A stretch of 64,000 bases of DNA, from contig NZ_QNGB01000001.1 of the NCBI RefSeq assembly GCF_003298505.1, positions 186,001 through 250,000 on the forward strand. The letters run 5' to 3'. Shown one piece after another: positions 1 through 64,000 of the stretch. The position numbers and the translations under genes were made by a program. The first letter of the stretch is position 1, and each line of letters begins with the position of its first letter. The DNA is from Roseovarius sp. TE539 (GTDB lineage: Bacteria > Pseudomonadota > Alphaproteobacteria > Rhodobacterales > Rhodobacteraceae). A model generated the notes under the pieces. That model searched no databases. It was not told the origin of the DNA and saw only the letters and a program-made list of their open reading frames with translations.

Positions 1-777
1 TTCGGAAACGACAATCGTTTCCGGCAATTGAACGTCGCGAATGATCTTTTCGCGTTCCTGCTGGCCGCCCATCGCCTTCTGGCGCGCGCGCTCCTGCTTG
101 CGTTTCATCGCCGCCATGGATTTCTGGCGCCCACCTTCGCCGCCCGAAAGCGCCTGGTTCAGCGTCAGTTTTCCCGAGCGACGTCCATCTTCGCCCTTGC
201 CCTTGCCACGTGGCTGCTGGCGCTGCTGATCACGGTCCTTGTCCTGCTTGCGCGCCGGCTGCGGCCGGGCGGGTTGCTGCGGTTCTGCCGGAGGCGCTGC
301 CGCTGCTTCTGCCCCGCGTTGCTTGGCGGCTTCCCGTTCTTCGGCCTCCCGCTTCTTGCGGGCCTCTTCTTCGGCCTTGGCCTTGGCACGTTCCTCGGCC
401 TCGCGCTGTTCGCGTTCCTTGGCTTCGACCTCCTCGCGACGGCGCTGCCGCTCTTCCTCACGCTTGCGCTCTTCGGATTCGCGCTGTTCGGCCTCCTCGT
501 TCTCTCGCGCCTTTGCTGCCTGAAGCGCCTTCATCCGGCGTTCCATCTCACTGTCGGAAATGCCGGCGGGCCGCTTGCTGGGATCCGAGGAACGCGCGCT
601 TTTGCCACCGCCGCCGGGCGCGCCGCCCGCGGCACCCTGTCCGGGTTTCACGACACGCTTCCGCTTGGTTTCCACCACGACGTTCTTGGTCCGGCCGTGG
701 CTGAAGCTCTGCTTCACGTTCCCGGAACGGGGACCGCCACGCACACCCAAAGTCTTCTTTCCGTCGTTGTCGCTCAT
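1..777 (-). CDS. infB: Translation initiation factor IF-2, N-terminal part (cut by window edge)
   Basis: IF-2 is the GTPase that brings initiator tRNA to the 30S ribosome and promotes subunit joining. Only the first 259 codons are present; the frame is still open at base 1. The visible part is the long charged N-terminal region, rich in Glu, Arg, Ala and Lys from about residue 75 to 200, followed by the conserved LTLNQALSGGEGGRQKSMAA motif that precedes the G domain in alphaproteobacterial IF-2. The GTPase domain lies outside the window. The ATG at 777 overlaps the stop of the upstream ylxR gene by four bases (ATGA), so translation is probably coupled. It is the last visible gene of rimP-nusA-ylxR-infB. 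Confidence 0.95.
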   Translation of the reverse strand, partial: MSDNDGKKTLGVRGGPRSGNVKQSFSHGRTKNVVVETKRKRVVKPGQGAAGGAPGGGGKSARSSDPSKRPAGISDSEMERRMKALQAAKARENEEAEQRESEERKREEERQRRREEVEAKEREQREAEERAKAKAEEEARKKREAEEREAAKQRGAEAAAAPPAEPQQPARPQPARKQDKDRDQQRQQPRGKGKGEDGRRSGKLTLNQALSGGEGGRQKSMAAMKRKQERARQKAMGGQQEREKIIRDVQLPETIVVSE

Positions 778-1406
778 GTGGTTCCACTTTCCTTTCCGGC
801 GGCATCACCGCCGTGCGAGACGCGCAGGCCTTTCAGCCTTGCCGCCTCCTCTACAACACGTTGCGCCAAACCTCCAGCGCGCAGTGCCGCATGCACTGCC
901 GATTGTCGCCCGAAGGCCTGGCCGATCTCGGCCGATGTGAGCCACCCGACGAAGTTTCCACCATAGGGCGTGCTCAATTTCGATTTTCCACGCCCGGAAC
1001 CGTCGCTGGCCTGAATCAGAACTTCGGCCTCGTCCCCGGCGAGCCACGCCTTGACCTTCTCATACCCCGACACCGCCGCGCCGCCCTTGCGCGCCAGACT
1101 GATCAGATTGACCACCCGCTGCGCGAGCTGCGCCTCGACAGTATCGCAAAGATCGCAAGGCGCCTTGATCTTTTGCCGCGCCGCCCTTGAGAACAGTCCC
1201 TTGTTTACCGCCCGTTCAAGCGCCGCGCGTTCCGCTGATACCCATATCCCCCGCCCAGGAAGCTTTTCAAGCATATCCGGCACCGCCTGACCGTCCGGTC
1301 CGATCACAAATCGCAAAAGCTCGTGCGTGGGTCGCACCTTTCCCGTCGCGATGCATTTGCGCTCGGGACCGCCCGATCGATCCTTGGGGTGCCCGCCGCG
1401 ACCCAT
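774..1406 (-). CDS. ylxR: YlxR-family RNA-binding protein (DUF448) with C-terminal L7Ae-like region
   Basis: The protein has 210 residues. The N-terminal half (about 14-95) carries the YlxR signature: RKCIATGK near the start, a GRGIWVS segment and a later CDLC motif. The C-terminal half (about 95-190) resembles the L7Ae-like RNA-binding fold often fused to YlxR in alphaproteobacteria (LARKGGAAVSGYEKV). YlxR proteins are nucleoid- or RNA-associated; their molecular role in this group is not settled. The gene lies between nusA and infB, the usual place, and its stop codon overlaps the infB start. Confidence 0.88.
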   Translation of the reverse strand: MGRGGHPKDRSGGPERKCIATGKVRPTHELLRFVIGPDGQAVPDMLEKLPGRGIWVSAERAALERAVNKGLFSRAARQKIKAPCDLCDTVEAQLAQRVVNLISLARKGGAAVSGYEKVKAWLAGDEAEVLIQASDGSGRGKSKLSTPYGGNFVGWLTSAEIGQAFGRQSAVHAALRAGGLAQRVVEEAARLKGLRVSHGGDAAGKESGTT

Positions 1407-1429
1407 CCGCCTACACGCGGGGCCTGGGA

Positions 1430-3052
1430 TCAGGCCCCGGCCTCCTGCGTTTGCGCGTCTTCTTCGGTAGATTCCGGATCACTTCCCAGCAAGTCATCCG
1501 GATCCACCCAGCCCAGCATTACACGAGCGGTCATAACCATGTTCTGCGCCTCTTCCAGAGACACATCAAAGGGTTCCAGGATACCGTCGTCCTTTACTCG
1601 CTCACCGTCCACGACGGTCCAGCCTCCGGCCAGTTCCCAATCCGCGCAGGTCGCAAAATCCTCAAGCGATTTCACGTCGTCCTCGGCCAATGCCAGGATC
1701 ATTTGGGGGCTCAGGCCCTCGAATTCAACAAGGCTGTCCTCGACACCAAGCTCGCGGGCCTTTTCCATTGCCTCGCGCGCCTGGGCCTCGAGAATGTCGC
1801 GCGCCCGCGCCTGAAGCTCCTGGGCGGTATCCTCGTCGACACCATCGATCACCAGCAGTTCGTCCAGTTCGACATATGCCACCTCCTCGAGGTTGGTGAA
1901 ACCCTCGGACACCAAAAGCTGGGCAAAGAACTCGTCAAGGTCGAGCGTGTCCATGAACAGCTTCGTGCGCTCCTCGAATTCCTTCTGGCGGCGCTCGCTG
2001 TCCTCGGCCTCGGTCATGATGTCGATATCCAGCCCGGTCAGTTGGCTGGCGAGGCGCACGTTCTGTCCGCGCCGTCCAATGGCCAGTGAAAGCTGATCCT
2101 CGGGTACGACAACGTCAATCTTTCCGGCATCCTCGTCGAGCACCACCTTGGTGACTTCGGCGGGCTGCAAGGCGTTTACGAGGAAGGTCGGCTGATCCTC
2201 GTTCCAGGGAATGATGTCGATCTTTTCGCCCTGCAACTCGTTCACGACTGCCTGCACCCGGCTGCCACGCATGCCGACACAGGCGCCGACGGGGTCGATC
2301 GACCCGTCATAGGAAATCACCGCGATCTTGGCGCGGCTTCCCGGGTCACGTGCCACTGCCTTGATCTCGATGATGCCGTCGTAGATCTCGGGCACCTCCA
2401 TCTTGAAAAGTTCGGCCATGAACTCGGGCGCCGTGCGGCTCAGGAAAATCTGCGGGCCGCGGGCCTCGCGTCGCACGTCCTTGATATAACAGCGGATGCG
2501 GTCATTGGGGCGATAGCTTTCGCGCCCGATCTTCTCGTTGCGGCGCAGGATCGCCTCGCTGCGGCCCACATCCACGATGACGTTGCCGTATTCCTCGCGT
2601 TTGACGATCCCGTTGATGATCGTGCCCGCACGATCCTTGAATTCCTCGTACTGGCGGTCGCGCTCGGCTTCGCGGACCTTCTGCAGGATCACCTGCTTGG
2701 CGGATTGCGCGGCGATCCGGCCCATCTCCACCGGCGGAACCTCTTCCACGAATTCGTCACCCACCTTGGGATCGTCCATGTACTGTTTCGCCTGTTCAAC
2801 GGTCATCTCGGCCTGGTAATTTTCCAGCTCGTCATCCTCGACCACCGTGCGCACGCGGGTGAACGTCGCCCGCCCTGTCTTGCGGTCGATGCTGACACGA
2901 ATGTCCATCTCGGCGCCATAACGGCTCTTGGCCGCCCGGGCGAGGCTTTCCTCCATTGCCTCGACCACCAGCGCGGGGTCGATCAGTTTTTCCCGCGCGA
3001 CGGCTTCGGCCGTCTGCAGAAGTTCAAGCTGGTTGGCAGAGGTGATCGCCAT
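1430..3052 (-). CDS. nusA: Transcription termination/antitermination factor NusA
   Basis: NusA binds RNA polymerase and RNA and controls pausing, termination and antitermination. The 540-residue product has the N-terminal polymerase-binding domain (1-125), an S1 domain (about 135-200, with [20 protein letters not shown]), two KH domains ([15 protein letters not shown] and [15 protein letters not shown]) and two acidic C-terminal repeats that end in an Asp/Glu-rich tail. This is the full proteobacterial architecture and length. The start is the ATG at 3052, four bases after the rimP stop, so the two genes are cotranscribed. NusA could act on the hairpin in the rimP leader, which would be autoregulation (inference). 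Confidence 0.97.
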
Positions 3053-3056
3053 AATT

Positions 3057-3632
3057 TCAGTCCTCCTCGGAACCGGTCTCGGTCTCTATCTTGTCGAATT
3101 CGCTCTCGTCCACTGTGCCGGCATCCTTGCGCGCCTTCAGCATGTCGCGGATCAGGTCATCTGTCAGCACCAGCTTGGCATCGTTCAGCCACTCGAATTC
3201 CAGCCCGATCGTGCCTTCATCCACGTTTATCAGGACTTCTGTGCCGTCCACGCCTGCCAGGACACCCTTGAAGCGCTTGCGCCCACCGATAAGCTCGGCC
3301 GTTTCCAGCTTGGCCTCATACCCCTCGAAGGTCTCGAAATCCTTGGGCCGGGTCAGCGGGCGGTCGATACCGGGGGACGAAACCTCCAGCGTGTAGCCAT
3401 CGAGGATCGGATCCTCGACATCCAGAACCGCACTTACGGCGTTGGATATCTCGGCGCATTCATCCACCTCTATACCCCCGTCCTGTCGCTCCGCCATGAT
3501 CTGCAGGGTCTGGGTCTTGCCGCCCATCAGCCGGACGCGCACCAGTTCATACCCCATGTCCTCGATGACAGGGGTGATGATCTCGGCCAGACGGCGGTCG
3601 ATCGCGGCTTTGGCGATTAGATCGTTGCTCAT
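3057..3632 (-). CDS. rimP: Ribosome maturation factor RimP
   Basis: RimP assists maturation of the 30S subunit. The product starts [14 protein letters not shown] and has 191 residues. The N-terminal alpha/beta domain contains [16 protein letters not shown] and [12 protein letters not shown], which is the family hallmark; the C-terminal Sm-like domain follows ([20 protein letters not shown]). I chose the ATG at 3632 because GGGAAC stands just ahead of it. An in-frame GTG at 3644 would add four residues but falls directly after the U-tract of the leader hairpin and has no ribosome-binding site. It is the first gene of the rimP-nusA-ylxR-infB operon. Confidence 0.93.
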
Positions 3633-3644
3633 GTTCCCAAACAC

Positions 3645-3669
3645 AAAAAAACGGGCGCGCGGCCCGTTT
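3645..3669 (-). terminator. Terminator-like hairpin in the rimP-nusA-infB leader
   Basis: Arms AAACGGGC (3649-3656) and GCCCGTTT (3662-3669) pair perfectly around a 5-base GC loop. On the minus strand the hairpin is followed at once by seven T residues (3651-3645). This is a textbook intrinsic terminator, 12 bases upstream of the rimP ATG. It either ends an upstream minus-strand transcript or acts as an attenuator of the operon. Confidence 0.75.
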
Positions 3670-3957
3670 ACCTATCCGGTGGTGCCTGCCGGTGTGGACC
3701 CGGTGGCGCCGCTGTTGATGGGCATATATGACCTGTGCCGCGAGTCTGCAAGAGCAATATCCGCTTGGTGTCCGAATTACCCGGTCGTGTTCCGGTCACG
3801 CCGGGATCCGAAAGAAAGAGAAAAGGGCGCGAGACATGCGCCGGAATGAGGCCTCCATTCATACGCTTGACCGGACAAGCGACGACACTCGAACACTGCA
3901 TTGTATGTCGCAGGTAAGTTCCCTTGTGACCTGAAGCGAAACCTCCAGATAGAGGGC
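3670..3957. promoter_or_regulatory. Divergent control region between rimP operon and MFS gene
   Basis: This stretch separates rimP (minus) from an MFS gene (plus) and has no convincing coding frame. Two structures stand out. One is a near-perfect 18-bp palindrome at 3864-3881, arms CGCTTG and CAAGCG around ACCGGA, which looks like an operator. The other is a hairpin at 3827-3843 (GGCGC, 7-base loop, GCGCC) followed on the minus strand by a pyrimidine run, a weak second terminator-like element. No tRNA is visible here, unlike the metY-rimP arrangement of enterobacteria. The operon promoter must lie in this region, but I cannot place it with confidence. Confidence 0.5.
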
Positions 3958-5133
3958 ATGTGTTCGTTCTGGAAATTGGCGGCTGCGGGGTTCACCGCAA
4001 CCGCGATAACATATGGACCGGCCCGCATGGGATTCGGTCTGTTCCTGCCCGAATTCAAGACGGTGTTTTCCCTGTCATCGGGAACCGCCGGTCTCATCTC
4101 GGGCTTGGGATTTCTGGGAATGCTGTTCGGTCTGATATCGGCCTATGGCGCAACAGCCGCGGGCGGACCGAGACTGCCGGTCCTTATGGGCCTGTTTTCC
4201 GCAACACTCGGAATGGGGATGATCGCGGCGGCCACCAGCCTTCCGGTGCTTGCCACCGGCGTCTTCCTCGCGATGACCAGCGCCGGTTTCGCCTGGGCGC
4301 CTTTCAACAATGCGGTACACCGTCAGGTGCAGGATGGCGCAAGGCCCGCCGCACTCTCGATCATCAGCACCGGAACAAGCCTCGGCATCGCCGCGGCCGG
4401 CGCAACGGCATTCGCCGTGGGCGGGAGCGACCTGTCTTGGCGTGTCGCTTGGGCCGCCTTCGCGATTGCCAGCGCCGCGGCATTCATTGGAAATCTTGGC
4501 GCGCTGAGGGATGTTGCCGGCAGTCCCGGTCCCGTCTCCATCCTGCCCTGGGCGGTTCTGCTGCGCCGGTCCGCGATGCCCCTTTATGCGATATCTCTGT
4601 CTTTCGGAGTGACCACCGCGATCTACATTTCGTTCGCTGCCGACAGGATCAAGCAGTCCGGAGGCCTGCCTCAGCTTCAGCCCGATATGTCACCGGCAAT
4701 CATTTTCGTCAGCTTCGGTCTCTTCGGACTCGTGGGCCTGACCACTGGACGCTGCGTGGAGCTGGCCGGCCTGCCCCGGCTGCTCAGGCTCTTGATGCTT
4801 GCCTCGGCGCTCTCGCTTGTCCTGGTCGCGTTGGCACCCACCTCGTGGACGGGCGTGCTTCTGTCCGCCTGCCTTCAGGGCGGGTTCGTGATGATGATGA
4901 GTGCGATCCTTGCATTATGGTCGGAACGTCTGTTTCCCAATCTTCCTTCCCTCAGCTTCACAACCGCGCTTGTGGCCGTCACAGGGGGCAGTGTTCTGGG
5001 GCCTGTCGGCGCGGGATTCATTTCGGACAGTTTCGGCGCCGCGCCGATGTTCGTCGCGACAGCCACCATTTCATTGGTAACAGCCCTGGCCATCCGACGC
5101 CGCCATATCCAGGACAGAAAAATCGCCGGATGA
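3958..5133 (+). CDS. MFS transporter, YbfB-like
   Basis: The product has 391 residues from the ATG at 3958 and is almost entirely hydrophobic, with about twelve predicted membrane spans. The first begins at KLAAAGFTATAITYGPARMG, a pattern seen in MFS permeases of the YbfB/CynX type (the YGPARMGFG segment). Soluble loops are short. The substrate cannot be inferred from sequence. An upstream in-frame TTG at 3901 would add 19 polar residues; I prefer the ATG because the membrane domain starts directly after it and AGAGGG precedes it, although the spacing is short. The gene stands alone, divergent from rimP, and may be controlled through the palindrome at 3864-3881. Confidence 0.8.
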   Translation: MCSFWKLAAAGFTATAITYGPARMGFGLFLPEFKTVFSLSSGTAGLISGLGFLGMLFGLISAYGATAAGGPRLPVLMGLFSATLGMGMIAAATSLPVLATGVFLAMTSAGFAWAPFNNAVHRQVQDGARPAALSIISTGTSLGIAAAGATAFAVGGSDLSWRVAWAAFAIASAAAFIGNLGALRDVAGSPGPVSILPWAVLLRRSAMPLYAISLSFGVTTAIYISFAADRIKQSGGLPQLQPDMSPAIIFVSFGLFGLVGLTTGRCVELAGLPRLLRLLMLASALSLVLVALAPTSWTGVLLSACLQGGFVMMMSAILALWSERLFPNLPSLSFTTALVAVTGGSVLGPVGAGFISDSFGAAPMFVATATISLVTALAIRRRHIQDRKIAG

Positions 5134-5206
5134 CCGACGGGCACCCCGGACAATCAGGGCAAGGCCAATGCCGCAATTTCCGCCCGGTCAGGATTCTGCA
5201 GGAAAA

Positions 5207-5282
5207 TGGTGCCGGTGATAGGACTCGAACCTACGACCCCATCATTACGAATGACGTGCTCTACCAGCTGAGCTACACCGGC
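5207..5282 (-). tRNA. tRNA-Thr (anticodon CGT)
   Basis: The minus strand folds as a complete cloverleaf: acceptor GCCGGTG/CACCGGC, D-stem GCTC/GAGC, anticodon stem CGTCA/TGATG with loop TTCGTAA (anticodon CGT, reading ACG), and T-loop TTCGAGT closed by GTAGG/CCTAT. Discriminator A and the CCA end (5209-5207) are encoded. It lies 44 bases downstream of hemY on the same strand. Confidence 0.97.
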
Positions 5283-5326
5283 CTGTGGAAAGCGCTCTTA
5301 GCACCGGTCACAATCGGGGAAAAGCC

Positions 5327-6835
5327 CTATTTTCGGCCTTGCTCATCCGCATCGCCGGGGGCTTCCTCCTCGACGATTTCGGCATCGGTCACCAGGGACG
5401 CGTCCGAAGCATCCTCCCCGTTGCCGGGATCATCAAGCGCCTCCTCGCGCCGATCTTCGATGGAGCCCACGATCAGCGGCAGCATCTCCATGCCGGTCGG
5501 CATCGACACGCTGGATCGTGGCGGTTCACGCCAGCGCAACGTATCAAACGCGTGACAGTTTTCACAGACAGGCGCCCACTCGACATGAATGTGATGGCAG
5601 TTGTCACAAACCCATTGCGGACCGCGGGGCGCCGACAGGGCCCGCGCGAGCCATCCCTTGACCACCTCGTCGGAAAACCCCTCGCCGCGCTCCACGGCTG
5701 CCATGATCGTCAGAACCCAGGAATCCGGATCTTCTTCGGGCAGATTGCCGATTGCGCGGCGTGCGGACGGAAAATCTTCAGCGGCGATGTGAAGTTCCGC
5801 TTCGAGCAACCGTGTTTCGCGATGATCCGGGTGCACCTTGATCAGCTTGCCAAACCGCTTGAGCCGTGCCGAGGGCGTCTCTTCGGGTTCGATCTCGGCA
5901 AACACGCGGGCGAGATCCGGATGCGGTTGCGCCTCCCATGCCTTCCGGATCACCCTTGATGCATACCGCTTGGACCCCTGATCAATATAACCGTGCGCTG
6001 CCATCACCGCCGCGGGCACCAGGTCGGGCGACAACCGGTTCGCCTCTATCGCGGCTTCACGCGCCTCGATCCCCTTCGAATCATCGGCCACATCACGCGC
6101 TTCCGAGAGGGCCAGCACGGCCTCGCGCCGACGATGGACATCACGCGGCATATTGCCATGCTTCAACTTGGCGTTCAGGGTTTCGCGCGCTCCGGCCCAA
6201 TCCTCGCTTTGAGTCTGGAGCTGCAGGAGCGTATCCTGGATTTCCTCATGCGCGGGCTTGATGCGAAACGCCTTCTCAGCCAGCTTGAGCGCTGTTTCGG
6301 TATCACCATCGGAAAGTTTCTGCCTGAGGATGCCGCGCACACCGACAAAGCGCGTCTTCTCGTCTTTCAACAACCGCTTGTAGACGGCCTCGGCCTTCTG
6401 CTTGTCGCCTGACATCTCGGCGGCCTGCGCGGTGATGAGATTGGTCAGATCGGGCTTGCGCAGGTAACGTTCCGCGCGGCTTGCCCTGGACATCGCCGTG
6501 TCGCCTTCACCGGATGCCAGCGCCATCAAGCCTTCGGAAAGCGCCTTGTATCCCTTTTCCTGGCGGTTCTTGTCGAAATAACGGGAAATAGCCGTTTCAT
6601 CACCATTGATGAACTTGAGAACCGCGATCACAAGTGCGGCGAGTTTCAGAAAGAGCCACACGACGAGAACAAGAAGCACAAGCGCGACAACGGAAATCAG
6701 CGGCGTCAGATTGAACTCCTGTCCCGCCATGACGATCCGGACACCGCCCTCCAGTTCAAGCAGGTGGCCGGCACCGAAGGCAGCAGCCGAAACGAGAGCC
6801 ACGAAAACAACGATCTTTATGATTGCCCAAAGCAT
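5327..6835 (-). CDS. hemY: HemY-type TPR membrane protein with C-terminal zinc ribbon
   Basis: This is the proteobacterial HemY_N/TPR family protein, not the Bacillus protoporphyrinogen oxidase of the same name. The 502-residue product has two N-terminal membrane spans (about 1-22 and 43-65), then a helical TPR-like domain to about residue 390 facing the periplasm or cytoplasm. At the C-terminus there is a CxxC-x10-CxxC zinc ribbon (Cys410, 413, 424, 427). Its exact role is unresolved; it is linked to heme synthesis by gene order. It follows mic60 by 19 bases and belongs to the hemD-mic60-hemY run. Confidence 0.88.
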   Translation of the reverse strand: MLWAIIKIVVFVALVSAAAFGAGHLLELEGGVRIVMAGQEFNLTPLISVVALVLLVLVVWLFLKLAALVIAVLKFINGDETAISRYFDKNRQEKGYKALSEGLMALASGEGDTAMSRASRAERYLRKPDLTNLITAQAAEMSGDKQKAEAVYKRLLKDEKTRFVGVRGILRQKLSDGDTETALKLAEKAFRIKPAHEEIQDTLLQLQTQSEDWAGARETLNAKLKHGNMPRDVHRRREAVLALSEARDVADDSKGIEAREAAIEANRLSPDLVPAAVMAAHGYIDQGSKRYASRVIRKAWEAQPHPDLARVFAEIEPEETPSARLKRFGKLIKVHPDHRETRLLEAELHIAAEDFPSARRAIGNLPEEDPDSWVLTIMAAVERGEGFSDEVVKGWLARALSAPRGPQWVCDNCHHIHVEWAPVCENCHAFDTLRWREPPRSSVSMPTGMEMLPLIVGSIEDRREEALDDPGNGEDASDASLVTDAEIVEEEAPGDADEQGRK

Positions 6836-6854
6836 TGATTGTGCCCTCTCGGTT

Positions 6855-8330
6855 TCAATTCAAATCGCTGGCCAGCTTCTCGGCGGCCGCGACGGCATCC
6901 AGCCGGGCACGCGCCCGCGCCACCCAGCCCGACAACTCTGCCCGTCCGGCCTCGGGCAACATCTCGATTTCCGCGAGAGCGTCATTGAGGCGTCCTTCCT
7001 GCAAGGCCGCCTCGGCCCGCGAGAGGATCGCGTCCGCATCACTGCCTTCCCTGGGTTCCAGGGATCGGGCGCCAAGTTGCTCGCGCAGAAGCGCCATCAA
7101 TCCCTCCCCCGTTCCCTCTCCACCGGCTCCCCGGGCGGCGGCCAGCGCTGATCGCGCGGCGGGCGGGAAGGATTCCCGCAGATCGGAAAGCGATGCGACA
7201 CCGCTTCCGGCAACATCCGCTAGGCCGGGCGGCACCTCCTGTCCGGTCGCCTCCAGATCGGCAAGGGCCGGATCAAAGCTGCTTCCGGTATCCAATGCCG
7301 TTTGAATCCGGGTCAGCGCCGCGCGGCGCAATGCTGCATTCGCCGACTGCCTTTCGCGCTCCTCCTGGGCCGCCTGCTCCTCGGCAATGGTCGCAACCTC
7401 CTCACGCTGTGTTGCGATCTCGGCCTGCAACGCCGCTATCCGCTCACGCAATTCGGAGAGCCCTTCGGACGAAGGTGCCGTTGCACCGGCCGGTCTGTCC
7501 TCAAGCGCCGTAATCCGCTCCCGCAGTCCCTGGGTGGAAACCCGTATCTCGTCAAGACGTCGGCCCAGGTCGGAGACCTGCGCCTTCAGCGCATCCTGTT
7601 GCTCACGCAACGGGCCGAGATCCGCATCATTTCCATCATCCGGAATCCGCGCTTCAAGCTCATCCAGGGCATTGGCTTGCCGCGCGAACCGCGCCTCGAC
7701 CGTTTCGCGAAACTGCACGGCTTCCGGGGCAGGGCCGGCGGCCGGGAGAAGGAAATAGGTCGCGGCGGTTCCGATTGCCGCCGCGAATGCCCCGACCAGC
7801 ACAAGTGGCCACAACCCCGGGCCTGACCGGACATGGACAGGGTGCTGATTTTCGGTATGCGCGGTTTCCGAGGCGGGCGGCGCTGAAGTACCCGCTGCGA
7901 AATCGGACTCGAGCGTTTCATCACCGGGTAATCCGCCGGTGTCGGTCCCGTGCCTCACGGGATCTTCATCCGCTTCCGCGGAAGTTGAAACCGCATCTGA
8001 CCCGTCCGAGGACACATCTGCAGGGTCACCTGGATCTTCGGAACCGGCGCTGTCCTGAGCCGCCTCAACGGTTGTTTCTTCCTCGATTTCGGTCTCGGCG
8101 CCACCGCTGTCCCTTGGTTCGCCCGTCATGTCCTGACCTGAAACGGTATCCGACTCCCCGGGCGTGACCGCCTCCGCGCTATCCTCCTGTGGCGATTCGG
8201 CCTCTTCCGGCGGAGTTGCGCCTTCGGATTTCTTCGTAACTCCAGAGCCGGATTTGCCCTTTGCCGGACCTGAGCGGGATCCACCCGTCTTCTTGCGAGA
8301 TCCAGTTGTGGATTTCTTGTTTGCTGCCAC
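6855..8330 (-). CDS. mic60: Alphaproteobacterial Mic60 (mitofilin-like, COG4223)
   Basis: The 491-residue product has a long disordered N-terminus (1-170, rich in Glu, Ser, Gly and Asp after a Lys-rich start), one membrane span (about 173-197, WPLVLVGAFAAAIGTAAT), a coiled coil (about 205-335) and a conserved C-terminal helical mitofilin-like domain ending near LDAVAAAEKLASDLN. Bacterial Mic60 shapes inner-membrane invaginations, and its gene is known to sit in the heme gene cluster beside hemY, as it does here. Start is the GTG at 8330, preceded by GGAAAGG. Both the architecture and the neighbours support the call. Confidence 0.88.
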   Translation of the reverse strand: MAANKKSTTGSRKKTGGSRSGPAKGKSGSGVTKKSEGATPPEEAESPQEDSAEAVTPGESDTVSGQDMTGEPRDSGGAETEIEEETTVEAAQDSAGSEDPGDPADVSSDGSDAVSTSAEADEDPVRHGTDTGGLPGDETLESDFAAGTSAPPASETAHTENQHPVHVRSGPGLWPLVLVGAFAAAIGTAATYFLLPAAGPAPEAVQFRETVEARFARQANALDELEARIPDDGNDADLGPLREQQDALKAQVSDLGRRLDEIRVSTQGLRERITALEDRPAGATAPSSEGLSELRERIAALQAEIATQREEVATIAEEQAAQEERERQSANAALRRAALTRIQTALDTGSSFDPALADLEATGQEVPPGLADVAGSGVASLSDLRESFPPAARSALAAARGAGGEGTGEGLMALLREQLGARSLEPREGSDADAILSRAEAALQEGRLNDALAEIEMLPEAGRAELSGWVARARARLDAVAAAEKLASDLN

Positions 8331-8378
8331 GGTTTACAACCTTTCCGAATCTGTCGCCCGGGTTCCCTTCATCTGACC

Positions 8379-9110
8379 TTACTTTGCCCCATTTCCACCC
8401 TCAAGCTGCTTGGCCGCGGCAATGGCACCCGGCAGTGACGCCAGCATGGCTTCGGCATCCGGTCGTTCGGCCACCATGATCAGACGAACATGCTCTTCAG
8501 GGATCGCCGCGGCGGCCCTGGGGCTTATGGCAATACCGACCACTGGAGCGCGAATTGGCCGGATCTCGAAGAACAGCTGTACCGACCGTGGCGAAAAAAA
8601 CGGAATGACAACCGGGCTTCGACCTTCAAGCAGGCCTCTCAGCTCTGCTGAGGGCGCCATGGGCACCTGGCAATAAAGCACGGCTTCGCGCGTCTCGCGG
8701 CCCGCGCAGGAAAGCCGCGCGGCGACATCCCCCGCGGCATGTTCTCCTCGCACATGCAAAAATGGTCCCGCACAACCATTCTGCAGGATCATGGAAACCA
8801 ATGCGTCCGCATCTCCGGCGGCCGAGATCACCCGGAATCCAGCCTCGCGCGCGGACGCCGCCGTGGAATCACCCACGGCGAAGCATGGAATGTCGCGCCG
8901 CGACGTGCCTGCCGCGAGCGCCGCCAAACCGTTCCCTGACGTGACAATCAGCGCGCGGATTTCCGACAGGTCCGGAAGTGTCCCGTCCTGCACGATCCTC
9001 ATCAGCGGGGAATGCAGAATCGGCTGGCTCTGTCCAAGGGACTTCCGGACCTGATCCGCGAATGCGGAACCGGCCGGATCGGGGCGGGTAATGATGATCC
9101 TGGGCGTCAT
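8379..9110 (-). CDS. hemD: Uroporphyrinogen-III synthase
   Basis: HemD closes and isomerises hydroxymethylbilane to uroporphyrinogen III in tetrapyrrole synthesis. The product has 243 residues from the ATG at 9110 and begins [14 protein letters not shown], the usual opening of the family (TRP motif). Further matches are [29 protein letters not shown] and a second domain with [15 protein letters not shown]. The family diverges fast in sequence, so the call also rests on context: mic60 and hemY follow on the same strand and tsaD is divergent, with a 76-bp shared promoter region. hemC is not in the window. Confidence 0.87.
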
Positions 9111-9186
9111 CGGCGCGTCCGCAGTTGTTATAGCCGGCCCCGTGGTGTTACCTGCACCACAGGTTTCACGCAACGGGCGGCTCCCC

Positions 9187-10287
9187 ATGCAGGCACCAGG
9201 AACGATTCTCGGTCTCGAAAGCAGCTGTGACGATACCGCGGCAGCCGTTCTGCACATGGGGGACGGCAAGGGCGGGGCCGAAATCCTCTCGAACATCGTC
9301 TACGGTCAGGGAAACCTGCATGCGGCCTATGGCGGTGTGGTGCCCGAACTGGCCGCCCGCGCCCACGCGGAAAAGCTGGACATCGTGGTCACCGAGGCGC
9401 TCGCGGCGGCCGGCCTTGATCTTGGCGGTATTGACGCCGTCGCCGTCACGGCCGGTCCGGGGCTGATCGGCGGCGTGATTTCAGGGGTGATGTGTGCGAA
9501 GGGTATCGCCGCCGGCGCCGATCTCCCGCTGATCGGGGTCAACCACCTTGCCGGTCACGCGCTTACCCCACGGCTGACCGATGATGTGGAATACCCGTAT
9601 CTCGTGCTGCTGGTTTCGGGCGGACATTGCCAGTTCCTGATCGTCCGGGGTTGCGACAGTTTCACGCGGATCGGCGGCACGATCGACGATGCCCCCGGCG
9701 AAGCGTTCGACAAATGTGCCCGCCTTCTGGGGTTGCCGCAGCCCGGCGGACCATCCATCGAAACCGAGGCGCGCCTCGGAAATCCCCGCCGTTTCAGGTT
9801 TCCTCGCCCCATGCTTGACCGCCCGGGATGCGACATGTCCTTTTCCGGCCTGAAGACGGCACTCCTGCGGGCACGGAACGAGCTTGTCTCGGAGCAGGGC
9901 GGGCTGCGGCGCGAAGACAGGGCGGATCTTTGCGCCGCCTTTCAGGCTGCACTGAGCGACGTCCTGGTGGAAAAGACGCGCCGCGCGCTTGACCTTTACC
10001 TTGCCGAATCTGCTGCGCGCCCGGTCCTGGCCGTGGCCGGTGGCGTGGCGGCCAACGCCGCGGTTCGGGACGGGCTGAACACCATCGCGAACCAAAGGAG
10101 CGCCGCATTTGTCGCGCCTCCCGTCCAGCTTTGCACCGACAATGCCGCGATGATCGCCTATGCCGGCGGTGAGCTCCTCGCGACGGGCGCGCGCGACGAC
10201 CTGACCCTGGCCGCACGGCCGCGCTGGCCGCTGGATCAAATAAGCCCGGCGATGCTGGGCACGGGCAAGAAGGGTGCAAAGGCATGA
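9187..10287 (+). CDS. tsaD: tRNA N6-threonylcarbamoyladenosine transferase subunit TsaD
   Basis: TsaD, with TsaB and TsaE, transfers the threonylcarbamoyl group to A37 of ANN-reading tRNAs. The product has 366 residues from the ATG at 9187 and starts [15 protein letters not shown], the family signature. The metal-binding motif NHLAGH (His pair) and the ASKHA ATP-binding segments ([24 protein letters not shown]) are intact. Its stop overlaps the start of gpsA (ATGA at 10284-10287), so the two are coupled. It is divergent from hemD. Confidence 0.96.
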
Positions 10288-11243
10288 TATCGGTCATCGG
10301 GGCAGGCGCGTTCGGCACCGCACTGGCAATTTCACAGGCACAACAGGGGCCGGTCATCCTCTGGGCTCGGAACACCGATCATGCCGAGGAAATGGCCAGG
10401 GAACGGCAGAACAAGAGTCGCCTCGGGGGAATACCGCTCCCGGATGGCCTGCGGGTGACCTCCGACAAGGAAATGGCCGCGCAAGGCGGGACCATCCTGT
10501 TGGCGGTACCGATGCAGAAACTCCAGAACGCCCTGGAGGTTTGGGCGGACGCCCTTGACGGAAAACGCCTCGTGGCCTGCTGCAAGGGGGTGGATCTGGG
10601 AACCGGGCGCGGCCCCGTCGAAATCGTGAACGAAACCGTGCCAGGGGCGGTACCGGCGATCCTGACCGGCCCGAGTTTCGCATCGGATATAGCCCGGGGT
10701 CTGCCAACGGCCCTGACCCTCGCGTGCGCCGACGAGACAGTCGGCCGAACCCTGCAAGAGGAATTGACCACCCGGAACATCAGGATTTACCGGACCACGG
10801 ACACGACCGGTGCCGAGCTTGGTGGCGCCCTCAAGAACGTAATGGCGATTGCGTGCGGCGTGGTGATGGGGGCCAGGCTGGGCGAAAGCGCCCGGGCCGC
10901 CCTGATGACCCGCGGTTATGCGGAAATGAGCCGGATGGCACTGGCCTGCGGGGCGCGGGCCGAGACGCTCGCTGGGCTTTCGGGCTTCGGGGATCTGGCC
11001 CTGACCTGCACGTCGGAACAATCGCGCAACCTGCGTTATGGAATGGCAATCGGCCGGGGGCAACCCTTTGAGAAGGGTGTGACAGTGGAAGGGGCGTCAA
11101 CGGCGCAGGCAGTGGCGCGCAAGGCCGCGAAACTGGACATCGAGATGCCGATTACCGATGTGGTCACGCGGTTGGTCGATGGCGACCTGGGTATCGAGGA
11201 AGCAATGGACAATCTCCTGTCAAGGCCCCTCCGGCAGGAGTAA
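10284..11243 (+). CDS. gpsA: NAD(P)+-dependent glycerol-3-phosphate dehydrogenase
   Basis: GpsA reduces dihydroxyacetone phosphate to sn-glycerol 3-phosphate for phospholipid synthesis. The 319-residue protein starts [15 protein letters not shown], with the dinucleotide-binding GAGAFG at residues 6-11. The NAD-binding half continues to [11 protein letters not shown], and the catalytic half contains [15 protein letters not shown] (with the conserved Lys) and [16 protein letters not shown]. Length and motif order are normal. Its ATG overlaps the stop of tsaD. Confidence 0.96.
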
Positions 11244-11266
11244 AAGAAGGAAAGGGCGCAATCGCA

Positions 11267-11680
11267 ATGCGGTACTGGCTTTTCAAATCCGAACCCTCGA
11301 CATGGAGCTGGGATGACCAGGTCAGGAAAGGAGCCGAGGGTGAAGAATGGGACGGTGTGAGGAACTATCAGGCACGGAATTTCATGCGTGAGATGACAGT
11401 GGGGGACCAGGGGTTCTTTTATCACAGCCAGAAGGAAAAGGCGGTCGTCGGAACCGTCGAAATCATCGCCGAAGCCCATCCTGACAGCACAACAGACGAT
11501 CCACGTTGGGAATGCGTTGATATCAAGGCACTTTCTACTGCAGTTACCCCTGTCACACTTGACATGATCAAGGCTGATCCGCGCCTTTCCGGGATGATCC
11601 TTGTACGGAATTCACGGCTTTCGGTTCAGCCGGTCACAAAAGAGGAATGGGGTATCGTCTGTGAGATGGCGGGGCTCTGA
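11267..11680 (+). CDS. EVE domain-containing protein
   Basis: The 137-residue protein is a single EVE (PUA-like) domain, relative of human THYN1: it begins MRYWLFKSEPSTWSWDD and contains EEWDGVRNYQARNFMREM and GFFYHSQKEKAVVGTVEI, all family hallmarks. The fold is related to YTH and ASCH and holds a pocket lined with aromatic residues; binding of modified bases has been proposed for the family. It is 23 bases downstream of gpsA and probably cotranscribed with tsaD-gpsA. The ligand here is unknown. Confidence 0.88.
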   Translation: MRYWLFKSEPSTWSWDDQVRKGAEGEEWDGVRNYQARNFMREMTVGDQGFFYHSQKEKAVVGTVEIIAEAHPDSTTDDPRWECVDIKALSTAVTPVTLDMIKADPRLSGMILVRNSRLSVQPVTKEEWGIVCEMAGL

Positions 11681-11894
11681 CCCCCGCGCGGCCGGGGCAG
11701 CGTGCGAAACATCAACGGAGGGCACCGGCCAAGACCGAAACCCCCCGTTGCCCCACGTGCTCCCTACGCACCACACGTGTATCGGTAAAGTTTCGGCCCT
11801 ACTGGCCGTTCCCCATGACGATACGCGAAACCCGGCCACCGGACAAATCCCGAGTCCGGAAAATAAGAGTCAATTCGCACGGGCCGGGCCGGTG
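11681..11894. other. Intergenic region, convergent genes
   Basis: The gap lies between the EVE gene (plus) and the DUF2853 gene (minus). A GC-rich palindrome directly after the EVE stop (about 11682-11698, CCCCG/CGGGG) may help terminate transcription but lacks a T-tract. Nothing else is evident. Confidence 0.4.
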
Positions 11895-12236
11895 TCAGCC
11901 GTAGACGGCTTCCTTGCCGAAATGCTTGGTAAGCATGTAGTAGACAACCGCGCGGTACTTGTTGCGCTCGGACCGGCCATAGGTTTCGATCACCTGGTTT
12001 ATGGCATCCGTGAGATGCGGCCCGTCCGCGAGGCCCAGCTTCTTGATCAGAAAATTCTGCTTTACTGTCTCGATCTCTCCGGGCTGGCCGGCGGCGACGG
12101 TGGACGCGTCGGCATTGTAGATCGCCGGACCGCAACCGATCGTCACTTTCGTAAGCAAATCCATGTCGGGCACGATGCCGCATTTGTTACGAAGGTCATC
12201 CGCGTACTGCGCGATGAGGTCGTCGCGTTTTCCCAT
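11895..12236 (-). CDS. DUF2853 family protein
   Basis: A 113-residue soluble protein that I recognise as the DUF2853 family, common in alphaproteobacteria: MGKRDDLIAQYADDLRNKCG at the start, GCGPAIYNADASTVA in the middle, and NKYRAVVYYMLTKHFGKE at the end. No function is known to me and no catalytic motif is visible; two Cys residues (about 19 and 35) are conserved in the relatives I recall. GGAGAAA precedes the ATG at 12236. It is monocistronic. Confidence 0.82.
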   Translation of the reverse strand: MGKRDDLIAQYADDLRNKCGIVPDMDLLTKVTIGCGPAIYNADASTVAAGQPGEIETVKQNFLIKKLGLADGPHLTDAINQVIETYGRSERNKYRAVVYYMLTKHFGKEAVYG

Positions 12237-12506
12237 AATATTTCTCCCCTTTTCAATTTTCTGTCCCGGATAATGATCTTGCGGCCGTTCCGGGGTGCCA
12301 TGGAACGTTACCCATTTCGGCTTGCATCACAAAGAAAAACCAGTCCGTTTTCGAAAAAACAGCGCCGCCGACACGAGAACATGGATGTCAACGGCGGCCT
12401 TCCATCACGCAACACGCCGTTTTTCAGGCTCTTGCCAAGAAGGGCCTTTACCGCGGCGCGTGTACCGGCCGGGAGATCAGGGATTGCAAGACCCCCACCG
12501 CTAAGG
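12237..12506. other. Intergenic region with pip terminator
   Basis: No coding frame is credible here. It contains the pip terminator (12354-12398) and must hold the promoter of the DUF2853 gene near its left end, where the sequence is AT-richer. Confidence 0.5.
12354..12398 (-). terminator. Intrinsic terminator downstream of pip
   Basis: Arms GCCGCCG (12364-12370) and CGGCGGC (12392-12398) enclose a 21-base loop, which can fold further through GACA/TGTC. On the minus strand the hairpin is followed by GCTGTTTTTT. It stands about 110 bases after the pip stop. Confidence 0.65.
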
Positions 12507-13478
12507 TCACCCGCTGGCAAGCCTCTGCATGACCCGGACAAGATCAGCGCTGATTCCAGGTTCCGACAAGGCGTGCCCGGCGACCGGAACGATACGCAGA
12601 TCGCAGGCCGGCCAGCATTGCGCGAGGCGATGCGCGGTGGCGGGTGGGCAAATCATGTCATAGCGTCCCTGGACAATGGTGCCGGGAATGTCCCGGATCC
12701 GATCCATATCCTGCAAGATCTGATCGTCCCGGCGCAGGAACCCGGCATTTATGAAATAGTGGTTTTCCAGCCGCGCGAAGGCCCTGGCGTAATCCGGCGG
12801 GCTATCCCCGCCGACGCCCGTGGACTGTACCGCCGCCAACGCGTTTTCCCAGGCGGACCATGCCTTGGCATGGCGGATCTCGACCGAAAGATCGCCGCTG
12901 AACAGCCGACGATTGTAGGCTGCGATCAGGTCGCCGCGCTCGTCCTCGGGAATCGGATCAATGAACCGTTGCCAGGTCTCCGGCCAGAACCTTGCCGCGC
13001 CGCCGGAATAGAACCAATCCAGTTCGGCCGCGGTCATGGTGAACACGCCGCGCAGCACGAGATGCCGGACCGGACCGGGATGCGCCTGTGCATAAAGAAG
13101 CGCGAGGGTGGCGCCCCAGCTGCCGCCGAAGACGATCCAGCGATCCACGCCAAGGGCAGCGCGAATTCGCTCGATGTCGGCCACAAGATGCCAGGTGGTG
13201 TTCGCCTCGACCGACGCATGGGGGCGCGAGCGGCCGCAGCCGCGCTGATCGAAAAGGATTATCCGGTAGATATCAGGATCGAAGTAACGGCGCATCGCGG
13301 GGCTGCACCCGCCACCGGGACCGCCATGCAGCACGATCACCGGCAGGCCGTCCTTGCGCCCGGATTGTTCGACGTAGATGCTGTGCCCGTCGCCCACATC
13401 CAGCATCTGGCGGTCGAACGGTTCGACCGGGGGATAGAGAAACTGAACTGCGCTCTTTTGGCCCGAGATTTTATCCAT
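12507..13478 (-). CDS. pip: Proline iminopeptidase (S33 family)
   Basis: The enzyme removes N-terminal proline from peptides in the cytoplasm. The 323-residue alpha/beta hydrolase has the oxyanion motif HGGPGGG, the DQRGCGRS motif typical of prolyl iminopeptidases, the nucleophile elbow GGSWG, the acid in GRYDMICP and the catalytic His in VAGHALSEPG. Length is normal. It is divergent from ubiG with 48 bases between the starts. Confidence 0.94.
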   Translation of the reverse strand: MDKISGQKSAVQFLYPPVEPFDRQMLDVGDGHSIYVEQSGRKDGLPVIVLHGGPGGGCSPAMRRYFDPDIYRIILFDQRGCGRSRPHASVEANTTWHLVADIERIRAALGVDRWIVFGGSWGATLALLYAQAHPGPVRHLVLRGVFTMTAAELDWFYSGGAARFWPETWQRFIDPIPEDERGDLIAAYNRRLFSGDLSVEIRHAKAWSAWENALAAVQSTGVGGDSPPDYARAFARLENHYFINAGFLRRDDQILQDMDRIRDIPGTIVQGRYDMICPPATAHRLAQCWPACDLRIVPVAGHALSEPGISADLVRVMQRLASG

Positions 13479-13526
13479 GACTGTCCTATGTAAGGCGCAA
13501 GTTTAAATGAGCACACGGAGAGCAGA

Positions 13527-14276
13527 ATGCAAGCCGCGCGATCCACGGTAGACGCAGGGGAAATCGCCAAGTTCGAGGCCATGGCAGCCGAGTGGTGGGA
13601 TCCGAATGGCAAGTTCAAGCCGCTGCACATGCTCAACCCCTGCCGATTGAATTACATCACCGCACAGATCGCAGCGGAGTTCGATCGCGACCTCGGCACA
13701 AGCCGGCCCTTCGCGGGCCTGCGCGTTCTCGATATCGGTTGCGGCGGCGGGCTTCTCTGCGAACCGATGGCGCGGCTGGGTGCCGATGTGGTGGGCGCGG
13801 ATGCCGCGGAACGCAACATTCCGGTCGCACAGCTTCACGCGGAACAATCCGGTCTGGAGATCGATTACCGGCATACCACCGCCGAGGCGCTGGCGGCACA
13901 GGACGAGCGATTCGACGTGGTGCTCAACATGGAGGTGGTCGAACACGTGCCCGACCCGGCGGAGTATCTGGCGGCCTGTGCGGCACTTGTCCGGCCCGGG
14001 GGATTGCACCTTTGCTCGACGATCAACCGCAACACCAAAAGCTTTGCAATGGCGATCGTCGGCGCGGAATACGTGATGCGCTGGCTGCCCAAGGGCACCC
14101 ACGAATGGAGCAAGTTCATCACTCCGGAAGAACTTTACAAGCTGCTCGAGAGCGCGGGGCTGGAGCCGGTGGACCGCAAGGGATACGTTTTCAACCCGGT
14201 GTCATGGTCCTGGTCCATCTCGGCGCGCGACCTGAGCGTGAATTACGTGACTGCCAGCGTGAAACCCGGGGTCTGA
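13527..14276 (+). CDS. ubiG: Ubiquinone biosynthesis O-methyltransferase UbiG
   Basis: UbiG performs both O-methylations in ubiquinone synthesis. The 249-residue protein opens with the family-specific [20 protein letters not shown] and [13 protein letters not shown], then has the SAM-binding motif [11 protein letters not shown] and [30 protein letters not shown] near the C-terminus is also typical. CGGAGAG precedes the ATG at 13527. It converges on a marR gene with five bases between the stops. Confidence 0.97.
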
Positions 14277-14281
14277 CCGTT

Positions 14282-14731
14282 TCAGGGCGCGTCCTGTTCC
14301 AGACGGGCACGCAACTCGCGCAGGACGGGAAGCGTCGCACGGACCTTGGACTCGCCCAGCACATCGACCATTTCGGTGATCATCGGCGTGATCGCCGCTA
14401 TGGCCGTATCGCGGGCGCGCCGGCCGGCGGGGCTGATCGCCACCATCTTGCGGCGGGCATCATCCCAGTCGGGGCGGATATGCACGTAGCCGGCCCATTC
14501 CAGCTTGCTCAGCGTGTTGGTCATCGCACCGCGGGTTACGTGGAAACTTCGCGCCAGTTGGGCCGGGCCACGTTCCTCGCCGGAGCGCGCGAGGTGGTTC
14601 AACACCGAGAAATGCGAGACTTCCATGCCCTTTGGCAGAACCCGGCTCAGACGGTTACGGATCAGCTGATCATTGGTGATGATCTCGCTGAAAAGTGCCA
14701 CTGCAAGGGACTGGTTGGTGCTGTCGTTCAT
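14282..14731 (-). CDS. MarR family transcriptional regulator
   Basis: The 149-residue protein is a winged-helix MarR regulator: dimerisation helices at both ends, the recognition region GPAQLARSFHVTRGAMTNTLSKLE (helix-turn-helix, about residues 57-80) and the wing DWDDARRKMVAISPAGR, which holds the conserved D-x-R-x-K pattern. The ligand is unknown. It overlaps the end of the nitrilase-family gene upstream by four bases, so it is probably in the comF-grxC-nitrilase operon rather than autoregulated from its own promoter. Confidence 0.9.
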   Translation of the reverse strand: MNDSTNQSLAVALFSEIITNDQLIRNRLSRVLPKGMEVSHFSVLNHLARSGEERGPAQLARSFHVTRGAMTNTLSKLEWAGYVHIRPDWDDARRKMVAISPAGRRARDTAIAAITPMITEMVDVLGESKVRATLPVLRELRARLEQDAP

Positions 14732-15561
14732 TCAGGACCGTCGAAATCGGCTTTCTGGCCGAGGGATGGAATGCGCTTGCGTGCTTTTGACACTTCCGCG
14801 GCCTCCAGATCAACGTAAATCACGCCGGGGCCGTCACCGGCCTCGGCCAGAACATCGCCCCACGGACTGATGGCAAGACTGTGACCGTAGGTTTGTCTTG
14901 CCCTGCCGCGTGTTGCCTTGTGCGTTCCTTCCTGTGCCGGGGCCAGGACGTAACAGCCCGTTTCGATCGCGCGGGCGCGCAGCAAGGGGGTCCAATGCGC
15001 GGCCCCGGAGATCGGCGAAAACGCGGCGGGCACGGTCAGGATATCCGCGCCGGCCTGTGCAAGCCGGCGATAGAGATGCGGAAAACGCAGATCGTAACAC
15101 ACGCTCAGACCGACGCCCCAGGTGCCCATCCGGGCCAGAACCGCGCGGCGCCCGGGCCTGTAACCCGCCGATTCGCGGTAGGTTTCGGTCTCGGAAATCG
15201 CCACATCGAACATGTGGATCTTGTCGTAGCGGGCAACGATGGCGCCATCGGGCGCAATCAGGAAGGAGCGATTCGCAAAGCGGCCGTCGCGATCGTCCGT
15301 CCTGAGAGCCAGAGACCCGATCAGAAGCCAGATGCCCCGCGCCGCCGCCTGATCCGCGAGGGCCGCCAGCGTCGGATCGTCGGATTCATGTCGAAGCACG
15401 GTGGACTGATGCGTTCGGCTGGAGGAAACGCAATTTGTGACTTCGGGTGTCAGGACGAATTCGGCACCGTTTTCCGCGGCCTCGGAGATCAGCCCGGCGG
15501 TCACGGGCAGGTTTTCCTCCGGGTCGTCGCCGCTGTTGAGCTGAACGAGGCCCGCACGCAT
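14728..15561 (-). CDS. Carbon-nitrogen hydrolase (nitrilase superfamily, Nit1-like)
   Basis: The 277-residue protein has the Glu-Lys-Cys triad of the superfamily: TPEVTN, YDKIHMFD and VCYDLRFP. The sequence resembles the Nit1/NitFhit branch, whose members hydrolyse deaminated glutathione; this would fit the neighbouring glutaredoxin (inference). I start at the ATG at 15561 because upstream codons run into grxC in another frame and the product then begins MRAGLVQLNSGDDPEEN, as in the family. It is two bases after the grxC stop. Confidence 0.9.
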   Translation of the reverse strand: MRAGLVQLNSGDDPEENLPVTAGLISEAAENGAEFVLTPEVTNCVSSSRTHQSTVLRHESDDPTLAALADQAAARGIWLLIGSLALRTDDRDGRFANRSFLIAPDGAIVARYDKIHMFDVAISETETYRESAGYRPGRRAVLARMGTWGVGLSVCYDLRFPHLYRRLAQAGADILTVPAAFSPISGAAHWTPLLRARAIETGCYVLAPAQEGTHKATRGRARQTYGHSLAISPWGDVLAEAGDGPGVIYVDLEAAEVSKARKRIPSLGQKADFDGPE

Positions 15562-15563
15562 GG

Positions 15564-15821
15564 TCAGCCCGCCAGAAGCTGATCGAGCTTGCCGTCGCGT
15601 TCGAGCGCATAAAGCTCGTCGCAACCGCCCACATGCGTTCCGCCGATGAAAATCTGCGGTACCGTGCGGCCACCATTGGCGCGGTCGATCATCTCGGACT
15701 TGCGGGATGGGTTGGTCAGCACGTTTATTTCCGAAAAGCTTACCGATTTCTTCTTGAGCAGGCGCTTGGCCGCGTGACAAAAGCCACAGAGCGGCGAGGA
15801 ATAGACTTCGACGGTGTTCAT
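15564..15821 (-). CDS. grxC: Glutaredoxin 3
   Basis: A small dithiol glutaredoxin of 85 residues. The active site is CGFC at residues 12-15 (LCGFCHAAKRLL), a common alphaproteobacterial variant of CPYC. The TVPQIFIGGTHVGGCDEL segment holds the cis-Pro and the glutathione-binding GG-D motif. The ATG at 15821 gives the normal length. It is followed two bases later by the nitrilase gene. Confidence 0.94.
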   Translation of the reverse strand: MNTVEVYSSPLCGFCHAAKRLLKKKSVSFSEINVLTNPSRKSEMIDRANGGRTVPQIFIGGTHVGGCDELYALERDGKLDQLLAG

Positions 15822-15859
15822 TGGGGCAATTCCGTTTTTCTTGAGTGGTCGGGAGGAAC

Positions 15860-16597
15860 TTAGGCATCCCGCCCGGCCCGCGCCAGTGCCAGAACGCAAA
15901 TCTCTGCGGCACCGGCCCCGAGGCAGGCGCGCGCGGCCGCCGCAAGGGTCGCTCCAGATGTCATGACATCGTCGACGATCAGGATGCGCCGGCCGGCGAT
16001 CCTGTCATGTCGTCGCGGATTGGGGCGTATCGCACCTTCAAGGGTTTCAAACCGTGCTGCACGGTTCAGGCCACCAAGGCTTTTGGTTCGATGGGGACGC
16101 TGCAACAGGTCCGGGCAATGCGGCAGGCCGACCCGACGGGAAAGCGCCCGTGACAAAAGCGCCGCCTGATTGTCGCGCCGAGCGATCAGGCGGGTCCAGT
16201 GCAGGGGAACCGGGACGATCAAACTGTCTTGATGCAGAAGCGGACGCGCGGCCTGCGCAAGCCAGAGTGCCGCCGGATGGACGATATCATGGCGATCCCC
16301 GTGCTTGAGCGCCAGCACGAGGCGCCGCCCGTTGTCACGATAGAGCATCGCGGCGCGCCCCCGGTGCCAGGGCCGGGCGACCGTCAGGCAGGTATCGCAA
16401 TGCACCGGCACCGTATCCGCCGGGTCGGCGTCACCGGGAAGTGGAACCCCGCAAAGATCGCAGACAAGGCCCGAGATGAAGGGCGTGTCCCGCCAGCACG
16501 GCCCGCACAGGGCGAAATCGGTTTCCACATGGGTGCCGCAGACGGTGCAGCGCGGCGGATAGACGATGTGCAGCACCGATTGAAAAACCTTGCCCAT
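15860..16597 (-). CDS. comF: ComF family protein (phosphoribosyltransferase domain)
   Basis: The 245-residue product has an N-terminal double zinc finger (CTVC, CGPC, CDLC, CDTC within residues 17-70) and a C-terminal phosphoribosyltransferase domain with the PRPP-binding loop ILIVDDVMTSGATL. ComF proteins are tied to DNA uptake in some bacteria, but the family is widespread and the biochemical role is not established. The ATG at 16597 is 18 bases from the divergent start of the methyltransferase gene; these two are neighbours in many alphaproteobacteria. It heads comF-grxC-nitrilase-marR. Confidence 0.9.
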   Translation of the reverse strand: MGKVFQSVLHIVYPPRCTVCGTHVETDFALCGPCWRDTPFISGLVCDLCGVPLPGDADPADTVPVHCDTCLTVARPWHRGRAAMLYRDNGRRLVLALKHGDRHDIVHPAALWLAQAARPLLHQDSLIVPVPLHWTRLIARRDNQAALLSRALSRRVGLPHCPDLLQRPHRTKSLGGLNRAARFETLEGAIRPNPRRHDRIAGRRILIVDDVMTSGATLAAAARACLGAGAAEICVLALARAGRDA

Positions 16598-16615
16598 GCC
16601 GTATATGTCCCCCTC

Positions 16616-17437
16616 ATGACCAAGGCCCTTCTCCTGACTGACAATGCCGCGCTTTGGCGGAATCGGCGCCGAAGCGCGCGGGCGCCGGTAATGTTCCTCG
16701 AAGAGCACGCTTTGGAGGAGATCAAGGATCGCCTCTCGATGGTTAACAAAACCTTTCATGCGCCCGCCGTAATCAGCCACAGGCCGGATTTCTGGCGTTC
16801 GGCCTTCGGCGATGCGCACGTTGTGGCCGATGAGGAGGTTCTGGATCTCGACGAGGCCGCGCATGATCTGGTGATCCACGCCATGTGCCTGCACTGGTCC
16901 AACGATCCGGTAGGCCAGCTGATCCAGGCCCGGCGCGCGCTACAGCCTGACGGCCTGTTTCTGGCGGCCCTGTTCGGCGGCGGAACGCTGGCCGAGTTGC
17001 GCGCCTGCCTTGCGCAGGCCGAGGCCGACCTGCGCGGCGGGCTGTCGGCGCGGGTAGCGCCTATGGGCGAGATCAGGGATCTTGGCGCGCTGTTGCAACG
17101 GGCCGGTTTCGCGATGCCGGTGGCGGATGGACACAGCCTGACGGTCTCATACGAGTCACCCATGCACCTGATGCATGATCTCCGTGCCATGGGAGAGTCT
17201 TCGGCGCTGAGTGCGCGGCCGCGGCATTTTACCCCACGGGGTCTGTTCCACGGAGCGGCGGACCTTTACCAGCAGACGCATGGCGACGATGCCGGCCGTA
17301 TCCCCGCAACATTCGAACTCATATTCCTGACCGGCTGGTCGCCTGCGGACAACCAGCCCCGGCCGTTGCGCCCGGGATCCGCGACGGCACGGCTGGCCGA
17401 CGCTCTCGGTACGCAAGAGACACCCCTGAGGGATTGA
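16616..17437 (+). CDS. SAM-dependent methyltransferase, NDUFAF5/BioC-like
   Basis: The 273-residue protein starts MTKALLLTDNAALWRNRRRS and matches the class I methyltransferases related to mitochondrial NDUFAF5 and BioC. The classic glycine-rich motif I is degenerate here (SHRPDFWRSAFGDAHVVADE), while the downstream segments DLVIHAMCLHWSNDPVG and RRALQPDGLFLAALFGGGTL are well kept. NDUFAF5 hydroxylates an arginine in complex I, so true methyltransferase activity should not be assumed. It is divergent from comF; hemH follows. Confidence 0.82.
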   Translation: MTKALLLTDNAALWRNRRRSARAPVMFLEEHALEEIKDRLSMVNKTFHAPAVISHRPDFWRSAFGDAHVVADEEVLDLDEAAHDLVIHAMCLHWSNDPVGQLIQARRALQPDGLFLAALFGGGTLAELRACLAQAEADLRGGLSARVAPMGEIRDLGALLQRAGFAMPVADGHSLTVSYESPMHLMHDLRAMGESSALSARPRHFTPRGLFHGAADLYQQTHGDDAGRIPATFELIFLTGWSPADNQPRPLRPGSATARLADALGTQETPLRD

Positions 17438-17496
17438 CGCGACCCACGATCCCCTTATTTCGGAGCCTGACGTTGAATTCCACGAAAGATGCCAAG

Positions 17497-18561
17497 ATGC
17501 TGGATACCCAGACAGACGCCGCGCGCCCGGTCCATGCGCCGCAGGACCACCCGGCGATCCCCAAGGCCAAGATCGGGATTCTGCTGGCCAACCTCGGCAC
17601 GCCCGACAATTACGATTACTGGTCCATGCGCCGGTACCTCAACGAGTTTCTCTCGGATCGCAGGGTGATCGACTACAGCCCCTGGAAATGGCAGCCGCTG
17701 CTACAACTCATCATCCTCACCAAGCGCCCCTTCACCAGCGGTGCGGCCTACAAGTCCATCTGGAACGAGGACAAGGGTGAAAGCCCGTTGATGACGATAA
17801 CCCGCGAACAATGCACAGCGATGGCAAAAACGCTGCAGGAACGGCATGGTGATCGGGTGATGGTTGATTTCTGCATGCGCTACGGAAACCCCTCGACGCG
17901 TTCCAAGGTGCGCGAGATGGTCAGGGCCGGCTGCACCCGGATCCTGTTTTTTCCGCTGTATCCGCATTACGCCGGAGCGACCTCGGCCACCGCGAACGAT
18001 CAGTTCTTCCGCGCCCTGATGGAGGAAACATGGCAGCCCGCGGCGCGCACCGTGGAACCGTATTTCAACGATCCGCGTTACATCGAGGCCCTCGCGAAAT
18101 CAGTGGAAGACACCTATGGCGAGGTGGAGAACCGGCCCGAGATCCTGGTCGTGTCCTATCACGGCATGCCGCAGCGGTACCTGATGCAGGGCGACCCCTA
18201 TCACTGCCAATGCCAGAAAACGACGCGGCTCCTCAAGGAGCGCCTGGGCTGGGAAGATACCGAGATCACCACGACCTTCCAGTCGGTCTTTGGTCCCGAG
18301 GAGTGGCTCAAGCCCTATACCGTGGACGAGGTCGCGCGGCTGGCATCGGAGGAAGGCAAGAAGCGGATCGCGGTGATGGCTCCGGCCTTTTCGGCCGACT
18401 GCATCGAGACGCTGGAAGAGATCAACGAGGAGATCCGCGAAAGTTTCGAGGAGGCGGGCGGCGAGGAGTTCACCTACATACCCTGCCTCAACAGCAATCC
18501 CGCGCATATCGAGGCGCTGTCCGCGATCGTGGAGGAAAACCTCCGCGGCTGGACTGATTGA
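17497..18561 (+). CDS. hemH: Ferrochelatase
   Basis: HemH inserts Fe2+ into protoporphyrin IX, the last step of heme synthesis. The product has 354 residues from the ATG at 17497. It contains GILLANLGTPDNYDYWSMRRYL near the start, the catalytic His in VVSYHGMPQRYL, the YHCQCQKTTRLL segment of alphaproteobacterial enzymes, and the second active-site motif FSADCIETLEEINEE. An upstream TTG in the same frame overlaps the previous gene and is less likely. A strong terminator follows at 18595. Confidence 0.97.
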   Translation: MLDTQTDAARPVHAPQDHPAIPKAKIGILLANLGTPDNYDYWSMRRYLNEFLSDRRVIDYSPWKWQPLLQLIILTKRPFTSGAAYKSIWNEDKGESPLMTITREQCTAMAKTLQERHGDRVMVDFCMRYGNPSTRSKVREMVRAGCTRILFFPLYPHYAGATSATANDQFFRALMEETWQPAARTVEPYFNDPRYIEALAKSVEDTYGEVENRPEILVVSYHGMPQRYLMQGDPYHCQCQKTTRLLKERLGWEDTEITTTFQSVFGPEEWLKPYTVDEVARLASEEGKKRIAVMAPAFSADCIETLEEINEEIRESFEEAGGEEFTYIPCLNSNPAHIEALSAIVEENLRGWTD

Positions 18562-18594
18562 TCCTCGCGGTCAAACGCACCACGCAACGAAAAA

Positions 18595-18614
18595 GGCGGT
18601 GGAAAACCACCGCC
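18595..18614. terminator. Bidirectional intrinsic terminator between hemH and small ORF
   Basis: Perfect 8-bp stem GGCGGTGG/CCACCGCC with an AAAA loop, flanked by an A-run on the left and TTT on the right. It can serve hemH (plus) and the 62-codon gene on the minus strand. Confidence 0.85.
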
Positions 18615-18639
18615 TTTCCCAAATCGGCATTTGTCGAAA

Positions 18640-18828
18640 TCAGTCGGCTGCGATGACTGCGGCAACGATGGCCAGCAGAACCAGCGGAACCCAGACGCCG
18701 GCGGCCGAGGAGCTTGCCTCGGTTTCTTCGACGATAACGGGTGCTTCGATGACCGGCTCTTCATAGGTGCCGGCCGAAGCGAACGAAGCAGCGCCAGTCA
18801 GAGCAGCAGCGAGAACGAGTTTTTTCAT
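18640..18828 (-). CDS. Small secreted/membrane protein of unknown function
   Basis: A 62-residue protein with a clear signal peptide (MKKLVLAAALTGAASFASA, 1-19), a short acidic, Pro/Val/Glu-rich stretch (EEPVIEAPVIVEETE), a Ser-Ala patch and a C-terminal membrane span (about 44-60) that stops at Ala-Asp with no positive tail. GGAGGAT lies ideally ahead of the ATG at 18828, which together with the terminator at 18595 argues that it is real. I recall similar short proteins in Rhodobacteraceae but know of no function. It has its own promoter region at 18829-18969. Confidence 0.8.
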   Translation of the reverse strand: MKKLVLAAALTGAASFASAGTYEEPVIEAPVIVEETEASSSAAGVWVPLVLLAIVAAVIAAD

Positions 18829-18921
18829 GTTTATCCTCCAGATATTGGCCTGCAGCCGTTTGCCGGCGGCAGGCACCCAAGACTTACCTCGTAAAGTTTT
18901 CTAATCAGCAAACTTTGTCCA

Positions 18922-18933
18922 TTGCAAATGCAA
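18922..18933. promoter_or_regulatory. Small inverted repeat upstream of the 62-residue protein gene
   Basis: TTGCA-AA-TGCAA lies about 95 bases ahead of the ATG, in the only gap that can hold the promoter for this gene. On the minus strand TTGCAA at its edge is spaced 17 bases from TTAGAA, a weak promoter match. Operator function is only a guess. Confidence 0.25.
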
Positions 18934-18969
18934 CTTGATGATACCCGCCCATGATTGGCCGGAATTTCG

Positions 18970-19572
18970 TCAAATAAGCAACACTTGCGTGCCGACTTTG
19001 GCCATACTGAAGAGTTCGGCAATGTGCTGATTGTACAGGCCGATGCAACCATTGGAGGATTGGCGGCCGATCTTGCGCGTGTCATGCGTCCCGTGGATCC
19101 GGTAATATGTCCAGCTGAGGTAGAGCGCATGGGTGCCCAGCGGGTTGTCAGGCCCCGGCGGTACGTATTTCGGCCAGTCCGGATTGCGTTCGAGCATCGA
19201 TGGGGTCGGCCGCCAATCTGGGCCTTCGACCTTGCGAATCACACGCGTGCGGCCGCGGCGCGTGAGCTCTTCGGACAGCGGAACGCTTGACGGGTAAAGC
19301 TTGTAAACCGTCTCGTCCTCGGACCAGTAGTGCAGCGCGCGCGACGATATGTCCACGAGGATCGCACCGTTGCGGAGGTGCGAAAAATAGGGCTGCCAGT
19401 CAAGCGCCCGGAAACTGGAAATGTTCCGGCGCACCTTCTTGGTGATCTCTTCCTCGATCACCACCGTTCCTTCGCCATCCACGTCCTGCGCGATGACCGG
19501 GGTTCCTATCGCTGCCGCCGTCCCCGCGAGAAACGCGCGGCGGTCGAGCCCTTTGCCGATCTTGGTGCTCAT
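18970..19572 (-). CDS. L,D-transpeptidase with Tat signal (YkuD domain)
   Basis: The enzyme family forms 3-3 peptidoglycan cross-links or attaches proteins to peptidoglycan in the periplasm. The 200-residue protein has a twin-arginine signal (LDRRAFLAGTAAAIG, cut after VIAQ) and a YkuD domain whose catalytic motif runs from His160 (HGTHDTRKIG) to Cys176 (SSNGCIGLYN). The ATG at 19572 puts the Tat motif at residue 10. It is divergent from a CAP-domain lipoprotein and near a second L,D-transpeptidase, a small cell-wall cluster. Confidence 0.92.
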   Translation of the reverse strand: MSTKIGKGLDRRAFLAGTAAAIGTPVIAQDVDGEGTVVIEEEITKKVRRNISSFRALDWQPYFSHLRNGAILVDISSRALHYWSEDETVYKLYPSSVPLSEELTRRGRTRVIRKVEGPDWRPTPSMLERNPDWPKYVPPGPDNPLGTHALYLSWTYYRIHGTHDTRKIGRQSSNGCIGLYNQHIAELFSMAKVGTQVLLI

Positions 19573-19746
19573 CTCGTGTCTCCGATGCCCTGTTACCAGC
19601 CTGATGCGGCGTAATATATGGCCCAAATGCCGCAATCGCAATTCAAACAAACGTAACCGGCGGGAACGCGCGGTCGCCGGGTTTGAAACCCATGTGCCGC
19701 CCCTGTAAGGGTTTAGGAAACAATACCAATCAGGTGGAGCCTGAAG

Positions 19747-20268
19747 ATGTCGCGAATTCTGTTTCTGCTTTGCGCCGCGTTTCTGACTGTCGCGGGCTGT
19801 ACCACGGCCCCCGCACCGACCGAAACCCGGATGGGCGCGGATGGCAAGCCGCTTCCCAAGCTCTACAGGATAAGGCCGGGTGACAAGGGCAAGATCCAGT
19901 TCCGCGTACTTGATTCCGTGAATTCACTGCGCGAGGCGGCGGGGCGTCCGCCGGTTGAGCTGAATGCGAAGCTGAACGCCGCCGCCGCCACGCATGCGCG
20001 CGACATGGCGATCCAGAATCGGCCGTGGCATTTCGGATCTGACGGGTCATCGCCGATAGACCGGGTGCGGCGCGTCGGCTACGAGGGCGAACTTGTGGGC
20101 GAGACGATCTCGGAAACCTACGAGACGGAGCTGGAAACGCTGGCCGCGTGGATGGAGGCCGAAAACACCCGAAACGTGATCCTGTCGCCGGAAGCGCGGA
20201 ATCTTGGCTTCGCGTGGCATCAGGAAACCAACGGCAAGATCTGGTGGACCATGGTGATGGGCAGCTAG
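19747..20268 (+). CDS. CAP-domain (SCP/YkwD-like) lipoprotein
   Basis: The 173-residue product has a lipoprotein signal with lipobox LTVAGC (Cys18) and a CAP domain: NSLREAAGRPPVELNAKLNAAAATHARDMA, followed by HFGSDGSSPIDRVRRVGY and GETISETYETE. This is the bacterial YkwD type, secreted, of unsettled function. It is surrounded by two L,D-transpeptidase genes and ends in a four-base overlap with the convergent second one, which suggests a role at the cell envelope. Confidence 0.88.
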   Translation: MSRILFLLCAAFLTVAGCTTAPAPTETRMGADGKPLPKLYRIRPGDKGKIQFRVLDSVNSLREAAGRPPVELNAKLNAAAATHARDMAIQNRPWHFGSDGSSPIDRVRRVGYEGELVGETISETYETELETLAAWMEAENTRNVILSPEARNLGFAWHQETNGKIWWTMVMGS

Positions 20269-20759
20269 GGGCTGATCGTCACGGGTGTCCCGTTCGTGAC
20301 CATGGCGTAGACATCCTCGATCTCTCTGTTGCGGACCGAGATGCAGCCGGCGGTCCAATCCGGCCCGCTGCCGCGATATTTCCATGGTTTGCCATGAATG
20401 AAGATGTCGCCTCCGGGGCTGCGTCCCGCAGCGCGGGCCTTTTTCACATCCGCCTCGTTGGGGTAGGAAATCCCCAGCGAAAGGTGAAATTCACTGTTGG
20501 GATTGCGGCGGTCGATCAGGTATTCGCCCTCCGGCGTGCGGCCGTCCCCCTCGAACGACTTATGACCGAGCGGCGCGAAACCCAGATCTACGTCGTACGC
20601 CTTGAGCACGTCTTGCTGATGCAGAAGATACATGCGCCGCTCGCCCTTGTTGACGACAACGCGCGTCACCTCGGGGCCGTCATAGGTCTTGAATTTCGAT
20701 CCGCACCCGGCAAGCACGACAACCAGCAAAAGGGCCGCGATCAATCTTGAGGTCTGCAT
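20265..20759 (-). CDS. L,D-transpeptidase lipoprotein (YkuD domain)
   Basis: The 164-residue product has a lipobox VLAGC (Cys19), then a YkuD domain with EGDGRTPEGEYLIDRRNP and the catalytic motif from His122 (FIHGKPW) to Cys139 (GPDWTAGCISVRN). It belongs to the ErfK/YafK-like group of envelope enzymes that act on peptidoglycan. It is a different subfamily from the Tat-exported enzyme at 18970-19572. Convergent with the CAP lipoprotein gene. Confidence 0.9.
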   Translation of the reverse strand: MQTSRLIAALLLVVVLAGCGSKFKTYDGPEVTRVVVNKGERRMYLLHQQDVLKAYDVDLGFAPLGHKSFEGDGRTPEGEYLIDRRNPNSEFHLSLGISYPNEADVKKARAAGRSPGGDIFIHGKPWKYRGSGPDWTAGCISVRNREIEDVYAMVTNGTPVTISP

Positions 20760-20839
20760 GGTCCGTTCCTGCTCGCCACGATTTTTCCTGTTAGTCTACT
20801 CTGATTTGCGCGGTACGGCATAGCACGGAATTCACCTTC

Positions 20840-22063
20840 TCACGCACGAGTGTAGCGGAACTCCGCCACCAACTCGACATGGGCTGACCAGCGAAACTGA
20901 TCCACCACCACGATCGGGCCAGCGACGTATCCCGACTCCAGAAGCCGCCGCGCGTCCCGGGCGAAGGTGACAGGGTTGCAGGACGCAAAGGCGATCGTGG
21001 AAATACGCGACGCTGCCAGTTCTGCGGTCTGCGCGGCGGCTCCGGCACGCGGCGGGTCGATCACCGCCGCGTCGTGATTGGCCAGCTCGGCAGCCGTGAG
21101 AGGATCACGGAAAAGATCGCGTTTTTCGCATGTCACCGGTTTGAGCCCCTGCGCATGGCGCCATCCGTGATCAAGTGCCGACAACATCCCGGCGTCGGCC
21201 TCGACCGCATGCACATGCGCGGTTTCGGCAAGCGGCAGGGCGAAAGTGCCACAGCCCGCGAACAGATCAACGACGCGTTTCGACCCATCAGTGATTCGCC
21301 GCATTTCCGACAACAGGGACGCCGCGCCCTCTGCGGTCGCCTGAAGGAAAGCACCCGGCGGCGGGGTGACCATCGCGCGCCCGATCCTGAGGACCGGTGC
21401 GCGCCGGGCAGCGACCACCTCGTCTGCCCAGCTGAGCCGGGCCAGATCATGCCTTGCGGCAATATCGGCGAGGTTCTGGCGAAGCGGACCGTCCAGAGAC
21501 TTGCCGCCCTCTGCACGGATGTCGATCCCGTTCTCGCAAATCGTGGAGGCGACATCCAGAACCGCCTTGCGGCTTCCGCCCGCGAGGGCCAGATCCCGCG
21601 CCGCGGGCAATGCTGCCATCAGATCCGGGTGCAGGAGAGTGCAATCGGGAATTTCCGTGATCTCCCCGGAGGCACGGCCATGAAACCCCGCCATCGCACC
21701 TTTCTTGGTGCGGCGTGCCGCGAAAGTGGCCCGGCGGCGCGACCCGCGAGGCGAAGTCTCGATCCGGGCAATTTCGGCCGTGATCCCCTGCGCGGCGAGT
21801 GCGGTACGAACCTGCTCCATCTTCCATTCGGCAACGAAACCGTCTTCGGCATGTTGCAGGCGACAGCCTCCACACGCGCGGAAATGACGACAAGGCGGCG
21901 TCACACGGTTGGACGAGGGGGTAACGATGCGGATATCGGCGAGGCGCGTACCCTCCAGCCGACCCTCGACGGTTTCGCCGGGCAAGGTCAGCGGGGCGTG
22001 AACCGGCCCCTCGGCGATGCCATCACCCAGATGACCAAGACGTTCAATTCGATGGCGGCTCAC
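20840..22063 (-). CDS. RNA m5U-type methyltransferase (RlmD/TrmA family)
   Basis: Class I SAM enzymes of this family methylate C5 of uridine in rRNA or tRNA. The 407-residue protein has a short TRAM-like N-terminus, an iron-sulfur cluster motif (C-x5-CGGCRLQH, about residues 58-70), SAM motif VVDLFAGCGTFALPLAE, DPPRAGAAAQ and the catalytic Cys in FASCNPVTFARD. I cannot tell RlmC, RlmD or TrmA specificity from sequence. The GTG start overlaps the stop of cca by four bases (GTGA). Confidence 0.88.
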   Translation of the reverse strand: MSRHRIERLGHLGDGIAEGPVHAPLTLPGETVEGRLEGTRLADIRIVTPSSNRVTPPCRHFRACGGCRLQHAEDGFVAEWKMEQVRTALAAQGITAEIARIETSPRGSRRRATFAARRTKKGAMAGFHGRASGEITEIPDCTLLHPDLMAALPAARDLALAGGSRKAVLDVASTICENGIDIRAEGGKSLDGPLRQNLADIAARHDLARLSWADEVVAARRAPVLRIGRAMVTPPPGAFLQATAEGAASLLSEMRRITDGSKRVVDLFAGCGTFALPLAETAHVHAVEADAGMLSALDHGWRHAQGLKPVTCEKRDLFRDPLTAAELANHDAAVIDPPRAGAAAQTAELAASRISTIAFASCNPVTFARDARRLLESGYVAGPIVVVDQFRWSAHVELVAEFRYTRA

Positions 22064-23205
22064 AGGAGGGCCTCACGCGTGAGGGAGAAATCGGACTCGA
22101 TCCAGCGCCGTTCCAGTTCGGCCAGCCGCGCGCCGAGTTCCGGGCCGGAATAATCCGGCATGAGATCCTTGCCGGTAACCGGAAAGATCGCTGCCGCGCC
22201 GCGGTCCAGTTCCGCCGCCGCTCCGGCGGGTACGGGTGTCCGGAGCAGCGCCGCACGCAGAAGCAGTATATCCATGCCCGCCTGCGCGCCATAACGGTAG
22301 CCGAGTTCCGCCGGGGGCATCGTGGAGCCAACCGCGTCACGCAGCAGCGTCAGCCTGCGACCCTGTACCTTGCTGAGCCGGAGCCTGGCGGCCGCTTCGG
22401 CCCCGCCCAGCGCGGCCAGCCGGCGGATCGGATCCGGCGCCGTGCCGGCCTGCACCTCTTCGTGAACGAGGGGAGCAAGCGCGGCATCGTCAGCACCCGG
22501 AAGAATACGGGACAGGACGGAGGCATGACGCATCGCTGCAACGGCCGGGGCCGGGTCAGGTGCGGACAGAAGCTTGATCATCTCGGTGCCGACACGTTCA
22601 CGGGCAAGACCGGCAAGACCGTCGACATGACAGGCCACCGCCGCCAGCCCCTCGGCATCCAGCCCGGACCCGGGCGCACCATACCAGGCGTGAAACCGAA
22701 AGAAGCGCAGGATTCGGAGGTAATCCTCGCGGATGCGCTGATCCGGATCATCAATGAACCGCACCCGGCGGGCATTCAGGTCCGCGAGGCCGCCCAACGG
22801 GTCCAGGATGGTTCCGTCCCGGCGCGCATAAAGGGCGTTCATGGTGAAATCACGGCGGTGCGCATCCTCCTGAGGGGTGTCGGCATAGGCCACCACGGCC
22901 CGGCGGCCGTCGGTTTCCACATCACGACGGAATGTCGTGACCTCGTGGCCGCGACCGTCCGCCACCACGGTGACAGTTCCATGTTCGATCCCCGTTGGCA
23001 CGGCCCTGAGCCCGGATTCCCGCGCCAGTCGGATCACGGTTTCGGGGCGGGCGTCGGTGGCGATATCTATATCGGTCACCGGCATGCCAAGAAGAGCGTT
23101 GCGCACGCAGCCACCGACGAATAGCGCATGATGTCCCGCCTCTTCCAGGTTGCGGCAGACCGCTTGCGCAGCCGGATCTGCAATCCAGTCGCCGTCAACC
23201 TTCAT
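22060..23205 (-). CDS. cca: CCA tRNA nucleotidyltransferase / poly(A) polymerase family
   Basis: The 381-residue class II nucleotidyltransferase has the motif LFVGGCVRNALLG with DIDIATDARPE (catalytic Asp pair), the RRDFTMNALY motif and DLNARRVRFIDDPDQRIREDYLRILRFFRF. It adds or repairs the CCA end of tRNA, although the local tRNA-Thr encodes its CCA; the family also includes poly(A) polymerases and the two are hard to separate. The ATG at 23205 overlaps the stop of the Nudix gene upstream (ATGA). Confidence 0.93.
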   Translation of the reverse strand: MKVDGDWIADPAAQAVCRNLEEAGHHALFVGGCVRNALLGMPVTDIDIATDARPETVIRLARESGLRAVPTGIEHGTVTVVADGRGHEVTTFRRDVETDGRRAVVAYADTPQEDAHRRDFTMNALYARRDGTILDPLGGLADLNARRVRFIDDPDQRIREDYLRILRFFRFHAWYGAPGSGLDAEGLAAVACHVDGLAGLARERVGTEMIKLLSAPDPAPAVAAMRHASVLSRILPGADDAALAPLVHEEVQAGTAPDPIRRLAALGGAEAAARLRLSKVQGRRLTLLRDAVGSTMPPAELGYRYGAQAGMDILLLRAALLRTPVPAGAAAELDRGAAAIFPVTGKDLMPDYSGPELGARLAELERRWIESDFSLTREALL

Positions 23206-23798
23206 TGGCTCGCCTCCGCCATTCCACGCAAGATCCGTGCCGTGGCTCCCCAGATGTAATAGGGTCCGTACGGAACAATATAGTAATGTCTGCGGCTGCC
23301 GCGCCAACGCCGCGATTCCACCCGGTAAAGCGCGGGATTCAGGATGTGGTCCAGGGGTACGCGAAAGACTTCCGCAACCTCACCGGCCTCTGGCACAGGG
23401 TCGAAATCAACCCGCACCTGTGCCACGACGGGGGTAACGAAAAAGCCTGTCACGGTCTCATGTGGGGGCAAGTGCCCGATCACCGACACGTTTGCGGGAT
23501 CAAGCGCGATTTCCTCTTGCGCCTCGCGCAGCGCGGCGGCGGTAACATCCGCATCGCCCTCGTCCTGCTTGCCACCGGGAAAGGCGATCTGCCCGGGATG
23601 ATGCTTGAGCGCCGAAGACCGCATGGTCAGAAACAACTCCGCGCTGCCATCCGGATGGGCGAGAAACGCCACCAGGACCCCCGCCGGCCTGAGCTTGCGG
23701 CCGGAAGGCAGGAAGGTACCCGGATTCAGATCGAAATCCGACGATGCCGTCCGGGCCGCATCGACGGCCGCCCGGACCGGGCCCAGCGGATCAGACAT
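23202..23798 (-). CDS. Nudix hydrolase, CoA pyrophosphatase-like
   Basis: The 198-residue protein has a Nudix box (GGKQDEGDADVTAAALREAQEEIAL, shown by its G, E, REAQEEIAL core) and the upstream FLTMRSSALKHHPGQIAFPGG pattern of the NudL/CoA diphosphatase group (UPF0035 signature region). It would hydrolyse CoA or its derivatives. The start is the ATG at 23798 or the adjacent one at 23801; both lie inside the end of hslO, so it is translated from within that gene's last codons. Confidence 0.9.
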   Translation of the reverse strand: MSDPLGPVRAAVDAARTASSDFDLNPGTFLPSGRKLRPAGVLVAFLAHPDGSAELFLTMRSSALKHHPGQIAFPGGKQDEGDADVTAAALREAQEEIALDPANVSVIGHLPPHETVTGFFVTPVVAQVRVDFDPVPEAGEVAEVFRVPLDHILNPALYRVESRRWRGSRRHYYIVPYGPYYIWGATARILRGMAEASQ

Positions 23799-24807
23799 CA
23801 TCGACGGAAGAGCCGGATTCGCCGGACGCAGCATCAGGCGCATCAAACCCCAGCGTTGCCGGATCAAGTATGTAATGGGCGCCGCAGAACTGGCAATCAG
23901 CGGTTACCGTACCCTCATCCGTGGTCATCGTCGCGATGTCGCGGGCCGAATAGATCGACAGGCTCTGGCGCACGCGATCCTCGGAACAGGTGCATCCGAA
24001 GCGAACCGGCTGCATGTCGAAAACACGCGGGGCTTCTTCGTGGAAGAGCCGCGTGAGAAGCTCGGCAGGGCTGATAGCGGGGCCGATCAGTTCAAGATCC
24101 TCGACCGTGTCCAGAAGCATGTTGGCGCGCGACCAGTTTTCACCGTCCTCGCCTTCCACCAGATCGGCGGGCCGCAACAAGCCGCCCTCGCCGGTGGCAT
24201 CACCCTTTGCGAAGGGGGACGCCTTTGGCATGTGTTGAAGCATCACGCCACCGGCGCGCCAATGTTCCTCTCCGCCCCGTTCGGTCGACTTGCCGAAACT
24301 ATGGGCGAATCGCGTGGGCAACTGTTCGGACTGCGCGAAATAGGACTCGGCGCAGGCGGTCAGGCTGCCCCCCACCAGCGGGGTGATTCCCTGATAGGGC
24401 TGCGTACCGCGCCCCTGATCGATGAGAATTGCGAAATAGCCCTCGCCAATCTGCTGGAACGGGGGACCGGCGCCGATCCTGTCATCGTCGTAGGCAGCAT
24501 AGGCACGGATTTTTGCCGGCTCGCCTTCGGCCTCGGGGGCGAAATAATCGGTCGCGATCATCCGAACCGGGCCCTTGGACTGCACCTGAAGGGACAGTTT
24601 CCAGCGCAGCTTGACCGTTTGACCGATCAACGCGGTAAGCAGGGCCATCTCGGCAACAAGCGCCTCCACCTTGGCCGGATAGGCATGCTGTTTCAGGATA
24701 CCATCAAGCACCCCGTCGAGCCGCGCGACACGACCGCGGATATCGCTATTGTCCAGTTGGAAGGGAAGAACCGTGTCGTCCCAGGCGATCTTGCGTGCCA
24801 GTGTCAT
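23791..24807 (-). CDS. hslO: Redox-regulated chaperone Hsp33
   Basis: Hsp33 is a holdase activated by oxidation of a zinc centre. The 338-residue protein has the N-terminal domain (LPFQLDNSDIRGRVARLD), and the C-terminal zinc centre with FGCTCSEDRV and ADCQFCGAHY, i.e. CxC and CxxC with all four Cys kept. GGAAACCCC precedes the ATG at 24807. It begins the tight minus-strand run hslO-Nudix-cca-RNA methyltransferase and is divergent from a second Nudix gene. Confidence 0.95.
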   Translation of the reverse strand: MTLARKIAWDDTVLPFQLDNSDIRGRVARLDGVLDGILKQHAYPAKVEALVAEMALLTALIGQTVKLRWKLSLQVQSKGPVRMIATDYFAPEAEGEPAKIRAYAAYDDDRIGAGPPFQQIGEGYFAILIDQGRGTQPYQGITPLVGGSLTACAESYFAQSEQLPTRFAHSFGKSTERGGEEHWRAGGVMLQHMPKASPFAKGDATGEGGLLRPADLVEGEDGENWSRANMLLDTVEDLELIGPAISPAELLTRLFHEEAPRVFDMQPVRFGCTCSEDRVRQSLSIYSARDIATMTTDEGTVTADCQFCGAHYILDPATLGFDAPDAASGESGSSVDDV

Positions 24808-24892
24808 GGGGTTTCCTCGTCTGCCGGGGGCTGGCATACCGCGTCTGCGTGGGCGCGGCAAGCAACCGCCCGAGGGAACGGGAGCGCAAGGC

Positions 24893-25336
24893 ATGATCAG
24901 ACGATTCGGTGACACGCCGGTCGCGGGCGCGCGGTATCAACACCGTCCCGGGGTTTATGCGATCCTGCCGCGCGAGGGGCTTGTCCTCTTGACCTTCCAA
25001 TCCGGTACGCAACCCGAACTCCAGCTTCCCGGCGGCGGCATCGACCCCGGGGAATCGCCAATTCAGGCCCTTCACCGCGAGGTTTACGAGGAAACCGGCT
25101 GGCGGATCACGGCACCAAGACGGATCGGCGCGTTCCGCCGGTACGCCTACATGCCCGAATACGGACTCCACGCCGAGAAGCTTTGCGCCATCTATCTGGC
25201 GCGGCCGGTGGCGCAATTGGGACCGCCGGTGGAGGACGACCACCTTGCCATGTGGTCAAGGCCGGACGAGGCCGTGCGGGAGCTTGGCAACCCGGGCGAC
25301 CGGCATTTCATGGGGCGCTTCGTCATCGGGGTTTGA
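24893..25336 (+). CDS. Nudix hydrolase
   Basis: The 147-residue protein has a complete Nudix box, GGGIDPGESPIQALHREVYEETGW, with all catalytic acidic residues in REVYEETGW. The substrate cannot be read from sequence; it looks like a general NTP/ADP-ribose-type Nudix. The ATG at 24893 follows GGAGCGCAAGGC. It ends in a 14-bp overlap with the convergent response-regulator gene. Confidence 0.88.
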   Translation: MIRRFGDTPVAGARYQHRPGVYAILPREGLVLLTFQSGTQPELQLPGGGIDPGESPIQALHREVYEETGWRITAPRRIGAFRRYAYMPEYGLHAEKLCAIYLARPVAQLGPPVEDDHLAMWSRPDEAVRELGNPGDRHFMGRFVIGV

Positions 25337-26594
25337 ATTCCAGCAGGATCGCGGAAAGATCATCCGTGAAAGTGTCGGTGGCTGCGAATTGCGCCAACCG
25401 CCATGCAAGGGCGTCGAACAGAGCCGGGCCGCCGGTGGCACGCAGATCGTCGAGCATGGCGTGCAACCCGGAATCCCCAAGGAGAGAACCATCCGGCGCG
25501 GCGCATTCGGTGATACCGTCGGAATGGATCATCAGCCTGTCACCGGGACGCATGACACAATCGATCTGCTGAAACTCCGCCTCATCGAGAAGTCCCACCG
25601 GCATGCCGCCGGTGCCCAGAAATTCGATCGTGCCATCGGCCCTTTGCAGGGCCGGGTGCGGGTGGCCGGCCTGCGCCATGCGCACGAGACCGGTATCCAT
25701 GTCGACATCGGCGATGAGAAGAGTAAAATAATGCTCCGTGTCCATCTCGTCGAGGATCAGGCGGTTCAGCTTGGCGGCGGTTTCCGCCGGGGGGCGCAGG
25801 ACGTATCGGCCGGTTCGAAGCCTGTGAAGCGCGACGTTCTGATCCGGCGCCGCGGCGGAAAGGTAGCCGGCGATCCGCGCGGTCATCAGGGCCGAACTGA
25901 TCCCGTGTCCGGACACGTCGATGCCGAAAAGCCCGAGGCCGGTTCCATCGGCGTCGAACATGCCCACAAGATCCCCGCCGACATGACCGCTGGACCGCAG
26001 CATCAGGGATACCTGCGCCGCACCCAGATTGCGGTACCGATCCGGCATCAGGGACTGTTGCAGCTTCTTCGCCTCGATCAGGTCATTGTCGAGCGAGTCA
26101 TAGAGTGTGCGCAATTCATCCAGCGTGGACCTTACCAGCCGATTCTTCTCGGTCAGTTCGCGTTCCATCCTGACGATCCTGTCACCGGCGGCGATGCGCG
26201 CGCGCAATTCGCCGGAATTGACCGGCTTGGTCAGGAAATCGTCGGCTCCGGCATCAAGGCCGTGCGCGATCTCTTCCTTGCCGCTCTTGGACGTCAGAAG
26301 GATGAAATACCCGTAGCTTTCCCGATCCATCCGGCGGAACCGGCGGCAGAATTCCACGCCGTCCATGCCCGGCATCATCCAGTCGCTCAGGACCAGGTCC
26401 GGCGGATTGGCGCGACAGATCTCAAGCGCCTCGTCACCGGAAGCGGCTTCGAGAATCGCAAACCCCCACCGGCGCAGCGAAGCGGCCAGTATCCGGCGCT
26501 GCATCCGGCTGTCATCCACGACAAGGACCGTCCGGATCACCGCACGACCCTGACCCGGTGCACGGACTGGTTTTACCGCTACTGACACACGCAC
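25323..26594 (-). CDS. Response regulator with PP2C-type (RsbU/SpoIIE) phosphatase domain
   Basis: The 423-residue protein has a receiver domain (about 20-140: VLVVDDSRMQ, phospho-acceptor Asp in LVLSDWMMPGMDG, Lys in FLTKPV), a coiled-coil linker (about 140-185) and a PP2C phosphatase domain (SGHVGGDLVGMF, FGIDVSGHGISSAL, IHSDGITECAAPDG). This is the layout of partner-switching phosphatases such as RbaY of Rhodobacter capsulatus and HsbR of Pseudomonas, which act on an anti-anti-sigma factor. The likely start is GTG 26594 behind AAAGGG; another GTG at 26540 is possible. An Hpt gene is divergent from it. Confidence 0.92.
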   Translation of the reverse strand: MRVSVAVKPVRAPGQGRAVIRTVLVVDDSRMQRRILAASLRRWGFAILEAASGDEALEICRANPPDLVLSDWMMPGMDGVEFCRRFRRMDRESYGYFILLTSKSGKEEIAHGLDAGADDFLTKPVNSGELRARIAAGDRIVRMERELTEKNRLVRSTLDELRTLYDSLDNDLIEAKKLQQSLMPDRYRNLGAAQVSLMLRSSGHVGGDLVGMFDADGTGLGLFGIDVSGHGISSALMTARIAGYLSAAAPDQNVALHRLRTGRYVLRPPAETAAKLNRLILDEMDTEHYFTLLIADVDMDTGLVRMAQAGHPHPALQRADGTIEFLGTGGMPVGLLDEAEFQQIDCVMRPGDRLMIHSDGITECAAPDGSLLGDSGLHAMLDDLRATGGPALFDALAWRLAQFAATDTFTDDLSAILLEFKPR

Positions 26595-26718
26595 ACCCTT
26601 TCACTCGGTTCCGACCCGGATACGCGCGCGAGCGTTAATGCGACGTGAATCCTAAAATTGCCCCCTTTCGCATCGATTGCCTCAACCCGTGCTTAACACT
26701 TCCCGGCGAATATCAGGC

Positions 26719-27054
26719 ATGAGCATACACGGTGAGGCGATGATCGACTGGAACCAGATAAGAGAGCTCAGATCCGCAACCGGCAAAGAGGATTTTGCGG
26801 TCATCGTCGATCTTTTTCTCGAAGAGGTGGAAGAGTCCTTGCGGAACCTGGAGAACCGGACCGGGGCGGAGGATCTCCGCGCGGGGCTGCATTTCCTCAA
26901 GGGCAGTGCGCTGAACCTCGGCTTCACCGGCTTGTCGTGCCTCTGCCAGCAAGGGGAGCGGACCGGGACAATGGACATCGCGGAAATCCGCGGCTGCTTT
27001 GCCAGGTCGCGCGCCGATTTCCTGGCCGGGTTGGGCCTGTGCGAAGAGTCCTGA
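26719..27054 (+). CDS. Hpt (histidine phosphotransfer) domain protein
   Basis: The 111-residue protein is a single Hpt four-helix domain, with the phosphorylated His in GLHFLKGSALNLGF (about residue 63). It has no kinase or receiver part, so it must shuttle phosphate between other proteins. It sits back to back with the receiver-PP2C gene, which makes that receiver its obvious partner. ATG 26740, behind GGTGAGG, would give 104 residues and is an alternative start. It ends two bases from the convergent ilvA stop. Confidence 0.88.
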   Translation: MSIHGEAMIDWNQIRELRSATGKEDFAVIVDLFLEEVEESLRNLENRTGAEDLRAGLHFLKGSALNLGFTGLSCLCQQGERTGTMDIAEIRGCFARSRADFLAGLGLCEES

Positions 27055-27056
27055 CC

Positions 27057-28295
27057 TCAGATCAGGAACTCGGCCAGCACCCCGTCCTCGGTGATGTCGC
27101 GATACTGGAAACCGGCATCGTCAAGTTTTTGTTCGAGGGTCACGAAATTCGCAGCATCATTGGTTTCGATCCCGATTAGGACCGATCCGAAGTTGCGCGC
27201 CGATTTCTTGAGATACTCGAAGCGGGCAATATCGTCATGCGGTCCGAGGATATTCAGGAAATCCTTCAGCGCACCGGGACGTTGCGGAAGACGAAGAACG
27301 AAGTATTTCTTGACGCCGGAATAGCGCTGCGCGCGCTCCTTGACCTCGGGCAGACGCTCGAAATCGAAATTGCCGCCGGTGGTCACGCAGACCACGGTCT
27401 GACCCGTTATTGTTCCTTCCAGATCCTTAAGGGCATCCACCGAAAGCGCGCCGGCCGGTTCCAGGACCACGCCCTCGACATTGAGCATTTCCAGCATCGT
27501 GGTGCACAATCGGTCCTCGTCGATCGACAGCACATCATCGGCTTGCATGTCACCAAGCCGCGCGAACGTGTGCCGGCCGATCTGCGCCACCGCCGCACCG
27601 TCGGCGAAGTTGTCCACACGGTCCAGCCGCACGGGTGTCCCAGCTGTGATCGCCGCCGCCAGAGACGCACCGCCCGATGGCTCCGCCAGGGTATAGTCAC
27701 AGCGCGATCCGAGGTATCCGCGCACTCCGGCGGAAAGCCCTCCGCCACCCACGGGCATCACGATTCGATCGGGCGGACGGGAAAGCTGCGCCTCGATCTC
27801 CACGGCAACAGACGCCTGCCCCTCGATAACGTCCTCGTCGTCGAAGGGCGACAGGAAATGCCCGCCGATCTCCGTGCAATGGCCCTGCGCGGCCGACAGC
27901 GTATCGTCGAAGTAATCGCCGGTCAGCACGATCTCGATCGCATCGCCGCCGAATTTCCGGGTTTTTGATATCTTCTGGTCAGGGGTGGTGACCGGCATGA
28001 AGATCACACCGCGGACCCCGAAATGCCGGCACATGAATGCTACGCCCTGGGCATGGTTGCCGGCACTGGCGCAGACGAACTGCGCCGCGTCGGGAGTCCG
28101 GGCAAGTATTTTGCGCATGGCATTGAACGCCCCGCGCAACTTGTAGGAGCGCACAGGTGTCAGATCTTCGCGCTTTAGCAGGATCTCGGCACCGTACCGT
28201 TCTGACAGGTGATCATTGCGCTGCAGCGGAGTGGCCGCAAAAACATCGCGCATCGCGGCCTCTGCGGCCCGGGCCTTCTCGGGGAAATCGGTCAT
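27057..28295 (-). CDS. ilvA: Threonine ammonia-lyase (biosynthetic)
   Basis: IlvA deaminates threonine to 2-oxobutanoate, the first step of isoleucine synthesis. The 412-residue PLP enzyme has the Schiff-base Lys52 in PVRSYKLRGA, the CASAGNHAQG motif and the glycine loop MPVGGGGLSAG. The C-terminal about 85 residues form a single ACT-like regulatory domain (KYFVLRLPQRPGALKDFL), the short form with one rather than two ACT-like repeats. The start is the ATG at 28295; no strong ribosome-binding site is visible. Confidence 0.94.
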   Translation of the reverse strand: MTDFPEKARAAEAAMRDVFAATPLQRNDHLSERYGAEILLKREDLTPVRSYKLRGAFNAMRKILARTPDAAQFVCASAGNHAQGVAFMCRHFGVRGVIFMPVTTPDQKISKTRKFGGDAIEIVLTGDYFDDTLSAAQGHCTEIGGHFLSPFDDEDVIEGQASVAVEIEAQLSRPPDRIVMPVGGGGLSAGVRGYLGSRCDYTLAEPSGGASLAAAITAGTPVRLDRVDNFADGAAVAQIGRHTFARLGDMQADDVLSIDEDRLCTTMLEMLNVEGVVLEPAGALSVDALKDLEGTITGQTVVCVTTGGNFDFERLPEVKERAQRYSGVKKYFVLRLPQRPGALKDFLNILGPHDDIARFEYLKKSARNFGSVLIGIETNDAANFVTLEQKLDDAGFQYRDITEDGVLAEFLI

Positions 28296-28399
28296 CCGTG
28301 ATTGTCTGGCGCAGGTCGACCCCCTGTGCAAGCCCCCTCCTTGCCCCGGCCCGCAAAACCCGCTAATCGCCGGGCCGTATCCGAATGAGGAAGAACCCG

Positions 28400-29626
28400 A
28401 TGTCCGCGCCCAAGAAAGTCGTGCTTGCCTATTCCGGCGGCCTTGATACCTCGATAATCCTGAAATGGCTGCAGACCGAATACGGCTGCGAGGTTGTCAC
28501 CTTCACTGCCGATCTGGGTCAGGGTGAGGAGCTGGAGCCGGCGCGCAAGAAGGCGGAATTGCTGGGTATCAGACCCGAAAACATCTATATCGAGGACATT
28601 CGCGAGGAGTTCGTTCGCGAGTACGTCTTCCCCATGTTCCGTGCCAATGCCGTTTACGAAGGTCTTTACCTTCTGGGCACGTCGATCGCGCGGCCGCTCA
28701 TTTCCAAACGGCTGGTGGAAATCGCGGCGCAAACAGGGGCCGACGCTGTGGCCCACGGCGCCACCGGCAAGGGCAATGACCAGGTTCGGTTCGAACTGGC
28801 GGCCTATGCCCTTGATCCGGATATCAAGGTGATCGCACCCTGGCGGGAATGGGATCTGACCAGCCGGACCAAGCTGTTGGATTTTGCCGAGCAGAACCAG
28901 ATTCCGATCGCCAAGGACAAGCGTGGCGAGGCGCCTTTTTCAGTCGACGCCAACCTGTTGCACACATCTTCCGAGGGCAAGGTTCTTGAAGATCCCGCGG
29001 AGGACGCGCCGGATTACGTCTATCAGCGCACCACGCATCCCGAAGATGCACCGGATGCACCGGAGTTCATCGAGGTGGGGTTCGAAAAGGGCGATGCGAT
29101 CAGTATCGACGGTGACGCCCTGAGTCCGGCGGCGATCCTGACGCGCCTGAATGAGCTTGGCGGCAAGCACGGGATCGGGCGGCTGGACTTGGTTGAGGGC
29201 CGCTTCGTGGGCATGAAATCACGCGGGATCTACGAGACGCCGGGCGGGACCATCCTTCTGGAAGCGCATCGCGGTATCGAGTCGATCACCATGGATCGTG
29301 GGGCCATGCACCTCAAGGACGAACTTATGCCCCGTTATGCGGAGCTGATCTATAACGGTTTCTGGTACAGCCCCGAGCGCGAGATGCTGCAGGCCGCCAT
29401 CGACCACAGCCAGGCGCACGTGACCGGGACCGTTCGTTTGAAGCTGTACAAGGGATCTGCGCGGACGGTCGGACGGTGGTCCGATCACAGCCTCTATTCC
29501 GAGGCGCATGTAACCTTCGAGGACGACGCCGGAGCCTATGACCAGAAAGACGCGGCCGGTTTCATTCAGTTGAACGCGCTGCGTCTGAAGCTTCTTGCGG
29601 CGAGGGAAAGGCGGCTCGGGAAATAA
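28400..29626 (+). CDS. argG: Argininosuccinate synthase
   Basis: ArgG joins citrulline and aspartate with ATP in arginine synthesis. The 408-residue protein begins [20 protein letters not shown], with the ATP PP-loop SGGLDTS at residues 12-18, and continues with [30 protein letters not shown] and the C-terminal synthetase domain. GAGGAAG precedes the ATG at 28400. Its last 65 bases overlap the convergent sulfotransferase-like gene, and no terminator can lie between them. Confidence 0.97.
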
Positions 29627-30335
29627 GCCGCACGGCGTGCAGTGACTCGTAGAAGGGCAACGCGTGCCGGGCAAGTCGCGCTTGGTCTTTTGTCAGCTCC
29701 GGCAGGGCCCCCTCGGGCGGGGCGAACCCGGTGGAGGCGTGCACTGAACCGTACCAATGAGGCGCCCAGACGCCATCATCCTTGTGACCCCCCTTTGGCC
29801 AGCACAGCATTGCCGGATCCCATCGCAGGCCGATCGCCTCGCAGAGGGCTCGAAGCATCCCGGGCGGATCCTGGCGGATATCGGCCGAGTCGATCACGAT
29901 CGGGGCACGGCCCTGTTCCGTCAGATGCTCATATAGCTCGAATTGCCGGTTGAAACCGAGATCATCAGGCGTCGGATTGTCATATTTCGCCGAGAAGCTC
30001 GCCGCGACACGGGCAGGGTGCCGGATCAGGAACACGTTCGTCACGGCGCTGATCCAGCCCCGGGGCATGGCAGGGATCATGTGCTGGGTCATGTGTTTCT
30101 GGTAAAAATGCGGTTTGCCATCCGGAATGGCCCCAACGAGTTGGTCGATCACGTTTGCCGGATCGGTGGGCCGGGAGGCGATGATCGCGTCACGCATCGG
30201 GTGTTCAAGAGCGGTTTCCGCCAGATAGGCGGCATAGAACGGCTCGTCGATCACGGCACAGTCTTCCCGCGCCCCAAAGGCATACATCATCGCGGTTGAC
30301 AGGTTGCGGGGGCCGGACCACATCGCGATCCGCAT
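29562..30335 (-). CDS. Sulfotransferase-family P-loop protein
   Basis: The 257-residue protein begins [20 protein letters not shown]; the P-loop-like segment at residues 6-16 fits the PAPS-binding 5' loop of sulfotransferases. Later segments ([37 protein letters not shown]) match the 3'-phosphate region of the fold. The substrate is not known. Its ATG is embedded in the stop of the aminotransferase gene (TGATG at 30337-30333), so the two are translationally coupled. The last about 21 codons run into argG on the other strand. Confidence 0.82.
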
Positions 30336-31243
30336 CAGGTGATACCCCCGTGCACCAGATCCTTGTAAAGTCGCTGGATCCGCGCCGTTACCGGACCCGG
30401 CCATTCACTTCCGATGGGCCGCCCATCAATCGCGCTCACCGGTGTCTGGGCACCGAACGTGCCGGTCAGGAACGCTTCGTCAGCGCCGTAGGTATCGACG
30501 AGGGAGTAATTGCGCTCGTGCACCGGGATGCCGTTACCGCGGCAAATGTCGATAACCTTCTGGCGGGTGATCCCGTTCATGCAGTAATCGCCGGTCGAGG
30601 TCCAGACGGCACCACGGCGGACAATGAAGAAATTGCAGGCATTGGTGGTGTTCACGAACCCGTGCGCGTCGAGCATCAGCGCCTCGTCCGCCCCGGCTTT
30701 TTCGGCGGCAATGCAAGCCAGGATGCAATTGAGCTTGGAATGTGAATTCAACTTGGGATCCTGCGTCATCGGCAGGCCGCGCATGTGCGGAACCGTGGCC
30801 AGGCGAATGGGCCGGGCGATCAACGGCCTTGAATGTTCCATTATGATCGCCACGGTCGGGCCCTCACGGGACAGCGAAGGGTGCTGGAACGGGCGGGATT
30901 TGATCCCGCGGGTGACCATTACACGGGCATGGGCATCCGTTGTCATGCCATTGGCCGATTGTGTCTCTGATATTGCGGTTTTCAGGTCCCTTCTCGACAA
31001 CCCGATATCCAGATCGATGGCTTTCGCCGCCTCGAAGAGACGGTCGAGATGTTCGTCAATGAAAGCCCAGGTGCCGTCATAAAGGCGAAGCCCCTCCCAC
31101 ACGCCGTCCCCGAGCATGAAACCGCTGTCATAGACACTGATCAGCGCCTTGTCCCGGGGTACAAGACCACCATTCAGCCAGATCAGAATATCTGCGTTGC
31201 GCCTGTCCTCTTCGGATTGGTGGGTGGTTTGCCGGTCCGTCAT
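30335..31243 (-). CDS. Class IV PLP-dependent aminotransferase (IlvE/D-amino acid type)
   Basis: The 302-residue protein belongs to fold type IV transaminases: LIWLNGGLVPRDKALISVYD and GFMLGDGVWEGLR at the start, the probable Schiff-base Lys164 in QDPKLNSHSK, and DEALMLDAHGFVNTTNACNFF. It is not a clear IlvE; the Lys surroundings differ from typical branched-chain enzymes, so a D-amino acid or special oxoacid substrate is possible. AGGAAAATAC precedes the ATG at 31243. It is coupled to the following sulfotransferase-like gene, a pairing that suggests a joint reaction sequence. Confidence 0.85.
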   Translation of the reverse strand: MTDRQTTHQSEEDRRNADILIWLNGGLVPRDKALISVYDSGFMLGDGVWEGLRLYDGTWAFIDEHLDRLFEAAKAIDLDIGLSRRDLKTAISETQSANGMTTDAHARVMVTRGIKSRPFQHPSLSREGPTVAIIMEHSRPLIARPIRLATVPHMRGLPMTQDPKLNSHSKLNCILACIAAEKAGADEALMLDAHGFVNTTNACNFFIVRRGAVWTSTGDYCMNGITRQKVIDICRGNGIPVHERNYSLVDTYGADEAFLTGTFGAQTPVSAIDGRPIGSEWPGPVTARIQRLYKDLVHGGIT

Positions 31244-31388
31244 GTATTTTCCTTTCGACCCGATGCTATGCGGCTGCAAATCCCTTGCCAAGATGTAATC
31301 CGGGTTCAACGCTTCGTGACATCACACGGCCTTGTCTTGGCGGTGAAGGGAAGGCGTGACATCATCAACGCAACGGAGGAATAGGACG

Positions 31389-32051
31389 ATGCATATCACC
31401 CGGAAAGATATCCAAAGCTGGTTGCTGGCGTTACTGATCCTTCTTGGTGTCATGGCCAAGGCGCAACAGGCAATCGCTGACCAAAGCCGGGAACTCATAG
31501 TCGCCGGCGGCTGTTTCTGGTGCGTTGAAGCGGATTTCGAGTCCGTGCCCGGCGTGGGCGATGTGGTTTCGGGTTTCACCGGCGGCCATACCGAGAACCC
31601 GACTTACCCTGCCAAGGGCACCGGCCACTACGAGGCAGTCCGCATTCCCTATGACCCGGATGTCGTGAGCTACCGGGAACTCCTCAACAAGTTCTTCAGG
31701 TCCATTGACCCCACAGATGATGGCGGACAGTTCTGCGACCGTGGCCCGAGTTACAGATCGGCGGTCTTCGTTGATAATACCACAGAACGCGGAGTCGCGG
31801 AGGCTGCGAAGGCCGACGCGATGGCGGCTCTCGGACAGGAGATCGTGACACCGATCCTCGATGCGGTCACTTTCTATCCGGTTGGTGAGTATCACCAGGA
31901 TTACTACAAGAGCGACGATCGCATCCTGGCATCATCTGTCGGATTGTTCGTGAAAAAGAAGATCGCCTACAAACGCTATCGCAAGGGATGCGGGCGCGAT
32001 GCCCGCGTCCGCGAATTGTGGGGGGATGCCGCGCCTTTCGCAGGCAGCTGA
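31389..32051 (+). CDS. msrA: Peptide-methionine (S)-S-oxide reductase, exported
   Basis: MsrA repairs oxidised methionine. The 220-residue protein has a signal sequence or membrane anchor (LLALLILLGVMAKAQQAIA, to about residue 30), so it probably works in the periplasm. The catalytic motif is AGGCFWCVEADFESVPGV with the nucleophile Cys42, followed by SGFTGGHTENPTY and GEYHQDYY. GGAGG stands ahead of the ATG at 31389. It has no MsrB partner nearby, and abuts the ribokinase gene tail to tail. Confidence 0.93.
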   Translation: MHITRKDIQSWLLALLILLGVMAKAQQAIADQSRELIVAGGCFWCVEADFESVPGVGDVVSGFTGGHTENPTYPAKGTGHYEAVRIPYDPDVVSYRELLNKFFRSIDPTDDGGQFCDRGPSYRSAVFVDNTTERGVAEAAKADAMAALGQEIVTPILDAVTFYPVGEYHQDYYKSDDRILASSVGLFVKKKIAYKRYRKGCGRDARVRELWGDAAPFAGS

Positions 32052-32927
32052 TCAGGGCCGGCGCATGGTCTGGACCTCGGACAGATCCGGGATGACATCC
32101 GCGGTGCCGTGGCGCGTGACCATCAACGCGGCGGCCTGGTTGGCAAGTCCGATTGCCTGTGCGATCGGTTGCCCCCGGTCAAGCCCGGCCATCAGGTAGC
32201 CGGTGAATGTGTCGCCGGCGCCGGTGGTATCGACAGGATCTACAGGGGGTGCGGGAAAATCGCGTCCTTTCCACCCGTCGGCATGGTCATGCAGGCGACA
32301 CCCCCGCTTCCCGAGAGTCACGATGACCTGCGCAACACCAAGATCCCCGGCCTGCTTTCCGGTGGCATCACGCAGTTGTTCCATCTCGACCTCGTTGAGC
32401 ACCAGAAGATCGAGGTGCGGTGTCATGGACTCGACCGCCTCGGCAGAAAACGGGGCGGCGGCATAGGCAACGCGCAGCCCTGCAGACCGGGCGCGGATGG
32501 CTGCCTCTTCCTGCAGATTGGTTTCATTCTGGGTTATGAACCAATCGCCGGGCTTCGCGAGGGCGAACGCCGGGTTGAGACCGGTTTCCGGAATTGCATG
32601 GTTGGCCCCGGGATAGATGACAATCATGTTCTCGCCGGTCGGGTCCACCGTGATGATGGCATGCGCGGTGGGCTCCGCGACCTCGGATACATGGCGGGTA
32701 TCGACACCATACTCCAGGAGCCTTTCAACAGCCCACCGGCCGTCGGCGCCCACCGCGCCAAGATGAAGGACATGCGCCCCGGCGCGTGCTGCGGCAACTG
32801 ACATGTTGGCCCCTTTACCGCCCAGATAGAGAGCCCGGCCAGACGCCGCCAGCGTTTCGCCGGGTTTCGGGAGCCGCGGTACGGAATAGACGAAATCAGC
32901 GTTTATAGAGCCGATGTTCAGGATCAT
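32052..32927 (-). CDS. PfkB-family carbohydrate kinase, ribokinase-like
   Basis: The 291-residue protein has the family's first signature LGGKGANMSVAAARAGA and the second, PVDTTGAGDTFTGYL, with the catalytic Asp. Most similar in layout to ribokinase (NIGSINADFVYSVPRLPKPGET). No sugar transporter or sugar catabolic gene is adjacent, so the substrate (ribose or another sugar or nucleoside) is uncertain. The ATG at 32927 starts 31 bases after the upstream maeB stop on the same strand. Confidence 0.88.
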   Translation of the reverse strand: MILNIGSINADFVYSVPRLPKPGETLAASGRALYLGGKGANMSVAAARAGAHVLHLGAVGADGRWAVERLLEYGVDTRHVSEVAEPTAHAIITVDPTGENMIVIYPGANHAIPETGLNPAFALAKPGDWFITQNETNLQEEAAIRARSAGLRVAYAAAPFSAEAVESMTPHLDLLVLNEVEMEQLRDATGKQAGDLGVAQVIVTLGKRGCRLHDHADGWKGRDFPAPPVDPVDTTGAGDTFTGYLMAGLDRGQPIAQAIGLANQAAALMVTRHGTADVIPDLSEVQTMRRP

Positions 32928-32958
32928 GCCTGTGCCTCACGAGGGATTTCGTCCGATC

Positions 32959-35214
32959 TCATCCCACCTTGCATGCTGCCAGAACGGCCATGTTCAGGAT
33001 GTCGCTTGCCGTGGAGGTGGACGAGCAGATCTGGATCGGCTTGTCGATACCGGAAAGAATCGGGCCGATCACTGTGGCGCCGGCCATCTCCTGCATCAGC
33101 TTGACCGAAATCGACGCGGAGTGCCGCGCCGGGACGATCAATATATTGGCCGGTCCGGACAACCGCTGAAACGGAAAAGCCTCTTGTGACCGGGTATTAA
33201 GGGCGACATCAACGGTCATCTCGCCCTCGAATTCGAAATCCACGCCACGCGCCTCAAGGACCTGGGGCGCGCGATGCATCTTCTCTGCACGTTCGGACCG
33301 GGGATAACCGAAGGTGGAAAAACTGACGAAAGCCACACGCGGCTCCAACCCCAGATGCCGGGCCACATCCGCGGCACGTTGTGCGATGTTTGCAAGGTTC
33401 TCCTCGTCGGGCCATTCATGAACCAGAGTATCGGATATCATCACGATCCGGCCCTTGTGCATAAGGGCGGTTACGCCCGCGGCACCATGTTCTGCATCGG
33501 CATCGAACACGTGGTTGATCAATTCCATGACATGCGCGGATTTCCGTGTTGCTCCGGTAACCAACCCGTCTCCGTGACCATGCGCCAGCATCAGAGCCGA
33601 AAATACATGCCGGTCACGCGCCGCGAGACGATGAATGTCATGCCGGTCATGACCCTTGCGTTGCAGGCGGGCATAAAGATGATCCTTGTAGGTATCCAGA
33701 TGCCTCGTGTTGGCGGCATTGACGATTTCCAACTCGCGCACCGCATCGCCCAGGCCGGCCGCCTCGAGCTTGGCCTTGACGTCGGTGTCGCGCCCGACGA
33801 CCAGTGCCTTTCCCAGTCCCTGGCGCTGATACTGTACCGCCGCACGCAGTACGCGTGGATCGTCACCCTCCGCAAAGATCATCCGGGCCTGCGCGTTGCG
33901 CGCCCGAGCATTGATGGATCGCAGGATCGAGGCGGTCGGGTCCATCCTCGCCCTGAGCGCCACTTCGTAGGCGTCCATGTCCACGATCGGGCGGCGCGCG
34001 GCGCCGGTATCCATGCCGGCCCGCGCCACGGACGGCGGGATGGTGTGAATCAGCCTCGGGTCGAACGGTGTGGGAATGATGTAGTCACGCCCGAAACTGA
34101 GTTTGCGTCCATACGCCATCGCGACTTCGTCCGGCACATCCTCGCGCGCCAGTTTCGCCAGCGCCTCGGCACAGGCGATCTTCATCTCGTCATTGATCGC
34201 ACGGGCATGAACGTCCAGCGCTCCGCGAAACAGGTACGGAAATCCGAGGACGTTGTTCACCTGATTCGGGTAATCGGATCGGCCAGTGGCGACGATGGCG
34301 TCGGCACGAACCTCGTGGGCCTCTTCCGGGGTGATTTCGGGATCGGGGTTGGCCATCGCGAAAATCACCGGGTCTTCGGCCATGGAAGCGACCATTTCCC
34401 GGGTCACCGCTCCCTTGACCGAAACACCGAGGAAAACATCCGCGTCCTTCATCGCCTCTTCGAGCGTGCGCAGATCGGTCTTGATCGCGTGGGCGGATTT
34501 CCACTGGTTCATGCCCTCCGTCCGACCCTGCCAAATCACGCCCTTGGTGTCGCAGGCAATGCAGTTCTCGTGCCGGGCACCCATTGCTTTGAGGAGTTCT
34601 ATGCAGGCGATTCCGGCGGCGCCCGCACCATTGAGCACGATCTTCACATCCTCGATCTTCTTGCCCGACAGGTGCAGCGCGTTGATCAGACCCGCCGCAC
34701 ATATCACCGCCGTGCCATGCTGATCGTCATGAAAGACGGGGATATCCATCACTTCCTTGAGCTGCTGCTCGATGATGAAACATTCCGGCGCCTTGATATC
34801 CTCAAGGTTGATTCCGCCGAAGGTGGGCCCCATGAGCTTTACGGCGTTGATGAACGCCTCGGGATCTTCGGTATCAAGTTCGATGTCGATCGAATTCACA
34901 TCCGCGAAGCGCTTGAACAGGACCGCCTTGCCTTCCATCACCGGCTTGGACCCGAGCGCACCGAGATTGCCCAGACCCAGAACGGCAGTGCCGTTCGAGA
35001 TCACGGCGACAAGGTTGCCCTTGTTGGTATAGTCATAGGCGGCCTCGGGCGTTTCCGCGATCGCTTCGCAGGGGACCGCGACACCGGGGGAATAGGCAAG
35101 GCTAAGATCCCGCTGCGTTGTCATGGGCACGGTGGCCTGCACCTCCCACTTTCCGGGCGAAGGCTCCAGATGGAAGGCAAGCGCCTCTTCGGGGGTGATG
35201 CGGGAATTCGCCAT
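32959..35214 (-). CDS. maeB: NADP-dependent malic enzyme with phosphotransacetylase-like domain
   Basis: MaeB decarboxylates malate to pyruvate. The 751-residue protein has the malic enzyme half (1 to about 425: SLAYSPGVAVPC, FKRFADVNSIDIEL, FHDDQHGTAVICAAGL, NGAGAAGIACIELL) and a C-terminal half (about 430-751) related to phosphate acetyltransferase (RMIFAEGDDPRVLRAA, SDTLVHEWPDEENLA, GPANILIVPARHSASISVKL). The C-terminal domain is usually regulatory in MaeB, sensing acetyl-CoA, rather than catalytic. It is divergent from mutS with 104 bases between. Confidence 0.95.
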   Translation of the reverse strand: MANSRITPEEALAFHLEPSPGKWEVQATVPMTTQRDLSLAYSPGVAVPCEAIAETPEAAYDYTNKGNLVAVISNGTAVLGLGNLGALGSKPVMEGKAVLFKRFADVNSIDIELDTEDPEAFINAVKLMGPTFGGINLEDIKAPECFIIEQQLKEVMDIPVFHDDQHGTAVICAAGLINALHLSGKKIEDVKIVLNGAGAAGIACIELLKAMGARHENCIACDTKGVIWQGRTEGMNQWKSAHAIKTDLRTLEEAMKDADVFLGVSVKGAVTREMVASMAEDPVIFAMANPDPEITPEEAHEVRADAIVATGRSDYPNQVNNVLGFPYLFRGALDVHARAINDEMKIACAEALAKLAREDVPDEVAMAYGRKLSFGRDYIIPTPFDPRLIHTIPPSVARAGMDTGAARRPIVDMDAYEVALRARMDPTASILRSINARARNAQARMIFAEGDDPRVLRAAVQYQRQGLGKALVVGRDTDVKAKLEAAGLGDAVRELEIVNAANTRHLDTYKDHLYARLQRKGHDRHDIHRLAARDRHVFSALMLAHGHGDGLVTGATRKSAHVMELINHVFDADAEHGAAGVTALMHKGRIVMISDTLVHEWPDEENLANIAQRAADVARHLGLEPRVAFVSFSTFGYPRSERAEKMHRAPQVLEARGVDFEFEGEMTVDVALNTRSQEAFPFQRLSGPANILIVPARHSASISVKLMQEMAGATVIGPILSGIDKPIQICSSTSTASDILNMAVLAACKVG

Positions 35215-35318
35215 GAAAAGGCCCTTTCGGTTCTGCGTCGTTACTTTCCATAGCGGGGGATGATGACGGCCTCAACCGGAACACTGTTTTGGCTTTCGCG
35301 CAAGCCGGAGGGTTTGTA

Positions 35319-38012
35319 ATGTCCGCTGGCAGCGAGGGAGGCCGCGTGACATCCGAAAAATCAGCCGTGACGCCCATGATGGCGCAATACCTTGAGATCA
35401 AGGCGCAGTACCGTGATGCGCTTTTGTTCTACCGGATGGGCGATTTCTACGAGCTGTTTTTCGAGGATGCGGTCGCGGCAAGCGAGGCGCTGGATATCGC
35501 GCTCACCAAGCGCGGCAAACACAACGGCGAGGATATAGCGATGTGCGGGGTGCCCGTGCATTCGGCAGAGGGTTATCTTCTGACCCTGATCCGCAAGGGG
35601 TTTCGCGTTGCCGTGTGCGAACAGACCGAAGACCCGGCCGAGGCGAAGAAACGTGGGTCAAAATCCGTCGTCAACCGGGAGGTTGTCCGCCTCGTCACGC
35701 CCGGCACACTGACCGAGGAAACTCTACTTGATGCGCGCCGACACAACTATCTTTGCGCTTTCGCGCAGGTACGCGAGGATCATGCGTTGGCGTGGGTCGA
35801 TATCTCGACCGGCAGTTTCCGGGTCATGCCGATCACACCCGCGCGTCTTGGGCCCGAACTTGCGCGCCTGCGGCCGAGTGAGGTCATCATCCCGGACGGG
35901 GCGGAGGCACCGTTCCCGGATATCGTGACGGAATCCGGCGCCGCGCTGACGCCGCTCGGCCGTTCCGCATTCGACAGCGCCGCCGGCGAGGACCGGCTGA
36001 CAAAACTGCTTGGTGTCGGGACACTCGATGCGTTTGGAAATTTCGGCCGCGCGGAAACGGCAGCGATGGGCGCAATCGTCGAGTACCTGGAAATCACTCA
36101 GAAGGGCCACCTCCCGCGGTTGCGCCCCCCGGTCCGCGAAATGGCCGGGAAAGTAATGCAGATAGATGCGGCCACCCGGCGGAACCTCGAATTGACGCAA
36201 GCCCTGTCCGGGGGTCGGGCCGGCTCCCTTTTGGCAGCGGTGGACCGGACCTTGACGGCGGGTGGGGGGCGGCTTCTGGAGCGCCGGATTTCCAGCCCGT
36301 CCATGGATCTCGATATCGTTTCCGCACGTCTCGAGTCAGTGGATTTCCTTGCCGGAGCCGAGCGTTTGCGCGGTGACCTGCGTCAGGCGCTACGTCGTGT
36401 TCCGGATCTCGAACGCGCGCTTTCACGTCTGGGGCTTGACCGGGGCGGGCCGCGGGATCTGGCGGCGGTGCGCACCGCACTGGTTGGTGCCGCGGAGGCA
36501 GCGGGTTTCCTGAGCGGTTACACGGATCTGCCGGAGTTGCTTTCGACGACGTGCGGGGATCTGACGGGGGCAGGACAATCAGATCTTCTGGAACTTCTGG
36601 ACGATGCTCTTGTGGCGGAGCCCCCGATTTTGATCCGCGACGGCGGATTCATAGCTGAAGGTTACGATACGGATCTCGACGAAGCGCGCCGATTGCGTGA
36701 CGAGGGCCGCGGTGTGATTGCGGGTATGCAAAGCGATTACGTGACTGAAACAGGTATTCAGTCTCTCAAGATCAAGCACAACAATGTTCTCGGCTATTTC
36801 GTCGAGGTCACGTCGACCCATGCCGAGAGAATGTTGTCGGAGCCCCTGAACGAGACATTCCGGCATCGTCAGACTACGGCGAATCAACTTCGTTTCACCA
36901 CCAGAGAACTCAGTGAGCTGGAAACCAGGATTCTTAACGCCGGCGGCCGGGCCCTGGATATCGAAAAGCGGCTTCATGAACGATTGCGTGACGCCGTGCT
37001 GGCGATTGAATCTGAACTGGCCGCTGTCGCCATGGCGCTGTCCGAGCTCGATCTCGCGGCGGCCTGGGCAGAACTCGGGCGCCAGGAAGGATGGTGCCGA
37101 CCCGATGTCGACAGCAGCCGCGCCCTGACAATCGAGGCGGGGCGTCATCCGGTGGTTGAACAGTCGCTTCGCGCACAGGGGGCTTCGGGTTTCATCGCCA
37201 ACGATGCCGACCTTGGCGGCGAGGCCGATATCTGGCTTCTGACCGGGCCGAACATGTCAGGAAAATCCACGTTCCTGCGGCAGAACGCCCTTATTGCCCT
37301 TCTGGCACAAAGCGGGAGTTTCGTACCTGCACGCTCCGCCCGTGTCGGTCTGGTCAGTCAGTTGTTCAGCCGGGTCGGGGCGTCCGACGATCTGGCCCGG
37401 GGCCGATCCACCTTCATGGTGGAAATGGTCGAGACGGCCGCCATTCTAAACCAGGCGGACGATCACGCACTTGTGATCCTTGACGAGATCGGGCGCGGCA
37501 CGGCAACCTATGACGGGCTTTCGATAGCCTGGGCCACGTTGGAATATTTGCATGATGTGAACCGGTGCCGTGCGCTTTTCGCAACCCATTACCACGAATT
37601 GACGAGCCTCCGCGATCGCCTTGACCGGGTGGAGAACGCCACCGTCACCGTCAAGGAACACGATGGAGACATCATCTTCCTGCACGAGGTTCGGCGCGGG
37701 GCGGCCAACAGAAGCTACGGCGTCCAGGTTGCGAAGCTGGCGGGCCTGCCCGCGGCCGTTGTGGACAGGGCCCGCGTGGTTCTGGATGCGCTGGAAAAGG
37801 GCGAACGCGAAGGCGGCGGCACTGCACGCGAAGCATTGATCGACGACTTGCCGCTTTTTGCCGCTGCCCCGAGCGGTCCACCGCAACCGTCCCCATCACC
37901 GCGCTCGGATCTGGAGGAACGTTTGTCGGCCATCCTTCCGGATGAACTCAGCCCGCGGGAAGCGCTCGACCTGATCTACGAACTCAAGGCCCTTCAACGC
38001 ACATCCGGGTGA
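35319..38012 (+). CDS. mutS: DNA mismatch repair protein MutS
   Basis: MutS recognises mismatches. The 897-residue protein has the mismatch-binding domain with [15 protein letters not shown] (the Phe-x-Glu reader motif lies in the segment), the core and clamp domains, and the ATPase with Walker [11 protein letters not shown], Walker [17 protein letters not shown] and the FATHYHEL segment. The start is the ATG at 35319 behind GGAGG; an in-frame TTG at 35289 is unlikely. It is divergent from maeB. grpE converges 13 bases after its stop. Confidence 0.97.
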
Positions 38013-38025
38013 ACGCCGGGCCGGC

Positions 38026-38586
38026 CTACTCCTTGTTCGACGAGACGCCGACCTGGGCGGGGCGCAAAATGCGGTCATGAAGCATGAAACCTTCGGTGGA
38101 GACCTGGATGATTTCTCCGGCCGTGGTTCCCGGCACCGGCGCCTCGAACATCGCTTCATGTTCCTTGGGATCGAAACGATCCCCGATCTGTGGTGAAATC
38201 GGTGTGACACCGTGTTTGCTGAAAACCTTGATCAGTTCCCGCATGGTCAGATCCACACCCTCGATCAAGGCCGCCGACACCTCGCGTTGCTCGTCCGTGG
38301 CGGCCTCAAGCGCACGCTTGAGATTGTCGTAAACCGGGAGCATGTCGCGAGCCAACCGCGAGCCACCGTAATTTTCGGCTTCGCGGCGATCCTTTTCGGA
38401 CCGTTTGCGCGCGTTCTCGGCATCGGCAAGTGCGCGCATGAACTTGTCTTGCAACGCGTCCCGTTCAGCACGCAGCGCATCAAGTTCCACCTCCTCTTCC
38501 GAAACTTCCTCCGCCTCTGCGGCTTGCGCTTCGGCCTCTGCCTCGGCGATGTCGTCCAGAAACTCGTCGTTTCTCGGGTCTGCCAT
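38026..38586 (-). CDS. grpE: Nucleotide exchange factor GrpE
   Basis: GrpE releases ADP from DnaK. The 186-residue protein has a long acidic N-terminal coiled coil (Glu/Ala-rich to about residue 65) and a C-terminal beta domain with GVTPISPQIGDRFDPKEHEAM and the terminal HDRILRPAQVGVS. It starts at ATG 38586, four bases after the hrcA stop, and is cotranscribed with it. dnaK-dnaJ are not in the window. Confidence 0.95.
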   Translation of the reverse strand: MADPRNDEFLDDIAEAEAEAQAAEAEEVSEEEVELDALRAERDALQDKFMRALADAENARKRSEKDRREAENYGGSRLARDMLPVYDNLKRALEAATDEQREVSAALIEGVDLTMRELIKVFSKHGVTPISPQIGDRFDPKEHEAMFEAPVPGTTAGEIIQVSTEGFMLHDRILRPAQVGVSSNKE

Positions 38587-38590
38587 GTCT

Positions 38591-39661
38591 CTACCTCTCA
38601 TTCCGGTCCGCGATCAGCTTACCCACCAGTTGCGCGGTGTAGTCCACGATCGGTACGATCCGTCCGTAATTCAGGCGAGTGGGACCGATGACTCCCACCG
38701 CACCAATGATCTTTCGGTCAGCGTTCATATATGGAGACACCACCAAAGAGGAACCCGTTAGAGAGAAAAGTTTGTTCTCGGAGCCGATAAAAATGCGCAC
38801 ACCTTCACCCGCGTCTGCCAATTCGAGGAATTCGGCTATGTCACGCTTGCGCTCGAGATCATCGAAGAGGGACCGGATACGCTCAAGGTCTTCTTCCTCG
38901 GTTTCGGAATTCAAAAGATTCGCGCGGCCGCGAACGATGAGCCTCTCGTCGCCTGTGTCCTCTCCGTCCCAGACGGCCAGGCCACTCTCGACGAGGGCAT
39001 GTGCCAATGTGTCGATTTCCTGTCGCCGCTCGGCGATCTGCGCGGTTATATCATTCTGAAGGTCCGAAAGCGTCCGGCCTTCTGCCAGTGCGTTGAGAAA
39101 ATTCGCCGCTTCACGCATGGAACTGGGAGTCTGGCCCGGCGGCGGTGTGAAAATGCGATTTTCCACGTGACCATCTGCGAAGACAAGCACAACAAGAGCC
39201 CGGTCATGGCCAAGACCCACGAACTCGATATGCTTGATGGGCGCCTCGTGCTTTGGGGCCAGAACCAGCGACGCGCCCTGCGTCACCCCTGAAAGCGCGG
39301 ATCCGATCCGGTCCAGAACTCCGGCCACGTCCTGCGAATTGCTGCTCATGGTGGCATCTATCAGGTCGCGGTCGTCGGCCTGAAGATCCCCGACCTCCAG
39401 AAGGCCGTCCACGAACATGCGCAGCCCCTCTTGCGTCGGGACCCGCCCGGCACTGACATGAGGGCTTCCAAGCAGACCGAGATATTCCAGATCCTGCATC
39501 ACATTCCGGATCGTGGCAGCCGAAACCTTCTCGCTGAGATTGCGTGTCAGAGTGCGTGATCCGACGGGATCACCCGTCGCAAGATAGGATTCCACGACGC
39601 GGCGGAACACTTCGCGCGAGCGATCGTTCATTTCCTCCAGAATCCTGGCTCTGTCAGTCAT
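38591..39661 (-). CDS. hrcA: Heat-inducible transcription repressor HrcA
   Basis: HrcA represses heat-shock operons by binding CIRCE. The 356-residue protein has an N-terminal winged helix (about 1-90, [25 protein letters not shown] core) and the GAF-like dimer domain of the family ([37 protein letters not shown]). It heads hrcA-grpE. I see no CIRCE repeat in the 122-bp gap upstream; a standard promoter match is present instead. Confidence 0.95.
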
Positions 39662-39692
39662 GGCCTTGTACTGCTGTCCTCTCTGGCGGGTC

Positions 39693-39721
39693 ACTAAAAG
39701 GCGTGGCGCGCAAAAGGTCAA
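39693..39721 (-). promoter_or_regulatory. Candidate hrcA-grpE promoter
   Basis: On the minus strand TTGACC (39721-39716) and TTTAGT (39698-39693) are separated by exactly 17 bases, 32-60 bases ahead of the hrcA ATG. The match is reasonable for a housekeeping or sigma-32-like promoter, but the sequence alone does not prove use. Confidence 0.4.
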
Positions 39722-39783
39722 TCGGGGTTGCTATCTGCATCCGCTCGGCTGTATTCGAACGCCAAAGCAGGAAAGGACAGAAA

Positions 39784-40500
39784 ATGCGCCCTTCGGGTAG
39801 AAACTTAAGTGAAATGCGGCCCGTTTCAATCGAGACTGGCGTCACCAAACATGCCGAAGGCTCCTGCATGATCCGCGTGGGCGATACACATGTTCTGTGC
39901 ACGGCGACCATCGAAGACCGCGTGCCACCCTTCATGAAGGGCTCGGGCCTTGGTTGGGTCACGGCCGAATACGGGATGTTGCCACGATCGACCACAAGCC
40001 GGATGCGGCGCGAGGCGACCGCCGGAAAACAGGGTGGGCGCACGGTGGAAATCCAGCGGCTGATCGGCCGGTCCCTGCGTGCCGGTGTTGACCGCGTCGC
40101 GCTGGGTGAACGTCAGATCACGGTGGATTGCGATGTCATTCAGGCCGATGGCGGTACGCGTTGCGCAGCGATTACCGGCGGCTGGGTCGCTTTGCGTCTG
40201 GCGGTCAATAAACTGATCAAGGCCGGCGATATCCTGAGCGATCCGCTGGTGGAGCCGATCGGCGCGGTTTCCTGCGGGATCTATGCCGGCCAACCCCTGG
40301 TTGATCTCGATTATCCGGAAGATAGCGAAGCGGGTGTCGACGGAAATTTCATCATGACAGCCTCGGGCCAGCTTATCGAGGTTCAGATGTCCGCCGAAGG
40401 CGCCACATTCAACCGCGATCAGATGACCCGGCTCATGGATCTTGCCGAGGCAGGGGTTCGAGAGCTGGCCGAAATCCAGAGGGCCGCATCAAGTGCGTAA
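39784..40500 (+). CDS. rph: Ribonuclease PH
   Basis: RNase PH trims tRNA 3' ends using phosphate. The 238-residue protein starts [19 protein letters not shown] and keeps the signatures [52 protein letters not shown] and [30 protein letters not shown] precedes the ATG at 39784. The next gene, rdgB, starts inside its last codons. Confidence 0.97.
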
Positions 40501-41101
40501 GCTCACCGACGATAAACTTCTTGTTGCAACGCATAACAGCGGGAAACTTGAGGAAATTCAATCCCTTGTTCGGCCGTTCGGCGTAACCGTTGTCGGGGCC
40601 GACGATTTCGGACTTGCCGAACCGGATGAGACCGAATCAACCTTTGTCGGGAATGCCCGGATCAAGGCACATACCGCGGCGAAAGCTTCCGGGCTACCGG
40701 CGTTATCCGATGATTCCGGTATCGAGATTGACGCGCTGAACGGCGCTCCCGGGGTGTATACAGCAAATTGGGCGGAATCGGGCGGAACACGCGATTTCGT
40801 GAAAGCGATGACCCGGGCGCATGACGAATTGCTGGCGGCAGGAGCCGAACAGCCGTGGCATGCGCGGTTTTGCTGTACCCTGGTTCTGGCATGGCCCGAT
40901 GGGCATGAAGAGGTCTTTCCCGGCGTCATCGAGGGCCGTGTCGTCTGGCCCATGCGGGGTGCGAATGGTCACGGCTATGATCCCATATTCCAGCCGGATG
41001 GCTACACTGTGACATTTGGTGAAATGGATCGTTGGGAAAAGAACCGGATCAGCCATCGCGCAGATGCCGTGGCCAAGTTCGTCAAGGCTTGTCTTGGCTG
41101 A
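40493..41101 (+). CDS. rdgB: XTP/dITP pyrophosphatase
   Basis: The enzyme removes non-canonical purine nucleotides. The 202-residue protein begins with [22 protein letters not shown], containing the family ATHNxGK motif, then [25 protein letters not shown] and [18 protein letters not shown], ending with NRISHRADA. The start is a GTG at 40493 inside the end of rph; no ATG is available at the right place. Confidence 0.95.
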
Positions 41102-42251
41102 GGATTGGCAATCAGGTGGTTTCGGGCTTTATATCCACTGGCCTTTCTGCGAGGCGAAGTGCCCGTATTGCGATTTCAACAGCCATGTTGCCGCAAAGAT
41201 CGACCAGGATCGCTGGCGCAATGCGTATCTGCGTGAGGTGGATCGAATCGCGGCATTGGTGCCGGGCCGCCCCCTGAAATCGGTTTTCTTCGGCGGCGGC
41301 ACCCCGAGCTTGATGGATCCAGGTACTGTCAGTGCCGTTCTGGATCGGATCCGTGCATACTGGCCTGTATCCAACGATTTCGAGGTTACGCTTGAGGCTA
41401 ATCCCGGTTCTGTCGAGGCGGGACGCTTCAGGGCCTATGCCGCCGGCGGTGTTTCACGTGTGTCAATCGGCGTTCAGGCGCTCAACGACGATGATCTCAA
41501 GCGTCTGGGCCGAATTCACACTGCTGCAGAAGCACGTCGCGCTTTCGATATCGCCCGAGACGCTTTTGATCGTGTGAGTTTCGATCTGATCTACGCGCGT
41601 CAGGGCCAGGCCCTTTCTGCATGGCGGAAGGAGTTGGGTGAGGCATTGGATATGGCCGCGGATCACCTGTCCCTGTATCAACTCACCATTGAGCCTGATA
41701 CGGCATTTGGTAACAGGTTTGCGGCTGGTGGATTGCGTGATCTTCCGACCGATGACACCGCGGCGGACATGTATCACGTCACGCAGGAGGTTTGCGAGGC
41801 GGCAGGTCTTAACGCGTATGAAGTTTCCAACCACGCTCGGCCCGGAGCGGAATCACGGCATAACCTGATCTACTGGCGTTACGGGGATTACGCGGGGATC
41901 GGCCCCGGTGCGCACGGGCGGTTGACCCTGAACGGGCAACGGCATGCGACCGAGGCTTGGTCGAACCCTGAAAAGTGGCTCAACGCAGTGGCCGAGGCAA
42001 ATCCCGACAGGTACAATGCCCGACTGGCCGGAAGCGATCAGGCAGTTGAATATTTGATGATGGGCCTGCGACTTCGGGACGGTATCGATGAAAACCGGTT
42101 TGAAGGACTGGCCGGAGCCCCGCTTGATCCCATCAAATTGCAGGAACTGGAGGATCTCGGGATGATCGCACGGACAAGTGGAAATCTCCGTGCAACGAGC
42201 CAGGGCCGGATCGTGCTCAACTCCGTTATCGGGTCGCTCCTGCCCGACTAA
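41094..42251 (+). CDS. hemW: Radical SAM heme chaperone HemW
   Basis: HemW is a heme-binding radical SAM protein related to HemN but not a coproporphyrinogen oxidase. The 385-residue protein has the cluster motif CEAKCPYC (Cys19, 23, 26, after IHWPF), then FFGGGTPSLMDP, RVSIGVQALNDDDLKRLGR and YEVSNHARPG, the typical set. The start is a TTG at 41094 overlapping the rdgB stop, as expected for a coupled gene. It converges on parB. Confidence 0.93.
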   Translation: MAEDWQSGGFGLYIHWPFCEAKCPYCDFNSHVAAKIDQDRWRNAYLREVDRIAALVPGRPLKSVFFGGGTPSLMDPGTVSAVLDRIRAYWPVSNDFEVTLEANPGSVEAGRFRAYAAGGVSRVSIGVQALNDDDLKRLGRIHTAAEARRAFDIARDAFDRVSFDLIYARQGQALSAWRKELGEALDMAADHLSLYQLTIEPDTAFGNRFAAGGLRDLPTDDTAADMYHVTQEVCEAAGLNAYEVSNHARPGAESRHNLIYWRYGDYAGIGPGAHGRLTLNGQRHATEAWSNPEKWLNAVAEANPDRYNARLAGSDQAVEYLMMGLRLRDGIDENRFEGLAGAPLDPIKLQELEDLGMIARTSGNLRATSQGRIVLNSVIGSLLPD

Positions 42252-42265
42252 ACCGCTTGTTGTTA

Positions 42266-43186
42266 TTATTCCCGTTGGCCACTGAGCAACCGGCAAAGCG
42301 TGTCAAGCTCGTCCAGCGTGGCGTAGCTGATACGGATCTGGCCGGACTCCTTTTCAGGCTTGTGGTCAACCGCAACCTTCATACCAAGATTGGCCGAAAG
42401 ATCACCTTCCAAAGCCTTGGTATCCGCATCCTTGGACGGCTTCCCTGCACCTGCATCGCTTTTGCCGGTTTCCGTAAAGACGTTTCCCACACCGTCTTTC
42501 GCCATCTTCTCCGTCTCCCGAACGGAAAGACCCTTCTTGATGACACGTCGCGCCAGTGAGGCCGGATCATCTGCGGTGACCAACGCTCTGGCATGGCCGG
42601 CGGAGAGCTTGCCCTGGCGCAAGAAATCCTGAACTTCTTCGGGCAGGTGCAGCAACCGGACGGAGTTGGCTATGTGGCTGCGGCTCTTGCCCAGAACGTC
42701 GGCGAGCTTTTCCTGTGTATGCCCGAACCGGTTCATGAGCTGTGAAAAACCGGCAGCCTCTTCAATCGGGTTGAGATCGGCGCGTTGAATATTCTCGATG
42801 ATCGCAACCTCAAGGACCTCGGTATCGTCGAAATCTCGAACGATTACCGGAACCTCGTGTTGCTGCGCTATTTGCGCTGCGCGCCACCTCCGTTCACCGG
42901 CGACAATTTCGAACTCGTCCTCATGGCCGGGGCGTGGTCGTACGATCAACGGCTGGATAACACCTTTTTCGCGAATTGACTTCGCAAGATCCTCCAACTG
43001 CTCCTGCTCGAAACTGCGCCGCGGTTGTTCCGGATTCGGGCTGATGCGTTCGATCGGTGCCATCATGTCCGGCCGGCGCTGCGATGGCTCGGCGTGTTCG
43101 GCGGAGTTGCCTCCTTCGGTCACATCCGACATCAGTGCGGATAAACCGCGTCCAAGCCCGCGTTGTCTGGTTTTCCTGTCTGCCAT
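42266..43186 (-). CDS. parB: Chromosome partitioning protein ParB
   Basis: ParB binds parS, spreads as a CTP-dependent clamp and drives origin segregation. The 306-residue protein has the CTP-binding box with GERRWRAAQIA, the box II region VIENIQRADLNPIEEA, a helix-turn-helix (QEKLADVLGKSRSHIANSVRL, about 150-170) and a C-terminal dimer domain after a disordered linker (about 225-260). It starts at ATG 43186, 14 bases after the parA stop. Two perfect parS sites are 1.4 and 3.3 kb upstream. Confidence 0.97.
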   Translation of the reverse strand: MADRKTRQRGLGRGLSALMSDVTEGGNSAEHAEPSQRRPDMMAPIERISPNPEQPRRSFEQEQLEDLAKSIREKGVIQPLIVRPRPGHEDEFEIVAGERRWRAAQIAQQHEVPVIVRDFDDTEVLEVAIIENIQRADLNPIEEAAGFSQLMNRFGHTQEKLADVLGKSRSHIANSVRLLHLPEEVQDFLRQGKLSAGHARALVTADDPASLARRVIKKGLSVRETEKMAKDGVGNVFTETGKSDAGAGKPSKDADTKALEGDLSANLGMKVAVDHKPEKESGQIRISYATLDELDTLCRLLSGQRE

Positions 43187-43200
43187 CTTCGCTTCCTTGA

Positions 43201-44010
43201 TTACGCGGCTGCGCGGGATTGATTGCGGATGAGTTCCGCTGCAAGCGCGCGATAAGCTTCTGCCCCGCGCGACGAGGTGTCATACTTAAGCACCGGTAGC
43301 GCATAGGAAGGTGCCTCGCTCACACGAACATTCCGGGGAATGAGGGTTCGGAACACGAGGTCGCCCAAGTTTTCACGCGCATCCTGCTCCACTTGTGCCG
43401 ACAGGTTGTTGCGTGCGTCGTACATGGTGAGGACAATTCCCTCGATCCGCAGATCTGGGTTGGCCGTCTGCCGAACCTCGCGAATGGTTAGCATGAGCTG
43501 GGACAAGCCCTCCAATGCAAAAAATTCGCTCTGAAGGGGCACAAGAACAGAATGCGCTGCGACCATCGCGTTGACAGTGAGCAGGTTCAACGATGGCGGA
43601 CAATCAACAAGAATGAAGTCGAGTGCGTAGGTATCAAGCGCTGGTTGCCGCAATGCATCATGTAAAAGGAAACTTCGCTTTTCATTGCTGATCAGTTCGA
43701 TATCGGCCGAACTCAGATCGACGGTGGCCGGTATGATCAGAAGCCTTTCATCTCCGGTCTCGCGAACGATATCGCGCAGCGGAACGTCATCCAGAAGAAG
43801 ATCATAGGTCGTCGCCTCACGGTCACCCGCCTCGACGCCGAGGCCTGTAGAGGAATTGCCTTGCGGGTCCAGATCGACGATCAGCACCCGAAAACCTGCT
43901 TCGGCAAGTGCGGCGCCGAGATTGATTGTCGTTGTCGTCTTGCCGACACCGCCTTTCTGATTGGCAATGGCAATGATCCTTGGACCTTGAACGAGGATCG
44001 GGTCAGGCAC
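43201..44010 (-). CDS. parA: Chromosome partitioning ATPase ParA
   Basis: ParA is the Walker-type ATPase that moves ParB-parS complexes. The 269-residue protein has the deviant Walker A NQKGGVGKTTTTINLG, the FILVDCPPSLNLLT Walker B region and the LDPQGNSSTGLG switch motif. It starts with GTG at 44010 (no ATG available) and overlaps the end of rsmG by eight bases, so it is coupled to it. Same operon as mnmG-rsmG-parA-parB. Confidence 0.97.
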   Translation of the reverse strand: MPDPILVQGPRIIAIANQKGGVGKTTTTINLGAALAEAGFRVLIVDLDPQGNSSTGLGVEAGDREATTYDLLLDDVPLRDIVRETGDERLLIIPATVDLSSADIELISNEKRSFLLHDALRQPALDTYALDFILVDCPPSLNLLTVNAMVAAHSVLVPLQSEFFALEGLSQLMLTIREVRQTANPDLRIEGIVLTMYDARNNLSAQVEQDARENLGDLVFRTLIPRNVRVSEAPSYALPVLKYDTSSRGAEAYRALAAELIRNQSRAAA

Positions 44011-44617
44011 GGGAAACTCCTTTTATGGTAAGGATGACGGGGCCGATTTCAGTTATACTTTTATCAACGTGATACGTGAAATTCCACGTTCTTTGCGCGT
44101 CGTCCACCTCTTTTCGCCAGGCTGCCCCCTTTTGAAAAAGCGCTATACCCGTGCTGGCAAGGTGTTGTTCTGCGAATGGAAGAAGTTCCGTCAACGGTGC
44201 GAGCGCCCTTGCCGAAAGGACATCTGCGTTGAGCGCCGGTATGTCTTCGATTCTGGCCGCTCGAACCTCCGCGGAGATCCCCGTTTCGCGTATCGCTGTG
44301 CGCAGGAAGGCGCATTTGCGCCCGTCGCTTTCGACCAGCGTCAAACGCCGTGGCGAGTTGCGTTCGGAAGCCAGAATTCCAACAACCAGCCCGGGAAAGC
44401 CACCGCCCGATCCCAGATCAGCCCAGTGATCCACCGGATGTTCAACGAAATCCATTAGCTGAGCGCTATCAGCAAGGTGGCGGGTCCAGAGCTGCGGCAG
44501 CGTGTTTTTGGAGACAAGGTTTATCCGGGGATTCCATCGCTCCAAAAGGGCCGCCAGCCGGTAAAGCTTGTCGAGTGTTTCACGTGAAACATCCGCGAAC
44601 GGATCTGGCCCGCTCAT
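44003..44617 (-). CDS. rsmG: 16S rRNA (guanine-N7) methyltransferase RsmG
   Basis: RsmG (GidB) makes m7G527 of 16S rRNA. The 204-residue protein has the SAM-binding motif [14 protein letters not shown] and [15 protein letters not shown], then [12 protein letters not shown] perfect parS site (44576-44591) is inside its first codons and encodes part of DVSRETLD. Its ATG overlaps the mnmG stop by four bases (ATGA). Confidence 0.96.
44576..44591. promoter_or_regulatory. parS: parS site (in rsmG)
   Basis: TGTTTCACGTGAAACA, a perfect 16-bp match to the conserved chromosomal parS palindrome. It lies in the 5' coding part of rsmG, about 1.4 kb from parB and 5.1 kb from the candidate origin. Confidence 0.93.
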
Positions 44618-46488
44618 GCTGAATCTTTATGTTTGCCCTGCCGAATACATGAGAGAATCAGCGTCAGAGCAGCAGGAGTCATCCCGTCTATCCGCCCGGC
44701 TTGGCCCAGATTCCCCGGCCTTGTTTGTTTCAGCTTTTCCTTGAGCTCATTCGACAGCCCGGTTACCGCCGCATAGCTAAAATCGTCGGGAATCACCTGC
44801 GATTCATCGCGCTGAAGACCGGCGACATCCCTTTTTTGCCGTTCTATGTAGTTCGCATACAACGCCTCACGTTCCAGTTGGCGCCGGCTCTCTTGATCAA
44901 TGACCGACCATTCCGAATTTAGGACTGTGATCTCATCGAAACCCACTTGCGGCATGCTCAGAAGTTCCAGGCCGTTGCGGCGCGATCCATCCTGGCTGAC
45001 CTTGAGCCCGAGATCAGCCAGTGCATTAGCGGAATAGCTTTCGCTTTGCAGCATGCGCCTTGCCGCCTCAAGACGGTCCATTTTTTCCTCGAACGCCGCT
45101 TTTCGGGCTTCACTGACACATCCAATTTCAATCCCCGACGGCGTCAGCCTCTGATCGGCGTTATCCGCACGAAGCGATAATCGGAACTCGGCGCGGGAGG
45201 TGAACATACGATACGGCTCGGACACGCCACGCGTGACCAGATCATCAATCATCACGCCGATGTAGCTGTTGCTACGGCTGAAGCTGATGCCATCTCGGCC
45301 GGCCACCGCCAGAGCGGCGTTCAGCCCGGCCACCAGCCCTTGTGCTGCCGCCTCTTCATATCCGGTTGTGCCGTTGATTTGGCCAGCCAGCAGTAACCCC
45401 GGAATACCCTTCACCGCCAAACAGGAATCCAGAGCGCGTGGATCGACGAAATCATACTCGATGGCATATCCGGGTTGCAGAATCGTTGCATTCTCCAGCC
45501 CATTGATCGAACGCACATACGCTTCCTGCACCTCGACCGGGAGGGACGTCGATATTCCATTCGGGTAAATGACGTTATCCGAAAGGCTTTCCGGCTCCAG
45601 AAATATCTGGTGAGCTTCCTTGTCGCCAAAACGCACGACCTTGTCCTCGATGGACGGACAGTATCGTGGGCCGACACCGTCGATGTGACCGCCATACATA
45701 GCCGACCGTTCGAGGTTACTTTTGATTATATCGTGCGTACGCTCATTGGTATGGGTGATGCCGCAGGATACTTGTTGGCATTTCGGAGCCTCGGACAGAA
45801 ATGAAAACATAACCGGATCGTCGTCCGGTGCCTGCATCTCCAGGCCAGACCAATCGATGCTCCGCCCGTCCAACCGCGGCGGTGTGCCGGTCTTCAGACG
45901 ACCAAGACTCAATCCGAAGTCATCTATGCGTTCGGCCAGTCGCACCGAAGGTTTGTCACCCATACGCCCGCCGGGACGCGATACGTCACCTATGTGGATG
46001 ACGCCCCGCAGAAACGTCCCCGTAGTCAACACGACACTTGCCGCGCTTATCCGAGACCCGTCCGCCAGCACGACACCCCGCACGCAACCGGCTGTAACAA
46101 TGAAATCCGCCACCTCGCCCTCGATTATTTCGAGATTGGGCTCTCCCTCAGTCCGCGACAACATGTACTTGCGATAAATATGCCTGTCGGCCTGAGTACG
46201 TGGTCCCTGAACCGCCGGACCCTTACGGCGATTCAACAGACGAAACTGGATCCCAGCCGCATCCGCAGCTTTCCCCATCACGCCATCAAGCGCATCAATC
46301 TCACGAACAAGATGACCTTTACCAAGACCACCAATCGCCGGGTTACACGACATGACACCGATACCTTCTCGGTCAAGTGTGACCAACGCTGTCGCCACAC
46401 CAAGCCGGGCCGCTGCGTGCGCTGCTTCGGCGCCGGCATGTCCACCCCCGATTACCACGACGTCAAAATCCTGTTTCACGTGAAACAC
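44614..46488 (-). CDS. mnmG: tRNA uridine 5-carboxymethylaminomethyl modification enzyme MnmG
   Basis: MnmG (GidA), with MnmE, modifies the wobble uridine of tRNAs. The 624-residue FAD protein has the dinucleotide motif [18 protein letters not shown] at the start, [26 protein letters not shown] and the C-terminal MnmE-binding domain. The start codon is GTG at 46488; the first codons (VFHVKQ) are themselves a perfect parS site. Its stop overlaps rsmG. It stands three bases after mnmE. Confidence 0.97.
46472..46487. promoter_or_regulatory. parS: parS site (at the mnmG start)
   Basis: TGTTTCACGTGAAACA, perfect 16-bp parS, covering the first codons of mnmG. It is about 3.2 kb from the candidate origin. 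The mnmG GTG start codon (46488-46486) overlaps its edge. Confidence 0.93.
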
Positions 46489-46491
46489 TCC

Positions 46492-47778
46492 TCACTTACC
46501 CAGGCAGAAGCTCGAGAAAATTTCGTCAAGTACAGCTTCGACATCTACGCGTCCTACCAGAGAATCAAGCGCCCGAACACCACGCCGCACCTCTTCGGCA
46601 GCCAGTTCGGTTTCCGTTGCGCCGGACGAAAGACAATTCATGGCCGCGTCCAGTGCTTCAACGCCTGCACGCATACCCTGCGCGTGGCGAGTCCGCGTTG
46701 CCAAACCGGTTCCAGCATTCTGCGCGCCCAGCTTGTCGGCAATCTCACCCAACAGCTGGTCCACGCCTTCACCTGTCAACCCCGACACGGATGCGCTTCT
46801 CCCCGGAAACAGGTCACCCTTGCATTGACGCACAATATCACTCGGCCCCGGTTCCAGAAGCGGTGGCGCGCCGCCATCCGTAAGAAAAACCCTCAGGTCA
46901 GCGTTTACAGCACGCTCACGAGCCCGCTCGATACCGATCGCTTCGATCTCTTCACCACCAATCCGGAGCCCCGCCGTATCGAGAAGCATCACCGGCAAGC
47001 CCTGGATGTCCATCCTTACCTCGATAACGTCACGTGTCGTACCCGCAAGCGAAGACGTTATTGCAGCCTCCCGGCCTGCGAGACAATTCAAAAGCGTCGA
47101 TTTCCCAACATTGGGCGCGCCCACGATCGCCACCTCGAACCCGGCTCGGATACGCTCAGCATGACCAACATTTGAAATTTCCTTGCTCAGGCTCCCTCTC
47201 ACTGCCTCGATCAGCTTGGTCACTTCGGGCGTAACATCAACCGGTACATCCTCATCGACGAAATCGATGGTCACCTCAAGAAGGGCCGCCGCCCGCACCA
47301 GCGCCTCTCGCCATTCGTCTGCACGCCGGCCAAGATCGCCGGCCAGTACCCGTGTTGCCTGACGCCTTTGCGCTTCGGTTTCAGCCGCAATAAGATCTGC
47401 CAAACCCTCGACCTGCGCAAGGTTCATCTTCCCATTTTCCATTGCGCGCCGGGTGAATTCTCCAGGATCGGCAACTCTTAGGCCCGGAATCCCGCTCAAC
47501 ATCTCCAAGACGGCAGATATTACAGCCGGGCTGCCGTGAACATGGAACTCCACCACCTCCTCGCCGGTAAAACTTCGGTTCTCGGAAAAGGTCAGGACCA
47601 ACGCCTCGTCTATCCGGCCGCCGTCGGGGCGCCGCAACACACGAAGCGATGCCACCCTTCTTGCCGGCACGTCACCGGCACACTGCTTGCACGCCTCGAA
47701 CGCATCAGGCCCGCTTACCCGAATGACAGCGACGCCGGCCATGCCGCGTGCAGAAGCAACCGCGAATATCGTATCCAA
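46492..47778 (-). CDS. mnmE: tRNA modification GTPase MnmE
   Basis: MnmE is the GTPase partner of MnmG. The 428-residue protein has the N-terminal formyl-THF-binding domain ([21 protein letters not shown]), a G domain with [18 protein letters not shown] and a modified NKxD region, and the C-terminal CLGK motif needed for activity. The NKxD region is not obvious in the sequence ([11 protein letters not shown] in its place), worth a check. The start is a TTG at 47778; no ATG is suitably placed. Confidence 0.95.
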
Positions 47779-47806
47779 GACTGTTACCCTTACCTCGCCT
47801 CGGCGG

Positions 47807-49078
47807 TCAGGTATTCATGGAGTCAAAGAATTCCGAGTTTGTCTTTGTCTGCTTCAACTTCGACAAAAGAAACTCGATCGCATCCGTCGTCCCCATCGGG
47901 TTCAGGATACGGCGCAAAACGAACGTCTTCTGCAAGTCGCTCTTTTCGATCAGCAGATCCTCTTTCCGCGTCCCGGACTTCAAGATGTCGATGGCCGGGA
48001 AAACTCTCTTGTCAGCGATCTTGCGGTCAAGAATGAGTTCGGAGTTGCCTGTGCCCTTGAACTCCTCGAAAATGACCTCGTCCATGCGGCTACCGGTATC
48101 GATGAGGGCTGTTGACACGATCGTCAGGGATCCGCCCTCCTCGATATTCCGGGCTGCCCCGAAAAACCTTTTGGGGCGCTGAAGCGCGTTGGCATCAACG
48201 CCACCGGTCAACACCTTTCCCGACGACGGAACAACCGTATTGTAGGCCCGGCCAAGCCGCGTGATGGAGTCCAGCAGGATCACGACATCACGTTTGTGTT
48301 CCACAAGCCGTTTCGCCTTCTCGATGACCATTTCCGAAACAGCCACGTGCCGCGTCGCGGGTTCGTCGAAGGTCGAGCTGATGACCTCTCCCTTGACGCT
48401 TCTCTGCATGTCCGTCACTTCTTCGGGCCGTTCGTCGATCAGCAGAACGATCAGGTAACACTCCGGGTGGTTCTTCTCGATGCTTGCCGCTATGTTCTGC
48501 AGGATAACCGTCTTCCCGGTCCGCGGAGGCGCAACAATCAGGGACCTCTGGCCTTTCCCGATCGGCGCGACAAGATCTATCACCCGTGCAGACTTGTCCT
48601 TGATCGTCGGATCCTCGATTTCCAGCTTGAACCTTTCGTCCGGATACAGCGGCGTAAGGTTGTCGAATGCGATCTTGTGACGGGCTCGCTCCGGATCCTG
48701 AAAGTTGATCTGGCTGACATTGGTAAGCGCAAAGTACCTTTCACTCTCTTCAGGCTGTTTCATCTCACCTTCTACGGTGTCACCTGTCCGGAGCGAATAG
48801 CTCTTGATGGTTTCGGGGGACACGTAGATATCGTCGGGGCCCGGCAGATAGTTCGCCTCCGGCGATCGCAGGAAACCGAACCCGTCCTGTAACACCTCGA
48901 GGACACCATCCCCGAAAACTGTCCAGCCGTCCTCCGCCCGTTCCTTCAGGATCGAGAACATCATCTCGCCCTTGCGCATCGTCGAGGCGTTCTCGATCTC
49001 CAGATCTTCGGCCATCGTTAGGAGTTCCTTGGCGCTATGCGCCTTGAGGTCGGACAGGTTAAGACGATCTTCGGACAT
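47807..49078 (-). CDS. rho: Transcription termination factor Rho
   Basis: Rho is the RNA-dependent ATPase of factor-dependent termination. The 423-residue protein has the N-terminal Rho_N domain ([19 protein letters not shown]), the RNA-binding cold-shock-like domain ([21 protein letters not shown]), Walker [14 protein letters not shown] and the Q/R-loop region. Length and order are normal, without the long inserts of some phyla. The ATG at 49078 gives [11 protein letters not shown]. Confidence 0.97.
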
Positions 49079-49162
49079 TGGAACAACCCTCGGCAAACGC
49101 GTGTCGGCGCATACGGCTATGGAGAATGGAAAAGGATAAACCCGGACGAGCTTCCGGCCGCG

Positions 49163-49191
49163 TGCATACAGCGTCGGAATGACCGCGTCAA
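49163..49191 (-). promoter_or_regulatory. Candidate rho promoter
   Basis: On the minus strand TTGACG (49191-49186) is 17 bases from TATGCA (49168-49163), about 85-110 bases ahead of the rho ATG. Good -35, weak -10. The 119-bp gap also leaves room for a rho leader. Confidence 0.35.
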
Positions 49192-49197
49192 CGTACC

Positions 49198-49647
49198 TCA
49201 GAACCGGACGACGACGGAAAGGACGATCACAACCATCAAAAGCGTGGGAACCTCGTTCATCATCCGGAACTGTCGTCCTGTCATTTCATTGGACCCGGTA
49301 ATGAAATCCTTGCGACGACGGCCCAGCCAATGGTGAAACCACGTCATGGCGACAATACCCGCGCCCTTGGTATAAGGCCACACCGCATACCAGTCCACGA
49401 CACCGGGGGTAGCGACCAGCAACAAACCGAAGATCCATGTTGCGACCATCGCGGGGTTCATGATCACCCTGAGAAGCTTCCTCTCCATTTTCTGAAAAAT
49501 GACATCCAGCGGCTCCCCGGATGTTGTTTCCTCGACGTGGTAGACAAACAACCGAGGGAGGTAGAACAGACCTGCCATCCAAGCGATCACCGACATGATA
49601 TGCAGTGCCTTGGTCCAGGGATAGAAAAGGATCAGGATTTCAATCAT
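49198..49647 (-). CDS. hemJ: HemJ-type protoporphyrinogen IX oxidase (UPF0093)
   Basis: HemJ oxidises protoporphyrinogen IX in bacteria that lack HemG and HemY-type oxidases. The 149-residue protein has four predicted membrane spans and the conserved elements [25 protein letters not shown] and [14 protein letters not shown], with the His residues that bind heme. The window's other hemY is not an oxidase, so HemJ is probably the functional enzyme here. It starts at the edge of the candidate origin. Confidence 0.92.
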
Positions 49648-50065
49648 GCTGTGCCTCCGCCCAACCTTATGGACCCCCTTAAATAAAAAGAAAATGGAAT
49701 AGGAAGATGTTTTTGTAGGAGTACCGGTTGTCTGTGGATTATCAGGTTCTCCGCATGTTGGTCCACAGAGGTTTTACTTGGGGATAAACTATGGGATGAA
49801 TCAGCCCTGGGTTTGTCAAGATCATATAAAACACTTATATCGCAAAAGGTTATACAACAGAGAGGTATTTCTCTACATCGGGATAAATCACGTAACCCAC
49901 AGCGCCTCCCGTACCTTCACCACGGCTGATTTATACCGATCCACATGGGCATGACATCCCTGGATACAGCCGGAGCCCTGCCGGAACTCCAGACCGACAA
50001 GCAGGGATGGAAAGAGTTCCCCACGGGCGTTAGGACGTCCGCATATCATACACGGAGTTCTCCAC
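49648..50065. other. oriC: Candidate chromosomal replication origin (oriC)
   Basis: A 418-bp gene-free stretch, visibly AT-richer than its surroundings (49677-49716 and about 49818-49860). It holds several DnaA-box-like 9-mers: TAATCCACA (minus, 49733-49741), TTATCCCCA (minus, 49779-49787) and TTCTCCACA (50058-50066), each one mismatch from TTATCCACA; and four with two mismatches (49759-49767, 49878-49886, 49893-49901, 49937-49945). A CcrM site GAATC is at 49798-49802. The gene order (hemJ, rho, mnmE left; maf, aroE, coaE, dnaQ right) matches the region that surrounds the origin in Caulobacter. Genes on both sides point away from it. Not proven by sequence alone. Confidence 0.7.
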
Positions 50066-50665
50066 ATGACAGAACGCCTTATCCTCGCGTCCGGGTCCGC
50101 AGCCCGGTCCATGCTCCTGAGCAACGCGGCGTTGAAATTCAGTGCGATCCCCGCCAAGGTGGACGAGCACATGATGAAAAAAGCGCTCCTGGCGGACGCC
50201 GCCACACCGCGCGATATCGCGGATACACTGGCGGAAATGAAGGCACGGCGGGTGAGTGAACGATATCCCGGTTCACTGGTCCTGGGATGTGACCAGATAC
50301 TGGAGTTTGACGGGCAGGTCTTGAACAAGCCGCAAACACCTGAAGATGCGATCGGGCAATTGAAGCTCATGCGCGGAAAAAACCATGACCTCCTGAGCGC
50401 GGCGGTCATATGTGCGGACGGGGCACCGATCTGGCGGCATGTCGGTGTGGTGCATATGGAGATGCGCAAATCATCGGATGACTTCCTGGAGTCATATGTG
50501 AGTCGCAACTGGACGAGCATTCAGGAAACCGTTGGCGCATACAAGCTTGAGGAGGAAGGGGTGAGGCTTTTCTCACGTATCAAAGGAGATTATTTTTCCG
50601 TCCTTGGATTGCCCCTACTCGAAGTCCTGTCATTTCTGGCAGTGCGAGGAGAAATTGAAACATGA
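50066..50665 (+). CDS. maf: Maf/Ham1-like nucleotide pyrophosphatase
   Basis: Maf proteins hydrolyse non-canonical nucleoside triphosphates. The 199-residue protein starts MTERLILASGSAARSMLLSN with the family ASGSxxRxxLL motif, and has LVLGCDQILEFDGQVLNKP and ETVGAYKLEEEG. It borders the candidate origin and starts the coupled run maf-aroE-coaE-dnaQ: its stop overlaps the aroE start (ATGA). Confidence 0.92.
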   Translation: MTERLILASGSAARSMLLSNAALKFSAIPAKVDEHMMKKALLADAATPRDIADTLAEMKARRVSERYPGSLVLGCDQILEFDGQVLNKPQTPEDAIGQLKLMRGKNHDLLSAAVICADGAPIWRHVGVVHMEMRKSSDDFLESYVSRNWTSIQETVGAYKLEEEGVRLFSRIKGDYFSVLGLPLLEVLSFLAVRGEIET

Positions 50666-51495
50666 CCGAGCAGAAAATTCCCTTGGCGGGTGTCATCGGC
50701 ACGCCTGTCGCACATTCGAAGTCACCGCAGCTTCATCGTCATTGGCTGAACACCCATGGCATTACCGGGTACTACATACCGATGGACGTCAGCACGGATG
50801 ATTTCGAGACTGTCCTCAGAACACTGCCGAAAGCAGGTTTTGTCGGTGTCAACGTAACGGTGCCGCACAAGGAGACCGCGCTGGCCCTCGCGGATCTTGC
50901 AACCGACCGTGCAACCCTCATCGGTGCAGCAAACACGTTGATCTTCCGAAAGGATGGCAAGATACATGCCGACAACACGGATGGTTATGGATTCATCGAA
51001 AACCTGAAGCAGTCCGGCCTCGCCTGGAATCCGGCTTCGGGCCCCGCGGCGGTTCTGGGGGCTGGTGGCGCGGCCCGTGCCGTGGTTGCGTCCCTGCTTG
51101 ATGCGGGCGTTCCAGAGATCCTGATCTCGAACCGAACGCGCGTCCGGGCCGAAAGCCTGCAATCTGATTTCGGCAAACGGCTCAAGATCTACGACTGGGT
51201 TCAAGCCGGGAACATGCTGGAAGATGCGACAACCGTGATCAACACCACGTCACTCGGCATGCTTGGCCGGCCGCCTCTGCGTGTTCCCCTTGATGGGTTG
51301 CGCAAGGGCGCCGTGGTCACCGATCTGGTGTATGCACCGCTGAAAACGCGCTTCCTTGAGGTGGCAGAGGAAATGGGCTGCCACACCGTGGATGGCTTGG
51401 GCATGCTGCTCCATCAGGCGGTCCCCGGATTCGAGCGCTGGTTCGGAACACGCCCCGAGGTTGACAGTGCAGCCCGGGCGGCGGCGCTTCGATGA
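50662..51495 (+). CDS. aroE: Shikimate dehydrogenase
   Basis: AroE reduces 3-dehydroshikimate in aromatic amino acid synthesis. The 277-residue protein has GTPVAHSKSPQLHRHWL at the start (substrate site SxS), NVTVPHKE with the catalytic Lys, and the NADP motif VLGAGGAARAVVASLL with SNRTRVRAE. Its end overlaps coaE by four bases (ATGA). Confidence 0.96.
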   Translation: MTEQKIPLAGVIGTPVAHSKSPQLHRHWLNTHGITGYYIPMDVSTDDFETVLRTLPKAGFVGVNVTVPHKETALALADLATDRATLIGAANTLIFRKDGKIHADNTDGYGFIENLKQSGLAWNPASGPAAVLGAGGAARAVVASLLDAGVPEILISNRTRVRAESLQSDFGKRLKIYDWVQAGNMLEDATTVINTTSLGMLGRPPLRVPLDGLRKGAVVTDLVYAPLKTRFLEVAEEMGCHTVDGLGMLLHQAVPGFERWFGTRPEVDSAARAAALR

Positions 51496-52085
51496 CGTTC
51501 TGCCTTGGTCTTACAGGCTCCATCGGAATGGGCAAATCCACTACCGCGGCAATGTTTGCCGAAGAGGGCTGTGCCGTCTGGGATGCGGATGCCGCGGTTC
51601 ACCGCCTGTATGTGCCCGGAGGCGCTGCCGTGGAGCCACTGGCCGATATCCTGCCGGATGCGATTTTCGGTGAATGTGTCTCGCGGGAACGGCTTCGTGA
51701 TCTTATACGTGACGACCCGACGGTCTTGCCCAAGGTCGAGGCCGTGGTTCATCCGCTGGTGGCTGAGGACAGGAAGAATTTCCTGCAGCAGACGGATGCC
51801 GATATCGTGGTCTTCGACATACCGCTGCTTTTCGAAACCGGAGCCGAGGCGACCATGGATGCGGTTGCCTGCGTGACGGTTGCCCCCGAAATTCAGCGCC
51901 AGCGCGTACTGGCCCGGCCGGACATGACCGAAGCGCGGTTCGAGGCGATGCTTTCAAAACAGATGCCTGACAGCGAGAAAAGGCAACGCGCGGATTACCT
52001 GATCGTGACGGATACCATGCACCACGCGAAACAGCAGGTACATGACATCGTGAAAAAAATAAGGACAGAACAACAAGATGCGTGA
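51492..52085 (+). CDS. coaE: Dephospho-CoA kinase
   Basis: CoaE phosphorylates dephospho-CoA, the last step of CoA synthesis. The 197-residue protein has the P-loop [11 protein letters not shown], the [10 protein letters not shown] segment, [12 protein letters not shown] and [20 protein letters not shown]. Its end overlaps dnaQ by eight bases, so translation is coupled. Confidence 0.96.
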
Positions 52086-52776
52086 AATCGTTCTGGATAC
52101 AGAAACAACGGGACTGGATCCTGAACAAGGCGACAGGATCGTGGAAATCGGTGCAGTGGAACTCCTGAACCACATGCCCACCGGCAGAACTTTCCACCAA
52201 TACATAAACCCCGAGCGGGACATGCCGCAGGAAGCCTTCGAAGTGCATGGTCTTGGCACCGAGTTTCTGAGGGACAAGCCGCGTTTCGCAGGGATCGCGA
52301 ACGACTTCCTCGAATTTATTTCGGATGCGAGGCTGGTGATTCACAACGCCGCATTCGACATGAAATTCATAAATGCGGAATTCGGTTGGTTGAAGTTGCC
52401 GGCGCTGCCCTGGGAAAGGGCGGTGGATACACTGGCCATCGCACGTCGGCGATTCCCCGGATCTCCTGCGTCACTCGATGCCTTGTGCCGACGCTTCGGA
52501 ATCGACAATTCCAGCCGTACGCTTCACGGCGCCTTGCTGGACTCCGAGATCCTTGCCGAGGTGTATCTCGAGCTTATCGGTGGCCGACAGCCCGACTTCG
52601 CCCTTTCCGGAACAATCGGGCAAAACCGGGGCGCGTCCGCAGGCCAGGAATGGCGCGCCCGTCCGCGGCCCAAGGCGCTTCCGTCAAGGGTGCATCCGGA
52701 AGAGGCGTCGGCTCATGCCGATTTTGTCGCCTCTATGGGTGAAGATGCCCTTTGGCGAAAAATCGAAACCGGTTGA
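52078..52776 (+). CDS. dnaQ: DNA polymerase III epsilon subunit
   Basis: The proofreading 3'-5' exonuclease of the replicase. The 232-residue protein has Exo[20 protein letters not shown], Exo[14 protein letters not shown] and ExoIII in [20 protein letters not shown] (DEDDh). The C-terminal tail (about 180-232) is the polymerase-binding, less conserved part. dnaQ directly beyond the origin edge matches the Caulobacter order. Confidence 0.96.
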
Positions 52777-53277
52777 TCAGGCGGTGCCGGCCGTCTCAGC
52801 CTCTTCGGCCTGCCGGCGTGCGATCTCGTTACGGTAGATCTGTACGAAGTCGATGTTTTCCAGATTGAGCGGCGGAAAGCCACCGTCCCGCGTGACATCG
52901 CTGACGATGCGGCGCATGAACGGGAAAATCATGCGCGGACATTCGATCAGAAGAAAAGGATGAAGCTGATCCTGCGGCACGTTCTCGACATGGAAAACCC
53001 CCGCGTATTCCATTTCGAGTATGAACAGGGTGTCCTGGCTTTCCTTGTCCTTGGACGTGACCCGAAGTTTGGTCGTCACCTCGTACTGGTGCTCGGTACT
53101 GCGCTTCTTGGCATCGAGGTTGACCTCAACGGAGACATCAGGCTGGACCTCGCCGCCATGTCCACGTTGTGCTAGCACGTTTTCAAACGAAAGGTCGCGA
53201 ACAAACTGCGTGAGCGTTTGCATCCTGACCTGCGGCTTCTCTTCCGCGCTACCGTTGCCCTGTTCATTCTCGGCCAT
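52777..53277 (-). CDS. secB: Protein-export chaperone SecB
   Basis: SecB keeps precursors unfolded for the Sec system. The 166-residue protein has QTLTQFVRDLSFENVL, HVENVPQDQLHPFLLIECPRMIFPFMRRI and GGFPPLNLENIDFVQIY, all family hallmarks. I prefer ATG 53277 because GGAGAG is six bases ahead; ATG 53283 would put it almost on the Shine-Dalgarno. Convergent with dnaQ, the stops abut. Confidence 0.96.
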   Translation of the reverse strand: MAENEQGNGSAEEKPQVRMQTLTQFVRDLSFENVLAQRGHGGEVQPDVSVEVNLDAKKRSTEHQYEVTTKLRVTSKDKESQDTLFILEMEYAGVFHVENVPQDQLHPFLLIECPRMIFPFMRRIVSDVTRDGGFPPLNLENIDFVQIYRNEIARRQAEEAETAGTA

Positions 53278-53336
53278 CACCATCTCTCCAGGCTATCGAT
53301 GTTCGGGAAATCCTGTAGCAGGCCGGGCAAGGGGCC

Positions 53337-53825
53337 TCAATGCCTTGTCCACCCCGATTGACCGTCCGTTCCTGTCGAGGGCGGGTCGACTTCGTCATAA
53401 TCACCTTCGATTATGCCAGGATCATGCGGACGGTGCCGCCGAGGGTCGCGTCCGGGCGCGGCGGTGGTGAAGGAACGGACCTCGACCCGCGCCCGCAGGT
53501 ACCGGTAGGCCGCCCGCCGAACCCCCGGAACCAGCAATGCGAAACCGACACCATCAGTAAAAAACCCGGGGGTCAGCAAAAGCGCACCGGCGACAAGTAT
53601 CATTGCCCCGTGGACAAGTGCTTCGGACGGATCGGACTGCCGCGAGAAGGACGTTCTGAGATCCTCGAGCGCCATGGCCCCCTGAGCACGCACGAGCACT
53701 GTTCCAAGAATGGCGGTGATGACGACGATGGCAAGAGTGGGCCACAGACCGATAAATCCCCCAACCTGAATGAACAGCGCGATCTCAATCAACGGCACGC
53801 CGAGAAACGCGAAAAATAGCCACAT
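53337..53825 (-). CDS. fxsA: FxsA family membrane protein
   Basis: The 162-residue protein has the FxsA core in its first about 115 residues: three to four hydrophobic segments with GVPLIEIALFIQVGGFIGLWPT and GALLLTPGFFTDGVGFALL. In E. coli the protein suppresses F exclusion of phage T7; the general role is unknown. The C-terminal tail is polar. It is on the minus strand between secB and the divergent timA gene. Confidence 0.88.
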   Translation of the reverse strand: MWLFFAFLGVPLIEIALFIQVGGFIGLWPTLAIVVITAILGTVLVRAQGAMALEDLRTSFSRQSDPSEALVHGAMILVAGALLLTPGFFTDGVGFALLVPGVRRAAYRYLRARVEVRSFTTAAPGRDPRRHRPHDPGIIEGDYDEVDPPSTGTDGQSGWTRH

Positions 53826-53932
53826 GTCCTGACCTCCGGTCTTTTGCAGGCGGATGGTAGACTTGACCCCCACCGTCACTTACATAAGTGCTGAGACATA
53901 GCTTTCCATGCCCTGCGCGAAACGAGGTGCTC

Positions 53933-54595
53933 ATGAATTCGCCCATATTGCAATTATTGGTGCTCGCGGGCATCGCGGTGTTCCTCATCCTGCGCCTCAA
54001 GAGCGTTCTGGGAAGTCGCGAGGGGTTCGAAGGCCCGCCCCGCAGTCAGGCAGAGCCGGCGGCGCGTGACCGTCGACAGGGTTTCGAGGTCATAGAAGGA
54101 GGGCCTGATCAGGATATAACGGATCACGTCGCCGAGGATTCCGACGCCGCTGCAGCCCTTTCGGACATGAAGCGCGCCGATCCGTCTTTCAGTGTCACGG
54201 ATTTCCTGCAAGGTGCCCGTGGTGCTTACGAAATGATCCTGATGTCCTTCGAGCGTGGCAATCTTGACGAGATAAGCCCGTTTCTTTCCCAGGACGTTTT
54301 CGAGAGTTTCGCGCAAGTCGTGGACGCCCGTGAGGAACAGGGATTGAGCGTTGAGGCGGAATTCGCCGGTGTACGGGAAATATCGCTGGTGGATGCCGCG
54401 TTTGACAGCGAAACCCGCAAGGGAGAAGTGACCGTGAGATTCGTCGGAGAGTTGACTTCGGTTGTCCGTGACAGCACCGGCGAGATCGTCGAAGGTACAC
54501 CCGGCCAGACCAAGCGACAGCGCGATGTCTGGACATTCGAGCGTATCATGGGCTCGGATGATCCCAATTGGCGGCTCGTCGCCACGGGCGAATGA
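53933..54595 (+). CDS. timA: Tim44/TimA family membrane-anchored protein
   Basis: The 220-residue protein has one N-terminal membrane span (about 4-20, ILQLLVLAGIAVFLILRL) and a Tim44/MRPL45-type C-terminal domain (about 85-218: DFLQGARGAYEMILMSFERGNL, DVFESFAQVV, RQRDVWTFERIMGSDDPNWRL). TimA-like proteins are found throughout alphaproteobacteria and are relatives of mitochondrial Tim44; their bacterial role is not settled. The stop overlaps the mltA start (ATGA). CGAGGTGC precedes the ATG at 53933. Confidence 0.9.
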   Translation: MNSPILQLLVLAGIAVFLILRLKSVLGSREGFEGPPRSQAEPAARDRRQGFEVIEGGPDQDITDHVAEDSDAAAALSDMKRADPSFSVTDFLQGARGAYEMILMSFERGNLDEISPFLSQDVFESFAQVVDAREEQGLSVEAEFAGVREISLVDAAFDSETRKGEVTVRFVGELTSVVRDSTGEIVEGTPGQTKRQRDVWTFERIMGSDDPNWRLVATGE

Positions 54596-55629
54596 CCCGG
54601 GCAATCCGGACGGCGATCGGGTTCTGGATCGCGATGGCCGGAACGGTCATGGCGTCAGATCTCGATTACGAAATCCTCGACTTCGAGGATCTGGCCGGCT
54701 GGGAAGAAGACGATCATCAGCAAGCACTCGACGTTTTTCTCGATACCTGTCCGGACATGACGGAACCCGACTGGAAAAGCCTGTGCGCACTTGCCCAGCA
54801 AAAGCCGGATGCACGCGATTTCTTCGAGCTTTTCTTTCGCCCGGTGGTGATATCGAACGATGACCGCGCCCTTTTTACCGGGTATTACGAGCCGGAACTC
54901 GAAGGCGCGCTCTCGGAAAGCGACCGCTTCAAATATCCGCTGTACCGCGCACCCGATTCCGTGCAGCCCGGCACCCGATGGCTGAGCCGCAAGGAAATCG
55001 AGACTGGGCCGGCAATGAAGGGCAGAGGCCTCGAGATCGCCTGGGTGGACGACCCTGTCGAATTGTTCTTTCTTCAGGTTCAGGGATCCGGGCGAATCCG
55101 GCTTCCGGACGGGCGCAACATTCGTGTCGGTTACGGTGGATCGAACGGCCATGACTACCGCTCGGTTGGACGGGAAATGGTCCGCCGCGGGATCTATTCC
55201 GTGCATCAGGTCTCGGCCGATGTGATAAAGAGCTGGGTGCGCAGAAACCCGCGGAAGGGCCGGGATCTTCTGCATCACAATCCATCCTACGTATTCTTTC
55301 GCAGGGTTGACGAGGTGCCGGCGGATGAAGGACCGCTTGGCGCCATGAACCGCTCGATCACCGCGGGTCGCAGCATCGCGGTGGATCCCGATTATACACC
55401 ACTTGGCGCTCCGGTATGGCTCGAAAAGGCGGGCAAGGATCCGATAAACCGCCTGATGATCGCACAGGACACCGGATCGGCGATAAAGGGACCGCAGCGG
55501 GCGGACATCTTCTTTGGCACCGGGGACAAGGCCGGAAGGCGTGCCGGGCACTTGCGTGACGGCGGCCGGATGGCGATTCTTCTGCCGATACAACGCGCCT
55601 ATGCAATGCGTCCGGAGGTGCCATTGTGA
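54592..55629 (+). CDS. mltA: Lytic murein transglycosylase MltA
   Basis: MltA cleaves peptidoglycan glycan strands to 1,6-anhydro products. The 345-residue protein has an N-terminal signal segment (RAIRTAIGFWIAMAGTVMA), the MltA domain with FTGYYEPELEGAL and QVQGSGRIRLPDG, and the C-terminal 3D domain with DYTPLGAPVWL and AQDTGSAIKGPQRADIFFGTG (catalytic Asp). No lipobox is evident. It overlaps timA at its start and smr at its end. Confidence 0.95.
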   Translation: MTRAIRTAIGFWIAMAGTVMASDLDYEILDFEDLAGWEEDDHQQALDVFLDTCPDMTEPDWKSLCALAQQKPDARDFFELFFRPVVISNDDRALFTGYYEPELEGALSESDRFKYPLYRAPDSVQPGTRWLSRKEIETGPAMKGRGLEIAWVDDPVELFFLQVQGSGRIRLPDGRNIRVGYGGSNGHDYRSVGREMVRRGIYSVHQVSADVIKSWVRRNPRKGRDLLHHNPSYVFFRRVDEVPADEGPLGAMNRSITAGRSIAVDPDYTPLGAPVWLEKAGKDPINRLMIAQDTGSAIKGPQRADIFFGTGDKAGRRAGHLRDGGRMAILLPIQRAYAMRPEVPL

Positions 55630-56213
55630 CCCGACGCAAGTTGCGGCCGGAAGAACTCGATCTCTGGCGGCAAGTTACGCGGACCACGGACCCACTGCAT
55701 CCCGAGCGACAATTAACCGCATCGGGGCAAGAAACACCGGAATGGATTCCGGATCGGGAAACCGGGAAGAAGGACCGATCCGAGAAAGCCCTGCCTGATT
55801 TCCAGATCGGTGAAAAGTCCGGGAGGGGCGGTGCCGGGTCCCTGCCGATGCCACGAACCCACCTGTCGATGGACAAGAAGGCGTTCACGAAACTCCGCCG
55901 TGGAAAGCTGGTGCCCGAGGGGCGCATTGACCTGCACGGAATGACTCTGGAAAAGGCGCATCCTGCCCTTATCGCGTTCATACTGAGATCGTTTTCAGAT
56001 GGAAAACGGCTGGTTCTCGTGATCACGGGCAAGGGACGGGCAGGCCCGGACACGGGCCCGATCCCCGCACGTCCGGGTGTATTGCGGCATAACGTACCAC
56101 AATGGCTGACGCGTCCGCCCCTTTCCGGCATGCTTCTTCAGATCACCGAAGCGCACGCGCGTCACGGTGGCGCCGGAGCTTATTACGTGTATCTGAGGCG
56201 ATCACGCCAATAA
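55626..56213 (+). CDS. Smr/MutS2-like domain protein
   Basis: The 195-residue protein has an unstructured N-terminal half and a C-terminal Smr domain (about 95-193) with GRIDLHGMTLEKAH and VLVITGKGRAG, the nuclease-like signatures. It starts at a GTG (55626) overlapping the end of mltA. Smr proteins often show nicking endonuclease activity, but this one is not characterised. Its end overlaps the convergent MFS gene by 12 bp. Confidence 0.9.
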   Translation: MTRRKLRPEELDLWRQVTRTTDPLHPERQLTASGQETPEWIPDRETGKKDRSEKALPDFQIGEKSGRGGAGSLPMPRTHLSMDKKAFTKLRRGKLVPEGRIDLHGMTLEKAHPALIAFILRSFSDGKRLVLVITGKGRAGPDTGPIPARPGVLRHNVPQWLTRPPLSGMLLQITEAHARHGGAGAYYVYLRRSRQ

Positions 56214-57416
56214 GGGACGGGCCCGCGCGATTCCGATGCCCATCATGAGGGTTGTGAATACGAAATAGGCCGCCACGACCGCGAACTGCGTTTCAATCCC
56301 GATCCCCAGATCGATGCCCACCCCGGTCAGGCCGGGGCCGATTGCGGAACCCAGGACCATGATCGCGGCGGCCATGGCCTTGATCGACCCGATATTGCCT
56401 GTCCCGTAGAACTCTGCCCAGAAGGCGTTGGGGAGCGTCGTGTTCGCTCCGGTCGTGAGTGCAAGGAAGAAAAATCCGCTCAAGAGCGCCAATGGACCGG
56501 CCCCCAATGCAAAAATCGCGAAGGCTGCCACCATGGGAAGTTGCATGAAGGGCATCAGGCGCGCCGTGCCCACCCTGTCGAGCGCCCACCCCGACAGGAC
56601 CATCGCGGCAATGCTGACACCTGTATAGAATGGAAACATCGCCACCAGCTCGACATGAGCCACCGATTTCACCTCGGCGAAATGAACCTGATGAAAGAAG
56701 AAGGCGGTGTTGAAGGCCGATGGCCCCAGAAGCGCTGGTATCATGAACCAGAAAAGAAAATGGCGCAGCGTCTGACCACGCGTCCAGTGCCGTGCGTCCA
56801 TACCGAGAGATTGGCTTGTTTCCGCCCAACTCTGTGGCGTTCTTTCCCGCCGAAGCAAAAGGATGAGAAGGGGAATGCCCAGCAAGGCCACGACACCCAT
56901 GGCACCCCAGAGCAAGCGCCAGTCATATATCAGCATCAGCGAGACGAATATGAGGGGCAGCAGCGCCTCTCCCATGGCGAAGCCCAGTGTCGCAACCGAC
57001 AGCGCCTTGCCGCGGGTGGCGACGAACCAGCGGGCCATGGCAACCACGGCGATATGGCTCATCATGCCCTGTCCGGTGAAGCGAAGCGCGAAAATGATAA
57101 ATGGCAGCAGCCACCAGACCGGGTTGAGCGCCATCGAAAGACAGGCTCCGGCCATCAAGATCAGGATAACCGGCGCCAGTGCCCGAACCCGGAACCGATC
57201 GGTCAGCGCACCTGCCCATACCATCACGAGCGCCGAGGCGGTTGTGCCCAGCGTGTAGATCCCGCCCCATTGTCCATGGCTCAGGTTGAAAGCAATGCGG
57301 ATTTCGCCTGCGAAAACCGAAATGAAATAGGTCTGTCCGATGCTGGACAGGAAAGTCAGCAGAACCCCGGCCGAAAGCCACGGCGCGTTTTCACGAAGAA
57401 AGACGAGAATCGGCAT
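56202..57416 (-). CDS. MFS transporter
   Basis: The 404-residue membrane protein has twelve predicted spans, beginning WLSAGVLLTFLSSIGQTYFISVFAGEI, with the MFS loop motif GALTDRFRVR between spans 2 and 3. The pattern resembles the NarK/monocarboxylate-type MFS, but the substrate is unknown. The start is ATG 57416. It is downstream of hslU on the same strand, separated by a hairpin. Confidence 0.85.
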   Translation of the reverse strand: MPILVFLRENAPWLSAGVLLTFLSSIGQTYFISVFAGEIRIAFNLSHGQWGGIYTLGTTASALVMVWAGALTDRFRVRALAPVILILMAGACLSMALNPVWWLLPFIIFALRFTGQGMMSHIAVVAMARWFVATRGKALSVATLGFAMGEALLPLIFVSLMLIYDWRLLWGAMGVVALLGIPLLILLLRRERTPQSWAETSQSLGMDARHWTRGQTLRHFLFWFMIPALLGPSAFNTAFFFHQVHFAEVKSVAHVELVAMFPFYTGVSIAAMVLSGWALDRVGTARLMPFMQLPMVAAFAIFALGAGPLALLSGFFFLALTTGANTTLPNAFWAEFYGTGNIGSIKAMAAAIMVLGSAIGPGLTGVGIDLGIGIETQFAVVAAYFVFTTLMMGIGIARARPLLA

Positions 57417-57455
57417 GAACCCTCTGTCGCCCGAAATGACGGGCAATGGAAAGCC

Positions 57456-57488
57456 GATTCACGCCGCCGTTGCTGGCGCCGTGAAATC
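57456..57488 (-). terminator. Hairpin after hslU
   Basis: Arms of about 13 bases (GATTTCACGGCGCC against GGCGGCGTGAATC, one mismatch and one bulge) directly follow the hslU stop. There is no clear T-tract, so termination is likely but not certain. Confidence 0.4.
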
Positions 57489-58799
57489 TCAAAGAACGTA
57501 ACGGCTCAGGTCCGCGGAACGTGTCAGTTCACCGAGGTTGGCCTCCACGAAATCGGCATCCACGGTCACTTTCTCACCAGCCTTGTCAGGCGCGGTGAAG
57601 CTCAGTTCCTCGAAAACACGTTCCATCACGGTATAAAGACGCCGGGCGCCGATATTTTCGACCGACTGGTTAACCTCCGCGGCAATGCGTGCAAGGGCCG
57701 CTATGCCGTCTTCCGTGAACTCGACGGTCACGTTTTCGGTTCCCAGAAGGGCGGTATATTGACGTGTCAACGCATTGTCCGTCTCGGTCAGGATGCGCAC
57801 GAAGTCCGCTTCGGTGAGCGCCCGAAGCTCCACACGGATCGGAAGACGGCCCTGAAGTTCCGGCAGAAGGTCAGACGGCTTGGCGATGTGGAAGGCGCCG
57901 GATGCGATGAACAGGATATGATCCGTCCTGACGGCGCCGTGCTTGGTCGATACCGTCGTTCCCTCGATCAATGGAAGCAGATCGCGCTGCACACCCTCGC
58001 GTGATACGTCACCGCCCCGTGCCTCGGATTTGGCGCAAACCTTGTCGATCTCGTCAAGAAAGACGATGCCGTTCTGTTCGACCGCGTCGAGTGCGGCGCG
58101 GTTTACAGTTTCGTCATCGAGAAGTTTGTCCGCCTCTTCGCCGATAAGCAGATCGTAGCTTTCCGCAACAGTCACCTTCTTGCGCACGGTTCGTCCGCCG
58201 AATGCCTTTCCGAAAAGATCGCCCAGGTTCATCATCCCCATCTGGCCGCCCCCCGGCTGTCCGGGTACGTCCATCATCCCGAGAGGGTTCGAATGATCGG
58301 CCACGTCAACCTCGATCACCGTATCATCCAGTTCACCATTCTTCAGCTTTCGCCTGAACATCTCTCGCGTGGCTTCGCGCGCATCCTCGCCGGCAATGGC
58401 GGAAATCACCCGGTCCTCGGCCGCCTGATGCGCGGCGGACTTGACGTCTTCGCGCATCTGCTCGCGGGTCATGGCGATCGCACTGTCCACGAGGTCGCGG
58501 ATGATCTGCTCGACATCACGGCCGACATAGCCGACCTCGGTGAATTTCGTCGCTTCGATCTTGATAAAAGGCGCGCGCGCAAGTTTCGCGAGCCGGCGGC
58601 TGATCTCGGTCTTGCCAACACCGGTGGGACCGATCATCAGGATGTTCTTGGGATAGACCTCGTCGCGGAGATCGGGCGCAAGTTGCTTGCGGCGCCAACG
58701 GCTGCGCAGGGCTACGGCGGTTGCGCGCTTGGCGTCTTTCTGTCCGATGATGAAACGATCGAGCTCGGAAACGATCTCGCGGGGGGTCAGGTCTGTCAT
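57489..58799 (-). CDS. hslU: HslUV ATP-dependent protease, ATPase subunit HslU
   Basis: HslU unfolds substrates for the HslV peptidase. The 436-residue AAA+ protein has [25 protein letters not shown], Walker [13 protein letters not shown], the I-domain (about 120-225), Walker [12 protein letters not shown] and the conserved C-terminal SADLSRYVL, which activates HslV. Its ATG overlaps the stop of a DUF2157 gene, an inserted membrane-protein gene between hslV and hslU. Confidence 0.97.
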
Positions 58800-59863
58800 G
58801 AAGCCTCCGAATAGGGTGGCAGTCTGTTCTTGCCCGGAAAATCGGGCAGAATGCGCATCAAGCCTACGCGCAGGCTCACCCAGGTGCTTCCCAGATAGGT
58901 GACAATGGCACCGAGAACCAGCAGCATGAGGGGAAGCGACAGCTCGCCCTCGCCAAGCCGCATCGCCCACGCCACGACAAGACCCAGATAAACGAGACCG
59001 GCGGTCAGGAAGGATCGCCGGTCAATGATCAATGCAAAGCCTGTGATCAGGATCAATGCCCCGATGGTAAGTGCCATACCTGCGCTGCCGCCAATGTTGT
59101 AGGCGGTCATCGCGAAGGTGTTCACCAAGGCCGGCGCGGCCAGAAGGTGCAGCCAGAACGCCGAACGGGCCATCCGCCCAAGGCGATGCGGGTCGCGTAT
59201 ATCGAACCACATGGCGGCAACCAGGGCCAAAGACCCGAAGACCAGCGTACCGATGGCCAGGCCGCCGCCCCGCCGCAGATCGAAAACATCTGCCAGCTCT
59301 TGCATGGACGTATCGGCGGCTGTCACCGCGCCGGTGATGCCGAAGACGACACCAAGACCGTAAACCCCGGCGAGAAACATTGAAAACGGCACCCGAAAGA
59401 CACGATAATGCAGAAGCATCGCGGCAATGCCGATCAGGCCCAGGAACACGATGGTCAACCCGCTGTCATCGGGAACCCCGATCACCGACAGGACCCAGAT
59501 GGAAAGCAACCCCACAGCCTGGCCAAACCCGATCACGAGAACGATGGAGGGAAGCGTCATGCGCCGCCTCCTGGTGAAGTACAGTGCCCCGAGCCACGAA
59601 CAGGCCGCGATCACGGCGGCAACGACGGGCATGCTTTGGGTTGCGGTTGCAAGCAGGGCGGCCCCTGCCAGCAGAAGCACGAGCCCCACCGATATGAAGA
59701 TTTCGGCGAAGCCGCGGAAAAGCTCGAACGGTTCGTCCTCCGCCAGACCCTGTGCAAGGCGTCCGGCCCTGGAATGTGCCAGGCTTGTAAGGCGGGCGGC
59801 CTGGCTCTCGTCAATGATGCCCGCGGCGGCGGCGGCGCGAAGATCGTCCTCGGTCAGGGTCAT
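58796..59863 (-). CDS. DUF2157-like multispanning membrane protein between hslV and hslU
   Basis: The 355-residue protein has a soluble N-terminus (about 1-45, [20 protein letters not shown], which resembles the DUF2157 start) and about ten membrane spans. It has no catalytic motif I can identify. Its start overlaps the hslV stop by four bases and its stop overlaps the hslU start by four bases, so the three are coupled. Why a membrane protein is between the two protease subunits is not known; I recall similar genes near hslUV in Rhodobacteraceae but cannot confirm it here. Confidence 0.8.
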
Positions 59864-60423
59864 TGGTGCGCCCCGATGGTTTCCACGGTGAGGTTTCCGT
59901 TCGTGTAGACACAGATATCGGCGGCGATTTCCATGGCTGCCCGCGCGATCTCTTCTGCGGTCCGGTCGCTGTCCATCATGCCGCGGGCGGCGGCAAGTGC
60001 GTAATTTCCGCCTGAGCCGATGGCGGCGACGTCATGTTCGGGCTCAAGCACGTCGCCGGCCCCCGTGACCATGTAAACCTGCTCGCCGTCGGTGACGATC
60101 AGCATCGCCTCGAGCTTCTGCAGATACTTGTCCGTCCGCCAGTCCTTGGCGAGATCCACACACGCGCGCTGCAACTGTCCCGGTGTCGCCTCAAGCTTGG
60201 ATTCAAGCCGTTCAAGCAGGGCGAAGGCATCCGCGGTGGAGCCTGCGAAACCTGCCACAACATCATGACCGCCGGGTCGGAGCCTGCGGACTTTCCGGGC
60301 ACTCCCCTTGATGACAGTCTGCCCGAGGCTGACCTGCCCATCGCCGGCGACCACAACTTCGCCTCCCTTCTTCACGCCGATGATCGTCGTGCCGTGCCAG
60401 CCGGGAAATGCGTCATCCGACAT
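59860..60423 (-). CDS. hslV: HslUV protease, proteolytic subunit HslV
   Basis: HslV is the threonine peptidase of the HslUV complex. The 187-residue protein has the mature start [21 protein letters not shown] after an 11-residue N-terminal extension ([11 protein letters not shown]), which must be removed to free the catalytic Thr12. This longer propeptide is common in alphaproteobacteria. GNLTVETI is at the C-terminus. It is upstream of the DUF2157 gene and overlaps it. Confidence 0.96.
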
Positions 60424-60492
60424 GATGGCCTCCTGTCGTTTCACCTTGTATGCATGCGGACTACACGGCCTGCAAGCGCGGAAAGGTGAGCC

Positions 60493-60525
60493 GAAACCAA
60501 AGAGGGGCGCCAATCGCGGCGCCCC
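60493..60525 (-). terminator. Intrinsic terminator of trxA
   Basis: Perfect 8-bp stem (GGGGCGCC 60504-60511, GGCGCCCC 60518-60525) with a 6-base loop, followed on the minus strand by CTCTTTGGTTT. It lies between trxA and hslV. Confidence 0.75.
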
Positions 60526-60552
60526 GTGACAGTGCATTTTCGGGCAGTGGGT

Positions 60553-60873
60553 TCAGATGGATTCCTTGATCCAGCTCTCAAGCGCGGCCTTGGGTCGTGC
60601 GCCCGCCATGTTCGAAACGACCTCGCCATTCTTGAAGATGAAGAGCGCGGGAATGCCGCGCACGCCCATCTGAACGGCAGTATTGGGATTGCTGTCAACA
60701 TCGACCTTGGCAACCTTGATCTGGCCTTCCAATTCCGATGAAAGTTCTTCCAGCGCCGGGCCGATCTGCTTGCATGGGCCACACCACTCCGCCCAGAAAT
60801 CCACGACAACGGGAATTTCGGAATTCTTTACTTCGGACTCGAAGGTATCATCGGTCACGGCGACAGTGGACAT
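60553..60873 (-). CDS. trxA: Thioredoxin
   Basis: The 106-residue protein is a classical thioredoxin: active site WCGPC (Cys31, Cys34) in [18 protein letters not shown], cis-Pro in [16 protein letters not shown] chose the ATG at 60873 because GGGAG is seven bases ahead; another ATG at 60879 is too close. It follows addA by about 60 bases and has its own terminator. Confidence 0.97.
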
Positions 60874-60932
60874 GGTCATTCTCCCGGGAGTGTGTGTCTG
60901 AGAGGCGAACGTAGGCAGGGTCGCGGGCAACG

Positions 60933-63900
60933 TCAAGGCGGGGGCGCCGCCCGAAGAGCCGCTCTCACCATATCGTGCGGCAATGGCATCAGCGTCGCTG
61001 TCCGTGTCCAAAGAAGGGCTGTCCTCACCGACTTCCTCGGATAAATCGCGCCGAGCATCTCCGAGTAGGCACCCATCTGCCGCAACAGGCCGTCGGGCAC
61101 ATCCGTCACGCTGTCTGGCACCATCGCGTTGGTCTTGAAGTCCACGGCAAGGACATGGTCCGGGCGGATCAGAAGGCGGTCTATCGTGCCGTGACCCCGC
61201 ATTCCTTCATCGGATATCGGTGCCGTGACCGCCACCTCGGTCAGGGCGTCCCGGGAGAAAAGATCAGCAAGACAGGGCTTTTCGAGCACATTCACGGCTT
61301 CGGACAGAAGCAGTTCCAGTTCCCGTCCTTTGGCCTGATCCGGCCCGCCTTCAAGAAGACTGGCAGCCGTGGAGGGCCATTCCTGCCGGGAGACCCGCGG
61401 CAGAACCTCCAGAAGCCTGTGAATCTGTCTTCCGCGCCGTTTCGCGGCCTCCTCGTCCAGACCCTCCTCTCCGGCAAGAGCCTTTGAACCGCCCAATTCC
61501 GACGGTGCAACCGTCTTTGCCCGAGCAGGCGCGGCCGGGGCGGATCGGCTGTAGAAGGACTCAAGATCCGGGTATGCATCCGGCTCGGGATATCCCGTTT
61601 CGATCTGTGATCCGGCCCAGTCTCCTTCTTGGTGCCGCAGGCCCTCGCCGCCCTCGAACGACTGTTTCATCGCACCGGCGGTTTCCATGCCGGTCCTCAC
61701 CTTTTCATACCACGTGTCACCGGACTTGCCGAAATCACCATGCGCCGCGACGATCAGCCATTTTTCGGCTCGGGTCATCGCCACGTAAAGCAGGCGGTCG
61801 CGTTCTGCCCGTCGTGCCCGCTTCATCCCTTCGATGGTTTCGCTCACCCTCTGCGGTGTCTCGTGAGAGGCGCTCCGCCAGAGCGCTGTGCCGTCTTCGC
61901 CACGAATTATATGATCATCCATGGTCAGGTTGCGCTGACCGGTTTCGGGCAAGATGACGACAGGGGATTCAAGCCCCTTGGCCCCGTGAACCGTCATGAC
62001 GCGGATACGGTTCCCGGCGTTGTCCATCTGGCGTTTGATCTCGAGTTCGTCGGTTTCCATCCAAACGAGGAACCCCGTCAGGCTGTCAACTGCCTGTGTT
62101 TCGTAGGCCAGGGCCTGGGACAGAAGCGCGTCGAGTCCGTCCTCGGCCTCGTTGCCGAGACGAGCCAGCAAGCGCCGGCGTCCGTCATGCCGAATCAGGA
62201 TCCGTTCAATAAGGTCATAGGGGCGAAGGTAGTCCGTTTGTGCCCTGAGATCCTGCAAAATCGCCATAGTCTCGGGAAAGGCGTCCGCCCGGGCACGCAA
62301 CGCCGGCCATAAGTGTCTTTCCGTCCGTTTGTGAGCCAGATCGTAAAGTTCCGCTTCGGACCATCCGAACAGGGGGGACCGCAGTGCCGCGGCAAGCGAA
62401 AGACTGTCTTCAGGCAAGGCAAGGAAGGACAGCAACGCACCGATATCGCGCACCGCGAGTTCCGCACCCACTCTGAGACGGTCCGCGCCGGCCACGGACA
62501 GCCCCCTTGCCTTGCAGGCCCGGATCAGCTCGTGAAAGAGAACAGAACGGCGTTGCACCAGGATCAGGAAATCACCGGGTGCGACGGGCCGCATGCGCCA
62601 TCCGCCGTCGCCATCGGGTGCTTCCGGAATCCGGGCACCATCCTTGATCATTTGCGTGATCGAATCGGCAATCCGATGGGCCAGGGTGATCGCCGGAGCG
62701 TTTCCGGCCGGTTGATCCAGCGGGGAATACCAGGGCTGATCGTCGTCGTCCGGCGGGGGCGGCACGACCGGCCACAAATCCACCCGTCCGGGCAAGGTGG
62801 ACTTGAACGCCCTGTGTGTCTGCGCCGCCGAAAAGCCGGAGCCTTCGGACCCTGCGAAGGTGTGATCCACGACAGACAGGATCGCGCCGGCCGACCGGAA
62901 GGAATATTCCATTTCCATGCGCTGAAGGGGTGTTCCGGTGTTTTCCAGACGTGCCGCGAAATCGCACTGCATCCTGTCAAAGGCGTCCGGATCCGCGCCC
63001 TGGAATGAATAAATGGATTGCTTCTTGTCTCCGACAACGAAAATGGTCCGGTGTCTGTCTGATAGCGCGCCCTGCCCGCTGGTGAATTCCTGTGCCAGCC
63101 TTTCGATGATCTGCCACTGGACCGGGCTTGTATCCTGGGCTTCATCAACAAGGATATGGTCTATACCGCCATCAATCCGATAGAGAACCCAGGCCGCCAC
63201 ATCCGGGTTGGTCAGAAGATCGCGCGTCCTGAGGATAAGATCATCGAAGTCGAGCCACCCCTTCTTCTGTTTCGCCTGATCGTATTCGGACAGGAAAAGA
63301 TGCGCGAAATCGTGAAGAGCCCCGGTTTTCTCCAGTGTCGCCATGGCAAGACGGGCTTCGCGCGCGTCCGCCACTCTCTCCATCCAGGCATTGAGCTCCT
63401 CGGAAAGGTCACCAAGCCTCTTGCGGAGCGCCTTTGTCGGAAAGGGCTGCCTTGTCACGTCCGGGGTCTTGGGTGCGAACGCGTTGTCACCGGACTTGAG
63501 CAGAAACACATCCTCCAGAACCGGCAACGCCGTGATGTCCAGCGTGTCGATGCAGGCCAGTTTCCCGCCACCATCACGGTCGTTGGAACCGCTTTCCAGA
63601 AGGGCGGGAACAAGCTGTTCCAGCAGCGGCCCTTCATGACCGTGAAACACCGCCGCTGCGATGCTTTCGTTGTCCTGCCCATCGGCCAGGCCCAGTGAAT
63701 GCCGCAAGGCTGTATGGTCACACCGGTCAGTGAAGGCTGTCCTGTGGCGCACGATCTCGGCCGTCAGACCCTCCAGGGATTCCCCGGGATAGTGTCTTGC
63801 GATGCCCCGCAAAATCGGGGATTTCGGACCGGCCGCGATATCCTCCGCGATTTCGGCACGCAAACGCGCGGCGGTGCGATCCTCCATTTCGGAAAACTGA

Positions 63901-64000
63901 GGGCTGACGCCGGATTCGAGAGGAAAACGCCGTAACAGAGACGCACAGAACGAATGAATCGTCTGAATTTTCAACCCGCCGGGTGTTTCGATCGCACGCG
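60933..64000 (-). CDS. addA: Double-strand break repair helicase-nuclease AddA (5' end cut by window edge)
   Basis: AddA, with AddB, is the alphaproteobacterial counterpart of RecBCD and resects DNA ends. About 1,022 codons are visible; the frame is open to the right edge, so the Walker A motif is outside. The visible part begins [20 protein letters not shown] (helicase motif Ic), then has the DEAQD box ([17 protein letters not shown]), [35 protein letters not shown] and [17 protein letters not shown] of UvrD helicases, and the C-terminal RecB-type nuclease (VLAVDFKTN, the DFK motif). addB should lie to the right. Confidence 0.96.

Follow-up and report, generated by a model that had tools for sequence, protein, structure and literature searches.

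The chromosomal replication origin of Caulobacter crescentus (Cori) was identified experimentally in the gap between hemE and a COG1806 gene, a position that has also been proposed for the origin of Rickettsia (PMC1914354). In Bacillus subtilis, DnaA captures two bases of each DnaA-trio, with Asn187 contacting the middle adenine, and Arg202 and Glu228 contacting the guanine (PMC10721633). The published search for elements of the basal unwinding system (BUS) demanded an adenine in the middle of the triplet; no such element turned up in 15% of origins, where deviant motifs lacking this adenine were suspected (PMC8287927). It has also been suggested that homologues of DnaA may recognise different sequences (PMC10721633). 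For the family Rhodobacteraceae, oriCs of 101 strains were assigned with Ori-Finder, using criteria that include nearness to the GC-skew minimum and to parAB; the main text of that work, as available, does not give the flanking genes and does not contain the word “maf” (PMC6699656). In Rhodobacterales, dnaA was reported, at coarse resolution, to be conserved close to the origin, and parAB was suggested as an anchor for placing the latter (PMC8116508). In the literature that we searched, mostly main texts open without subscription, the hemJ–maf gap was not found named as the Rhodobacteraceae origin, and alphaproteobacterial DnaA-trios were not found described; the one paper containing both “DnaA-trio” and “alphaproteobacteria” concerns epsilonproteobacterial origins.

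Here, we describe the hemJ–maf gap of Roseovarius sp. TE539 (the host), which lies in an analyzed window of 64,000 nucleotides. In a first-pass annotation of the window, a gene-free gap of 418 bp had been taken for oriC. The gap was borne out, with hemJ on the minus strand on one side and maf on the plus strand on the other, and the orders and names of genes in the minus-strand block (hemJ, rho, mnmE, mnmG, rsmG, parA, and parB) and in the plus-strand block (maf, aroE, coaE, and dnaQ) were confirmed with NCBIfam and Pfam (Table 1). An SecB gene follows the dnaQ block on the minus strand. The claimed correspondence to the position of the Caulobacter origin, with rho and parAB on one side and maf and aroE on the other, holds, as do the differences that had been listed. 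hemE does not border the gap, being located ~216 kb away on the same contig (C1:18291-19298); a PF03618 search of the host assembly for the pyruvate-phosphate-dikinase regulator gene gave no matches; and dnaA is not beside dnaQ or secB but on another contig, C13. The flanking pair of the Caulobacter type, hemE and COG1806/PF03618, is therefore not found around the host gap. Based on the sequence elements, conservation, parS sites, synteny, and sampled GC skew presented below, we consider the hemJ–maf gap to be very probably the chromosomal replication origin, with a probability of about 0.94.

The GC content of the gap is 48.6%, compared to 60.8% for the window. Nine-mers were scored against the DnaA-box consensus TTATCCACA, and expectations were obtained from 1000 dinucleotide shuffles of the gap. 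Eight nine-mers with at most two mismatches were found, versus 1.5 expected, a number that none of the 1000 shuffles reached, and the gap is the densest 420 bp for DnaA-box-like nine-mers in the whole window. Two boxes with at most one mismatch (at 49733-49741 and 49779-49787, both on the minus strand) lie wholly inside the gap, versus 0.15 expected (p ~0.01), while a third one-mismatch box overlaps maf by one base, its final A being the A of the maf ATG. There are thus nine boxes in all when the maf-start box is included, three of which have at most one mismatch; the earlier count of seven boxes, three of them with one mismatch, was right for the three and slightly low for the total (eight in the gap and one over the maf start). 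Both AT-rich patches noted previously are present. The one at 49678-49717 is strong, being nearly the most AT-rich 40-mer of the window (its AT content is reached by ~3 in 100,000 of the window's 40-mers), and the one at ~49798-49887 is weaker, with 65-67% AT in 60-bp windows. Two properties expected of an oriC, a cluster of DnaA boxes beyond chance and an adjoining AT-rich unwinding element, the latter judged by base composition, are found in the gap. The enrichment extends to the family: in 83 dereplicated gaps, there are 2.17 boxes with at most one mismatch per gap, versus 0.13 in shuffles. An Rfam search of 47000-53500 gave no matches up to E 5, and DNA folding of the gap was unremarkable (z −1.27).

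Table 1. Features of the hemJ–maf region (positions in the 64,000-nucleotide window).
Feature	Position	Strand	Remarks
oriC gap (probable), hemJ/maf intergenic	49648..50065		418 bp; spacer size kept in family loci
hemJ	49198..49647	-	TIGR00701
maf	50066..50665	+	TIGR00172, PF02545
aroE, coaE, dnaQ	50662..52776	+	NCBIfam and Pfam
rsmG, mnmG, mnmE, rho	44003..49096	-	NCBIfam
parA	43201..44010	-	Pfam AAA_31 and CbiA; NCBIfam ParA matches below cut-offs
parB	42266..43186	-	TIGR00180 above cut-off
Perfect parS site (TGTTTCACGTGAAACA)	44576..44591		site scan
Perfect parS site	46472..46487		site scan
Conserved left half: AT-rich stretch, triplet tract, and first DnaA box (R1 match)	49674..49743	+	E 4.1e-12
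AT-rich stretch, presumed duplex-unwinding element	49678..49717		77.5% AT
DnaA-trio-like tract (GAA GAT GTT TTT GTA GG)	49703..49719	+	common family form GGATGATGATTTTGTAGG
DnaA box TAATCCACA (1 mismatch)	49733..49741	-	adjoins unwinding element; aligned form TGTGGATTA in many relatives
Weak DnaA-like box TTCTCCGCA (2 mismatches)	49747..49755	+	nine-mer scan
Weak DnaA-like box TGGTCCACA (2 mismatches)	49759..49767	+	nine-mer scan
DnaA box TTATCCCCA (1 mismatch)	49779..49787	-	nine-mer scan
Weak DnaA-like box TTCTCTACA (2 mismatches)	49869..49877	+	nine-mer scan
Weak DnaA-like box TTATCCCGA (2 mismatches)	49878..49886	-	nine-mer scan
Weak DnaA-like box TAACCCACA (2 mismatches)	49893..49901	+	nine-mer scan
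Weak DnaA-like box CGATCCACA (2 mismatches)	49937..49945	+	nine-mer scan
DnaA box TTCTCCACA over maf start codon (1 mismatch)	50058..50066	+	same place in 84/105 ATG-start loci

Searching 61 family genomes for Maf yielded 30 loci. In 24 of them, the hemJ–maf spacer measures ~364-429 bp; the spacer ends were extrapolated from alignments, and some extrapolated starts are no start codon. In the other six, there is no hemJ match, the next match is rho at 489-559 bp from maf, and the spacer is kept. Two landmarks were seen in the alignment. At ~350 bp before maf, an A-rich purine stretch is followed by GGATGATGATTTTGTAGG or a variant, ~20 bp, and the DnaA box TGTGGATTA; the second landmark is the DnaA box ending on the A of the maf ATG. 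The left element scored above threshold in 101 of 109 loci in a motif scan. A profile of 73 positions, R1, was then trained on 60 left elements out of the 83 that remained after dereplication; the window is itself one of the training rows. The sole reported R1 match in the 3.7 Mb host genome is the window. Of the 199 family genomes, 152 have a single match at an E value of 0.01 or lower, and 47 have none; scoring was restricted to a maximum of 24 first-look candidates in each genome, with strict filters, so that weak extra matches could be missed.

Since R1 was trained on sequences upstream of maf, the location of its matches is tested only by other genomes. Among 46 matches in the first 61 genomes, 42 are on the same strand, 281-343 bp upstream of maf; three are farther upstream, at 1.08-1.17 kb, and are separated from maf by a PF03618 gene (G001, G014, and G052), and one is between hemJ and aroE, at a locus where no maf was found (G020). 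All 18 of these R1-matched genomes whose loci are outside the 30 aligned ones, some of which could share species with training loci, have the match at the hemJ/maf locus (14 directly upstream of maf, three with PF03618, and G020). The origin of a large family would be placed in a single gap, with R1 matches found in 152 of 199 genomes independently of skew, which would be of use for replication-rate estimates and genome rotation.

The persistence of the element bears on the reading that the gap is mainly a divergent promoter or regulatory region of hemJ and maf, on which DnaA acts as a transcription factor. The two genes do diverge, and a box with at most one mismatch covers the maf start in 84 of 105 family loci (the 109 loci minus four with no ATG at that place), so DnaA may affect maf expression besides replication. 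However, the spacer persists in the six of 30 loci that have no hemJ match, and the element persists where PF03618 is the right neighbour (three genomes) or where there is no maf at the locus (G020). We therefore regard a mainly regulatory gap as extremely unlikely, while an origin at this site may have an added regulatory role.

How the proposed origin relates to Cori was studied in genomes of the class. R1 matched 40 of 192 class genomes, three of which belong to the family; in the 37 non-family genomes, many matches are weak, and several of these genomes have multiple matches. Nine non-family loci were fetched. In seven of them, hemE is beside the element, with PF03618 and maf opposite in six and maf alone in one, and in the other two none of the tested genes is present. 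Ten non-family genomes with R1 have PF03618 among the matches listed; R1 adjoins it in seven and does not in three. With PF03618 as the starting point, the gene was found in 78 of 114 class genomes, and 28 of 30 fetched loci have a divergent hemE upstream, at 237-491 bp in 26 of the 28. The host has no match to this family (Kinase-PPPase), although most of those class genomes have one. Because PF03618 is kept beside the element in G001, G014, and G052, and hemE is kept as well outside the family, we call the gap a descendant of a Caulobacter-type origin with another gene layout. The likeness to Cori, whose side of the comparison is taken from the literature, consists of DnaA boxes, an AT-rich stretch, and parS within kilobases, and relatives with hemE and PF03618 hold the element between these genes, with maf beyond. 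In contrast, hemJ takes the place of hemE here, and no PF03618 gene was found. The differences look as if the origin had stayed in place and genes around it had been lost or moved.

A further difference concerns regulator sites. Five CtrA sites and one IHF site are described for Cori (PMC1914354), whereas a scan of the window gap with consensus motifs gave no CtrA-like site with at most one mismatch and no IHF match. In the 83 family gaps, the same motifs occur above expectation (CtrA sites, 0.84 per gap versus 0.36 in shuffles; IHF, in nine gaps versus 3.0), while GANTC sites are not enriched (1.65 versus 1.76 expected).

The two perfect parS sites of the host are 3.2 and 5.1 kb from the gap, with 0.03 matches of at most two mismatches expected. 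Scans of 210-392 kb in each of six relatives gave one or two perfect parS sites per genome, all of them ~3-6 kb from maf. One-mismatch parS sites of G029 and G044 are likewise at maf, and a two-mismatch site of G003 is ~27 kb off.

GC skew along host contig C1 goes from negative values on the left to positive values on the right, with a nearly flat course through most of the window. This is consistent with an origin in the gap but broad; the cumulative minimum falls ~18 kb away from it, at window coordinate 67,727. GC skew, which the first-pass annotation had proposed as a check over the whole chromosome, was sampled in six relatives with mixed outcomes: the switch is near maf in two (G012 and G003), G050 is coarse but compatible, G008 and G029 are displaced, and G044 has no clear switch. 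In G012, 10-kb skew values are near or below zero at 1.08-1.18 Mb and positive at 1.18-1.26 Mb, with maf at 1.18 Mb; the cumulative minimum, at 1.163 Mb, is in the flat part, ~17 kb from maf. Positive samples then prevail in this genome as far as 3.08 Mb (one, at 2.40 Mb, is negative), and from 3.42 Mb onward the samples are negative. A 60-kb block of G003 has its minimum 2 kb from maf; in this genome, left samples are mostly negative (one is positive), and right samples are positive. In G050, whose samples are noisy, one sign change falls in the stretch that spans the contig end from 4.11 Mb to 0.124 Mb, and the reverse change falls at 2.1-2.4 Mb. The switch in G008 is near 2.74 Mb, ~170 kb from maf, and G029 is mostly positive from 3.22 Mb although its maf is at 3.52 Mb, a displacement of some 300-580 kb. 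The R1 element is at maf in G008 (G029 has no R1 match), and parS is at maf in both, which would fit a rearrangement. The G008 region at ~2.74-2.91 Mb of contig C3, where the skew switches off the origin locus, may mark such an adjacent rearrangement.

In many bacteria, the origin adjoins a gene cluster of the dnaA-dnaN-recF-gyrB type. On C13, the host dnaA is followed by genes whose translations look like dnaN, recF, and gyrB, and it could be argued that the real origin is there, the hemJ–maf gap being a conserved regulatory region. The coarse placement of dnaA near the origin in Rhodobacterales (PMC8116508) speaks against an origin in the gap, and the skew of G050, with dnaA at position 0 and maf at 0.122 Mb, cannot choose between the two genes. 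In G012, however, skew turns positive at maf and stays positive or near zero up to the dnaA sample, 216 kb away, and in G003 the sample taken between these two genes already has a positive value. parS and R1 are at maf, whereas 19 kb fetched from C13 contain no parS and the host's sole R1 match is in the window. The distance between dnaA and maf is 67-631 kb in 11 of 11 relatives (in four, across contig ends, with the chromosome taken as circular). A confirmed origin near dnaA in a relative had been named at the outset as a result that would speak against the gap; it was not encountered in G012. We consider an origin at dnaA very unlikely. The uniqueness of R1, the parS sites, the position between hemE/PF03618 and maf, and the skew near maf in G012 and G003 support the first-pass reading of the gap as oriC.

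By analogy with B. subtilis and Caulobacter, initiation at the hemJ–maf origin may proceed as follows. DnaA would bind the boxes, with the minus-strand box (49733-49741) and the array up to the maf-start box as nucleation sites. A DnaA filament would then grow leftward onto one strand, crossing the spacer and the triplet tract (49703-49719), and would open the AT-rich stretch (49678-49717). Helicases would load, and two forks would leave, one toward maf-aroE-dnaQ and the other toward hemJ-rho-parAB. The new origins would be segregated by ParB bound to the pair of parS sites located 3-5 kb from the gap.

As an origin, the gap is unsurprising in kind and in position; what deserves pursuit is the unwinding tract, together with the DnaA pocket that would read it. 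The tract of the window is a degenerate version of the family tract, which is mostly GATGATGAT, or has GTT or GGT as the third triplet, and continues with TTTTGTAGGG or similar. The order of elements (DnaA box, spacer, triplet tract, and AT-rich stretch) is that of the B. subtilis BUS, and several relatives have tandem boxes and a GGCC-like spacer as well. Unlike in BUS, where the triplet is 3'-GAT-5', the family triplet is mostly 5'-GAT-3' on the plus strand (3'-TAG-5'), the longest A-in-the-middle run of the family mostly begins 17-24 nt from the box (the scan was limited to 24), and the middle base varies in the rest of the class. A BUS test was applied that required a DnaA box with at most two mismatches, a spacer of 0-16, and at least three 3'-NAN-5' triplets. 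The window gave a run of three, which is attained by 15% of its shuffles; positives made up 52% of the 83 family gaps (17% of shuffles) and 23% of 26 gaps from the rest of the class (10% of shuffles).

Period-3 runs, counted anywhere within a gap, gave a different picture inside and outside the family. In the 26 non-family alphaproteobacterial hemE gaps, the mean longest run of G is 5.54 versus 4.37 in shuffles (z 5.9), T is also above shuffles (z 3.5), and A is not raised (3.65 versus 3.71). The trio-middle base was tallied in 22 of these gaps, those with a G run of at least four within 140 nt of hemE, with the last triplet of each run excluded: G occurred 40 times, T 32, A 28, and C 7. As tracts, a script picked the longest G runs, which in a few gaps probably miss the real tract. 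In family gaps, the A-in-the-middle run is 6.45 versus 4.48 (z 16.9) and extends into the A-rich stretch, while G is weakly periodic (z 2.7). Since the A-in-the-middle runs are partly made by the A-rich stretch, the z of 16.9 was not taken as proof of DnaA-trios.

Host DnaA could be aligned without gaps over the pocket region to chain 8btg, which we read, from the agreement of residue numbers, as the B. subtilis complex (PMC10721633). At the positions of B. subtilis Asn187, Arg202, and Glu228, the host protein has Tyr189, Lys204, and Glu230; the glutamate is kept, arginine is replaced with lysine and asparagine with tyrosine, and the base pocket of the BUS type is not found in host DnaA. We fetched 42 alphaproteobacterial DnaA genes, five of which were missed by the parsing pattern, leaving 37. 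Residue 187 is Tyr in 30 of them, Phe in three, His in two, Val in one, and Asn in one, while residue 202 is Lys and residue 228 is Glu in 37 of 37. The aligned position is Asn in chain 2z4r and Gln in chain 1l8q, which we take to be the T. maritima and A. aeolicus proteins, respectively.

This coincidence, seen at the level of the class and with kinship ignored, suggests that the guanine contact has been kept and the adenine contact has changed in step with the tracts, and we hypothesize that the change in the tract is linked to the change in the DnaA pocket. A strict pairing of tract type with residue 187 was rejected: the genome with Asn (G302) has CTACTA beside GGCC, yet a genome with Tyr (G212) also has a canonical run. 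A tentative and, in our judgement, rather doubtful extension is that Alphaproteobacteria use a G-anchored DnaA-trio, with G at every third position and a middle base that is free (A, G, or T, depending on lineage), read by a DnaA with an aromatic residue (mostly Tyr) in place of Asn187 and with Lys and Glu at the guanine-contact positions. Initiator and origin would then have changed their strand-capture code together, and Rhodobacteraceae would have a GAT-repeat version with a longer spacer. A strand-opening element that departs from the textbook form could reveal how DnaA recognises alphaproteobacterial origins, and the natural series of tracts (GAT, GTA, GTG, and GTT), together with DnaAs differing at the residue that contacts the middle base, makes the recognition rule testable with existing assays.

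No perfect DnaA box is present in the gap; the host genome has 18 elsewhere. Three of them fall within 45 bp on contig C15 (33012-33056), between two ABC-transporter genes, the sole such cluster among the 18, and this site could be proposed as the origin in place of the hemJ–maf gap. The chance of this appears negligible to us: the site is in a ~180 bp gap between genes whose translations look like livH and livF, its pattern was absent when 197 further family genomes were examined, and no parS was found in 19 kb fetched around it. The triple box was set aside as an origin. The same boxes (locus L032, ~9013-9057) are perhaps a species-specific DnaA-titration or regulatory site. In two genera, perfect DnaA boxes were also observed in pairs spaced by 76 bp (L180, G005:C11:110207 and 110283; L181, G027:C4:110791 and 110867), in both cases adjoining a gene whose translation looks like exodeoxyribonuclease III.
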